From Candidatus Hodarchaeaceae archaeon (GTDB lineage Archaea; Hadarchaeota; Hadarchaeia; Hadarchaeales; Hadarchaeaceae), in the NCBI GenBank assembly GCA_030016755.1, contig JASEJC010000004.1:1-41030 (forward strand): a DNA stretch of 41,030 nt, given 5' to 3'. Both the position numbers and the translations under genes were made by a program. The notes beneath the pieces are model-generated. The model was not told where the DNA came from. It searched no databases and was given only the letters and a program-made list of their open reading frames with translations. Within the stretch, counting starts at the first letter, position 1, and each line of letters opens with the position of its first letter. This document shows, one piece after another, positions 1 through 41,030 of the stretch.

Positions 1-424
1 GCCAGAACCTCGTTTCAGAGTCCATCACTTCCCAATCCCAACCCGGCTTCCCACCGACCCGCGTAAACATCTCGTCGGCATGCCAGCAATCAGATGTTTT
101 CGGCACAAATTTTGCCACGAAGCGCTTGACCAAGCCCACAAACTTGTGAACCCACCGCCAGATGGAGGTCCAAGAAGGCCATTCACGCCCATGCTGCTCA
201 AAATGCCTGGCCACTTTTCGATACGAGAGTCCCTCGTAATGCAGATCCACGGCTTCGGAAACGGTCTTTTTGCTGTACCACATGTTGAGAAAGCCGTCGT
301 CGACGGTGAAGCGCCTGCCACACGTTCTGCATAGAAAGCGTCGCTTCCTCCCGTTACGGTTATATCTCCATCCGGCCTTAACAACTGATGCAGATCTGCA
401 GAATCTGCAGGTTGGGGTCTTCAC
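1..424 (-). CDS. IS6-like transposase, N-terminal part, cut by window edge
   Basis: Reading the minus strand from a GTG at 424 gives about 141 uninterrupted codons that run off the left edge. Order seen: an N-terminal zinc ribbon (CRFC, then a basic segment, then CRTCGRRF), a helix-turn-helix-like stretch (YEGLSYRKVARHFEQHG), SWTSIWRWVHKFV, then CWHADEMF with the first acidic residue expected of a DDE catalytic triad, and WDWEVMDSETRFW. This order fits IS6/IS240-type transposases of archaea. Another in-frame GTG lies two codons upstream (428-430). The rest of the DDE domain, the other inverted repeat and any target duplication lie outside the window, so I cannot say whether the element is intact. 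Its zinc ribbon resembles that of the MntA-like protein at 24776-25168. Confidence 0.85.
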   Translation of the reverse strand, partial: MKTPTCRFCRSASVVKAGWRYNRNGRKRRFLCRTCGRRFTVDDGFLNMWYSKKTVSEAVDLHYEGLSYRKVARHFEQHGREWPSWTSIWRWVHKFVGLVKRFVAKFVPKTSDCWHADEMFTRVGGKPGWDWEVMDSETRFW

Positions 425-559
425 ATCTATCACCTCGGTAGGTATTGAAGCACCCCAGCCTCCGGTGCTCGTTGAGCGGCGCTTCTTAAGCCAGATTAAA
501 GCGTCCAATTAAAAATCCATATCCCGAGTTTGAAACAAAGCCAATTCCATGCTTCTGAA

Positions 560-632
560 CAAAATTGTACACTAAAGACTTAAATAGTACATAGGCCCAA
601 AAAACAGGATAGAAATGTGCTAAGGTGGCAAC
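560..632 (+). promoter_or_regulatory. trp operon promoter with TGTACA-like boxes
   Basis: A TATA-like element (ACTTAAATAG, 579-586) lies about 50 bases upstream of trpE. TGTACA is at 566-571, and AGTACA, one mismatch away, is at 586-591, so the pair flanks the TATA element about 20 bp apart (two helical turns). In Methanothermobacter the repressor TrpY binds TGTACA 'TRP boxes' over the trp promoter; a similar control here is inference. A purine-rich AAGGTGG (622-628) precedes the TTG start of trpE. Confidence 0.6.
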
Positions 633-2108
633 TTGACATCGAACCTTCAAGAAGTCGAGAAGCTAGCGGATGAACTCGGCAGGCCATGCTTGTTGTCAGT
701 AGCATTCGCCATCGAAGGTTGTGCAGATCCTGCGAGGCTTTACCTCGGCCTGAGACAGCCTGCTCGCCCTTCATACCTCTTGGAGTCCGCCGAGGGACCG
801 GGCGAGGCGGCGCGCTATTCGGTGATAGGTACAGACCCGCTCCTCTACATTAAAATCAAAAATGATGAGTGCTTTGTCAACGGAATGCAGGACTTGGTTG
901 ATATGGTGCGGGAGAATGTTGAGAGCGCTAGGAAGGGGGATGCGCTCGAGGCACTCAAGGAAGCCATACTACTGAAGGTGATGAACATTCCCGCGGTAGC
1001 CTCACGATACATGTTTGGGGTGGTCGGCTACATCGGATATGACTACGTCCGATCCCTTGTCGATGTCGGGTCCCAAGCGGTGGATGACCTGAACCAACCC
1101 GACCTTGAGTTTATGCTCCCCGAGCGGATGGTAATATTCGACCATGTGGCTCACAAAACCCACTACTGCTCTCTGATGCTGTTGCTCGATGGTTCGGACG
1201 TACGAGAGGCATACGAGCGTGCCAAGTTCAACCTGAAAGAGCTGGTAGGTGCGAAGGCGGCCAACCCTCGGGCTGAACCACAGGGCAAAATCTCCGTGAG
1301 GCCCAATATCACAAAGGACAAGTTCGAACGGCATGTCGAGCGTATAAAGCAGTACATCCGCGCCGGGGATGTTATTCAAACTGTGCTCTCACGAAGGGTA
1401 GAACTCAGTCCCTCCCCTCCGCTAGGGCAGTTCTACCTCAACCTAAGGCGGATTAATCCTTCGCCCTACATGTTCTTTTTGGATTTCCCGGAGCGGAGCA
1501 TTGTCGGGTCGAGCCCGGAAATCTTGGTGAAGGTCGAAGGGCGCAAAGTCGTGACGCGCCCGATAGCCGGGACAAGGCGGCGAGGGAAAAGCGAGGCAGA
1601 TGATGAAGCTATGGAACAGGAGCTGCGCGCCGATGAGAAGGAGCGGGCTGAGCACGTGATGCTTGTCGACTTGGGGCGGAACGACATCGGGCGGGTCTCG
1701 AAGTTTGGCTCGGTCAGGGTAACGGATTTCATGAAGGTGGAGAAGTATAGCCATGTCCAGCACCTAGTGACAAATGTTGTCGGGGTGATGCGAGAGGACA
1801 AAGACGCTTTTGATGCCCTCCGCGCGACGTTCCCCGCTGGCACCGTCACGGGGGCACCCAAGGTGCGGGCGATGGAGATAATCGACGAGCTTGAGCCAAC
1901 GAGGCGGGGAATTTACGCCGGGGCAATAGGTTCCTTCAGCTACACCGGAGATGCCGACCTAGCTATAACTATTCGCACGCTGATAGCCGAGGGTGGGAAG
2001 GGTTATGTGCAGGTGGGGGCCGGAGTAGTGGCGGATTCGGTGCCTTGGAAGGAGTACTACGAGACCGAGAACAAAGCGCGGGCGCTGCTCCGCGCGGCAG
2101 GTGTCTAG
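633..2108 (+). CDS. trpE: Anthranilate synthase component I
   Basis: Catalyses chorismate plus ammonia or glutamine to anthranilate, the first step of tryptophan synthesis, as a complex with TrpG. The 491 residues are normal for the family. The N-terminal region carries the LLES motif where tryptophan usually binds for feedback inhibition. The chorismate-binding domain follows from about residue 220, with PSPYMFFLDF, GSSPEILVKV, PIAGTRRRG, ELRADEKERAEHVMLVDLGRND and AGTVTGAPKVRAMEII near the end. The start is TTG at 633 behind an AGGTGG ribosome site. First gene of trpEGDCFBA; its stop directly abuts the trpG start. Feedback inhibition is inferred from the LLES motif; transcriptional control from the boxes upstream. 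Confidence 0.97.
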   Translation: MTSNLQEVEKLADELGRPCLLSVAFAIEGCADPARLYLGLRQPARPSYLLESAEGPGEAARYSVIGTDPLLYIKIKNDECFVNGMQDLVDMVRENVESARKGDALEALKEAILLKVMNIPAVASRYMFGVVGYIGYDYVRSLVDVGSQAVDDLNQPDLEFMLPERMVIFDHVAHKTHYCSLMLLLDGSDVREAYERAKFNLKELVGAKAANPRAEPQGKISVRPNITKDKFERHVERIKQYIRAGDVIQTVLSRRVELSPSPPLGQFYLNLRRINPSPYMFFLDFPERSIVGSSPEILVKVEGRKVVTRPIAGTRRRGKSEADDEAMEQELRADEKERAEHVMLVDLGRNDIGRVSKFGSVRVTDFMKVEKYSHVQHLVTNVVGVMREDKDAFDALRATFPAGTVTGAPKVRAMEIIDELEPTRRGIYAGAIGSFSYTGDADLAITIRTLIAEGGKGYVQVGAGVVADSVPWKEYYETENKARALLRAAGV

Positions 2109-2684
2109 ATGCGCGTCGTAGTGATCGATAACATAGACTCGTTCGTCTATAACATCGTGCAATACATAGGCGAGCTTGGGGCGGACCCAGTCGTGTTCAC
2201 GAACCGCGCCTCGCTTCAGGAAATAAAACGCGCCAAATCTGATCGGATAGTGATTTCCCCGGGGCCGAAGACGCCAAAGGATGCTGGGGTTTCAGTCGAG
2301 GTCATCCAAAAATTGGGCAAAAAAATCCCGATTTTGGGGGTCTGCCTCGGGCACCAAGCTGTGGGTTACGCTTTCGGCGGCCGCATCGTGCAGGCGAAGC
2401 GGCTCATGCACGGCAAAGTTTCGAAAATCAAGCACGACGGGGGGAGATTATTCAGAGGGGTGCCCAACCCATTTGAGGCCACGCGGTACCACTCGCTCGT
2501 CGTCGACCGCGCCACCCTGCCAAAGTGTTTGAATATCACAGCTGTGACAGCCGATGATGACCAAGAGATAATGGGGCTTCAGCACGAAAGATACCCGATA
2601 TTTGGCGTGCAGTTCCACCCCGAGTCCATTTTGACCCCACACGGCAAGACCATAGTGAAAAATTTCTTGGAGATGGAGGCGTGA
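2109..2684 (+). CDS. trpG: Anthranilate synthase component II (glutamine amidotransferase)
   Basis: Releases ammonia from glutamine and passes it to TrpE. A class I glutamine amidotransferase of 191 residues: the nucleophile Cys79 sits in GVCLGHQ, and His170 and Glu172 in VQFHPES complete the triad. The N-terminal VVIDNIDSFVYNIVQY is typical of TrpG/PabA. PabA function for folate or archaeal pterin precursors cannot be excluded from sequence, but the position directly between trpE and trpD argues for TrpG. ATG start immediately after the trpE stop; the end overlaps the GTG start of trpD by 4 bases. Confidence 0.97.
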   Translation: MRVVVIDNIDSFVYNIVQYIGELGADPVVFTNRASLQEIKRAKSDRIVISPGPKTPKDAGVSVEVIQKLGKKIPILGVCLGHQAVGYAFGGRIVQAKRLMHGKVSKIKHDGGRLFRGVPNPFEATRYHSLVVDRATLPKCLNITAVTADDDQEIMGLQHERYPIFGVQFHPESILTPHGKTIVKNFLEMEA

Positions 2685-3742
2685 GGATGAACACGGTCCA
2701 AGCTGTGATAGGGAAACTGGTCGAGCGCAAGGACCTGACCAGAAGCGAGGCGGAGGAGGCGATGAAGTGCATCATGTCTGGGGAGGCGACCCCGGCCCAG
2801 ATAAGCTCGTTCTTGACGGCGCTCTGCATGAAAGGCGAAACGGTCGACGAGATCACAGCTTTTGCGGAGGTGATGCGAACGTTCGCAACCAGGATAACCC
2901 CGAGGGTAGATGGCGTGCTGGTCGACACCTGCGGCACAGGCGGGGACAAAATAAAGACCTTCAACATAAGCACCGCCGCCATGTTCATTGCAGCTGGCGC
3001 CGGGGTGCCAATCGCGAAGCACGGGAACAGATCTGTGACGAGCAAAGCGGGGAGCGCCGATGTAGTCGAGGCACTCGGGGTGCGAATTGACTTGCCCCCA
3101 GAGGAGGTCCAGCGCTGCATTGAAACGGTGGGCATTGGGTTCATGTTCGCGCCTCGTTTCCACGGGGCCATGAAGTACGCAACTCCTGTGCGGCGGGAGA
3201 TGGGCATCCGCACCGTCTTCAATATCCTAGGCCCCCTGACAAATCCCGCCGGAGCCCAAGCGCAAGTGATGGGGGTCTACGACGCCGCGCTCACCGAGAA
3301 GCTCGCCAGCGTGTTGGGGAATTTGGGGTGTGGGCGGGCGATGGTGGTCCACGGGATGGAGGGGCTCGATGAGATTTCCACGCTTGGTGAAACCCAAATC
3401 TCAGAGCTGAGCGGCGGCGAGGTCAGGACCTACAAAATCGCGCCAGAGGATTTCGGCATCGAACGCACGGTCCCAGAATCCATAGCTGGAAAGGAGCTTG
3501 ATGAGAACGTGCGGATGATGTTGAAGGTCCTGCGCGGCGAGCGGGGGCCTAGACGGGACATCGTGCTCCTAAACGCGGCCGCTGCGATAGTGGTCGGGGG
3601 GAAGGCGCGCGATCTCCACGAAGGGGTGGCAATCGCCGCCAATACCATTGATTCGGGCCGCGCGTACGAGAAAGTCGTTCAACTGACAAAGGCCTCTGGC
3701 GGAGATTTAGAAAAACTGAGGGATTGGGAGGCGAGCCTTTGA
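2681..3742 (+). CDS. trpD: Anthranilate phosphoribosyltransferase
   Basis: Transfers phosphoribose from PRPP to anthranilate. A 353-residue protein of normal length. It has the N-terminal helical domain (LTRSEAEEAMKCIMSGEATPAQ, residues 20-40), the PRPP-binding DTCGTGGDKIKTFNIST (from residue 82), KHGNRSVTSKAGSADV and NILGPLTNP. GTG start at 2681 overlaps the trpG stop by 4 bases; an ATG two codons further on (2687) is equally possible. The TGA stop overlaps the TTG start chosen for trpC, consistent with translational coupling. Confidence 0.97.
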   Translation: MRMNTVQAVIGKLVERKDLTRSEAEEAMKCIMSGEATPAQISSFLTALCMKGETVDEITAFAEVMRTFATRITPRVDGVLVDTCGTGGDKIKTFNISTAAMFIAAGAGVPIAKHGNRSVTSKAGSADVVEALGVRIDLPPEEVQRCIETVGIGFMFAPRFHGAMKYATPVRREMGIRTVFNILGPLTNPAGAQAQVMGVYDAALTEKLASVLGNLGCGRAMVVHGMEGLDEISTLGETQISELSGGEVRTYKIAPEDFGIERTVPESIAGKELDENVRMMLKVLRGERGPRRDIVLLNAAAAIVVGGKARDLHEGVAIAANTIDSGRAYEKVVQLTKASGGDLEKLRDWEASL

Positions 3743-4509
3743 GCGCCTTGACCAATATACTCGCGGATGTCCAAGCAGAGGTACAGCGTCGAGCTAGAGC
3801 TAACCCAATCAAGCCCGTGTATGTTGACCGGGCCCGGAAGCGCAGCTTGGTCGAGGCAATCGAACGAGCACCGAAGGCGCCATTGATTGCTGAAATAAAA
3901 CGTGCCTCACCATCGGCAGGGGACATCAGGCCTAGCGCCGATGTGCTGGAGGTGGCGCGGGCTATGCTTCGCGGGGGGGCCATCTCCCTCTCCGTGCTCA
4001 CCGAGCCGAAGTACTTCAAGGGCGACCCGAGCTTCCTGCGCGAGGTTAGGAAGGTCGCGGAGGTGCCCCTGCTGTGCAAGGATTTTATTGTCGACGAATA
4101 CCAGCTTTACGAGGCTACAGAGCTGGGGGCGGACGTCGTGTTGCTGATAACCAAAGCCCTCGGGCGCGAGCTGCCGAGGTTCATGGGATTGGCGGAGAAG
4201 CTAGGGATGGAGAGCTTGGTCGAGGTGACAAGTGAGGATGAAATCGGGCTGGCGGTTTCTGCGGGGGCCGAACTCATGGGCGTGAACAATCGCGATCTGG
4301 AAACGCTCGAGGTGGATTTAGACCGAACTGTGCGGCTTGCTCCCCTAGTTCCAGATGACGTGACGCTCGTGAGCGAGAGCGGTATAACTTCCCCTGCCGA
4401 TGTCAGGAGGATGCTCGACGCCGGCGCGGACGCCGTGCTTGTAGGCACTGCTCTTATGAAAGCGAAAAACATCGAGCAGAAGGTGCGATCGCTGGTGAAC
4501 GCTAGGTGA
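3739..4509 (+). CDS. trpC: Indole-3-glycerol phosphate synthase
   Basis: Closes the indole ring of carboxyphenylamino-deoxyribulose phosphate. (beta/alpha)8 barrel with AEIKRASPSAGDI near residue 51 (active-site Glu and Lys), LCKDFIVDEYQL (catalytic Lys), GVNNRDLETL and VSESGI with the phosphate-binding C-terminal GADAVLVGTALM. I place the start at TTG 3739, overlapping the trpD TGA and preceded by GGGAGG (3725-3730). An upstream in-frame TTG at 3724 would lie on that ribosome site. About 256 residues, as usual for a monofunctional TrpC. Confidence 0.95.
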   Translation: MSALTNILADVQAEVQRRARANPIKPVYVDRARKRSLVEAIERAPKAPLIAEIKRASPSAGDIRPSADVLEVARAMLRGGAISLSVLTEPKYFKGDPSFLREVRKVAEVPLLCKDFIVDEYQLYEATELGADVVLLITKALGRELPRFMGLAEKLGMESLVEVTSEDEIGLAVSAGAELMGVNNRDLETLEVDLDRTVRLAPLVPDDVTLVSESGITSPADVRRMLDAGADAVLVGTALMKAKNIEQKVRSLVNAR

Positions 4510-4513
4510 TCTC

Positions 4514-5164
4514 ATGGTAAAGGTCAAGATATGTGGATTTACTAGCGCTGAGGATGTGGAGGTTGCATGTGGGCTAGGTGTCGACATGGTCGGGGCAATT
4601 TTGGTCCCTAGGTCTCCACGTTATGTGTCAGTGGATCAAGCAAGAGAAATCCTCGCCGCAACTTCTGAGGGTGTCTCTAAAGTCGCAGTGGTAATGCCGA
4701 GAGACTTGGATGAACTCAAGAAATTCACGCAAGAGCTGAAACCGGATTACCTCCAGCTTCACCTCACTTTTCCATCAAGTGAACTCAACAAGTTAAAGGG
4801 GCAACTTGACGCAGGGCTCATCGTGGTCGCCCCGATCCCCCAAAAAGTTGGAAATCGTCAGGAGGTCATCAATAGGGTTCTTGAGGTAGCAGGGGCGGCT
4901 GACTTCGTCTTGCTCGACACGAAGGGGCCAAGCGGGGGCGGCACTGGCTTGACCCACGATTGGAGCTTGAGCGCTGAAATCCGCAAAGCAGTGGGAAAAC
5001 CGGTCTTTCTTGCGGGTGGTCTCAATCCGTCCAACGTTGGGCAGGCGATAAAAATCGTGCGGCCGTATGGTGTCGACGTTGCAACTGGTGTGGAGTCTGC
5101 CCCAGGCAGGAAGGACGCGAGGTTGATGCGCGAGTTCATAGATAAGGCAAAGGGAGCACAATGA
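4514..5164 (+). CDS. trpF: Phosphoribosylanthranilate isomerase
   Basis: Performs the Amadori rearrangement between TrpD and TrpC. A 216-residue barrel with general base Cys7 in VKICGFT, general acid Asp135 in FVLLDTKG, and the C-terminal phosphate-binding [11 protein letters not shown] and [19 protein letters not shown] start 4 bases after trpC; the end overlaps the trpB ATG by 4 bases. The gene is a separate protein, not fused to trpC as in enteric bacteria. Confidence 0.95.
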
Positions 5165-6351
5165 GGTACATAAACAGGTTCCCCGTGAAGGGAAGATTTA
5201 ACGGCTTCGGCGGGCAGTCCGTGCCAGAAACGCTGATGCCTGCGCTGGAAGAGCTCGAGAAAGCGTACCTGACGCTCAAGGACGACCCGAAGTTCAAACG
5301 TGAACTTGATTATTACTTGCGCGAGTACGTAGGGCGCCCGACGCCGCTTTATTTTGCCGCCCGGTTGTCAGAGCGGGTCGGGATGAAGGTATACCTCAAG
5401 CGCGAAGATTTGGCGTTCGGAGGCGCCCATAAAATTAACAATACACTTGGTCAGGCCCTCCTAGCAAAATACATGGGGAAGACCCGCGTGATCGCTGAAA
5501 CTGGAGCAGGGCAGCACGGTGTCGCCACGGCCACGGCGGCGGCGATGCTCGGGCTGAAGTGCGACGTCTACATGGGCACCGTGGACATGGAGCGCCAGCG
5601 ACTCAACGTGTTTCGGATGCGACTGCTAGGGGCGAGGGTAATCCCGGTCAAGAGCGGCTCCTGTACACTAAAGGATGCGATCAACGAGGCTCTTCGGGAC
5701 TGGACAACAAACGTTCGGACTACTCACTACCTACTGGGCTCAGTAGTTGGGCCCCACCCGTACCCGATGATCGTGCGGGATTTCCAGCGGGTGGTCGGAA
5801 GGGAGACCAGGAAACAAATCTTGAAGGTGGAGAAACGCTTGCCTGATGTAATTGTCGCGTGCGTCGGCGGCGGGAGCAACGCAATCGGTATCTTCTATGA
5901 TTTCCTCGACGATCCAGTAGAGCTCTTCGGCATCGAGGCCGGGGGCAAGGGGCTCAAGACGGGCAAACATGCCGCGCCTCTCTGTGCAGGGTCGGTTGGG
6001 GTGTTACACGGGTCTCGTAGCTACGTAATGCAGGACAAGTTCGGGCAAATCCTACCAACCCATAGCATCTCGGCTGGGCTCGATTATCCCGGAGTAGGTC
6101 CCGAACATGCGCTGCTGAAGGTTCACGGCCGCGTCCACTACGACAGCGTGACCGACAAGGAAGCAATAGTAGCATTTAAACTCCTGTCCGAAACCGAGGG
6201 CATCCTCCCAGCGCTCGAACCAGCCCACGCCATCGCATATCTAAAGAAAATGCCCCGGAAGTTCAGGGGCAGGCTCGTGGTGGTCAACCTCTCCGGGCGT
6301 GGGGACAAGGATGTTGAGGTGGCTGCGGAGGCTATGGGGGTAAAGATGTGA
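5161..6351 (+). CDS. trpB: Tryptophan synthase beta chain (TrpB1 type)
   Basis: Condenses indole with serine using PLP. 396 residues. The N-terminal [21 protein letters not shown] and the length mark the TrpB1 class that partners TrpA, not the longer TrpB2 class. PLP lysine is Lys91 in GGAHKINN; Glu113 in AETGAGQHG is the catalytic acid of the family; the phosphate loop [10 protein letters not shown] is at about 234-243. ATG start overlaps the trpF stop (ATGA) and the stop overlaps the trpA GTG, so beta and alpha subunits are probably translationally coupled. Confidence 0.97.
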
Positions 6352-7154
6352 GCAGGCTGGCCGCGAAGTTTAAGGAGCTCCGCCGAAAACGTGAGGGCGC
6401 ATTAATCGCTTTCGTGACCGCAGGGGATCCAAAACCTGCAATGACCCAAAAGATAGTTGAAACGCTCTCGAAGCACGCGGACATCATCGAGCTAGGAATT
6501 CCTTTTTCAGACCCAATCGCGGACGGTCCAACGATTCAGGGGGCAACTGACCGAGCGCTCAAAGCAGGCACGACGCCGGAAACCGTTCGAGAAATAATCA
6601 AGAAAATTCGGCGCCGGAGCGAGGTGCCGTTGGTGGTTTTGACCTATTATAACATAGTGTTTAAATCCGGCGTCGATGATTTCGTTAGGAGATTTGCAGC
6701 CGCCGGGATGGACGGCATTATAATCCCTGACCTGCCTGTAGAAGAGGCCGGTAAAGTTTTGAAGGCGACGAAAAAACACGGGGTGGATTTGATTTTCTTG
6801 GTTGCACCCACCACTACCCCCAAGCGGCTCAAGCGCATTTGCAAAGTTTCAAGCGGTTTTATCTACGTGGTTTCTCTGCTCGGGGTGACCGGTGCTCGCG
6901 AGAAACTCTCAGATTTGGTTCGTCCACTGATAGCTCGTGTCCGGAAGGCGTCGCGCGTGCCGGTCGCGGTAGGGTTTGGTATCTCAAAGCCAGAACATGT
7001 TGCCACGGTCATAAAATCCAAGGCAGATGGGGCGATCGTGGGGAGCGCGTTCATCGATTTCATCGCAAAAAATTTGAATAACGAAAGAAAGATGCTTCAA
7101 GAGCTCGATAGGTTCGGAAAAGCGCTAAAATTGGCGACCAAAATATCTCGCTAG
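6348..7154 (+). CDS. trpA: Tryptophan synthase alpha chain
   Basis: Cleaves indole-3-glycerol phosphate to indole, which is channelled to TrpB. 268-residue barrel with catalytic Glu48 and Asp59 in [15 protein letters not shown], the Tyr-containing [32 protein letters not shown] and the phosphate-binding [12 protein letters not shown] and [12 protein letters not shown] start overlaps the trpB stop. Last gene of the operon; it converges with, and overlaps by 4 bases, the DUF1805 gene on the other strand. Confidence 0.97.
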
Positions 7155-7441
7155 CACACAAGTTTCAGCGCTTCGCGCCCGAGCATTCCCTCTCTGACTC
7201 CTAATTCCTTGGCCTTACTGGTCGCTCGCACGATTTTTGCATTCAGCACGTCATCGAATGTCTTTACTCCAGCTACGAGCGCAGCGGCTTGTCCGAGCTT
7301 CTCAGCGACATCTGCGTTGAGGTAGCTACACATCACATAACCTCTTGAGGCGACGAGCAACAGCAGCGGTGCTTGCGGCAACTCAATTTTTATTCCAAGC
7401 ACCTTGGACCCATCCAAATTTATTTCCTTAGTTTCGATCAT
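7151..7441 (-). CDS. DUF1805 family protein
   Basis: Small cytoplasmic protein of about 96 residues, starting MIETKEINLDG and containing LPQAPLLLLVASRGYVMCSYLN and a C-terminal GVREGMLGREALKLV. This pattern matches the DUF1805 (MJ1614/YunC-like) family, whose role is unknown to me. I choose ATG at 7439-7441 because the family begins there and GGGGT precedes it by about 5 bases; an in-frame GTG at 7451-7453 would add four residues. It is convergent with trpA and divergent from the AMP phosphorylase gene, so no operon partner suggests a job. Confidence 0.75.
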   Translation of the reverse strand: MIETKEINLDGSKVLGIKIELPQAPLLLLVASRGYVMCSYLNADVAEKLGQAAALVAGVKTFDDVLNAKIVRATSKAKELGVREGMLGREALKLVC

Positions 7442-7510
7442 CGGACCCCACACCCAATTGATTTAGAGAATGTTTAAATCTATCAAGTTCAAATAAAATC
7501 CCCTGATATT

Positions 7511-9043
7511 ATGAAAAAACTGACTTTGAAGGTAAAGCCGCTCGACATGGAAACCGGGCGGAACATCGTCGTGCTGCACGAGGACGATGCGGAGGAGCTT
7601 GGACACTTTGCAGGCGATCGGGTAACACTGGCAACTCCTAAAATCACGATAGTCGCCATCGCAAACGCGACGCGGCGAATGGTCCAGCAAGGCGAACTCG
7701 GCACCTTCGTTGAGGTCACCGAAGCCCTTGGGCTCAAGCTGGGCGACGAGGTAACAGTCTCGTTGGCCCCTCGCCCACAATCTGTCGCTGCCATAAAAAA
7801 GAAAATGACTGGGCAGCAGCTCTCTTCGGAGGAAATCGGTGCTATCATCAGGGACATCGTCGCGGACAATCTCACGACCACTGAGATGACCGCCTTCGTC
7901 GTGGCCGAATACATCAAGGGGATGGGCACGGACGAAATCGTGGCTCTGACCCGCCATATGGTTGATACTGGTGATACGCTCGAGCTTGATGTGAAGCCAG
8001 TTCTCGATGTTCACAGCATCGGGGGAGTCCCTGGTAATAAGTACGCCTTGATCGTGGTTCCTATCGTAGCGGCGGCCGGCCTTACGGTGCCCAAGACCAG
8101 CAGCCGGGCGATAACGAGCGGTGCTGGAACGGCGGATGTGATGGAGGTGCTCGCGAACGTGACGCTCAGCTTGGATGAGATAAAAAAAATAGTCACTCGA
8201 GTTGGAGCGGTTTTAGCATGGGGCGGTGCAGTTAGACTTGCCCCAGCGGATGACATTATCATCAGAACGGAGCGGATGCTTGGGGTAGACCCCCGCTGTC
8301 AGCTGCTGGCGAGCGTGATGTCTAAGAAGCTCGCTGTTGGAGCTGACCATATTCTCATTGATATCCCGACTGGACCAGGATCGAAAGTTGAGCAAATTGA
8401 AGAGGCGCGCGACCTGGCCCGTGATTTTATAGAGCTAGGGCACAGGCTCGGTGTCCAAGTGGAGTCAGCGGTAACTTATGGAGGCCAGCCAGTAGGCTAC
8501 GCTGTGGGCCCGGCTCTTGAAGCAAAAGAAGCGCTTGAAACCTTGCGCGGTAACGGGCCGGGTAGCTTGGTTGAGAAAGCGACCAGCCTAGCGGGAATTA
8601 TGCTTGAGCTCGGGGGGGCAGCAGCCCCAGGATTGGGCAGACAAACGGCAATGGAAATTCTAAGCTCTGGAAAGGCTTGCCAGAAGATGTGCGAGATAAT
8701 CGAAGCTCAGGGTGGCGACCCAAAAATTAAGCCCGAGGACATCTACATCGGGGAGAAAAAGGAGACCCTGACTGCCCCGCAGTCTGGATATGTTACACAT
8801 ATTTACAACCAACGTATCAACGACATAGCCCGAGCTGCAGGCGCTCCGCGTGATAAGGGCGCTGGTCTTAGAATCTTGATGAAGGAAGGGCGCAAAGTTG
8901 ATAAAGGGGAACCATGCCTTGAGATTTACGCAGAACATGAAACGAAACTCGATGAAGCTATAGCAATTGCAAAAAGATATCCGCCTGTAAAAATAGAGGG
9001 GATGCTACTCGAAAAGATGAGCAGTCGGCCACGAATCTGGTAG
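7511..9043 (+). CDS. AMP phosphorylase (archaeal thymidine-phosphorylase family)
   Basis: Phosphorolyses AMP (and often CMP/UMP) to base plus ribose 1,5-bisphosphate, the entry to the archaeal AMP/pentose-bisphosphate pathway. 510 residues, the length of archaeal AMP phosphorylases and longer than bacterial DeoA because of an extra N-terminal domain (about 1-85). Seen: SSEEIGAIIRDIVADNLTTTEMTAFV, DVHSIGGVPGNKYALIV, PKTSSRAITSGAGTADVMEVLANV and a C-terminal lipoyl-like domain ending in PPVKIEGMLLEK. The partner enzymes ribose-1,5-bisphosphate isomerase and type III RuBisCO are not in this window, so the downstream route cannot be judged. The start is ATG at 7511 with only a weak ribosome site. 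Confidence 0.92.
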   Translation: MKKLTLKVKPLDMETGRNIVVLHEDDAEELGHFAGDRVTLATPKITIVAIANATRRMVQQGELGTFVEVTEALGLKLGDEVTVSLAPRPQSVAAIKKKMTGQQLSSEEIGAIIRDIVADNLTTTEMTAFVVAEYIKGMGTDEIVALTRHMVDTGDTLELDVKPVLDVHSIGGVPGNKYALIVVPIVAAAGLTVPKTSSRAITSGAGTADVMEVLANVTLSLDEIKKIVTRVGAVLAWGGAVRLAPADDIIIRTERMLGVDPRCQLLASVMSKKLAVGADHILIDIPTGPGSKVEQIEEARDLARDFIELGHRLGVQVESAVTYGGQPVGYAVGPALEAKEALETLRGNGPGSLVEKATSLAGIMLELGGAAAPGLGRQTAMEILSSGKACQKMCEIIEAQGGDPKIKPEDIYIGEKKETLTAPQSGYVTHIYNQRINDIARAAGAPRDKGAGLRILMKEGRKVDKGEPCLEIYAEHETKLDEAIAIAKRYPPVKIEGMLLEKMSSRPRIW

Positions 9044-9085
9044 AGGCGACGAACGCGGGATGAAGCCCTGCTGCCGGTAGCGTCA

Positions 9086-9637
9086 TTATTCGCCCAAAAC
9101 AAAGACCGCTGCCGCGAAAACCGTCGACCACATATTTTCCTTCACGAAGGCGGTCTGGGTTACATTCATAGTCCGCACGATTTTCTTTGAAATTTTCCAT
9201 ATCTGTTCCCTCTCGTGCCAGCTCTTATCTGGGTCGAAAGGTAGCCCGAGGGCGCTTGCGAGCATGGAAGCTGCCAAGTCCTCCGCGTACTCGCCAGCTT
9301 CTTCCGCAGTTTGTCCATAAGCATGGTGCTCGCTGACGTATCCGTAAGTGTTCTCGTCTGCGGGCAGGGCACAACCTATGCTAGCGGAGATGAGCCGCCT
9401 TCGCTCGTTACTATCACATCTAGCAAAAACACCGAAAATAATCTGCCCATCGCGCAGATGCCGCAACCCTTCCTCTCGGGAGATGAGTTTACACCCTGGG
9501 GGGATTATGCTTGAAACCGATACTAAATTATATTTTGCAATCCCGGCGTTTTCTAGCGCATATTCAAATGACCTCAACCTTTCTCGGTGGTGCCCGACTC
9601 CCCGTGTGAAAAACAGGTATCGGGGGACAAGATTCAT
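9086..9637 (-). CDS. pdaD: Pyruvoyl-dependent arginine decarboxylase
   Basis: Makes agmatine from arginine, the start of archaeal polyamine synthesis and of tRNA agmatidine supply. The proenzyme self-cleaves; the site is the Ser42-Ser43 pair in NLVSVSSIIPPGC, giving a beta chain and a pyruvoyl-capped alpha chain. 183 residues; GQIIFGVFARCDSNERRRLISASIGCALP and YGYVSEHHAYG also match the family. ATG at 9637 with GAGGGATG just upstream. Convergent with the AMP phosphorylase gene (43 bp apart), downstream of the thermosome gene on the opposite side. Confidence 0.93.
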   Translation of the reverse strand: MNLVPRYLFFTRGVGHHRERLRSFEYALENAGIAKYNLVSVSSIIPPGCKLISREEGLRHLRDGQIIFGVFARCDSNERRRLISASIGCALPADENTYGYVSEHHAYGQTAEEAGEYAEDLAASMLASALGLPFDPDKSWHEREQIWKISKKIVRTMNVTQTAFVKENMWSTVFAAAVFVLGE

Positions 9638-9729
9638 TTCATCCCTCTAATTTATTCCCACTTTCTTAACCTTTAGTCATACTTGCTGACTGAGTTGGTT
9701 GGGGCGGGGCGCCGTCTTCATCTGTTAGA

Positions 9730-11370
9730 TTACTCTTCACCTGCTTCCTCTTCTTCCTCACCCGGGCCTTTCGGCGGAGAGATTTCCTTTTTGGAAGCAG
9801 CTATCATGTCGTCAATTCGTAAAATCATTATTGCGGCCTCACTTGCTGACTTAATAGCTTGAGTTTTCATGCGCAGCGGTTCCACAACGCCTTCCTTTTT
9901 CATGTCTGCGGTCTTGCCCTTGTAAACGTCTACCCCTATATTTTTTCCATCTGTTTTTTCATGTTTGGCGCGCAAATCAACGAGGATGTCTATACTATCA
10001 AGGCCTGCATTTTCAGCCAAGGTCCGCGGTATTGATTCAATTGCGTTCGCGAAAGCGTTGACAGCAAGTGCCTCACGCCCACCCACGGTTTCCGCGTATT
10101 CACGCAGTTGCTTCGCAAGCTCGATATCAGGTGCCCCCCCGCCATAAATAATTTTTCCATCTTCGATCGCTGCACTAACAACAGACAGGGCATCGTGCAC
10201 GGCCCGCTCGACCTCATCTATTACATGCTCCGTGCCGCCTCGGATTAAAATACCCACTGCTCTGGGGTCCTTACACTCCTTGATAAAGGTCATCTTGTCC
10301 TCACCTATCTTTCGCTCCTCAACCAGTCCCGCTTTCCCAAGGTCATCAGCAGTTAGATCATCCAGATTCGTGAGGATCTTTCCACCCGTGGCGCGCGAGA
10401 GCTTTTCCATGTCAGATTTCTTTGCCCGCCGGACCGCGTAGATTCCTGCCTTCGCAAGGTAGTGCTGGGCGAGGTCATCGATGCCCTTCTGACAGACGAC
10501 CACGTTTGCGCCAGTGGCAACCACTTGGTCGACCATTTTTTTGAGCATGGCCTCCTCTTCGTCGAGAAATGCCCGCAACTGGTCAGGGCTAGTGACTCTA
10601 ATCTCTGCGTCAGTTTCTGTCTTCTTAATCTCGAGTGCGCAGTCGAGGAGTGCGATTTTCGCATTTTTCACACGTTTCGGCATCGCTGGGTGGGCACGCT
10701 CCTTATCCAATATCACTCCTTGGATGAGCTGTGAATCATCAGTGCTTTCGCCGGGTTTTTTCTCGATGCCGATATAATCGATGTCTGCGATGTACCCCCC
10801 ATCAGTTTTGTCTACTATTTGCTTGACCGCGTTGACGACAAGGTCAGCTAGTCTTTCCCTTGAGCCTTCGGCCTTTTTTCCGGTCATCGCAGTCATTGCT
10901 ATCTTTTTCAGGAGAACTTCGTCGTCTATTTTTATTGGTTCAGCAATCTCGCTCAGGAGATTTTGGGCTTTTTCTGCGGCCATCCTGTAGCCGCTGACGA
11001 TTACAGTTGGATGAATTGTTTGATCTAGAAGGCGCTCAGCCTCATGTAGCAGTTCCCCTGCGAGTACTACTGCCGTGGTCGTGCCGTCCCCTACTTCTTC
11101 GTCTTGGGTTTTAGCCACCTCGACCAACATTTTAGCCGCAGGGTGCTCGACTTCCATTTCCTTGAGAATTGTTACTCCATCGTTTGTTATGACAACATCG
11201 CCCAAACTATCGACAAGCATCTTATCCATACCTCGTGGCCCGAGGGTGGTACGGACTGCCTCGCTGATAACACGAGCTGCGAGGATGTTCATCCGCTGGG
11301 CATCGCGACCAATCAACCTTCGTGTACCCTCAGGTAACACAAGCACTTGTCTACCGCCTAACGCACTCAT
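9730..11370 (-). CDS. ths: Thermosome subunit (group II chaperonin)
   Basis: ATP-driven double-ring chaperonin that encloses unfolded proteins. 546 residues. The equatorial domain carries [28 protein letters not shown] and the ATPase motif [15 protein letters not shown] (from residue 94); the apical domain has the lid; the C-terminal equatorial half ends DDMIAASKK, then an acidic glutamate-rich tail (EEEEEAGEE) instead of the Gly-Met repeats of GroEL. ATG start with GAGGTGG upstream. Only one subunit gene is present here; other paralogues could exist elsewhere. Confidence 0.98.
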
Positions 11371-11460
11371 TTGGCCACCTCATAAGTTTTGAGCTCGCCG
11401 CTTTTTAAATATTTGGCCGTCTCGAAAGGCTGGAATTAACAATCCTTTTACGACTTAAAA
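11371..11460 (-). promoter_or_regulatory. Thermosome promoter in divergent intergenic region
   Basis: On the minus strand AAATATTTAAAAAG (about 11400-11413) forms a strong TATA element some 35 bases upstream of the thermosome ATG, and GAGGTGG (about 11374-11380) is its ribosome site. The opposite side holds the start region of the secretion ATPase gene, where CTTTTACGACTTAAAAA (about 11443-11460) is AT-rich but gives no clear TATA match. No heat-shock operator could be recognised by eye. Confidence 0.55.
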
Positions 11461-11484
11461 ATGTTATGTAAAATGGTAGGGGCC

Positions 11485-13194
11485 ATGCCAAAAAAGAAGA
11501 AAAAACCCGCCACTAAACCAAGGAAAAAGGCCGCCAAGCCTGAAAGGCGGGCTAAGTATAGGTTTATGGAAGGCGGCGGGGAGGGGCTGTTGTCAGAAAT
11601 CTTAGCTGGGCCACCGCCAGCTGAAGCTAAACCCGCTGAGGGGGTGCCAAAGGTAGCGCCCGAGATACCGCTAGGTCCAACTCCAGTAGTAGAAAAAGTT
11701 CCAGAGGCTGGAAAGGTGATAGACAGCTACGGTCAAATCGAGATAATGTCGGTCGAGGGGGAAATTCTGCCGCTCTACAAACTAAAAATGACCGAGCTGG
11801 CAAGGAAAGAGGAAGAACTCCTCAAGAAGGCGAAGGATGTGGCGGTCGAGGAGATAAAAGTAGACCCCGATAGAATCCCAGACCCAGCAGAGCGACAGCG
11901 CGCTTTCACTCGTGAGGTACTCAAGATTATCGAGCGCGAGAGCAAGGGACTAAACCTTCCACCTGGCCGCATACGGCAGCTGGGTGAATTAGCGGTGCGG
12001 GACATGCTCGGGTTTGGCCCGCTGGATCCCCTCCTAGCAGATGACCAGCTTGAGGATATCATGGTGACAAGCGTTGGAAAGCCCGTATATGTTTATCACC
12101 GGAAGTATGGGATGTGTTACACAAACATCGTGTTCAAGGACGAGGATTCCATCAAATACCTAATAGACAAGATGGCACGCGTGGTCGGGAGGAGGATAGA
12201 CCAACAGACGCCTCTCCTAGATGCGCGGTTGCCGGATGGGAGCAGAGTCAACGCCACCATTCCACCCGTTTCGCTCGAAGGACCCACAATCTCCATCCGA
12301 AAGTTCCGAAAGGACCCATTAACTATTGTAGACATCTTAAACTATGGTACCCTCTCAACCGATGTTGCCGCATTTCTCTGGCTGATCGTGGATGGACTTG
12401 GCATAAAACCAGCAAACGTCCTCTTCGCTGGCGGCACAGGCTGCGGAAAAACGACCACGCTCAACGCGGCCACCACTTTTGTTCCAGAGCGGGAACGCAT
12501 CATCTCGATTGAAGACACTGCCGAGCTTCAGTTGCCACACAAGCACTGGGTGAGGCTTGAAACCCGGCCGCCAAATGTCGAGGGACGCGGAGAGGTTACG
12601 ATGGACGACCTCGTCAAAAACACGCTTCGAATGCGGCCGGATCGCATGATTGTAGGGGAGGTCCGAGGCCCGGAGGCGCGGACGATGTTCACTGCCATGA
12701 ATACAGGTCATGATGGATGTATGGGCACCGTGCACTCAAACAGCGCGGCAGAGACCATCACGCGCTTGACCGAGCCCCCCATGTCGGTTCCGGAGATAAT
12801 GATTCCAGCGCTTGACGTGATAGTGATGCAGCAGCGGATTTACCACCGCCAAAAAGGTCAGATCCGGCGCGTCACCGAGGTCGCCGAAGTCACAGGAGTG
12901 GAGGGTGGCAAACCTCAACTCAGCCGCATCTTCAAGTGGAATCCCCGCACAGACACAGTTGAACCGACTGGAGTTCCAAGCAAAATCAAACGCTTGATTG
13001 CCGAATACAGCGGGATGAGCGGGAGCGACATAGAGATAGAACTGAAAAAGCGCGCTACGGTGCTTGAGTGGATGATGGAGCGCGGTATCAGGAATCTCTT
13101 CGAGGTCGGGCGGATTATACAAGAGTACTATCGTGATCCGGAGGCCATCCTAAAGCGAGTACGATCGGAGAAGGGCGCAAAGCGTCACAAGTGA
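11485..13194 (+). CDS. Type II/IV secretion system ATPase (TadA/VirB11-like)
   Basis: Hexameric ATPase that powers pilus or secretion assembly at the inner face of the membrane. The protein of about 569 residues begins with a Lys/Pro-rich tail ([20 protein letters not shown]) and a Pro-rich linker, then an N-terminal domain with [18 protein letters not shown], and a RecA-like domain with Walker [10 protein letters not shown], the Asp-box [14 protein letters not shown], Walker B region [13 protein letters not shown] and the His box [14 protein letters not shown]. An ATG 24 bases upstream (11461) is also possible; I favour 11485 because lysine-rich MPKKKK also opens the next gene. Forms an operon with two GspF/TadC-type membrane proteins. 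No pilin is recognisable nearby. Confidence 0.9.
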
Positions 13195-13198
13195 TTGC

Positions 13199-14302
13199 AT
13201 GCCTAAAAAGAAGGCACGAAAGAGGGCCTCCCTCAAAGGTTTTTTCACTGCAGTCGGCGGCGTCGTGGTCAAAATAGGTGCAGCAGCGAAGCGGCTGGGG
13301 GCGGCTGTCAAAATCTCAAAACCGCCAGCAGAGAAGGCAGATGAGGTCGCGCGAAGACTGCGGGAAATTAAGCGCCTCGAGCTGATGCGAGAGGAGGAGT
13401 TGAAGGAGGAGAGGAAGCTACTGGAGGAGAAAACATGGGAGGAGAGGGCTGAACTCAAGAGACCCCTCTCAGAGCGCCTCTCGAGTGTGTTCTACGTCCC
13501 GCTGAAGCGACCTGCTGTACGTCTGGCAAAGTCCTTCAAGGGGATGGATGAGGATCTCTACAAAGCCAATCTGAGGGTCACCCCAGAACGCTATGCCGCT
13601 ATGATGTTGGGGGTCAGCGTTGTCATTGCGGTATTCGCCATGATTATGATGCTACTGCTCAGGTTACCACTCCTCTTTGTCCCGCTAGGGGGGGTCCTCA
13701 TGTTTGGTCTTTCATTCATACTGATCAGAACACAACCTAGGCGCAGGGCCAAGGCGCGTGTCGGCGAGATAAACCGGCTAATTCCATATGCCTTGCGACA
13801 CATGGCCACGCAGCTCTCCTCAGGGATAGGCCTCCCGGAGACGATGACCTCGGTCAGCCAAGCGGACTACGGTGCTATGTCGGATGAGTTCGGTAGGGTA
13901 ATCCGCGATATGCATGCAGGTATGAGCATGGAGGAAGCCCTGACTGCAATGGACAGGCGGGTGGACTCCGAGCCCCTCCGTCGAGCGACCCGCCAGATCC
14001 AGCGCACCCTACGGACGGGAGGTGACCTCTCCCGCACGCTGAACGCCCTGGCAGATGAAACGGCTTTCGAGATGCGCATGAAGCTCCGGGACTACACACA
14101 GTCGCTCAACCTACTCACGATGATCTACATGTTTGCCTCTGCTGTTATCCCAGCGCTGCTCATGGTGGTGATAATGATCTCATCCAGTAGGGCGGGTGGG
14201 GGGATTACACCACAGACCGCAGGTGTCCTCTACCTCGTCCTCCTACCATTCCTCCTGATATACTTCGTGATAACGATAAAACGCTTTGAGCCGAGGTTGT
14301 GA
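13199..14302 (+). CDS. Type II secretion F-domain (TadB-like) platform protein
   Basis: Membrane platform for the adjacent ATPase. 367 residues: a basic N-terminus opening MPKKKARKRASLKGFF, a charged coiled-coil-like segment (about 40-95, rich in Glu, Lys and Arg), two membrane segments (about 128-178), a cytoplasmic T2SF domain (LIPYALRHMATQLSSGIGLPETM, MSMEEALTAMDRRVDSEPLRRA, GGDLSRTLNALADE) and two C-terminal membrane segments. ATG begins 4 bases after the ATPase stop. The long cytoplasmic head is probably a contact site for the ATPase (inference). Confidence 0.88.
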   Translation: MPKKKARKRASLKGFFTAVGGVVVKIGAAAKRLGAAVKISKPPAEKADEVARRLREIKRLELMREEELKEERKLLEEKTWEERAELKRPLSERLSSVFYVPLKRPAVRLAKSFKGMDEDLYKANLRVTPERYAAMMLGVSVVIAVFAMIMMLLLRLPLLFVPLGGVLMFGLSFILIRTQPRRRAKARVGEINRLIPYALRHMATQLSSGIGLPETMTSVSQADYGAMSDEFGRVIRDMHAGMSMEEALTAMDRRVDSEPLRRATRQIQRTLRTGGDLSRTLNALADETAFEMRMKLRDYTQSLNLLTMIYMFASAVIPALLMVVIMISSSRAGGGITPQTAGVLYLVLLPFLLIYFVITIKRFEPRL

Positions 14303-14304
14303 GT

Positions 14305-15249
14305 ATGGGGTTAGTCACTAAGATGGCGGCTTTCGTTAAGCGCGTGTTCCCGGAAAAGTTTCTGGCTAACCTCGACCGCAGGTTGGAGTCCACCAAAATC
14401 GCGCTCACTGCGGAGGAGTATGTCGGAATAACCATGCTCGCGACAATAGTCCTGTGCGTCGCGGTGGGTTTCATTGGTGTGCTCCTAAGGCTCCCGATCC
14501 CGCCCCTCCTGTTGGTACCGTTTGTGGCAGTTGTTGCTTTTCCGGCGTTGACGCTCTTCGTCCCCCGTTATCTGGCCCAGCGAAGGGCAGCCGAGCTGGA
14601 GCGCATGCTGCCAGACGTACTCCGTCAGATGGCGAGCACCCTGCGGGCGGGAGTGGGGATAGATGCGACACTTGACGATATCGTGAAATCTAAATACGGT
14701 GCATTGTCGGATGAGTTCGATCGCGTCGTGACCGAGATAAAAAAAGGTAGGACCCTCGAAAGCGCCCTGCTCGCCCTTGCACGGAGGTCGAACTCACCAC
14801 TGTACGAGCGAGCCTTTCGCTTAATTGTTGAGGGGATTGAACGCGGCGCTGCCCTCGCCAGTGTGCTCGACGCGGTTGCTGGAGATATCAAGGAGGTTCA
14901 CGCAATCCAGCGCGAGCGAAAATCTACAACGACGCAGCAGGTCATGTTCCTTTACGCGGTGGCGCTATTCGCGGTACCGTTTATAGTCGGCCTCACTGTG
15001 GGAGTTGGTGGGATCTCAATTGGTGCCGGGCCAGTAACGGGAGGCGGTGGGCTACCGCCAGAGATGAGCACGATCGCCATGGCATACATCATAATTCAAG
15101 CATTTATTTGTGGGTTGGCAGTAGGAGTAATTCGCTACGGTCAGATGTCAAAGGGTTTGGGGTACTCGATTCCCTTCATGGTGGCTGGGGTCATCGTCTT
15201 CTTCTTAGCCCAAACCATCATTAGAGGCATGGCACCCGCTACCGTCTGA
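14305..15249 (+). CDS. Type II secretion F-domain (TadC-like) platform protein
   Basis: Second membrane platform protein, about 314 residues. Layout: a short N-terminal region, two membrane segments (about 45-90), a T2SF domain (MLPDVLRQMASTLRAGVGIDATLDDIV, RGAALASVLDAVAGDI) and three hydrophobic stretches at the end. It shares the LRQMASTLRAGVG pattern with the preceding protein, so the pair is a duplicated TadB/TadC set as in Tad pili. ATG 14305 has GAGG eight bases upstream; a GTG at 14299 overlapping the previous stop is an alternative. The 3' end overlaps by 11 bases the convergent HTH gene. Confidence 0.87.
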   Translation: MGLVTKMAAFVKRVFPEKFLANLDRRLESTKIALTAEEYVGITMLATIVLCVAVGFIGVLLRLPIPPLLLVPFVAVVAFPALTLFVPRYLAQRRAAELERMLPDVLRQMASTLRAGVGIDATLDDIVKSKYGALSDEFDRVVTEIKKGRTLESALLALARRSNSPLYERAFRLIVEGIERGAALASVLDAVAGDIKEVHAIQRERKSTTTQQVMFLYAVALFAVPFIVGLTVGVGGISIGAGPVTGGGGLPPEMSTIAMAYIIIQAFICGLAVGVIRYGQMSKGLGYSIPFMVAGVIVFFLAQTIIRGMAPATV

Positions 15250-15757
15250 TGCCAAGCTCCTCTAGGTCCTTGTAAATGGTGTCGCGGGAGACGCCGAAGA
15301 CCTTGGCCATTTGGGCAAGGTTGATCACTTTGGGGTCGTTGCCGAGCAATCGAAGCACAGCGGCTAGGCGCTCCCGGCGTTCCTCTAAGCTTAGCTTCCT
15401 AACTTTTTCTGGGACCTCCTCGTTAACCGCGACGATAAGGGTGGCATAGGTGCGCTTTGGTAAAGGCGGGGCGATGAACTTCAGATAGAACCCAGCGACT
15501 TCCCCACGCAGCTTCGAAAGCTGTGCGTTTATTTTATCTTGGGCGCGGCGAAGAGCTGTTGCCTCGCCGCCGCCGACCTCGTTAGCCCAGAGAACGTATT
15601 TCGGTCTTGGGTCACTATCGTCCACGACGGTGACTATGCGCACGGTTGCCCCCGATATGCCCGAGTCTATGTTTGCGTCCAGCTTTGTTATGCGCCCGTG
15701 AGTCTTTACAAGCCTCTCGTTAAGCTCGGCGGCGGCCCGCTCAAGGGCCTTCCGCAC
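15239..15757 (-). CDS. HTH-domain protein, unknown function
   Basis: About 172 residues. The C-terminal 40 residues (INLAQMAKVFGVSRDTIYKDLEELGIRR) form a clear helix-turn-helix of the 'HTH_11/DeoR-start' kind. The N-terminal 130 residues show mixed alpha/beta character (AAELNERLVKTHGRITKLDANIDSG, VRIVTVVDDSDPRPKYVLWANE) that I do not recognise. GTG at 15755-15757 is chosen because GGAGG lies four bases upstream; the longer reading from a TTG at 15793 would put this ribosome site inside the gene. Probably a DNA-binding regulator, possibly of the convergent secretion operon; that link is only positional. Confidence 0.7.
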   Translation of the reverse strand: MRKALERAAAELNERLVKTHGRITKLDANIDSGISGATVRIVTVVDDSDPRPKYVLWANEVGGGEATALRRAQDKINAQLSKLRGEVAGFYLKFIAPPLPKRTYATLIVAVNEEVPEKVRKLSLEERRERLAAVLRLLGNDPKVINLAQMAKVFGVSRDTIYKDLEELGIRR

Positions 15758-15809
15758 GCTTCCTCCGCGCCGAGTACAACTCAAAACCTGCAAATTTAAC
15801 CCAAATAAC

Positions 15810-16214
15810 TTAAGAACATAAGTATTTGAACATTTTATTGCAGTAGAACGATGGTTTCCTGTACGCTTTGCGCAGGTCGGTTTTCATCGAACTCCTGTCC
15901 GTGTAAAGCCTGTTTGCGAGCACCCGCTTGCTCTCTCGCACGATGGGTTCCATGGGGCTCAGCTCGGGACTGTATGGCGGAAGGAAGACCAGCTTGAGCG
16001 TCTACCTTCTGCGTCCGGCGAAACGTTGGACCGCTTTTCCCCAGTGCCACCTGGCGTTGTCGAGCACGATCACGAGGCGGCCGCCACGGCCCAGAAACTT
16101 CTTGAGGCACGCGATGAAGGTTCGCTGGTTGAGCCTTCCGCTGAACGTGTAGCGGAAGCTTCGCCTTCCCAGAAGGCCGATCGCGTGAAACTTCTTGCGC
16201 GTGAAGAAGTTCAA
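15810..16214 (-). pseudogene. IS630-family transposase remnant (C-terminal DDE half)
   Basis: Minus-strand reading gives NFFTRKKFHAIGLLGRRSF, then LVIVLDNARWHWGKAVQRF, a TAG at 16002-16004, then in the same frame TLKLVFLPPYSPELSPMEP and RESKRVLANRLYTDRSS, ending at a TAA at 15810-15812. LDNARWH and PPYSPELSPME are the hallmark second-Asp and final-Glu motifs of IS630/Tc1-type transposases. The N-terminal HTH half is missing: an in-frame stop lies directly before residue 1. Truncated plus an in-frame amber codon, so dead. No inverted repeats recognised. Confidence 0.85.
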
Positions 16215-16293
16215 CTATTAAAGTCCGTTAGTATAAATCAGAGATTTCCACCAAACTTCTATACCTGCCCGCACGATTGTAGGATTGATATCT

Positions 16294-16902
16294 ATGGAGC
16301 TGGTGTTGGTCGGCCGCTCAAATGTTGGTAAGTCAAGCGTGATTCGGCAGCTCACGGGCAAGCGGGTGCTGGTTGGCAAGCGGCCGGGGGTCACGCGCAG
16401 GCTCGCCCGCTACCGGTGCGGCAAGCTTGACGTGGTCGACATGCCCGGGTTCGGCTTCATGGCGGGCGTGAGCCGCGGGCAACAGGAGCGCACCAAGACG
16501 GAGATCGTCCGATACCTAGAGCAGAACCGGGAGAAGATCCTGTTTGCCCTTGAAGTGGTGGATGCTCGCGCTTTCCTAGAGATCGCCGAGCGGTGGGAGC
16601 GCCGCGGGCAGATCCCCGTGGACGTCGAGATGTTTTCCTTCCTCCAGGAGCTCGGGCTCAACCCCATCGTGGTGGTGAACAAAATAGACCTTATTTACCC
16701 GGAGGAAAGGGACACCCTGCTTGACGACATCTGCGAGAGGCTCAGCCTCCAGCCACCGTGGAGGCAGTGGCCTGATGTGGTGGCTCCCATTTCTGCCAAG
16801 ACGGGCGAGGGCGTACCCGTGTTGATGAAGTTGGTCGGAGAAAGGCTGAGGGCATCGGGTCACGGACACCTGTTGAGGTACCTCAGAAAGTCACGAGGTT
16901 AA
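16294..16902 (+). CDS. engB: EngB/YihA-like GTPase
   Basis: Small Ras-like GTPase, in bacteria needed for large-subunit ribosome assembly; archaeal members are less studied. About 202 residues. G1 is GRSNVGKSS at the N-terminus, G2 the Thr in KRPGVTRR, G3 DMPGFGF, G4 NKIDLI and G5 SAKTGEG, all intact. The start is ATG 16294, favoured over a TTG three codons upstream because MELVLVGRSN matches the family start. It lies alone between the dead IS630 copy and a convergent exported protein whose end it overlaps by 4 bases. Confidence 0.9.
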   Translation: MELVLVGRSNVGKSSVIRQLTGKRVLVGKRPGVTRRLARYRCGKLDVVDMPGFGFMAGVSRGQQERTKTEIVRYLEQNREKILFALEVVDARAFLEIAERWERRGQIPVDVEMFSFLQELGLNPIVVVNKIDLIYPEERDTLLDDICERLSLQPPWRQWPDVVAPISAKTGEGVPVLMKLVGERLRASGHGHLLRYLRKSRG

Positions 16903-17579
16903 ATCTGGTAGGACGAAAGCTCCAGGGTTTCTCCAGTTTGCTGGTTCACGATTTTTACAAAATTTTTCGCTGTGCTGGAGTACCAGCGCGCCTCGACCAA
17001 GTTGTTGTCGGCGCTCCGCGCGACGAGCTTGTAGCTCTCGAACGTGCCGGCCTCAACGGTGACGCTCTCGACCGCTTCGATCGTCACGTAGAGGGTTTGA
17101 TATCTGACGGGATCTGACCAGCCCTCCGGGCCCTGCACATAGCTTCGCTCGATGGTCACGTCCTCGGTGTATGATTTTCCAACCTCAAGCGGCCAGGGGC
17201 TCGTGGAGTAGCTGCGGGTGTACTGCGTGGTCTGCGATTGGGCGCTGTCATAGAATATCTCTGTGCGCAGCCCAAGCGTCGCCTTTTCGTACAGCCTCCG
17301 AACATTTGGGCCCCAGCCTCCAAAGGGCGGGTTTACGGTTCCGTCAAGGCGGTAGGAGGGGATGCCGCCCCAGTTCTCCTCCTGAGTCATGGTGTAGGAG
17401 TATGTAGTGCCAGCTGAGCTTTTGTAGCTCCATTGGTTGCCGGGGCTCCATGCCGGCAGCGCGCTTTTTTCTCCCTCGACACCCTCGCCTTCCTGGGGGG
17501 GTCTTGATATGACGAACATGGCGGCGCTAAGCAAAGCCACAGAGAGGATGAACACGCCAACTATCTTCAGCGCCCCCAT
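16899..17579 (-). CDS. Exported or membrane-anchored protein, unknown
   Basis: 226 residues. Residues 4-25 (LKIVGVFILSVALLSAAMFVIS) form one hydrophobic segment, either a signal peptide or an anchor; I see no lipobox cysteine. A short linker follows, then a Tyr/Trp/Ser/Thr-rich domain with alternating polarity (WSPGNQWSYKSSAGTTYSYTM, TQYTRSYSTSPWPLEVGKSY, VTVEAGTFESYKLVARS) that suggests a beta-sandwich outside the cell. The 'W.PLEVGKSYTED...VEAGTFESYKL' pattern resembles bacterial and archaeal DUF3108-like or outer-surface beta proteins, but I cannot name a family. Divergent from the uridine phosphorylase gene. Confidence 0.7.
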   Translation of the reverse strand: MGALKIVGVFILSVALLSAAMFVISRPPQEGEGVEGEKSALPAWSPGNQWSYKSSAGTTYSYTMTQEENWGGIPSYRLDGTVNPPFGGWGPNVRRLYEKATLGLRTEIFYDSAQSQTTQYTRSYSTSPWPLEVGKSYTEDVTIERSYVQGPEGWSDPVRYQTLYVTIEAVESVTVEAGTFESYKLVARSADNNLVEARWYSSTAKNFVKIVNQQTGETLELSSYQI

Positions 17580-17645
17580 GATTCACCAAATAAACGTTCG
17601 AATATCCTTTTAAATTCGCACGGTCAGTAGCCCCCATGGGATGAT

Positions 17646-18395
17646 ATGGCTCGCAAGTATGTGCTGGGCAAGATGGGATACTACACTCGAGTGAAACCCG
17701 GCGAAGTAGCGCGCTACGTGCTTCTCCCAGGCGACCCGGCACGGGCCGAGCGCATCGCAAAAAGATTCGAAAAATCCAAGCCCATCGCTTTCAACCGCCA
17801 GTTCTGTACCTACACCGGCAAGGTCGGGGGCGTGCCAATCAGCGTGACCTCAACCGGGATAGGCTGCCCTTCAGCCGCGATAGCCGTGGAGGAGTTGGCA
17901 GCGTGCGGGGCGGACACCTTCATTCGGGTGGGGACGGCTGGAGGGGTGGGCCCCGGGGTGAAGGTCGGCGAGGTCGTCATCGCGAACGCTGCGGTCCGCG
18001 AGGAGGGCACCTCGGAGCAGTACGTTCCCCTCAGCTACCCAGCGGTGGCGGACTTGGAGGTGACGAACGCCCTCATCCAGGCAGCCAAGCGCCTCAAGGT
18101 CAGGTATCGCGTGGGCCCAACCATCTCGAAGGACGCGTTCTACTCGGAGGAGCCCGGGCGGGTGCCGATGGGGAGGGTGGCCGCTGAGAGGTGGAAGATC
18201 TGGAAGCGCGCTCGCGTGCTGGCGACCGAGATGGAGTGCTCGACCATTTACACCCTGTGCGGGATCAACGGTTGGCGCGGGGGCGCGGTCCTCGCCATCA
18301 TAGGTCCGATTGGAAAGATAGTCGACCCTCGTGCCGGGGTCGATGAAGCGATTGACACGGCAATCGAGGCAGTCAAAATTTTGGCGAAGGGCTAG
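17646..18395 (+). CDS. udp: Uridine phosphorylase-type nucleoside phosphorylase
   Basis: Phosphorolysis of a nucleoside to base plus ribose 1-phosphate in salvage. 249 residues of the PNP/UDP family: YVLLPGDPARAERIAKRF (phosphate-binding), ISVTSTGIGCPSAAIAVEEL, FIRVGTAGGVGP, and ATEMECSTIYTL with the Met-Glu that binds the ribose. The FNRQFCTYTGKVGG segment favours uridine phosphorylase over purine enzymes, but the exact base is not certain. ATG with GGGATGAT upstream and a TATA-like CTTTTAAATTC near 17606-17616. Confidence 0.9.
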   Translation: MARKYVLGKMGYYTRVKPGEVARYVLLPGDPARAERIAKRFEKSKPIAFNRQFCTYTGKVGGVPISVTSTGIGCPSAAIAVEELAACGADTFIRVGTAGGVGPGVKVGEVVIANAAVREEGTSEQYVPLSYPAVADLEVTNALIQAAKRLKVRYRVGPTISKDAFYSEEPGRVPMGRVAAERWKIWKRARVLATEMECSTIYTLCGINGWRGGAVLAIIGPIGKIVDPRAGVDEAIDTAIEAVKILAKG

Positions 18396-18740
18396 GGCGT
18401 TGTTTGAACAGCGCTAATTATCCCAACCGACACTATTTAGAAAACTTGGGGTATTCGTCATGGGTGATGTCAAATTTTTACATAAGCGTGGCAGAAAATG
18501 CAGAGAATAGAGCACAGTCATAATATGAAGAAACATTAAGATTAGCGGTGGCATACGGTAAAATGTCGGATTACAGATCCACCGGGGCCCTTTTTTAACA
18601 TATCGGCGATCGTGACCTCGTGTGCAGCTCTCCTCAGACGAAAGGAGATCTTGTATGTGGGTTGTCGATTTTCGCAGTTGGGGTATTTTATCTCATGCTC
18701 TGGCTGATCTAGACACATGGGGCGCCTCGGTTCAGCGACA
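18396..18740. other. Gene-free stretch, 345 bp
   Basis: No convincing open frame, tRNA or box-type RNA seen. The only structure is CCGGGGCCCTTTTTT (about 18582-18596), a GC patch followed by six T, which could end a plus-strand transcript from the uridine phosphorylase gene 190 bases upstream. The convergent neighbour at 18741 ends here too. Confidence 0.4.
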
Positions 18741-19421
18741 TCAGAACCGCGAACCGTTCACCCTTAGGTGCACGCCGAGGTACTCGATGACCAGCAGCCC
18801 GAGGTAGACCGGCAACAGAATCTCCACCACAGGCATCATCAGCTCGATGTCTGAGAAAGAGCTCGCTCCCCACATCCCCACGAGAAGAAAACCCACGCCG
18901 AGCGCTGCATTCGAGAGCTTCACCCCCCGTCGGTCGAGCAGGCCACGGACGAAGAGCTGGGGGGCCACGACTGCAACGAGGAGCGGGGGTGCGAAAGCTA
19001 TTGCCGTCATGAGCTGGCGGGGAACTCCCGTCACGAGCGACACCGCGAGGGAGACCCAAGCATATGTGATGGAGAGCGGGACCATCCAGCTCCCGAGGAC
19101 GACTGGGCGCGGGCGGCTAGTCTTGCGCTCGCCCCAGAGGAGCGCCCAGCCCGCTATCCAGATCCCGAGGACGATGAAGAGGATGTACATCGCGATGTTT
19201 GTGGGGATGGGCCCGAACGCCGAGTAAACGTAGGGGACCAAGCGCCCCCCAGCACCCAGCCTCATGGTCATGTAGCTCGGGTAGAAGAACAGGCTCAGGG
19301 TGAAAAGCGCGATGAAGGAAACGATGAACAGCCGGAAGGCCCACCGGATGTGCACCCTGCGGCGGCCGGCGAGGTTCCACTCTTTTCGGATCGAGCGTTT
19401 ATCTGAGGATCGCACCCTCAT
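18741..19421 (-). CDS. Multi-pass membrane protein, unknown
   Basis: 226 residues. After a basic cytoplasmic N-terminus (RVRSSDKRSIRKEWNLAGRRR) there are about six hydrophobic segments: FRLFIVSFIALFTLSLFFYP, IPTNIAMYILFIVLGIWIAG, MVPLSITYAWVSLAVSLVTG, LMTAIAFAPPLLVAVVAPQL, LSNAALGVGFLLVGMWGASS and MPVVEILLPVYLGLLVIEYL. I recognise no family and see no catalytic motif. ATG with GAGGTGGGG nine bases upstream. It stands alone, divergent from the nitroreductase region. Confidence 0.7.
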   Translation of the reverse strand: MRVRSSDKRSIRKEWNLAGRRRVHIRWAFRLFIVSFIALFTLSLFFYPSYMTMRLGAGGRLVPYVYSAFGPIPTNIAMYILFIVLGIWIAGWALLWGERKTSRPRPVVLGSWMVPLSITYAWVSLAVSLVTGVPRQLMTAIAFAPPLLVAVVAPQLFVRGLLDRRGVKLSNAALGVGFLLVGMWGASSFSDIELMMPVVEILLPVYLGLLVIEYLGVHLRVNGSRF

Positions 19422-19782
19422 CGGCCGACCCCACCTCTTTCGAATATCTCACCAGGTAGCCTCGCGCGACATTGGGACCGCTCGACCCCTCCTTGACCTC
19501 TGAGCTCCGCATGCGATCAACTTCGAAAGTTGTAGGCGGTGACTGAAAATAAAACCTGCGGGTGTTTTTGCCCCCTTATAAAGGACCTCCACCCAAAGCC
19601 TGGGCGGGTAGATAAAAAAGTGACAAAAATAAATCAACGAACCGTCGGTGGCACTGTTGTAGGCAAAACAAAGAGATGGAAGGCGGAAGAACGAAAAAGC
19701 GAAAAAATTAAGAAAAAAATAGTAATCAAATCACGTAGCCTTTAATATCCGGAGCTCGAATCGGTAGAGTGAGGTGACCGGG
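19422..19782. other. Gene-free stretch with AT-rich half
   Basis: About 360 bp between divergent genes. The half near 19600-19740 is A-rich on the plus strand. CCCTTATAAAGG (19571-19582) contains a TATA-like core. A 68-codon frame (19539-19745) is very Lys-rich, has no family resemblance and a poor start; I do not call it. No RNA gene recognised. Confidence 0.4.
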
Positions 19783-20292
19783 GTGGAGGTCCTCGAGGCG
19801 ATTCGAACGAGGCGCAGCGTTAGGAAATACGAGAAGCGCTCCGTCCCCGAGGAGTTCGTTCGAAAGATCTTGGAGGCCGGCCGGTGGGCACCCTCGGCGA
19901 GCAACGCCCAGCCCTGGAGCTTCATCGTGCTCAGGGACGAAGGGGTCCGAAAGGAGGTGGCGCGGGCAGCCACCTACGGGCGCTTCCTCGCCGAAGCCCC
20001 GCTGGGGATCGCGGTCGTGGTGGACCCAGCAGCATCCACGCACCCGGTTGAGGACGGGGCGATCGCGACCCAGAACATGCTGCTCGCGGCCCACGCCCTA
20101 GGGCTGGGGACGTGCTGGATCGGGTCGTACGGGTCGAGCTACGAGGAGCGGGTGAAGGAGGTGCTGGGGATCCCCGAGGACAAGCGGCTGCTCTCAATTA
20201 TATCAGTGGGCTACCCGGCAGAGTCCAGTAAATCCACGCGCAGGGATCTCGGGGAGCTCGTGTTCAGGGATCGCTACGGGAAAAGCGGTTGA
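19783..20292 (+). CDS. Nitroreductase-family FMN oxidoreductase
   Basis: About 169 residues. Opens VEVLEAIRTRRSVRKYEKRSVPEEFVRKILEAGRWAPSASNAQPW, the FMN-binding start of the nitroreductase fold, with the later ATQNMLLAAHALGLGTCWIG and LLSIISVGYPAE also typical. Substrate cannot be told: the family includes NAD(P)H-dependent nitro, flavin and dehalogenating enzymes. I choose GTG 19783, five bases after GGTGA; GTG 19774 is possible. Single gene. Confidence 0.88.
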   Translation: MEVLEAIRTRRSVRKYEKRSVPEEFVRKILEAGRWAPSASNAQPWSFIVLRDEGVRKEVARAATYGRFLAEAPLGIAVVVDPAASTHPVEDGAIATQNMLLAAHALGLGTCWIGSYGSSYEERVKEVLGIPEDKRLLSIISVGYPAESSKSTRRDLGELVFRDRYGKSG

Positions 20293-20341
20293 GGCGGGTG
20301 GATGGCCGGCCAAGTTGATCGTCGCAGGCTAACATGTTTTC

Positions 20342-20357
20342 TGTAACTACTGCTACC
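20342..20357. promoter_or_regulatory. Candidate operator, copy 1 (TGTAAC-type, imperfect)
   Basis: TGTAACTACTGCTACC. The first of three 16-bp TGTAAC-led sites around the HEPN/nucleotidyltransferase pair. The right half is degenerate compared with copies 2 and 3. It sits about ten bases upstream of the TATA-like GCTTTTATCC (20363-20372), 39 bp before copy 2. Confidence 0.45.
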
Positions 20358-20380
20358 GAAAAGCTTTTATCCTTCTGGTT

Positions 20381-20396
20381 TGTAACTATAATTACA
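20381..20396. promoter_or_regulatory. Candidate operator, copy 2 (TGTAA palindrome)
   Basis: TGTAACTATAATTACA: five-base arms TGTAA/TTACA. It lies 11 bases before the ATG of the HEPN gene and just downstream of the TATA-like element, where a bound protein would block transcription start. Autoregulation by the encoded pair is the usual arrangement of toxin-antitoxin operons; that use here is inference. Confidence 0.5.
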
Positions 20397-20407
20397 GAAG
20401 GGATTGG

Positions 20408-20746
20408 ATGAAACCAGACGACCACCTAACAAAGGCGCAGAGAATAGAGGGGTCCGTTAAAAAACTCGATCTAGCCCGTGACTGGGAAGTAATCATCGAG
20501 GGCGTTTACGGCGCCGTGCTACATTACATCGCATACATCGCGGAAACCAAGCTGGGCAAGCATCATGAAACTCACAAGGGATTGCCCAAGTTTCTGGACG
20601 AAAGCAACCTATCCGGGCTCGCTGAGGCATTCCGAGAACTTGAGTCACTCCGACAAAGCCGCTGGTATGGTGGCAAGGAGGACGGGGAAATTTCAAGGAG
20701 GGTCCTCTCCATCCTCGAGCGGATCAAACAGGAGGGAGGGTTATGA
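20408..20746 (+). CDS. HEPN-like partner of nucleotidyltransferase (toxin-antitoxin-like)
   Basis: Small helical protein of 112 residues (DWEVIIEGVYGAVLHYIAYIAETKLG, then KHHETHKGLPKFLDES and ELESLRQSRWYGGKEDGE). The size, helical content and the 4-base overlap with a minimal nucleotidyltransferase gene match HEPN-MNT pairs. I do not see the clear RX4-6H RNase motif of canonical HEPN toxins, so RNase activity is uncertain. ATG at 20408 follows a TATA-like element and two TGTAAC-type sites. Domain assignment rests mainly on context. Confidence 0.65.
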   Translation: MKPDDHLTKAQRIEGSVKKLDLARDWEVIIEGVYGAVLHYIAYIAETKLGKHHETHKGLPKFLDESNLSGLAEAFRELESLRQSRWYGGKEDGEISRRVLSILERIKQEGGL

Positions 20747-21360
20747 TTTCGCGGCTTCCAGCGGAGGACCGCAAGCTCATCGCGAGATTTTTGGACCGGG
20801 TGAAAGGCTGGGCCCCACCCACGCTTTCGGGCGTGGTGCTGTTCGGCTCGCTCGTTCGCGGGGATTTCGGGCCCCGATCCGACATCGACGTGCTCATGGT
20901 CTTCGACGAGCCAGACCCAAGGCGGCACCTGACCGAGGTCACCAAGATCATCACCGCGCTCAAGCCTCACCGCGAGATACGGCCAGTGCTCACGAACCTC
21001 AAGGACGTGGGTGCGGACCTGCTCCAAGAGGTCATGCGGGAGGGGGCGGTGCTCCACGGCAAGCTCGTGGTGGGCCCCGACTCCCTCGCGTTGAGGCCAT
21101 ACTCCATCATCTCCTACGACCTGAGCGCGGCCGACTCCACAACCCGCCAGCGCGTGGCCCGAAGGGTGTACGGGTACAGCTCGCGGAAGCGCGTGGGGAA
21201 GCGCCTCAGGGAATACAGCTACCCGGGCTTGGCCGATCGGAAGGATTGCTTCGTTTTGGGTAAAGGGGTCATCGCCCTCCCAGCCGAAACTGCGAAGGGT
21301 TTTGTCGAGTTCCTGAAGAGAAATCGCGTGAAGGCCGTTCGGCGCGAGGCGTTTATGTAA
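20743..21360 (+). CDS. MNT-type nucleotidyltransferase with C-terminal extension
   Basis: 205 residues. The N-terminal half is a pol-beta nucleotidyltransferase: VVLFGSLVRGDFGPRSDIDVLMVF holds the GS loop and the two catalytic Asp (SDIDV). The C-terminal half (from about 118: YSIISYDLSAADSTTRQRVARRVYG... KGVIALPAETAKGFVEFLKR) is a separate domain ending in a basic segment that I do not recognise. In HepT/MntA pairs the MNT protein AMPylates and silences the HEPN partner; a like role is inferred. ATG overlaps the HEPN gene end by 4 bases. Its TAA stop lies inside the third TGTAAC palindrome. Confidence 0.85.
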   Translation: MISRLPAEDRKLIARFLDRVKGWAPPTLSGVVLFGSLVRGDFGPRSDIDVLMVFDEPDPRRHLTEVTKIITALKPHREIRPVLTNLKDVGADLLQEVMREGAVLHGKLVVGPDSLALRPYSIISYDLSAADSTTRQRVARRVYGYSSRKRVGKRLREYSYPGLADRKDCFVLGKGVIALPAETAKGFVEFLKRNRVKAVRREAFM

Positions 21361-21371
21361 CTGCGGTTACA
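21356..21371. promoter_or_regulatory. TGTAAC palindrome, copy 3, over the stop codon
   Basis: TGTAACTGCGGTTACA: perfect six-base arms TGTAAC/GTTACA around TGCG. It contains the TAA stop (21358-21360) of the nucleotidyltransferase gene. It closely matches copies 1 and 2 at the other end of the two-gene unit, so the sites bracket the module. Confidence 0.5.
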
Positions 21372-21530
21372 ACCAAGGCTTGCCCCGCCGCGATTAAAGT
21401 TTACCCGGTGCGGGTCGGCCGCGTGGGTCGTGACGCCGGAGCTCCCGGGGGCCGAGTGATTACAAATCGTGAATTCAAATCACACCGACATATCATTTAA
21501 ACATTTGGCACTTTATTAGGAACGATGTAA

Positions 21531-22460
21531 ATGCCATATATTTTTGTCGTGGATAAAACAAATTTGAGGAAGTGTCTAGAAAGCTATTTGTTTGGTGTTC
21601 CTGATACCGCGAGAGCCTATAGTCAAATCCTTTCTATCAAAAAGGGTGAGATGCTTTTTCTTTATGAATACGGCCCTAGGAGAGTCCACGGAATTTATAA
21701 AGCGAAGAGTGAGCCATTTACCGAGCGGGATCCATCAAGAGGTCCTTGGAAGGGCAGGAAAAGAGATTTAGACGCAAAATACTATCCCCACCGCATTGAA
21801 ATTGAGATTAAGCAGTATTATCCCACTGGGGTGGATATCACAAAAATAGAAAAGAGCGAACTGGGTATAGACAGACGCTCCTTCAACGGAAAAAGTTGTA
21901 TGTACATTAGCGATAGGCAAGCTGAAAAAATTATGGAATTGCTGAAAAGTGTGAATATAGGAGAACCATCCCAATTTTGCGCTGGGGCCCGCTGGGATTC
22001 TGATAAACGAACGGTAACCTTGGCAGAACTCAAGGGAGGAAAGGAAGAGAAGCTACAAGTTTTGGTTCAGCAAAATATTGAAAAATTGAGAAAACTTGGT
22101 TTGGAGATAGAAGTGCTTGACAGCTACTTCAACATAACAGAATGCATGAGTTGCAAAGCTATGGGAATACTAGACTACGCAGGGCAAATCGATATTTTGG
22201 GGAAAGATATCTCAGGAAATTTTATCGTTACGGAATTAAAAGCGGAGGCCGCACAAAAAGCTATTGTTAAACAACTAGAAAATTATGCTTTGGTGGCGAG
22301 AAAGACAATCGCCAAACAAGAAAATGTGGGCGTTTCACCTGCGATTATTTGCAAGTCTGCTTCCAACAGACTCATCCGGTATCTCCAACAAAAGAAAATA
22401 GCCACATTTGAGCATTGCACTGATTTTGAATCCTATATCGAATTCGAGCGGTTAACATAG
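21531..22460 (+). CDS. DCD-domain / NucS-like nuclease fusion
   Basis: 309 residues in an AT-rich patch. Residues 1-95 look like a DCD (development and cell death) domain, a PUA/EVE-like fold: YIFVVDKTNLRKCLESYLFGVP, ILSIKKGEMLFLYEYGPRRVHGIYKAKS. Residues 165-300 match the catalytic domain of NucS/EndoMS (DUF91): Asp221 in GQIDIL, Glu235 and Lys237 in VTELKA, Gln248 and Tyr252 in KQLENY, the D-x13-E-x-K-x10-Q-x3-Y spacing of that PD-(D/E)XK family. The N-terminal DNA-binding domain of true NucS is replaced. EVE-type readers fused to nucleases often restrict modified DNA, so a modification-dependent defence role is a fair inference. ATG at 21531 behind CATTTAAACATTT. Confidence 0.8.
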   Translation: MPYIFVVDKTNLRKCLESYLFGVPDTARAYSQILSIKKGEMLFLYEYGPRRVHGIYKAKSEPFTERDPSRGPWKGRKRDLDAKYYPHRIEIEIKQYYPTGVDITKIEKSELGIDRRSFNGKSCMYISDRQAEKIMELLKSVNIGEPSQFCAGARWDSDKRTVTLAELKGGKEEKLQVLVQQNIEKLRKLGLEIEVLDSYFNITECMSCKAMGILDYAGQIDILGKDISGNFIVTELKAEAAQKAIVKQLENYALVARKTIAKQENVGVSPAIICKSASNRLIRYLQQKKIATFEHCTDFESYIEFERLT

Positions 22461-22538
22461 TTGCGTGTGCGGGTTGAACGGATCGAATCAGAAACCTTTA
22501 AATTCCTCGTTTTTGATCAGATCAGATCGCGTGCTTAA

Positions 22539-22886
22539 ATGGAACTAACCTGTCCAGAATGCTGTTGTGTTGCCATGCGAAAGGTAAAAGAAAATCGATG
22601 GGAATGCGAGTTCTGCGGAACTTCATTCGATTTCAAACGATTAAGGGATGCGTTAGACATGCTCGTGGGACGCCAATTTCAAGAGGATTTCATCGATGAG
22701 CTTTTGAGCGATGCTAAGCCCGAGGCATTTCCCAAACTCGGCGAACGTACTTGGAAATGGACTGGAAAACACGGCATCTTATACACTCTCGATGCTGGAA
22801 ATGGTTGGCATGATGTGATGAAAGGTCAAAGGACGTCTTATTTTTTAATGAATAAGCTCCTGCCCATAAGGATGGGTCAGAAATAA
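22539..22886 (+). CDS. Zinc-ribbon protein, unknown
   Basis: 115 residues. Cys5/Cys8 and Cys23/Cys26 form a zinc ribbon (CPEC ... CEFCG), followed by a helical stretch (FKRLRDALDMLVGRQFQEDFIDELL) and WKWTGKHGILYTLDAGNGWHDV. No family recognised. Same AT-rich composition as the preceding nuclease gene, from which it is separated by 78 bp with a TATA-like CCTTTAAATTCC about 40 bases before the ATG. Its last 14 codons run antisense into the decayed adenine deaminase, so the native C-terminus may have been altered at that junction. Confidence 0.65.
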   Translation: MELTCPECCCVAMRKVKENRWECEFCGTSFDFKRLRDALDMLVGRQFQEDFIDELLSDAKPEAFPKLGERTWKWTGKHGILYTLDAGNGWHDVMKGQRTSYFLMNKLLPIRMGQK

Positions 22887-23310
22887 ATCCACGAACTTGA
22901 AATCCCTCGAGTCGAAAAGCCCGCGGTCGGAAAGTCTCAGCTCGGGGATGACGAGTAAGGTGAGGAAGCTGAGCTGCACGAAGGGATTCGGAAGCTTGCA
23001 CCCGGCCCTTCGTACCGACCGATGCAGCCGCTCCAATCCCTTGGCCAGCTCCCCAGTTCACTCGCCCGACATCAGGCCTACAATCGAGAGGGCAACGCAA
23101 CGGGTCCTCCCCTCGAAAAAACGAGCCCTCCGCGGCACATGACCGCTCTGGCCGCCTCGCACATGTCCTGGGTGTTGTTTCCGGCCACCACCAAATTATG
23201 GCTATCGTGCGCCACGCTGCTCGCGATTGCCCCCCGGACCCAAAGCCCCTGCACGAAAGCCCTTGAAACGGGGCCCGCCGGTATCGGTTGACCACCGCCA
23301 GCGCCCCTCG
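22845..23310 (-). pseudogene. ade: Adenine deaminase remnant (C-terminal part)
   Basis: The minus strand, read across frames, spells the end of adenine deaminase: ALAVVNRYRR, then FVQGLWVRGAIASSVAHDSHN, LVVAGNNTQDM, then after a frameshift CVALSIVGLMSGE, an in-frame TGA, TGELAKGLERLHRS, NPFVQLSFLTLLVIPELRLS and DRGLFDSRDFKFVDLF. SSVAHDSHN and LSFL..LVIPEL.L are strong Ade signatures. The metal-binding N-terminal two thirds are missing, and at least two frame changes and a stop break the rest. In life the enzyme converts adenine to hypoxanthine in salvage. Confidence 0.85.
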
Positions 23311-23421
23311 TCCCTTAAAAGAAAATCACGCTTCGACTTTTTTTGGCGAGCCGTGCTAGGTGGATTCGCCTTCGGATGCCAAAACATCCCTGCCGGAGTT
23401 CTCGCCCGATGCAAAAACCTG

Positions 23422-24006
23422 CTACATCTTTCTCTCCGGGCAGAACTCCCGGGGCGGCGGAGTCTTCCTGAGCTTCGCTCCCGGGACCTCTTCTCCCCTG
23501 CGCAGCAGGCCGAGAAGGTCGCCCTCCTCCGGGTCCTTGACCTTTCGGTCGAGGTATGCCCAGTCGATCCTGCCCGCGTTGATCTCCAGTAGGGCCCTCA
23601 GGTCGTCTACATCCTTCCACCGGCGGAACCGCAGCTTCGTCCTGATCAGGTCTTCGAGCGAGACGAAGGCCACTGTTTTTCCGTGGTACTCGACTCCCCT
23701 GGCCCGCTCGAACACCTCCGGGTCGTCCTCCCGGATCAGATCCACGCCGAAGCACTCGGGCGTCTTCAGCGTCGCTATCCCGATCTTGTGGAAGTCCTCA
23801 CCCCGGGAGATGAACCCCTTCGTCAGGAACTGTCTGACGGCCTCCTCCCACCCCTTATCGTCAAGGAAAACCACGATGTCCACATCGGAAGTCACCCGAA
23901 TGTGGCCGTACACGGCGCCGGCGATCATCCCGCTCACGGCGTATTCGACCCCGAGCTCCTCGAGTATCCCGATCGCCTTGAAGGTGGTGCTCTCCGCGAT
24001 GCCCAT
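23422..24006 (-). CDS. Nucleotidyltransferase-fold protein (toxin-antitoxin-like)
   Basis: 194 residues. VSGMIAGAVYGHIRVTSDVDIVVFLDD near residue 24 is a nucleotidyltransferase active-site region of the kind seen in AbiEii/DUF6036-type proteins: a glycine-rich helix followed by T-S-D-V-D. VSLEDLIRTKLRFRRWKDVDDLRALLE in the middle is also usual for these families. It begins one base after the stop of the upstream winged-helix gene, so the two form a regulator-NTase pair. Whether it acts as toxin or antitoxin cannot be told. Confidence 0.8.
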   Translation of the reverse strand: MGIAESTTFKAIGILEELGVEYAVSGMIAGAVYGHIRVTSDVDIVVFLDDKGWEEAVRQFLTKGFISRGEDFHKIGIATLKTPECFGVDLIREDDPEVFERARGVEYHGKTVAFVSLEDLIRTKLRFRRWKDVDDLRALLEINAGRIDWAYLDRKVKDPEEGDLLGLLRRGEEVPGAKLRKTPPPREFCPERKM

Positions 24007-24330
24007 TCACACCGCCCTCTGCTGGCGGGCCGCATCCCTGATGCCGTAGATGAAGTCGAACGTGTCGAACACGAGCTCCAGCCTGTCTGACATCTCAGGC
24101 GTCCCGCGCGGGCGACCAGGCCTCAGCCGCCATAGCACGGACGCACCCCTCCTGGCCCTCTCCAGGGTCCCGGCCTTCGAGAACTTGCTCTGTAGGTTGA
24201 GGAACTTCTGGGCGGCCTTCCAGTCCACCCCGGCCCGCCTGGCGACCTCGCGCGTGCTGAGCGGTCCCTCGGCCTTGAGCAGGACCTTCGCAAGCCTGTC
24301 CACCACATCCTCGAGACTGCGTTTCGGCAT
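24007..24330 (-). CDS. Winged-helix DNA-binding protein (antitoxin-like)
   Basis: 108 residues from ATG 24330. RLAKVLLKAEGPLSTREVARRAGVDWKAAQKFLNLQSKF is a clear winged-helix/HTH motif, followed by a basic wing (LERARRGASVLWRLRPGRPRG) and a C-terminal helix. TTATATA (about 24362-24368) lies some 35 bases upstream, giving a short-leader transcript that supports this start over a TTG at 24396. Directly upstream of, and abutting, the nucleotidyltransferase gene; likely autoregulator of the pair. Confidence 0.72.
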   Translation of the reverse strand: MPKRSLEDVVDRLAKVLLKAEGPLSTREVARRAGVDWKAAQKFLNLQSKFSKAGTLERARRGASVLWRLRPGRPRGTPEMSDRLELVFDTFDFIYGIRDAARQQRAV

Positions 24331-24431
24331 TCCTGGCACCGATAGAACCTTGTAATTATGGGTATATAACCTTAATTCAAAAACGACTAAAACCAAGCCC
24401 CAATGTTGCCGATATTTGCGAAGTTTGTAGA

Positions 24432-24779
24432 TTAGGAAGTCCCTGGCTCGGCGAGTATGCCTTCGACCTGCACCCTTAGATGCGGGACATCCTCCGTCAC
24501 GATTTTCCAGGCCTCCTCCAGTTTCAGGCGGAAGTATTCGTGAATTAACGCGTCCCTCAAATCCGCAAAGTCATTCCACCTTACATCCGGATACTTTTCT
24601 TTGATGCCCTTGGAGACGTGTTTGATCGCCTCCCCGATTATCTCCAGCTGTCTCATCACTGCGCTCTGTGTCTTCCGGTCGGCGAGGAAATCCTTCAGCT
24701 CCATGTCCCGCACGTATTCCCCTATCTCCACCGTCGCGTCCAAGACGTGTTGCAGGCGGGATTTGTCGCTCCTCATCAT
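24432..24779 (-). CDS. hepT: HepT-like HEPN toxin (DUF86)
   Basis: 115 residues. The HEPN RNase motif RX4HXY is seen as Arg75, His80 and Tyr82 in LRDALIHEYF. DYLQ-type opening helix (SRLQHVLDATVEIGEYV) and QSAVMRQLEIIGEAIKHVS match DUF86. In characterised pairs HepT is a ribonuclease or tRNase toxin silenced by AMPylation of its tyrosine by MntA. Its ATG overlaps the mntA stop by 4 bases. Confidence 0.9.
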   Translation of the reverse strand: MMRSDKSRLQHVLDATVEIGEYVRDMELKDFLADRKTQSAVMRQLEIIGEAIKHVSKGIKEKYPDVRWNDFADLRDALIHEYFRLKLEEAWKIVTEDVPHLRVQVEGILAEPGTS

Positions 24780-25168
24780 AGAATCGCCTTCATCTCCCGC
24801 CTGGCCTCCCTCTCGATGTGGGGATCAAGCTTGGTTCCCAGCTCCACCTTCATGCCGAGCACCTCGGACAGCTCTCTCTGGATGCGGAAAAGCTCAAGTC
24901 CCACTGGCTTAGGGAACTCGACCAAGATGTCGACATCGCTCCCGGGCCTCGCCTCCCCTCTCGCGTACGAGCCGAAGAGCCACGCCTTTTTAACCCCCCG
25001 TTCCCTGAGGGCCGAGGCCAGCTTCTTGATGTCGAGACCTGTGGGGAACGGCGCGATGAAGACCCTTCCACACCCCTTGCACAATAGCCGTTGCTTGCGA
25101 CTTTTTCCGGCGTAGTGTATGCCCGCCCTCACGACCTCCCTCGAGCTGCAGAACCTACAAATCGGCAC
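24776..25168 (-). CDS. mntA: MntA-like antitoxin with N-terminal zinc ribbon
   Basis: 130 residues. Residues 40-130 are a minimal nucleotidyltransferase with GSX10DXD (Gly66-Ser67, Asp78, Asp80 in FGSYARGEARPGSDVDIL). Residues 1-38 are an added zinc ribbon (Cys4/Cys7, Cys30/Cys33; CRFCSSREVVRAG, QRLLCKGCGRVF) that closely resembles the zinc ribbon of the IS6-like transposase at 1-424. MntA AMPylates HepT; the ribbon may give the pair its own DNA-binding part for autoregulation (inference). GTG start at 25168; an in-frame stop lies just upstream. Confidence 0.88.
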   Translation of the reverse strand: MPICRFCSSREVVRAGIHYAGKSRKQRLLCKGCGRVFIAPFPTGLDIKKLASALRERGVKKAWLFGSYARGEARPGSDVDILVEFPKPVGLELFRIQRELSEVLGMKVELGTKLDPHIEREARREMKAIL

Positions 25169-25306
25169 GTTCCATCATATAAGTAAGTAAACAAACTCCT
25201 TAGGCTGCCGTCCCCAGGCTCCGCCTTGCCGCAATCGTAGCAGCGGAGCTGGCCCCCCGGAAACACCAGCCCACAAGCTAAAAACGTGCTTCCCTCGCTT
25301 CATCTC

Positions 25307-25528
25307 TCACAACTCCTCGTCCAAGAACTCCTCGGCCCCGTGCGCCTCCTCGCAATCCGAGCATATACCAAGCGCCCTCATGGAGGGGTCCTTGCCGGCG
25401 CACCCCCTGCAGTACGGCCTCCCGCACTCGCTGCACCTGACTAATTCACCCTCAGGGAACTCGCGCCCGCAGACCGAGCACCTAGACATGCTCTCACTAC
25501 CACTTCTTTCGCTCGAAGCTTTCCCCAC
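25307..25528 (-). CDS. Small double zinc-finger protein
   Basis: 73 residues with four CXXC pairs (CSVC, CSEC, CRGC, CSDC) spaced like a cross-brace or B-box/FYVE-like treble clef (CSVCGREFPEGELVRCSECGR, then PYCRGC and GICSDC) and an acidic tail. GTG at 25528 has GAGGAT upstream; an internal ATG at 25489, just before CSVC, is an alternative. Function unknown. Divergent from the nuclease gene that follows. Confidence 0.6.
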   Translation of the reverse strand: MGKASSERSGSESMSRCSVCGREFPEGELVRCSECGRPYCRGCAGKDPSMRALGICSDCEEAHGAEEFLDEEL

Positions 25529-25583
25529 TTCAATCCTCTAAACTTAAAGATACAGCCCATTAACATTCTAGCGAGGAACCCCA

Positions 25584-26225
25584 ATGGCCGGACCCATCGA
25601 GATCGGTGTGACGAGCCTCCAATTGGCCCTCGACTGCCCCCTCTGCTTCTGGCTAGCCGAGCGGGTGGGCCCGCCCCCGTCCATCTTCGCAGGGATCACC
25701 GCCCAGATGGACTCCGTGATCAAGGGCTACATGAAGCAATTCGTCGGGAGCTCTGATTTGCCTGAGTGGTTCCCCGCCCGCGGCACGCTCTTGGACACAA
25801 AACAAACGCTGAGGGCCACTGACCCTGCCACGGGCATCACCGTCGTTGGTAAGCTCGATGCCCTGGTTAAGACCGAGGACGGCAGGTACTACGTGGTCGA
25901 CTACAAGACGGGCAGGCCCCCCGAGGAGATCCCGGACTACTACCAGACCCAGCTCGACGGGTACGCTTACCTGCTGGAGCGGAATGGGTTCAGGCCTGTG
26001 GCCGGAGGGGTGCTCCTGTACTTCACCCCTCAGCACGGAGACCTGAAGGATGGCCTGTTCCCGTTCAAAATCACCGCGGTGCAGGCGCAGGTCGCCTCCA
26101 GCCGCGTCCTGTCGGTCCTCGCGCGCGCAAAGGAAATCCTCGAGATGAAGACCCCGCCTCCACGCGCCGAGGACTGCGAGCTCTGCATCTGGCGGGAGCA
26201 GGTCGAGGGTGCACTGTCCGAATAG
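25584..26225 (+). CDS. RecB/Cas4-like PD-(D/E)XK nuclease
   Basis: 213 residues. Motifs: GKLDALV (Asp92), YYVVDYKTGRP (Asp106, Lys108) and YYQTQLDGYAYLL (QxxxY), the order of the RecB/Cas4 nuclease core. Cys18 and Cys21 near the start and Cys198 and Cys201 near the end could bind an iron-sulfur cluster, as in Cas4/AddB proteins, though the canonical pattern is one plus three. No CRISPR array or cas gene is visible, so it is a stand-alone copy. ATG with GAGGA upstream. Confidence 0.85.
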   Translation: MAGPIEIGVTSLQLALDCPLCFWLAERVGPPPSIFAGITAQMDSVIKGYMKQFVGSSDLPEWFPARGTLLDTKQTLRATDPATGITVVGKLDALVKTEDGRYYVVDYKTGRPPEEIPDYYQTQLDGYAYLLERNGFRPVAGGVLLYFTPQHGDLKDGLFPFKITAVQAQVASSRVLSVLARAKEILEMKTPPPRAEDCELCIWREQVEGALSE

Positions 26226-26266
26226 ATTTCAATGAGGTCATGGAATTATCATTAAATGGTGGTCGG

Positions 26267-26551
26267 ATGGCAGCATCGGTAAAGCTGAGCAAACGGGCAA
26301 AGAGGATACTTGACAACCTACAGACAGAGGCCACGCAGAAAACCGGGAGAAGGGTCTCAAAGCAGGAGCTAATCGAGCTGGTTCTTGATGAGATAAAACG
26401 ACGGAAGGAGGAATTGATCTCAAAAATCTCCGAGCGCGCCCGCACACCACTAAGTGAAGAGGAAATTAAAAAAATTCTCAGTCTATCAAGCGATTGGGGC
26501 GTTGTCACCTCAGAGGATGAAATAGACAAGTATCTATATGGCAAGGAGTGA
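26267..26551 (+). CDS. Ribbon-helix-helix-like small protein
   Basis: About 94 residues. ASVKLSKRAKRILDNLQTEATQKTGRRVSKQELIELVLDEI resembles an RHH DNA-binding unit (strand, then two helices), followed by a charged helical tail ending SEDEIDKYLYGKE. The start is ATG 26267 behind GGTGG; ATG 26240 would add nine residues. Such proteins are commonly VapB-type antitoxins, but no PIN toxin follows; the next gene is a JAMM protease. Solitary antitoxin or transcription factor. Confidence 0.65.
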   Translation: MAASVKLSKRAKRILDNLQTEATQKTGRRVSKQELIELVLDEIKRRKEELISKISERARTPLSEEEIKKILSLSSDWGVVTSEDEIDKYLYGKE

Positions 26552-26592
26552 ACGTTGGCATTTATCGTGGAAAGAGATTGGAGAAGGTCCTC

Positions 26593-27009
26593 ATGAAACT
26601 CAAGCTCAGACCTTCAGACCTCAAGACGCTCGAGGCCCACGCGCTGGAGGCCTTCCCCCACGAGTGCTGCGGCCTGCTACTGGGGCACTTCCGGGGCGAC
26701 GAGATTGAGGCGGTGGAGGTGGTCAAGGCGGAGAACGTGAAAAGGTCACCTGTAACATTTGAGGCTGCTCCTGAGTTCGTTTATCACCAGTACAGGCGGG
26801 CGGAGGAGCGCGGGCTCGAGCTGGTCGGGATTTACCACTCCCACCCAAACATCGCAGCATTTGTTAGCAGTCACGATTTCAAGATAATGGAGCTCTGGCC
26901 GGGGGTAGCTTGGTTGATTTTAAGCGTGGCAAAAGATCGCGTGCTCGAGCGGAAAGCCTACGCGCTGAAAAACGGCAAGATAGAGGAACTCAAGCTCTTG
27001 TCTAGCTGA
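26593..27009 (+). CDS. JAMM/MPN metalloprotease (Mec+/RPN11-like)
   Basis: Zinc isopeptidase-type hydrolase, about 138 residues. Catalytic Glu in FPHECCGLLLG, then YHSHPNIAAFVSSHDF, an exact HXHX7SXXD metal-binding motif. In bacteria Mec+ removes cysteine from the sulfur carrier CysO; in archaea JAMM1 removes ubiquitin-like SAMPs. I favour ATG 26593, where KLKLRPSDLKTLEAHA begins the fold; a GTG at 26548 overlaps the previous stop and would add 15 residues. It converges on the SepCysS gene with an 8-base overlap, next to a MoaD-E1 fusion. Confidence 0.9.
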   Translation: MKLKLRPSDLKTLEAHALEAFPHECCGLLLGHFRGDEIEAVEVVKAENVKRSPVTFEAAPEFVYHQYRRAEERGLELVGIYHSHPNIAAFVSSHDFKIMELWPGVAWLILSVAKDRVLERKAYALKNGKIEELKLLSS

Positions 27010-28210
27010 CCTTCAACCCCTGCTCTTTGGCGATCTCGAGGAATGCCTTCGCGACCCGCTCAACCTTCTCCCGAGGCAGGCCATAGGGGTTGAGCTTGAA
27101 GTGCTTGGTGAGCCCTGGCTGCACCCCGACAATCCCGCGGCGCTTCAGCTCCTCGTACAGGAAGAAGCCGCGCCGCTTGTGTTTCTCTGAGGCCCTGTAG
27201 ATCCCCTCCGACTCCATGTGGGTGAGGGTGTGCTGTTTTGGTTTGACCCCCAGCTGGCGGGTGCCCTCGATTCGCTCAAGCTGCTCGACCAAATACCTAG
27301 CATTCTCCACCTCTTCCTCCCACCGCTCGACCCGCTCGACCACGTGGGGGAACGAGGCCATCAGCGAGATAAGCGGGGCGCCCATGACCGTGCAGCCCAG
27401 CAGCGCGTACTCCTTCAGCCCAAACTTGCGCTTGCTCCAGTCACCGACGATCTTCGAGCGCGCAAGCACCCGGTCCGCGAGTTCTTCCCTCAGCGCGAGG
27501 ATTCCGGTCGGGGCGCTCGCAGCCCATGACTTGTGCCCGCTCGACACGATGATATCCGCGCCGAGTTTTTTTCCATCGATCGGCATGACCCCTGCAGTGT
27601 AGGCCGCGTTCAGCAGGAAAGGGACACCATACTTTTTACAAATTTTTCCAACGGCCGCTGCGTCGTTCAGGTTGCCGTAAAGGTAGTCGACGTGGGTGAG
27701 CAGGACCGCCGCAGGGAGCTTCCCGGTCTCCCGCTTGACCTCCTCTATTTTATCGGCGTACGCGTTCAGGTCGACCCTAAACTCAGGGTGGCCGCTGTGG
27801 GGGACCTCCTTGACCTTGAGCCGAGCCAGTTCTATTGCAGTGTAGGTGGAGTAGTGGGCGAGGCCGTCGACGACCACGTAGTCGCCGGGCTCCCCAAGGG
27901 TCGTGAACGCTATGAACTTGGCCTCCCTGCAACGCGTCACCACCCGGGCGATGTCCATCCCCAAAAATTCCGCCAAGTCCCTCATGAACTGGGCTATGGG
28001 CGGGCGCTCGATCGCGTCAAGCCTCGCTGCCTTTGGCGGGCACCAGTCGCAGGTCGAGTAACCATCGCCGAACTCGGCCAGGGCCTTCCGCGCCTCCGGG
28101 CTCAGCACCCCTCCCCGCTGGATGGGATTGAGGTTGATGTATCGCTCCTCCTTGAAGTCGCGCTTCAGGCCGAGGTATCGCTCGAGCCTTTCCTTCGGGA
28201 TTTTGGGCAT
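27002..28210 (-). CDS. pscS: Sep-tRNA:Cys-tRNA synthase
   Basis: PLP enzyme that converts O-phosphoseryl-tRNA(Cys) to Cys-tRNA(Cys), the tRNA-dependent route to cysteine. About 402 residues. Seen: ERYINLNPIQRGGVLSPEAR, Cys54 and Cys57 in GYSTCDWCPP, Cys273 in LLGCTVMGAP (the three cysteines that carry the persulfide in characterised SepCysS), and PLP Lys227 in SSGHKSWAASAPTG. ATG 28210 is preceded by AGGTAG; a TTG two codons upstream is unlikely. Last gene of a five-gene sulfur operon. SepRS and SepCysE are not in the window. Confidence 0.95.
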   Translation of the reverse strand: MPKIPKERLERYLGLKRDFKEERYINLNPIQRGGVLSPEARKALAEFGDGYSTCDWCPPKAARLDAIERPPIAQFMRDLAEFLGMDIARVVTRCREAKFIAFTTLGEPGDYVVVDGLAHYSTYTAIELARLKVKEVPHSGHPEFRVDLNAYADKIEEVKRETGKLPAAVLLTHVDYLYGNLNDAAAVGKICKKYGVPFLLNAAYTAGVMPIDGKKLGADIIVSSGHKSWAASAPTGILALREELADRVLARSKIVGDWSKRKFGLKEYALLGCTVMGAPLISLMASFPHVVERVERWEEEVENARYLVEQLERIEGTRQLGVKPKQHTLTHMESEGIYRASEKHKRRGFFLYEELKRRGIVGVQPGLTKHFKLNPYGLPREKVERVAKAFLEIAKEQGLKVS

Positions 28211-28216
28211 GCGCAA

Positions 28217-29236
28217 CTACCTGCCCCGCTTGCTGCAGACCGGGCAACGCGGGTCTCGTTTGACCTTCATCTCGTCGAACGTCATATCCATACCGTTGAA
28301 TATCAGCAGCCTTCCGACGAGGGGCTCGCCCACCCCTGTGATGAGCTTGATCGTCTCCATCGCCTGCAGGCACCCGATCACCCCAGGGGTTACCCCGAGC
28401 ACCGGGAATATCGGCTTTTTAGGTGGCTCCTGCGGCACAAGACACCTCAGGCACGGGCCCTTCCCAGGCACTATCGTCATGAGCTGGCCCATCAACCCCT
28501 CGACCGCCCCGTGGACGAACGGGATTCGAGCGCGCACGCAGGCCTCGTTGAGCAGGTAGCGAATCGGGTAGTTATCCATGCCGTCGACCACGACATCCGC
28601 CCCCTTAATGAGCTGGTTCACGTTTTCAGGGGTTATCCGCTCGAGCTTGCTGTCGATCTTGACGTTTGGATTCATCGCGTACAGCTTCTCGACCGCGGAT
28701 GCCGCCTTCGAGTGCCCCACATCGAGCTCCCAGTGCAGCACTTGGCGGTTGAGGTTCGTCATGTCGACCCGCTGCTCGTCTATGATCGTGAGGTGCCCGA
28801 CCCCAGCCTCGACCAAATAAATCGAGGAGGGACTACCAAGCCCTCCGAGTCCCGCGACGAACACGTGGGCCCGCTTAAGCTTGAGCTGCCCATTTTTCCC
28901 AAAACCCGGAATGATTATCTGGCGGTCGTAGCGCTCGAGTTCCTTGGTGGTCAGCCTGCCACCCGAGACCGGCGGGAAGATTGCCACCACGTCCCCGTCC
29001 TTCAGAGGGGTGTCGAGCCCTTCGAGGAGGCGTATCCCCCGCCCGTTCACCAAAATGTTCACGGTGTCGCGGAGCTTTCGCGTCCTTGGGGAGTAAAGTT
29101 GCTCGGCCAGTTTGTCCCCAAACCTGCGGACGAGTTCTTCAAGTAGAGAGGCGATGTCTTTCACTTTCTCGACTTGCTCCTGCTCTTTCCCCACCGCCTC
29201 TCGAAAGTTGGCGAAGAACTTCACGGTGATTGTCAT
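28217..29236 (-). CDS. MoaD/ThiS-like sulfur carrier fused to ThiF/MoeB-like E1
   Basis: 339 residues. Residues 1-93 are a beta-grasp carrier (TITVKFFANFREAVGKE ... GDVVAIFPPVSGG) with the terminal Gly92-Gly93 of a MoaD/ThiS tail. Residues 97-339 are an adenylating E1: LERYDRQIIIPGFGKNGQ, the ATP loop AGLGGLGSP, DEQRVDMTNLNRQ, VVDGMDNYPIRY, and zinc pairs Cys262/Cys265 and Cys331/Cys334. Free carriers are activated on a C-terminal glycine; here it is internal, so either a cut after Gly93 is needed or the carrier domain is used in cis. Between UPF0280 and SepCysS in the operon. ATG behind GGGAGC. Confidence 0.93.
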   Translation of the reverse strand: MTITVKFFANFREAVGKEQEQVEKVKDIASLLEELVRRFGDKLAEQLYSPRTRKLRDTVNILVNGRGIRLLEGLDTPLKDGDVVAIFPPVSGGRLTTKELERYDRQIIIPGFGKNGQLKLKRAHVFVAGLGGLGSPSSIYLVEAGVGHLTIIDEQRVDMTNLNRQVLHWELDVGHSKAASAVEKLYAMNPNVKIDSKLERITPENVNQLIKGADVVVDGMDNYPIRYLLNEACVRARIPFVHGAVEGLMGQLMTIVPGKGPCLRCLVPQEPPKKPIFPVLGVTPGVIGCLQAMETIKLITGVGEPLVGRLLIFNGMDMTFDEMKVKRDPRCPVCSKRGR

Positions 29237-29263
29237 CGGCTCCCATCCACGTTAGGGGTGCAT

Positions 29264-30034
29264 CTATAAAATGGGTGCTTGCTCCAGCCCATAACCACGG
29301 TATTTTTTCAGTGTGGTCGATAGCTCACGGGATTCTGGCGCTACTCGGCTCAACTCAGGTAGCTTGCCCCATGTGCCGATGTACTCTCCCCTCACGATAA
29401 GGCAGCCCCGGATTTCTGGAATGCACTTGGCGCGGCTCAGACCTCGCTCGATCGATGATTTGGTGTCCACCCCATTCACCGCATTCGCTATCGAGGTCGC
29501 CGCCGCGTCTGCCACGGAGGCCTCCCGCGCAACCGCGACGACAGCGTCAGCCCACCCGAAACTTATCGAATGCCCCACCGTGCCAGAGCTCGTGCAAATC
29601 CCAATCGGCAGCTCAGCCGCCCGGACGAGGAATCCTATTTTTCCCGAACCCTCCGCGTGACCGGCGAAAACCCCCACGCGGAACTCCCGGTCTCCCGCTA
29701 TCGCAATGTCGCCACCATTTTCGACCACCACGTTTACAGCGCCGGCCCTCAGTGCAGCCTCGGCCGCGACCTGTGAGATCGCCCCAGCAACCGCGGCGAA
29801 GGGCCCGACCCCGGCAAGTTCCCCAGCCCTAAGCATCAGCTCGATGACCCTCGGGTGTCCACCCCCGAGCTTCAGAGGCTCCAGCGACCACCGGAACTCA
29901 GGGCATTTGAGGATGAACCGCTCGATCTCGCACCTGGCTCGCAAGCTGGCGTCGATCGCGGCATCGATTGCTCGCTCTTCGTCGCACTTGATGCGGAGGT
30001 TCGTCTCCCTGAAGGACCAAGTTCGCTCGTGCAT
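29264..30034 (-). CDS. UPF0280 (COG2122) protein, ApbE-like
   Basis: About 256 residues. Seen: ERTWSFRETNLRIKCDEE, GVGPFAAVAGAISQVAAEAAL, VVENGGDIAIAG, GICTSSGTVGHSISFGWADAVVAVA. These define UPF0280, a relative of the flavin transferase ApbE. The Methanosarcina homologue MA1715 is reported to aid sulfide assimilation, and the neighbours here fit that job. The start is ATG 30034, about seven bases after AGGTGG; the GTG at 30043 would overlie that site. Third gene of the sulfur operon. Confidence 0.9.
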   Translation of the reverse strand: MHERTWSFRETNLRIKCDEERAIDAAIDASLRARCEIERFILKCPEFRWSLEPLKLGGGHPRVIELMLRAGELAGVGPFAAVAGAISQVAAEAALRAGAVNVVVENGGDIAIAGDREFRVGVFAGHAEGSGKIGFLVRAAELPIGICTSSGTVGHSISFGWADAVVAVAREASVADAAATSIANAVNGVDTKSSIERGLSRAKCIPEIRGCLIVRGEYIGTWGKLPELSRVAPESRELSTTLKKYRGYGLEQAPIL

Positions 30035-30043
30035 GGAGACCAC

Positions 30044-30445
30044 CTAGAACTCCGATAGCTTGAGCGCCCGCACCGGGCACGAGGGCACACAGAGCTCACA
30101 GTAGATGCACTTGTCCTCGTCGAGCTCGACCGTTTTGTCGTCAGTTGTATACAGTGCACCCGTCGGACAGAGCGAGAGGCACGCCCCGCAATCGAAGCAT
30201 GAATCGCGGTCGAGCTGGATCGCGCGCTTGATCTCCCTGACCTCGACGCCCTTCCGCTCGAACAGCTCGATGGCATTGTCAACATCCTTGTCGGGGGCAT
30301 CGATCGCGATTAGAATTTCCCCGCCCCGCGTGCCGAACTCCGCGTAAAGTATGTTCAGCAGCAGCCCGGTCTCCTTGATCACCGAGGCCAGGATGGGCTC
30401 AGTTGTCTTCTGGGGGGAGTACCTCAGCAAAATCTTTCGCGTCAT
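30044..30445 (-). CDS. NIL-domain / 2[4Fe-4S] ferredoxin
   Basis: 133 residues. Residues 1-75 are a NIL domain (KILLRYSPQKTTEPILASVI, EILIAIDAPDKDVDNAIELF), the ACT-like fold of methionine ABC transporters. Residues 80-130 carry two CX2CX2CX3CP clusters (CFDCGACLSLCP and CIYCELCVPSCP). The Methanosarcina homologue MA1822 works with the DUF39 enzyme to make homocysteine from aspartate semialdehyde. ATG overlaps the DUF39 stop by 4 bases, so the two are coupled. Confidence 0.93.
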   Translation of the reverse strand: MTRKILLRYSPQKTTEPILASVIKETGLLLNILYAEFGTRGGEILIAIDAPDKDVDNAIELFERKGVEVREIKRAIQLDRDSCFDCGACLSLCPTGALYTTDDKTVELDEDKCIYCELCVPSCPVRALKLSEF

Positions 30446-31956
30446 CTCTCTCGCCTCCCCAGCAGCTTCGATAAATCACTGCTAGTTATTATCCCTCTAA
30501 GTTCACCCTTGGCGTTCACCACCGGAAGCCCTGAGATCCAATACTTGTCGAGCTTTCTGGCCACTACATCGATTGGCTCATCCTCGGCCGCCGTGATGAC
30601 CTTGTGGGTCAGGATTTCCGACAATTTCTTCTTCTCAGTCCCGACCGATACGGCGATGTCCCATGAGGTCACGATGCCCACGAGCTTCCCCTTTGCGTCC
30701 ACGATCGGCAGGTGGTCGAAGTTCCGCTCCGCGAATATCTTTGCAGCGCTGGCGATCGAGTCAGTCGGCTTGGCGGTCACCACCTCTCGCGTCATCAAGT
30801 CCCTGACGAACGGGACAGCCGCGACCTGCTTCATGGGTTTGAACACTTGGTCAGTGACGAGCCTCTTCACGGGTTCGGATAGGAAGAACTTCTTTTCCTG
30901 GATCCACTTCTTAAGTATACCAGCGATTTCCCGCGCGCGCTTCAGGCTGCTCAGGGGGCTGACGGGAACTTCCTTGCCATCGATTTCGACCTTCCCTGAT
31001 TTCAGTTCGGCGTAAGTGACCTCCCTGAGGATTGGGCGGTCCCTCCTGGGGACACCGTAGTCGATGAGGTTGGTCTTTATCTCCTCGTCGCTGATGCCCG
31101 TGGTCTTCGCGACTCGCTCGTTTATGATTGGGATGGGGATGCCAATGCCGACGTAGAGCGTGGTCCCGTATTTTTCAATCGTTGCCCCGCGGATGAAGCG
31201 CGCATCCATTTCCTTGAGGTTCCCGACAGTCATTATGTTTCCCATTGCATTGGTTGGGGCGTGCTGGGTCCCCTCCCAGAAGATGTAACCCTGGGCGCCA
31301 CCCAAGAAGATCCGGGTCCCAATCCCGATGGTTTCATAGTTGGGGTCGTTGTGCAGCGGGCTCAAGCTCCCGGATCCAGAGTAGGTCACGTTGCCGTAGT
31401 TGGGGAGTAGGGTGCCCATGTAGGTATAGATCGTTTCATCGCGCGAGTTGGTTGCAGCGACGTAGCGTTGGTATGCGTTGCGCGGGTTACATAAGACTGC
31501 CTGGTTTAAGTCGTCTTTCGTCACGGTGGTCTCGAGTTCCCTGCGCGGGTAGCAGTCGGTGCCGTACGCGATGGCTCGGACCTCTACCTCCTTTCCTCGG
31601 ACCAGATCCTCTATGACGTGACCTCCCCCGTAATCGAAGCCGCGGGTCTCGCTGAGCTGGGTGGCGCCTATGTAGGCATCGACGGCCGCGACACCGGTGT
31701 AGGCCTCGACATCGTTCAGCCAGACGCGCTGCATCTTGATCGGCGGGTCGGCGTGTCCGAAGTTCAGCCATGCCCCGGAGCTGCACATTGCTCCGAAGGT
31801 CCCCGTGGTGACGACATCCACCTCCTTGGCGGCCTTTAGCTCGCCTTTTTCTCGAACGATCTCTACCATCTCCTCAGCCGTCACCACCACGGCATCGCCA
31901 CGCCTGATCCGCTCGTTTATCTCGGCCACCGATTTGTTTACCTTGGTCCCGACCAA
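30442..31956 (-). CDS. DUF39 homocysteine biosynthesis protein with CBS pair (L-aspartate semialdehyde sulfurtransferase)
   Basis: 504 residues. The DUF39 domain (about 1-370, COG1900) is seen in SVAEINERIRRGDAVVVTAEEMVEI, FGAMCSSGAWLNFGH (Cys58), YGTDCYPRRELET (Cys135) and TYMGTLLPNYGNVTYSGSGSLSPL. Two CBS domains follow (LMTREVVTAKPTDSIASAAKI and ILTHKVITAAEDEPIDVVARK). In Methanosarcina MA1821 converts aspartate semialdehyde plus sulfide to homocysteine; Cys58 and Cys135 are the likely persulfide residues. The CBS pair may sense adenosyl ligands (inference). First gene of the sulfur operon; TTG start behind GGGGGGTC. Confidence 0.93.
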   Translation of the reverse strand: MVGTKVNKSVAEINERIRRGDAVVVTAEEMVEIVREKGELKAAKEVDVVTTGTFGAMCSSGAWLNFGHADPPIKMQRVWLNDVEAYTGVAAVDAYIGATQLSETRGFDYGGGHVIEDLVRGKEVEVRAIAYGTDCYPRRELETTVTKDDLNQAVLCNPRNAYQRYVAATNSRDETIYTYMGTLLPNYGNVTYSGSGSLSPLHNDPNYETIGIGTRIFLGGAQGYIFWEGTQHAPTNAMGNIMTVGNLKEMDARFIRGATIEKYGTTLYVGIGIPIPIINERVAKTTGISDEEIKTNLIDYGVPRRDRPILREVTYAELKSGKVEIDGKEVPVSPLSSLKRAREIAGILKKWIQEKKFFLSEPVKRLVTDQVFKPMKQVAAVPFVRDLMTREVVTAKPTDSIASAAKIFAERNFDHLPIVDAKGKLVGIVTSWDIAVSVGTEKKKLSEILTHKVITAAEDEPIDVVARKLDKYWISGLPVVNAKGELRGIITSSDLSKLLGRRER

Positions 31957-32094
31957 TCTTGACCCCCCTGAGGTTGAAAATAGTTGAAAATTACTAGTAT
32001 TTATATTTTTTGCTTTTAATATTACTCATGGGAATATAGACAAAATGGGCGGTAAAGCTTAATTTGCAGGGCAGTTATCGCACTCTGGGTATAA
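31957..32094. promoter_or_regulatory. Divergent promoter region of sulfur operon and gcvT, with tandem decamer
   Basis: The minus-strand operon has a TATA element AAAAATATAAATAC (about 31997-32010). Between it and the TTG start lies a tandem 10-base repeat on the plus strand: GTTGAAAATA (31973-31982) and GTTGAAAATT (31983-31992). One helical turn apart, in the leader of a sulfur operon, it is a candidate operator. For gcvT, TAAAGCTTAATTT (about 32052-32064) lies some 30-40 bases before the ATG, suggesting a short or absent leader. Confidence 0.5.
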
Positions 32095-33213
32095 ATGAAA
32101 AAACTTCACTTGGCTCGTGCCCACCGTTCCCTCGGGGCGCAGCTTGTCGAGTTCGCGGGGTGGGAGATGCCGCTGAAGTACACCTCCGTGATCGAGGAGC
32201 ACTTGGCCGTGCGCGAGGCGGTCGGGCTCTTTGATGTCAGCCACATGGGTGAGTTCAGCGTGCGGGGCCCGGGGGCGCTCGACTTCCTGCAGCGCGTCAC
32301 CTCAAACGATGTCTCAAAACTTGCTGTTGGGGGCGCGCAGTACTCGACGGTCCTCAACGAGCGCGGCGGCATCAGAGATGATGTGGTTGTGTACAGGCTG
32401 GGGGAGCAGGAGTTCATGGTCGTCTGCAACGCTGCAAACGTCGAGAAGCTGAGCGACTGGTTTGCGCAGCAAATTGGCGAGGGCACGGATCTGAAAGACA
32501 TCACGATGACCACGGTCCTGCTTGCCCTTCAGGGACCAAAAGCGCAGCAGGTCCTCCAACCCCTCACAAAATTCGACCTCACCCAGCTGAAGCGGTTCAA
32601 GGCGGCACGTGCGGAGGTCGCTGGAGTTTCCGTGCTCGCGAGCCGCAGCGGCTACACGGGCGAGGACGGGTTCGAACTCTACATGTTTGATGAGCCCACA
32701 TCCAACCCCATCAGGGCCGAGAAGCTGTGGGGTGCTCTGCTCAAGGCCGGCGCGAGCGCTGGCATTAAACCCTGCGGGCTGGGGGCTCGCGACACGACAC
32801 GCCTCGAGGCTGGCCTGTGCCTCTACGGCAACGACCTGACGGAGGAGATCACGCCGCTTGAGGCCCGCATCGATTTCGTGGTAAAGTTCGAGAAAGGTGA
32901 ATTCATCGGGCGCACCCCTTTGCTCGAGCAAAAGAACTCGGGGCTGAAGCGCGCTCGGGTTGGGCTGCGGATGCTCGAGGCAGGGGTGCCGAGGCAGGGG
33001 TACGGGATTTTCAGGGGCGATCAAAAAATAGGGGCGGTGACCTCGGGCACTTTCTCCCCGCTGCTCAAGGTCGGGGTCGCGATGGGCTACGCCAAGCCAG
33101 ATCTGAAGGTCGGGGATAGGGTGGAGGTTGAGATTCACGGCAAGCGGCGGGCGGCCGAGGTCGTCAACTGGCCTTTTTATGATCCGGCGAAATACGGGCA
33201 CTCAAGGCGGTAA
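32095..33213 (+). CDS. gcvT: Aminomethyltransferase (glycine cleavage T protein)
   Basis: Folate- or pterin-dependent aminomethyl/methyl transferase, 372 residues. Seen: HRSLGAQLVEFAGWEMPLKY, LFDVSHMGEFSVRGP, RGGIRDDVVVY with the catalytic Asp, SRSGYTGEDGFELY, LGARDTTRLEAGLCLYGNDL and the C-terminal barrel VTSGTFSPLLKVGVAMGY. No gcvP or gcvH is in the window. It starts ATG at 32095 and is followed after one base by an FrhB-type gene, so the pair is probably cotranscribed. Confidence 0.93.
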   Translation: MKKLHLARAHRSLGAQLVEFAGWEMPLKYTSVIEEHLAVREAVGLFDVSHMGEFSVRGPGALDFLQRVTSNDVSKLAVGGAQYSTVLNERGGIRDDVVVYRLGEQEFMVVCNAANVEKLSDWFAQQIGEGTDLKDITMTTVLLALQGPKAQQVLQPLTKFDLTQLKRFKAARAEVAGVSVLASRSGYTGEDGFELYMFDEPTSNPIRAEKLWGALLKAGASAGIKPCGLGARDTTRLEAGLCLYGNDLTEEITPLEARIDFVVKFEKGEFIGRTPLLEQKNSGLKRARVGLRMLEAGVPRQGYGIFRGDQKIGAVTSGTFSPLLKVGVAMGYAKPDLKVGDRVEVEIHGKRRAAEVVNWPFYDPAKYGHSRR

Positions 33214-33214
33214 G

Positions 33215-34366
33215 ATGGTCAAACTCATCGGTGACCTGATAAAGGACGTCATCGAGCCAGGTTTCTGCTTGGGTTGCAACGCCTGTGTCGCCGCGTGCCC
33301 GATGCAGTGCATCAAGAAGGAGGAAAATGAAATTCCGGTGTTGAAGACGGGGTGCATCAACTGCGGCATCTGCTACGGGCAGTGCCCCCAAGTAGTGGAC
33401 CCGAAAACGCTACAGAAAGCCATCTTTGGCGATAACCCCACCGATGAACTCTTGGGTACCTACACCCAAGCGCTGGCGGTCGAGGCGAAGGATGCAATCA
33501 TGAAGGCGCACGGCCAAGACGGTGGCGCGGTCACGGCCCTCTTGAGTTCACTTCTAGATGATGGGTACATCGATGGGGCAGTGGTCGTGGGAACGGGGGA
33601 AGCGCCCTGGCAGCCCGTCGCAAGGGTTGCAACGACAACCGGAGAGCTCATCGAGTGCGCAGGCAGCAAGTACACTAGGACTCCATTGTTCATCGGGTTG
33701 CGCGACGCGGTCAACCTCTACTATCGCAAGCGCGTGGCAATCGTGGGGACCCCCTGCAATATCGTCGCTTCGTGGAGGATGCAGTTCTCCGAACCCACGA
33801 ACCGGCACCTCGGCGAGACGATAAGGCTCCGGGTGGGGCTCTTCTGCGGCGGGGTCTTCAGGTACAAGGAGTTCCTCAAGGACATCATCGAAAGGCAGCT
33901 GCGGGCCCCGCTTGCAGAGGTGGCCAAGTTCGACATGAAAGACGGGAGATTTGTGATCTACCTCAGGCACAAGCCCAAGCGGGAGCTTGCCCTCAGCGCC
34001 GTGAAACGCTACATCGACCTGCCCTGTAAGATCTGCTCAGACTTCACGGCGGAGTTCGCCGATATCTCCGTGGGTTCGGCTGGTTCACCGCACGGGCGCT
34101 CGACGGTGCTCATCCGCACGCCCACGGGCGCCGAGGCATTCGATGTGGCGAAGAAATTCAGAAAATTCAGCGCGGTTGAGCTGGAGAAGGTGAAACCCGG
34201 CATCGAGGGGGTCAGGCTGGAGGCGAAGGCGAAGAAAGGGGCCGCAGCGAAGGAGCTAGAGATTATGCGCAGGCAGAAGAAGCCGCTACCGGTTTGGCTG
34301 CAGGAGCGCCCGCCCGAACCACCAAAGGAAACGATTGAATCGCTCAAGAGCATCAGCCGGGTTTAG
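33215..34366 (+). CDS. FrhB-family F420/flavin oxidoreductase with two [4Fe-4S] clusters
   Basis: 383 residues. Two N-terminal ferredoxin motifs: Cys18/21/24/28 (CLGCNACVAACP) and Cys47/50/53/57 (CINCGICYGQCP). The FrhB N domain follows (HGQDGGAVTALLSSLLDDGYIDGAVVV), then the C domain with KRVAIVGTPCNIVASWRM, LRVGLFCGGVF and LPCKICSDFTAEFADISVGSAG. Relatives are the F420-binding subunits of hydrogenase, formate dehydrogenase, Fpo and F420-dependent sulfite reductase; here it is a stand-alone gene. Redox partner unknown; adjacency to gcvT and to a sulfur operon suggests electron supply to C1 or sulfur chemistry (inference). Confidence 0.9.
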   Translation: MVKLIGDLIKDVIEPGFCLGCNACVAACPMQCIKKEENEIPVLKTGCINCGICYGQCPQVVDPKTLQKAIFGDNPTDELLGTYTQALAVEAKDAIMKAHGQDGGAVTALLSSLLDDGYIDGAVVVGTGEAPWQPVARVATTTGELIECAGSKYTRTPLFIGLRDAVNLYYRKRVAIVGTPCNIVASWRMQFSEPTNRHLGETIRLRVGLFCGGVFRYKEFLKDIIERQLRAPLAEVAKFDMKDGRFVIYLRHKPKRELALSAVKRYIDLPCKICSDFTAEFADISVGSAGSPHGRSTVLIRTPTGAEAFDVAKKFRKFSAVELEKVKPGIEGVRLEAKAKKGAAAKELEIMRRQKKPLPVWLQERPPEPPKETIESLKSISRV

Positions 34367-34398
34367 GGTTCTATGTTTGGATTGAATTCCAGCGGGCG

Positions 34399-34533
34399 TT
34401 AATCAACAGGGGTGTTTATCATGTTCACAGCAAAGCTTTCGTCACCAGCTTCAGGGACTTGACCGGCTAAGATGATGAAGTCCTTTCTCACACTGAGGAA
34501 TCCCGAACCCGTTAGAGTTAAATCTAATTCCAA
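34399..34533 (-). other. Short coding-like frame, 44 codons, doubtful
   Basis: The minus strand between two genes reads, from TTG 34533, ELDLTLTGSGFLSVRKDF, then IILAGQVPEAGDESFAVNM and INTPVD before a TAA. The composition looks like protein, yet there is no ribosome site, no in-frame ATG at the front and no family match. It may be the tail of a lost gene or chance. The rest of 34367-34542 holds the promoter of the next gene (GTTAAATCTAA near 34517-34527). Confidence 0.3.
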
Positions 34534-34545
34534 AAACTATGTGTG

Positions 34546-35583
34546 ATGGCAAAAGTAGGAATAGGCCTTGCAGGGCTGGGCTTCGTGGCCAGGGTTCACT
34601 CCAGAGCTTTGAGCGGGATACCGGAGGCAAGGGTAGTTGCCGCGTGGTCGAAGTTTCCCGAGGAGCACGGCAGGTTCAGCGAGTTCACAAAGAAGCTGGG
34701 CTTTGAGGTTGAAAAATACTACACCGACCTTAGAAAAATGCTTGAGGACCCAAAGGTCGATGCTGTCATCTGTGCCATTCCTCCAAGATTTGTTGAGCCC
34801 ATTGCTGGCGAAATCATCCAATCTGGAAAACCCACCATCGTCGAATGCCCTCCGGGCGACACCCCGGAAGTGATAGATCGACTCGACAAATTAGCAAAAG
34901 AAAGGGGTGCCAGGGTGATGCCGGGGCACTGCTACCGCTTTGCCCCATGCTTCAAAAAATCAAAAGAACTCATCGATGAGGGTGAAATCGGGGCTCCAAC
35001 ATTTGTCCATTTCAGAGAGTTTGTGCCTGCAGATAGTCTCGCAAGGCAGTGGCCGCGCGGGTCTTGGATCTGGAACAAGGAGAGCGGTGGGCCGATACCG
35101 ACCATGACGGTGTTCTGCATGGATATGGCACGCTGGCTCTTGAACTCTGAACCTATCTCTCTGTATGCGACAATTAAGTGGCAAGAGCTACCACAATTCG
35201 GCATCCTGGGTTACACCGTGGCAAACGTGATAAAATTCAGGAATGGTGTCACGTGGGTAAATGAGTTCAGTGGCAGCGTTGCACAGAGCATGGGGCCCCC
35301 GGTGAAGATGGAAATCATTGGTGAGGATGGGGGTGCTGTTGTGGCAGATGGTCCTGAGAAGGTCATCCTCTACTCTGGAAAAGGGGGGCAGAAGGAATGG
35401 CCATTCGAGCTGACCCGACCAGAGAGGTGGGGCCACAGGCAGCAGGACGAGTACTTCATCAAATCTGTGGTGATCGGACGTGAGGAACCAGTCGTGAAAT
35501 TGCAGGATGCAAAGAAAGCGTTGAAAATGTCGCTGGCTATTTTGGAATCATCAAAAACTGGCAAGGAGATCCACTTTGATTAA
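34546..35583 (+). CDS. Gfo/Idh/MocA-family oxidoreductase with altered EKP motif
   Basis: NAD(P)-dependent sugar- or cyclitol-type dehydrogenase, 345 residues. Rossmann start VGIGLAGLGFVARVHSRAL, then VDAVICAIPPRF. The family EKP motif, whose Lys is catalytic, reads Glu100-Cys101-Pro102 (VECPPGD). MPGHCYRFAP, GSWIWNKESGGPIPTM and the C-terminal beta-sheet domain (VANVIKFRNGVTWVNEFSGS, GEDGGAVVADG) are present. The substrate cannot be told and the missing Lys questions normal catalysis. ATG 34546, with an adjacent upstream GTG. Confidence 0.87.
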   Translation: MAKVGIGLAGLGFVARVHSRALSGIPEARVVAAWSKFPEEHGRFSEFTKKLGFEVEKYYTDLRKMLEDPKVDAVICAIPPRFVEPIAGEIIQSGKPTIVECPPGDTPEVIDRLDKLAKERGARVMPGHCYRFAPCFKKSKELIDEGEIGAPTFVHFREFVPADSLARQWPRGSWIWNKESGGPIPTMTVFCMDMARWLLNSEPISLYATIKWQELPQFGILGYTVANVIKFRNGVTWVNEFSGSVAQSMGPPVKMEIIGEDGGAVVADGPEKVILYSGKGGQKEWPFELTRPERWGHRQQDEYFIKSVVIGREEPVVKLQDAKKALKMSLAILESSKTGKEIHFD

Positions 35584-35589
35584 AGTGTT

Positions 35590-36177
35590 GTGGGTGTACC
35601 TGTGACTAAAAAAACGGTCTTGGCACTCGCGGGGAGCCCGGTGAAAGGCGGAAGCACCGACAGGTTGCTGGATCAGGTGCTCAGAGGTACAAGGACGAAG
35701 GACGCGAGCGTGGAGAAAATCTACCTGTGTGATCTCAAGATAACCCCATGCAATTCCTGCGGCAAGTGCGAGAAGACAGGTGTGTGTCCTATCGACGACG
35801 ATATGAAATGGCTTTACAAAAAACTGCTCAAATCACACGTAATCATCTTGGCATCGCCTATTTATTTCATGGGACTACCTGCGCAAGCGAAATCCATGAT
35901 AGACCGCTGCCAGTCCATTTGGGTCGAGAGGTTCAAGCTGAAGAAAAAATTCGGAAAAAAGGACCGCATGGGATTCTTCATATCTGTCGGAAATATGACT
36001 CGCCCGCATCTGTTTAAAGGGGCGGTTGCGACTGTGAAAGCTTTTTTCGCGACGATCGGTGTGAAGTACACTGGGGACCTGCTTTTCCCGAAAATCAATG
36101 GAAAGAAGGATATCATGGAGCATCCCACCGCGATGAGTGATGCTTTAGAGGCAGGCGCAAAGCTCGTCAGCGATTAG
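35590..36177 (+). CDS. Iron-sulfur flavoprotein / NADPH-dependent FMN reductase
   Basis: 195-residue flavodoxin-like protein. FMN loop ALAGSPVKGGSTDRLL; a compact cysteine motif Cys54, Cys57, Cys60, Cys66 (CNSCGKCEKTGVC) as in archaeal iron-sulfur flavoprotein Isf; ILASPIYFMGLPAQAKSMIDR binds the isoalloxazine side. Isf proteins pass electrons from ferredoxin to oxygen or peroxide in methanogens. GTG at 35590 (GTG 35602 also possible), 6 bases after the oxidoreductase gene, so probably one operon. Confidence 0.88.
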   Translation: MGVPVTKKTVLALAGSPVKGGSTDRLLDQVLRGTRTKDASVEKIYLCDLKITPCNSCGKCEKTGVCPIDDDMKWLYKKLLKSHVIILASPIYFMGLPAQAKSMIDRCQSIWVERFKLKKKFGKKDRMGFFISVGNMTRPHLFKGAVATVKAFFATIGVKYTGDLLFPKINGKKDIMEHPTAMSDALEAGAKLVSD

Positions 36178-36190
36178 AATGGAATCGAGC

Positions 36191-36227
36191 GAGAAACCCC
36201 ATGCGCTTCAGCCGTGGGATGAATCAC
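36191..36227 (+). mobile_element. Possible IS200/IS605 right-end hairpin remnant
   Basis: GAGAAACCCCATGCGCTTC followed by AGCCGTGGGATGAATCAC resembles the conserved right end / guide-RNA 3' hairpin found after tnpB genes in archaea: 'AAACCCC', a hairpin with a TTCAG loop, then 'GGGATGAATCAC'. The stem is CCCATG (36198-36203) with CGTGGG (36213-36218), one G-T pair. No tnpB frame precedes it, only the flavoprotein gene, so this would be a solo end. Assigned by pattern memory only. Confidence 0.4.
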
Positions 36228-36401
36228 GTGCCGAAGGCCGAAGATGGGATCTCTTAAAAGGCGAAGGCAAACGCTATTTAAGAACTCTGCCCATCATTCT
36301 ATCATTGCTTTCTTTATTCAGGCGATGCCGTACATCATTTTGTTTTTTAGACGGTTATTGAAACCGAAAGTTAAAGCCATTCGTTTAACCGGAGGGTAAC
36401 C

Positions 36402-36476
36402 AATGGCACGTCAGACCGCCCATCATCAGGTTCATCGCCAAAGCTCAGACGATGTCGTGACATCATCCGTGCCATT
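36402..36476 (-). ncRNA. C/D box guide sRNA targeting 16S rRNA C1402
   Basis: Read on the minus strand: a 9-bp terminal stem AATGGCACG/CGTGCCATT (36468-36476 with 36402-36410), box C ATGATGT (36460-36466, one mismatch to RTGATGA), guide, box D' CTGA (36445-36448), box C' GCGATGA (36432-36438), guide, box D CTGA (36411-36414). The 11 bases before box D (TGATGGGCGGT, 36415-36425) pair with the universal 16S segment ACCGCCCGTCA with one G-U pair. The base paired to the fifth guide position is C1402 (E. coli numbering), a nucleotide 2'-O-methylated in E. coli by RsmI. The D' guide has eight pairs with 23S 2501-2508, selecting U2504, which is less sure. Confidence 0.85.
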
Positions 36477-36495
36477 TAAAAGCTAATCGGCTCGA

Positions 36496-36508
36496 TGATA
36501 AAAATTTT
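36496..36508 (-). promoter_or_regulatory. TATA element of the C/D sRNA
   Basis: On the minus strand AAAATTTTTATC lies here, centred about 26 bases before the 5' end of the sRNA stem (36476). That is the normal archaeal TATA-to-start distance, which suggests the sRNA has its own promoter and is not only processed from the upstream ftsY transcript. Confidence 0.55.
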
Positions 36509-36536
36509 TGGTAAGCACATTGGCATTCACATTTTC

Positions 36537-36561
36537 TAGTTCTGAATGTCGCTCAGAACTA
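36537..36561. repeat. Perfect 9-bp hairpin downstream of ftsY
   Basis: TAGTTCTGA (36537-36545), loop ATGTCGC, TCAGAACTA (36553-36561). It begins 44 bases after the ftsY stop on the minus strand. No T-run follows directly, so it may protect the mRNA 3' end or mark an RNA rather than end transcription. Confidence 0.55.
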
Positions 36562-36604
36562 CAACAGATGTGAAACCGAGAAATTTCATCAGGGCAACGT
36601 TGAA

Positions 36605-37750
36605 TTAATCTCCAAACAGCGCGTTCAGGATGATCTCCGGCTTGAACTCCACCAAGTCGTCGTAACCCTGCCCGGTCCCCAAGAACAGGATTGGCTTCCC
36701 GGTGACCTGCGTTATCGAGAGGGCTGCCCCCCCGCGAGCGTCTGCATCCATCTTGCACAAAATCGACCCAGTTATGCCGACAGTCTGATCGAAAGTCCTG
36801 GCCTGCTCGACCGCGTCGTTCCCCGTTAGGGCGTCCCCGACGAAAATCACGAGGTCAGGCTTTGCCACGCGCACGATTTTTTTCATCTCGTCCATCAGAT
36901 TGACATCAGTCTGCATTCGCCCCGCCGTGTCCACAAGCACAACATCTAGTCCCTTGGCCTTGGCATGGGATATCGCGTCGTAGGCAACAGCCGCAGCGTC
37001 TGCACCCCGGCGCTGCTTGACCACGCCCACGTTCAGCCGCTCCGCATGGATTTCAAGCTGTTCGATTCCAGCCGCCCTGAAGGTGTCGGCTGCGGCGAGC
37101 ACGACCTTGTAGCCGCGCCCCATCAAATATCTCGCCAATTTCGCGATGCTGGTCGTTTTGCCGTGGCCGTTTATCCCCACGAAAACTATCACCGCGGGCT
37201 CGCCCTTTGCGCGTTTGGCGTCGATGGTTCCAAGCAGGTCGACCTTTCGCTCGGTCACCAAAACCTCCTGGATGGCCTGCCGCAGCACCTCGTCGGCCAG
37301 TTTCTTCGGGTCCTCCTTGAGGCCCAGCTTTCGCCCCACGAGGCCCGATTTCACGCGCTCGATGATGCTGTCTGTGACGGGGACCGCGACATCGCTCTCA
37401 AGCAACCCAACCTGAAGCTCCCAGATGATGTCCTCCACGTCCTTAGGGGAGAGCTCCCTGCGGGTGATGCGCTTCACGACCCTGCGCAGTACCCTTCTTG
37501 GCTTCTCTGGAGATGGGATCTCGGGCGGGGCTTTGGGTTTAGCAGGTGGGACCTTCGGGACTTTTTTGCTAGGTGGAGCTTTAGGTGGGGCCTCGGGTGG
37601 AACTTTCGGTGGTAGCTCAGGTGGGGCTTCGGGTAAAACTTCAGGTTCGGACACAGGTGGGACTTCAAGGGTCGGCACAAGTTCAGGTTCGGCCTTCTTG
37701 CGAATGCGCTCCGCAACTCGCTTGAGCTTTTGCTTTAGCTTCTCAAACAT
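36605..37750 (-). CDS. ftsY: Signal recognition particle receptor FtsY
   Basis: GTPase that docks SRP-ribosome complexes at the membrane. 381 residues from ATG 37750 (GAGGGG upstream). Basic amphipathic N-terminus (MFEKLKQKLKRVAERIRKKAE), then a striking Pro-rich linker of PPEAPPK/PPKVPP units (about 25-75), the helical N domain (ELSPKDVEDIIWELQVGLLESDVAVPV) and the NG GTPase: G1 GINGHGKTTS (about 192-201), ADTFRAAGIEQL, DTAGRMQTD, then GNDAVEQ and the closing LGTGQGYDDLVEF. End of the translation cluster; overlaps prefoldin alpha by 8 bases. Confidence 0.97.
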   Translation of the reverse strand: MFEKLKQKLKRVAERIRKKAEPELVPTLEVPPVSEPEVLPEAPPELPPKVPPEAPPKAPPSKKVPKVPPAKPKAPPEIPSPEKPRRVLRRVVKRITRRELSPKDVEDIIWELQVGLLESDVAVPVTDSIIERVKSGLVGRKLGLKEDPKKLADEVLRQAIQEVLVTERKVDLLGTIDAKRAKGEPAVIVFVGINGHGKTTSIAKLARYLMGRGYKVVLAAADTFRAAGIEQLEIHAERLNVGVVKQRRGADAAAVAYDAISHAKAKGLDVVLVDTAGRMQTDVNLMDEMKKIVRVAKPDLVIFVGDALTGNDAVEQARTFDQTVGITGSILCKMDADARGGAALSITQVTGKPILFLGTGQGYDDLVEFKPEIILNALFGD

Positions 37751-38207
37751 CCGCTGCCCCTCGTCCACTGGGCTCTTCTCTCGTCTTTTGGAGAATTCGC
37801 TCCGCTTCAGGTCTAAGGGTCTCGATGCGCTCCTCAAGCCTGCCCAGCTCCTCACGCGAACGCTCTATGGCTTCCTCAATCTCCTTCCCGCGGGCCTCAA
37901 GAACTTGTATGGCATCGTCAGCTTTTCGCTCGACCGACACATCAGCCCCCAACCCCGTTATCACCTTATCAGAAAGGGCGAGTTTGGCGGTGATAAAGGA
38001 GTCCGACCCTATGGGGACCAAAATCTCGGTGTCGGGCTTAAGCTCCTTCAGGTTCTTGATCGCGCCCACCGTCATGGAGAGTTCCGTGAGTGATGTTGCG
38101 AGTATGGAGATTTGCTGCCGAAGGGCATCGACCGCGGCCTGGTAACCACTGAGCTGACCAAGGATGCGCTGCAGCCTCTCCTGATCCTCTTTCGTCAGCC
38201 GCTCCAT
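37743..38207 (-). CDS. pfdA: Prefoldin alpha subunit
   Basis: Jellyfish-shaped co-chaperone that hands unfolded proteins to the thermosome. 154 residues: N-terminal coil (LTKEDQERLQRILGQLSGYQAAVDALRQQISIL), the beta hairpins (TEILVPIGSDSFITAKLALSDKVITGLGADVSVERK) and the C-terminal coil ending in a charged tail. The alpha class is shown by two beta hairpins. ATG 4 bases after the LX gene, GGAGTGATCG upstream. Confidence 0.96.
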   Translation of the reverse strand: MERLTKEDQERLQRILGQLSGYQAAVDALRQQISILATSLTELSMTVGAIKNLKELKPDTEILVPIGSDSFITAKLALSDKVITGLGADVSVERKADDAIQVLEARGKEIEEAIERSREELGRLEERIETLRPEAERILQKTREEPSGRGAADV

Positions 38208-38211
38208 TCGA

Positions 38212-38433
38212 TCACTCCAACATGGCGAGAACTCTCGGGTCGGTTACCTCTTTGGGATTAATCTCGGCCACATCCTCTATATTGATTTGGTTTCGTTTGA
38301 GTTTGTGCCTGCTCCCAAGTTCCGAGTAGACACGCTCAAGCGCATGCTCCTTGGTGAGCGCGAGCAACTCCCGCGTGAACTTTTGGCGGTAGAGCCCCTG
38401 TTTGAACCACCCACGGATTCTGTAGACCTGCAT
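38212..38433 (-). CDS. rpl18a: Large subunit ribosomal protein LX (L18a/L20a family)
   Basis: 73 residues: VYRIRGWFKQGLYRQKFTRELLALTKEHALERVYSELGSRHKLKR, then QINIEDVAEINPKEVTDP. Matches archaeal LX, equivalent to half of eukaryotic L18Ae. Adjacent to eIF6 and prefoldin alpha as in many archaea. Confidence 0.95.
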   Translation of the reverse strand: MQVYRIRGWFKQGLYRQKFTRELLALTKEHALERVYSELGSRHKLKRNQINIEDVAEINPKEVTDPRVLAMLE

Positions 38434-38442
38434 TTTTACACC

Positions 38443-39105
38443 TCAGATAAACCCCAGGGCGCTTTCGATGCGGCCGAGTTCTGGTCCTGTGGAGGTCATG
38501 CCGACGACCGCACCGTTTGAGTTCGCCACCATACAAAGTCCAACAAATTTTACCCCGCCGCACGCCGTTCCCACTTCCACAGGTACCCCGAGCACCCTTT
38601 CCGCAAGCTTCAGCTCACTCTCCGACACGTCCGGATGCAGAAGCGCCCCGCGGTTGGTGGCTACGCCGGCCGCTCCCACATTTTTTATCCCCGCAATCGT
38701 TCCGCGCTTGACAGGGGTACCGAGCTTCTGAGTTAGGATCTGAAGGACTTCATCTGGGAGGTCTGGGTTTACGATCGCGCCGCGGTCGTTTGCTAATACA
38801 ATATTCCCAAACGCTGTGAACTTGCTTTTGATTTGCTCGATGCCAATGCCGAACTTGGCCAGCCGCGCTTCGCCCTCCATCTCGAACAGATCCGAGCAAA
38901 TAAGGCCCCTCGAGTTACCTGCCGCTAAAATCCCAATCAAGGGGCTCCGGCCCATGTCGCTCCTGATTATAGGCACGCCCAAAGCATTCTGCGCCTCCTG
39001 CTCTCGAAAGTGGAACCGTGCCGGAAACAGAGCAATCCTATCGGTGCACAAAGCGAATGCTCCCAAGTAAGGAATCCTGTTGAACCCCATCCTGATAAGC
39101 GCCAT
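38443..39105 (-). CDS. eif6: Translation initiation factor 6 (ribosome anti-association factor)
   Basis: Binds the large subunit and prevents premature joining. 220 residues of five-fold pseudo-symmetric pentein repeats: IPYLGAFALCTDRIALFP, GNSRGLICSDLFEMEGEARL, LANDRGAIVNPDLPDEVLQ, VATNRGALLHPDVSESELK, VANSNGAVVGMTSTGPELGRI. ATG with GGTGGAG upstream; sits between L31e and LX. Confidence 0.97.
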   Translation of the reverse strand: MALIRMGFNRIPYLGAFALCTDRIALFPARFHFREQEAQNALGVPIIRSDMGRSPLIGILAAGNSRGLICSDLFEMEGEARLAKFGIGIEQIKSKFTAFGNIVLANDRGAIVNPDLPDEVLQILTQKLGTPVKRGTIAGIKNVGAAGVATNRGALLHPDVSESELKLAERVLGVPVEVGTACGGVKFVGLCMVANSNGAVVGMTSTGPELGRIESALGFI

Positions 39106-39118
39106 GTCTCCACCTTGG

Positions 39119-39370
39119 CTACCCAGCGAGGGAAGCCTCCACCGACCCGTCGTCCTGCTTCACGGCCCGCACCCTGATCCTCAATGGGGGGTGCTTGCCT
39201 CCGCGTTCCCAGAGTTTGCGGTTTAACCCAGAATCTAGCTTTATCTCGTCCGACTTCATGTGTTTTTTCAAAAATTCTCGGACCAACTTCGCCGCTCGCT
39301 GGGTGCGCCGCTGGCGGGCAACCCGTTTGGCTTCCCGTAATGGGATGATGTAGATCCGCTCCTCTGGCAT
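39119..39370 (-). CDS. rpl31e: Large subunit ribosomal protein L31e
   Basis: 83 residues: ERIYIIPLREAKRVARQRRTQRAAKLVREFLKKHMK, IKLDSGLNRKLWERGGKHPPLRIRVRA. These are the conserved L31e segments near the exit tunnel. ATG with GGTGAT upstream; 8 bases after L39e. Confidence 0.96.
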   Translation of the reverse strand: MPEERIYIIPLREAKRVARQRRTQRAAKLVREFLKKHMKSDEIKLDSGLNRKLWERGGKHPPLRIRVRAVKQDDGSVEASLAG

Positions 39371-39378
39371 GATATCAC

Positions 39379-39534
39379 CTATGGTTTGATGCGTTGTCGG
39401 CGCCAGCTCCGTCTCTTTACGTGGGTGCGAATCCTACCTCGAGTCTTGCCCATAACCCAGACAGGAGCCCGCCTTGTGAGCTTCCCTGCTCTGCCCAGCC
39501 TTCGTTTCAGTGGAGCTGGCTTGTTCCGCGCCAT
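39379..39534 (-). CDS. rpl39e: Large subunit ribosomal protein L39e
   Basis: A 51-residue, strongly basic protein found by reading the gap between L31e and the PDCD5 gene: ARNKPAPLKRRLGRAGK, RRAPVWVMGKTRGRIRTHVK, RRSWRRQRIKP. The PVWV.. and RRSWRR segments are L39e hallmarks. It lines the polypeptide exit tunnel in place of part of bacterial L23. ATG at 39532-39534 lies directly after the PDCD5 stop. Short enough to escape most length cut-offs. Confidence 0.95.
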   Translation of the reverse strand: MARNKPAPLKRRLGRAGKLTRRAPVWVMGKTRGRIRTHVKRRSWRRQRIKP

Positions 39535-39870
39535 TTAGGCCCTCCTTATCTTGAACTCGCGCTTGCGTGTCTGCAGTCGGTTCAAAATTTCCTTCAGCTG
39601 TGAATCCGTAATTTTGGAAGCGAGCCTGCCGGACTGGGCGAGCTGAATCAGCTGGAGTTCAAGTTTTTCGGCAAACTCTGGCCTTGCCGCGCGGATGTTG
39701 GCGAGCCTGCTTCGGGCTTCGGGGGTGAGAATATGCTGGATGGCGATTCGTTTTTGAATCTCGTACTGCTGCCTGAGTTCGGCTTGGCGCTGTTGCTCTT
39801 GGAGTTGGGCCTGCAACTCGAGCATCCTCCGCTTCCTCAATTCTTCTAGTTCTTCCTCTTCTTCCGCCAT
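39535..39870 (-). CDS. PDCD5-like DNA-binding protein
   Basis: 111 residues. An acidic start (AEEEEELEELRKRRMLELQAQL), a Gln-rich helix, then the PDCD5 core (AIQHILTPEARSRLANIRAARPEFAEKLE, QLIQLAQSGRLASKITDSQLKEIL) and a basic end. Archaeal members (MTH1615-type) bind DNA in vitro; their position next to S19e and L39e is conserved. Cell role unclear. Confidence 0.94.
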   Translation of the reverse strand: MAEEEEELEELRKRRMLELQAQLQEQQRQAELRQQYEIQKRIAIQHILTPEARSRLANIRAARPEFAEKLELQLIQLAQSGRLASKITDSQLKEILNRLQTRKREFKIRRA

Positions 39871-39874
39871 AGGG

Positions 39875-40300
39875 TCACACCTTCCCCCTGGCTTTTAGCT
39901 GCTCGGCTAGCCGTTCTAGCATCTCCGCACTTTTTGGGGTTAGCTTTCGGCCCCGGCGCTCGGCTTTGGTCACGAGCCCCGCACGCTCGAGCTGCTGAAG
40001 GATGACTCGGATGATCTTCCCGCCGGCCTTTCGGAAATGTGCAGGGGCCTGCCCCCGGTGCTGCCGCCCACCGTAGTAGCTGCGGAGCCTCGAGATCCCA
40101 ACCGGGCCGTCGATGTAGATACGCCGGAGGAGCGACGCCGCGCGCGTGTACCACCAGTCGGGTTGCTCTGGCGGGCGCTCCTTGTGGGCCCCCGTTTTGG
40201 CGAAGTGACTCCACTGGGGCGGCGTGAGCTCTTTCATCCCTTTCAGCTCCTCACCCACCCGCTTGATGAGGGCATCTGCGGAAACCTCTCTAACCGACAT
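39875..40300 (-). CDS. rps19e: Small subunit ribosomal protein S19e
   Basis: 141 residues: SVREVSADALIKRVGEELK, PPQWSHFAKTGAHKERPPEQPDWWYTRAASLLRRIYIDGPVGISRLRSYYGG, AGGKIIRVILQQLERAGLV. Archaeal/eukaryotic S19e with its winged-helix core, needed for small-subunit maturation. ATG behind GGGGAAGAA; the 49-base gap to rnp4 shows nothing else. Confidence 0.97.
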   Translation of the reverse strand: MSVREVSADALIKRVGEELKGMKELTPPQWSHFAKTGAHKERPPEQPDWWYTRAASLLRRIYIDGPVGISRLRSYYGGRQHRGQAPAHFRKAGGKIIRVILQQLERAGLVTKAERRGRKLTPKSAEMLERLAEQLKARGKV

Positions 40301-40349
40301 TTCTTCCCCACTTATAGTTCATCAACCAACCCTCTTGAAGCTGGCGATA

Positions 40350-40700
40350 TTAACACTTTCCCGTGCGCTTTGAAGTTTTTCTCTTCGGCTTGTAGGGTAA
40401 GCGCGAAACGCGACCACACCTCAAGCAAGTTATGATCACGCAACCCGACTGAACCCTCACGCGGCAGCTGGCGCCGGGTTTCCAGAATGAGAGGCACTTC
40501 CTACAAAATTTTCGCCTCAAGGCTAGGGGGAGCTTGAGATTGTATCGGGTTTTGAGCCTCCACGCCAGCCGCACATAGCGGTCGGCGAGTTCCGGGCGCT
40601 GTTTGAATGTTTCCTCCGCCGATCTGAGAAGGTGCTCCATCTGCTCCGCCGCTATTTTTTTGAACTCGTCGGCTGGTTTGTGTGTTCGGCGGTGCGTCAT
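40350..40700 (-). CDS. rnp4: RNase P protein component 4 (Rpp21/Rnp4)
   Basis: 116 residues. Helical start (EFKKIAAEQMEHLLRSAEETFKQRPELADRYVRLAWRLKTRYNLKLPLALRRKFCRKC), then the zinc site formed by FCRKC and ITCLRCGRVSRLPY. RNase P removes tRNA 5' leaders; Rnp4 pairs with Rpp29 on the specificity domain. ATG 3 bases after the nep1 stop. Confidence 0.95.
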   Translation of the reverse strand: MTHRRTHKPADEFKKIAAEQMEHLLRSAEETFKQRPELADRYVRLAWRLKTRYNLKLPLALRRKFCRKCLSFWKPGASCRVRVQSGCVIITCLRCGRVSRLPYKPKRKTSKRTGKC

Positions 40701-40703
40701 GGG

Positions 40704-41030
40704 TCATCTCCTCAAACGGAGCTCTGGGATACCGAATGTCTCTTCGTAAGCATAAACTGCCCGCGCGATGACGGTCGGGGCGCGGAGGAGTTCGGGATCG
40801 ATGCTCACGAGTTCGTCCGAGAGCTTGTCAACATCGGACAGGAAATCACCGCGTGGAAACCCGCCGACTACTACACAGACCTCGTCCTCCCTCGAGAGCC
40901 CGCGGTAGACCTCTTTTAAGGACCTCCGCTGCCCCCGCTCGCTGAAGGTCAAGACTTTTTTCGGCTTCAGCCGTTCGAGCAGGGCCGCAAGGGATGCATC
41001 CTCAAGGCGGAGCAGCGGGTTCTCTGGTGG
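40704..41030 (-). CDS. nep1: 16S rRNA pseudouridine N1-methyltransferase Nep1, C-terminal part
   Basis: The frame is open to the right window edge: residues LLRLEDASLAALLERLKPKK precede VLTFSERGQRRSLKEVYRGL, DEVCVVVGGFPRGDF and the end YAYEETFGIPELRLRR. The GGFP-G-F segment is the SAM-binding knot of the SPOUT enzyme Nep1/Emg1, which methylates a pseudouridine in helix 35 of 16S rRNA. The N-terminal part lies outside. First visible gene of the translation cluster. Confidence 0.93.
   Translation of the reverse strand, partial: PPENPLLRLEDASLAALLERLKPKKVLTFSERGQRRSLKEVYRGLSREDEVCVVVGGFPRGDFLSDVDKLSDELVSIDPELLRAPTVIARAVYAYEETFGIPELRLRR

Follow-up and report, generated by a model that had tools for sequence, protein, structure and literature searches.

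A DCD–NucS fusion protein in an archaeal genomic island: a predicted modification-dependent nuclease whose partner gene and leader are shared with DpnI loci

INTRODUCTION

Among the nucleases that depend on a modified base, DpnI, which requires Gm6ATC, is a PD-(D/E)XK enzyme. Prokaryotic DCD domains are rare, mainly archaeal and fused to PD(D/E)XK nucleases, and according to the text of Bell, Wolf and Koonin (2020, PMC7641849) they probably read modified DNA; the same text predicts DCD- and EVE-PD(D/E)XK fusions to be type IV restriction enzymes and offers precedent for EVE and YTH readers in restriction enzymes. A fusion of a DCD domain to a PD(D/E)XK nuclease is, as such, already known. What we have not found described in the literature is a NucS-type nuclease in a DCD fusion, the small Zn-ribbon gene that accompanies it (zr) or the GATC-cluster leader in front of zr; nor did we find any description of NucS with ‘DCD domain’ or ‘EVE domain’. 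The text of PMC7641849, its figures and supplements aside (these may list the exact protein or the related EVE-like-NucS family), makes no mention of NucS/EndoMS.

Here we describe such a fusion, DCD-NucS, encoded in a 41,030-nucleotide stretch of DNA from a Candidatus Hodarchaeaceae archaeon (contig JASEJC010000004.1; ‘the window’). We favour the view that it is a single-chain modification-dependent (type IV-like) DNA restriction endonuclease, to which we give a probability of roughly 0.68.

RESULTS

A DCD domain joined to a NucS-type nuclease domain

The initial annotation of the window had read the gene as a DCD domain fused to a NucS catalytic domain, and this holds: both domains of the open reading frame (Table 1) score above their Pfam cut-offs, DCD with 45 bits against 27.8 and NucS_C with 24.2 against 24, with a sub-threshold EVE match also present. 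That the frame arose by chance could be rejected on the strength of these matches and of the conserved active site. The solved structure closest to the protein is EndoMS (5gke, 6.5e-4), and hhalign matches the nuclease domain to the C-domain of NucS at 95%; the N-domain is matched to DCD at 94%, to the N-domain of archaeal EVE-like-NucS proteins (see below) at 92% and to archaeal EVE proteins at 85%. The N-terminal DNA-binding/dimerisation domain of NucS is not found in the protein (hhalign, 0.06%), the DCD domain lying there instead; the annotation's further idea that the one replaced the other is less secure, since DCD may have become joined to the nuclease independently of the NucS N-domain. 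We also set aside an ordinary NucS, and neither of the two outcomes that the annotation had named as refuting its reading came about: the N-domain is unlike that of NucS, and the NCBIfam NucS equivalog model matches the C-terminal part alone, at 36.5 bits, far under its cut-off of 216. By inspection, the C-terminus (CTDFESYIEFERLT) has no PIP-like tail of the kind common in archaeal NucS proteins.

Table 1. Features of the DCD-NucS locus (positions in the window)
Feature	Position	Strand	Basis
Variable island with DCD-NucS gene, 8.15 kb	18396..26547	.	flanking genes adjoin in five relatives
Nucleotidyltransferase (MNT-like) gene, upstream of DCD-NucS	20743..21360	+	PF01909 3e-10
DCD-NucS_C fusion nuclease gene, 309 aa	21531..22460	+	ORF ATG to TAG; Pfam PF10539 + PF01939
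DCD (EVE/PUA-like) reader domain, residues 3-94	21537..21812	+	PF10539 1.1e-11; hhalign
NucS_C-type PD-(D/E)XK nuclease domain, residues 217-272	22179..22346	+	PF01939 3.5e-5; EndoMS 5gke; hhalign
Predicted active site D221-x13-E235-x-K237-x10-Q248-x3-Y252	22191..22286	+	pattern + shuffles; 5gke alignment
Promoter-like zr leader: AGAAACC (BRE-like), TTTAAAT (TATA-like) 22497-22503, three GATC 22515-22528	22490..22528	+	conserved, six zr loci
zr, Zn-ribbon partner protein, 115 aa	22539..22886	+	rare homologues at DpnI or EVE-like-NucS genes
HepT-like / MNT toxin-antitoxin pair (24432-24779, 24776-25168)	24432..25168	-	PF01934 8.1e-26, PF01909 1.7e-17

The active-site spacing picked out by the annotation is kept in full. 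The pattern appears in 0.03% of 20,000 shuffles of the protein and in 13 of the 15 archaeal NucS proteins retrieved; in alignment D221 falls on position 165 of 5gke, where the crystal has alanine, and the catalytic residues of S. islandicus EndoMS (D159, E173, K175) have a spacing equal to that seen here (PMC7736090). Pfam finds no match in DCD-NucS to the catalytic or winged-helix domains of DpnI (PF06044/PF17726), and a PADLOC scan of the protein gives weak matches to candidate systems only.

The annotation had looked to structure prediction for the fold of the N-domain. Models made from the single sequence, without alignment, are of low confidence (pLDDT 33 for the whole protein, 43 for the N-domain), and a fold search started from the weak model of the N-domain ranks structures of the EVE, ASCH and YTH types highest at non-significant scores, with no E-value below 0.4: EVE first (1zce and 2gbs, both of which we take to be EVE proteins), then ASCH, then the N-domain of Thermococcus gammatolerans McrB. 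DCD-NucS is the single protein of this exact type that we found, with no close relatives in viral contigs, phages, plasmids or a pattern scan of genome contigs.

A Zn-ribbon partner gene otherwise found with DpnI

Starting 78 bp 3′ of the DCD-NucS gene, zr encodes a protein with the Zn-ribbon motif TCPxCC...CxxCGTxFD and no family match. In a sample of 394 archaeal genomes, homologues occur in five others, all of the same order, together with one weak 27-aa match elsewhere; identity is 49–86% where most of the protein aligns, whilst at the sixth locus the alignment spans 54 aa with 48% identity. Whilst zr was picked as the neighbour of DCD-NucS, the remaining five loci were retrieved by zr homology alone, and at each of them the gene immediately 5′ encodes a nuclease known or predicted to depend on a modification. 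With the window included, the gene directly 5′ of zr is DpnI at four of the six loci (genomes G010, G003, G007 and G002) and a reader-NucS at two, the second being an EVE-like-NucS gene in a genome of another family (G022), where the zr that follows is 70% identical to that of the window. The DpnI of G010 aligns along its full length with the DpnI structure 4esj (2.1e-61); Pfam, run on G010 and G003, gives PF06044 at 2.4e-57 and 3.6e-58, respectively, and the DpnI of G007 and the broken copy of G002 were identified by sequence similarity to these two.

Other features were seen around the DpnI-zr pairs. A BglII-type endonuclease gene (PF09195, 5.3e-20) adjoins the pair in G010 (L150 2885-3412, G010:C18); the BglII site, AGATCT, includes GATC. 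Directly 3′ of the pair in G007 lies a CRISPR-like array of about 20 identical repeats with a 73-bp period (L151 3500-4943, G007:C4).

The leader of zr and its GATC cluster

All six zr loci have a leader just before the start of the gene: an A-rich BRE-like stretch, a TTTAAAT or CTTAAAT box and, 11 bp further along, clustered GATC sites set 5 bp apart, three of them at four loci and two at the other two. From the TATA-like box through the GATC cluster, identity between the window and the DpnI loci is 0.78–0.84; it is 0.55–0.70 in the 20 bp 5′ of the box and about 0.1–0.3 at 20–90 bp upstream, and farther 5′ the sequences of DCD/EVE loci and DpnI loci are unrelated. As identity is confined to the leader onward, we take leader plus zr to be the constant unit and the nuclease the variable part.

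The same boundary could be read differently: likeness to the DpnI loci ends just 5′ of the zr leader and the zr of the window shares 86% identity with the one beside DpnI in G010, as might be the case if zr were left over from an older DpnI-zr cassette and DCD-NucS were an unrelated newcomer, the DpnI link then being uninformative on target. We consider this unlikely, zr also standing beside EVE-like-NucS in another family (G022), and zr and DCD-NucS both being AT-rich relative to the island. It does count against our main reading that the DCD-NucS/zr pairing is a single case, and the zr link could be accidental, through the hitch-hiking of a DpnI-zr cassette that had lost its DpnI.

We scanned 150 archaeal genomes for the pattern TTAAAT-N(9-16)-GATCNGATC, with the reversed pattern as control. 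The whole genome from which the window comes has one match, the zr leader itself. Across 28 genomes of the phylum the pattern occurs at nine places, eight of them at restriction or modification genes, compared with two places for the reversed control. Four are the window leader and the zr leaders with DpnI or EVE-like-NucS (G007, G010, G022); four lie at a different small gene beside EVE-like-NucS (G010, G023) and at a DNA amino-methyltransferase locus (two, G017); the ninth is inside an ABC transporter gene (G025). Matches beyond the phylum are mostly background-like. The exception is G148, where a GATC cluster separates an interrupted EVE-like-NucS gene from a DNA amino-methyltransferase of the same type as that of G017; a gene facing such a methyltransferase would be odd for a cutter of methyl-GATC, though this copy is split. 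Groups of three GATC sites in a span of 30 bp are enriched beside these nuclease genes, where 5 of the 10 groups fall within 4.7% of the sequence examined (binomial 5e-5, the five not being fully independent as two are homologous leaders), and none occurs in 20 control stretches (292 kb), which come mostly from GATC-poor genomes.

At the G017 locus (L157 471-2044, G017:C43) two tandem GATC-cluster leaders lie 5′ of the DNA amino-methyltransferase gene (PF01555, 9.8e-25) and of an unknown 166-aa ORF; this is possibly an opposite, methylating version of the cassette.

A wider archaeal family of EVE-like-NucS proteins

A family profile that drew on three remotely related proteins of the same order, searched against 394 archaeal genomes, places EVE-like-NucS proteins in 16 of these other genomes, mostly of 316–326 aa with a few broken or truncated. 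NucS_C is matched by 11 of 12; the N-domains alone match no Pfam reader family. A profile made without the window protein still scores DCD-NucS at 26.5 bits, colinear across both domains, whereas none of 300 shuffles scores above 2.3. The family shares GxW, PPW and a AENLLLRGGYRKTHFQAD stretch. Its conserved GxW and LLLRGGYRKTHFQAD motifs are not present in DCD-NucS, which keeps the second tryptophan (W73) alone; with the conserved GxW tryptophan missing, the DCD-NucS reader may bind something other than the EVE-like-NucS readers do.

EVE-like-NucS genes are lower in GC than their neighbours at 23 of the 24 loci compared (mean gap 9 points) and patchily distributed, being present in 17 of 94 genomes of one Thermococcaceae-like family with some copies broken; low GC and patchiness together fit horizontal spread. 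The defence-island context that the annotation had anticipated for homologues was not found in the Thermococcaceae-like genomes: there the genes occupy fixed places among housekeeping genes, with neither GATC clusters nor zr, and this stands against a restriction role. In the same 94 genomes a strong match to m5C methyltransferase is seen in none of 17 carriers and 23 of 77 non-carriers, a contrast that we discarded as evidence of avoidance, all carriers belonging to one genus in which such genes are rare; N6/N4 methyltransferase matches are present in 94 of 94.

Individual loci show a variety of further arrangements. In G010 (L072 4218-7716, G010:C55) the neighbourhood of an EVE-like-NucS gene includes a C5-cytosine DNA methyltransferase (PF00145, 7.5e-54), an HhH-GPD glycosylase (PF00730) and an ORF of 111 aa preceded by a GATC-cluster leader of its own; G023 has a homologue of this ORF, with a similar leader, beside its EVE-like-NucS gene (L071). 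An EVE-like-NucS relative adjoins an Mrr-type gene in G302. At about ten loci a small ORF of about 78–97 aa with no Pfam match overlaps or abuts the EVE-like-NucS stop codon (L068 9007-9240, L064 9025-9315 and eight others), possibly another type of partner. The G148 gene is split by about 9.5 kb (L121 1188-1784 and G148:C176:11329-11532), the DNA amino-methyltransferase facing it across the GATC cluster, and copies broken by stops, frameshifts or fragmentation occur in G433, G444, G082 and G335 (L120, L119, L045 and L047, respectively). A different fusion, of 353 aa, joins an N-terminal part of unknown type to a strong NucS_C domain (2.4e-18; L025, G024:C39).

DCD-NucS lies in a variable island

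The phosphorylase (17646-18395) and JAB/JAMM (26548-27009) genes, 8.15 kb apart here, abut in five relatives from the window's family. At 0.41, the GC of the DCD-NucS gene is the lowest of 45 called genes (window about 0.56), so that the AT-rich patch remarked on in the annotation is real and takes in zr (0.44) as well. The AT-rich gene pair, together with an 8.15-kb insertion between otherwise abutting genes, supports recent acquisition of the DCD-NucS gene at a variable site; it is probably foreign in origin. In genome G004 a gene between the phosphorylase and GTPase genes, beside the insertion point of the island (L092 12432-13625, G004:C4), is a putative TnpB/IS605-type transposase.

Besides DCD-NucS, the island carries a nitroreductase-like gene, genes of the nucleotidyltransferase and HepT-like kinds, and a Cas4-like nuclease; as local links to restriction or defence, only the toxin-antitoxin-like genes and this nuclease were seen. 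Toxin-antitoxin-like modules had been annotated around the gene, and MNT/HepT genes do flank it; they say little on mechanism. A small ORF without family match (20408-20746) overlaps the upstream MNT-like gene, as toxin-antitoxin pairs do. The annotated island genes include no methyltransferase, in keeping with a type IV enzyme, which has no cognate methyltransferase beside it; in 22887-23421 no gene is called.

This setting bears on whether DCD-NucS could be a mismatch- or lesion-directed repair nuclease standing in for NucS/EndoMS, in which case the DCD domain would recognise a base that is damaged or mismatched. The C-domain does fit NucS above every other nuclease family, and the host genome (87% complete) yielded no further NucS_C gene, but canonical NucS is also missing from most relatives in the host's family, the gene is accessory, AT-rich and placed within a variable island, both the NucS N-domain and the PIP-like tail are absent, and the partner gene is one common to DpnI; a repair role seems to us improbable. 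Nucleases of the NucS_C type are known to act on DNA (PMC7736090), and the linkage is to genes of DNA restriction and methylation. In favour of an RNA nuclease guided by modifications, or of an effector of abortive infection, there remain the binding of modified RNA by EVE/DCD/YTH domains in other contexts (text of PMC7641849) and the toxin-antitoxin neighbours, and we regard such a role as very improbable indeed.

DISCUSSION

Reading DCD-NucS as a modification-dependent restriction endonuclease draws on the domain pair with its intact active site, a remote family of the same domain order with an EVE/DCD-like reader, the zr/leader link to DpnI, the genome scan, the foreign-looking composition and the variable island; the fusion of a PUA-superfamily reader to a nuclease, a trait of type IV enzymes, is present. 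The annotation had likewise raised a modification-dependent nuclease, a prediction that zr and the GATC-rich leader, otherwise found with DpnI, support in part and indirectly; any modification named as the target is a candidate.

Mechanistically, we propose that the DCD domain would read a modified base in foreign DNA and that the NucS-type PD-(D/E)XK domain, with its recognisable active site, would cut nearby. The gene appears to travel as a cassette with zr, which has its own TATA-like/GATC-cluster leader; zr and leader would be kept as the upstream nuclease is swapped, an exchange suggested by the observed juxtaposition with DpnI in four relatives, EVE-like-NucS in one and DCD-NucS here. 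GATC methylation may also tune zr expression, the leader acting as a methylation-sensitive promoter and zr as a putative helper or regulator.

Because the constant part, zr and its leader, is common to DpnI, N6-methyladenine, perhaps in GATC, is the leading though unproven candidate target; that DCD-NucS is specifically a methyl-GATC restriction enzyme we put forward only tentatively. Equally speculative is the broadest version, in which DCD-NucS and EVE-like-NucS would be DpnI equivalents, unrelated 6mA-dependent nucleases housed in one exchangeable archaeal cassette, with zr switched by methylation of the GATC cluster and the same promoter controlling methyltransferase genes of opposite type.

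The ligand of prokaryotic DCD domains has been inferred from genomic context (text of PMC7641849), and the DCD-NucS locus offers a concrete test case: a single-chain enzyme with a wider archaeal family, and a partner and promoter pointing to methylated GATC. If this is correct, restriction has taken over from repair the nuclease domain of NucS, and one regulatory cassette accommodates, in exchange for one another, modification-dependent nucleases that are unrelated by origin. The locus may also be a source of heat-stable enzymes for the detection of modified DNA.

Compared with known systems, DCD-NucS resembles NucS/EndoMS in its C-terminal nuclease domain and exact active-site spacing, but carries DCD where NucS has its N-terminal binding/dimerisation domain and ends without the PIP-like tail. 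With DpnI it has in common, in related archaea, the downstream zr and its leader; in sequence it matches neither DpnI nor the DpnI winged-helix domain, and its reader is a different one. EVE-like-NucS proteins are alike in domain order, show remote similarity in both domains and in one member are followed by zr, yet are only about 23% identical and have GxW, the ‘AENLLLRGGYRKTHFQAD’ stretch and a longer D-to-E spacing. T. gammatolerans McrB (a YTH-type 6mA reader; N-domain 6p0f) and VcaM4I (EVE-HNH) likewise place a PUA-superfamily reader in a modification-dependent restriction enzyme, there joined to another nuclease or motor part. The fusions described in the text of Bell et al. (PMC7641849) share with DCD-NucS the combination of base-reader and PD-(D/E)XK nuclease, an archaeal host and a predicted role in the restriction of modified DNA.
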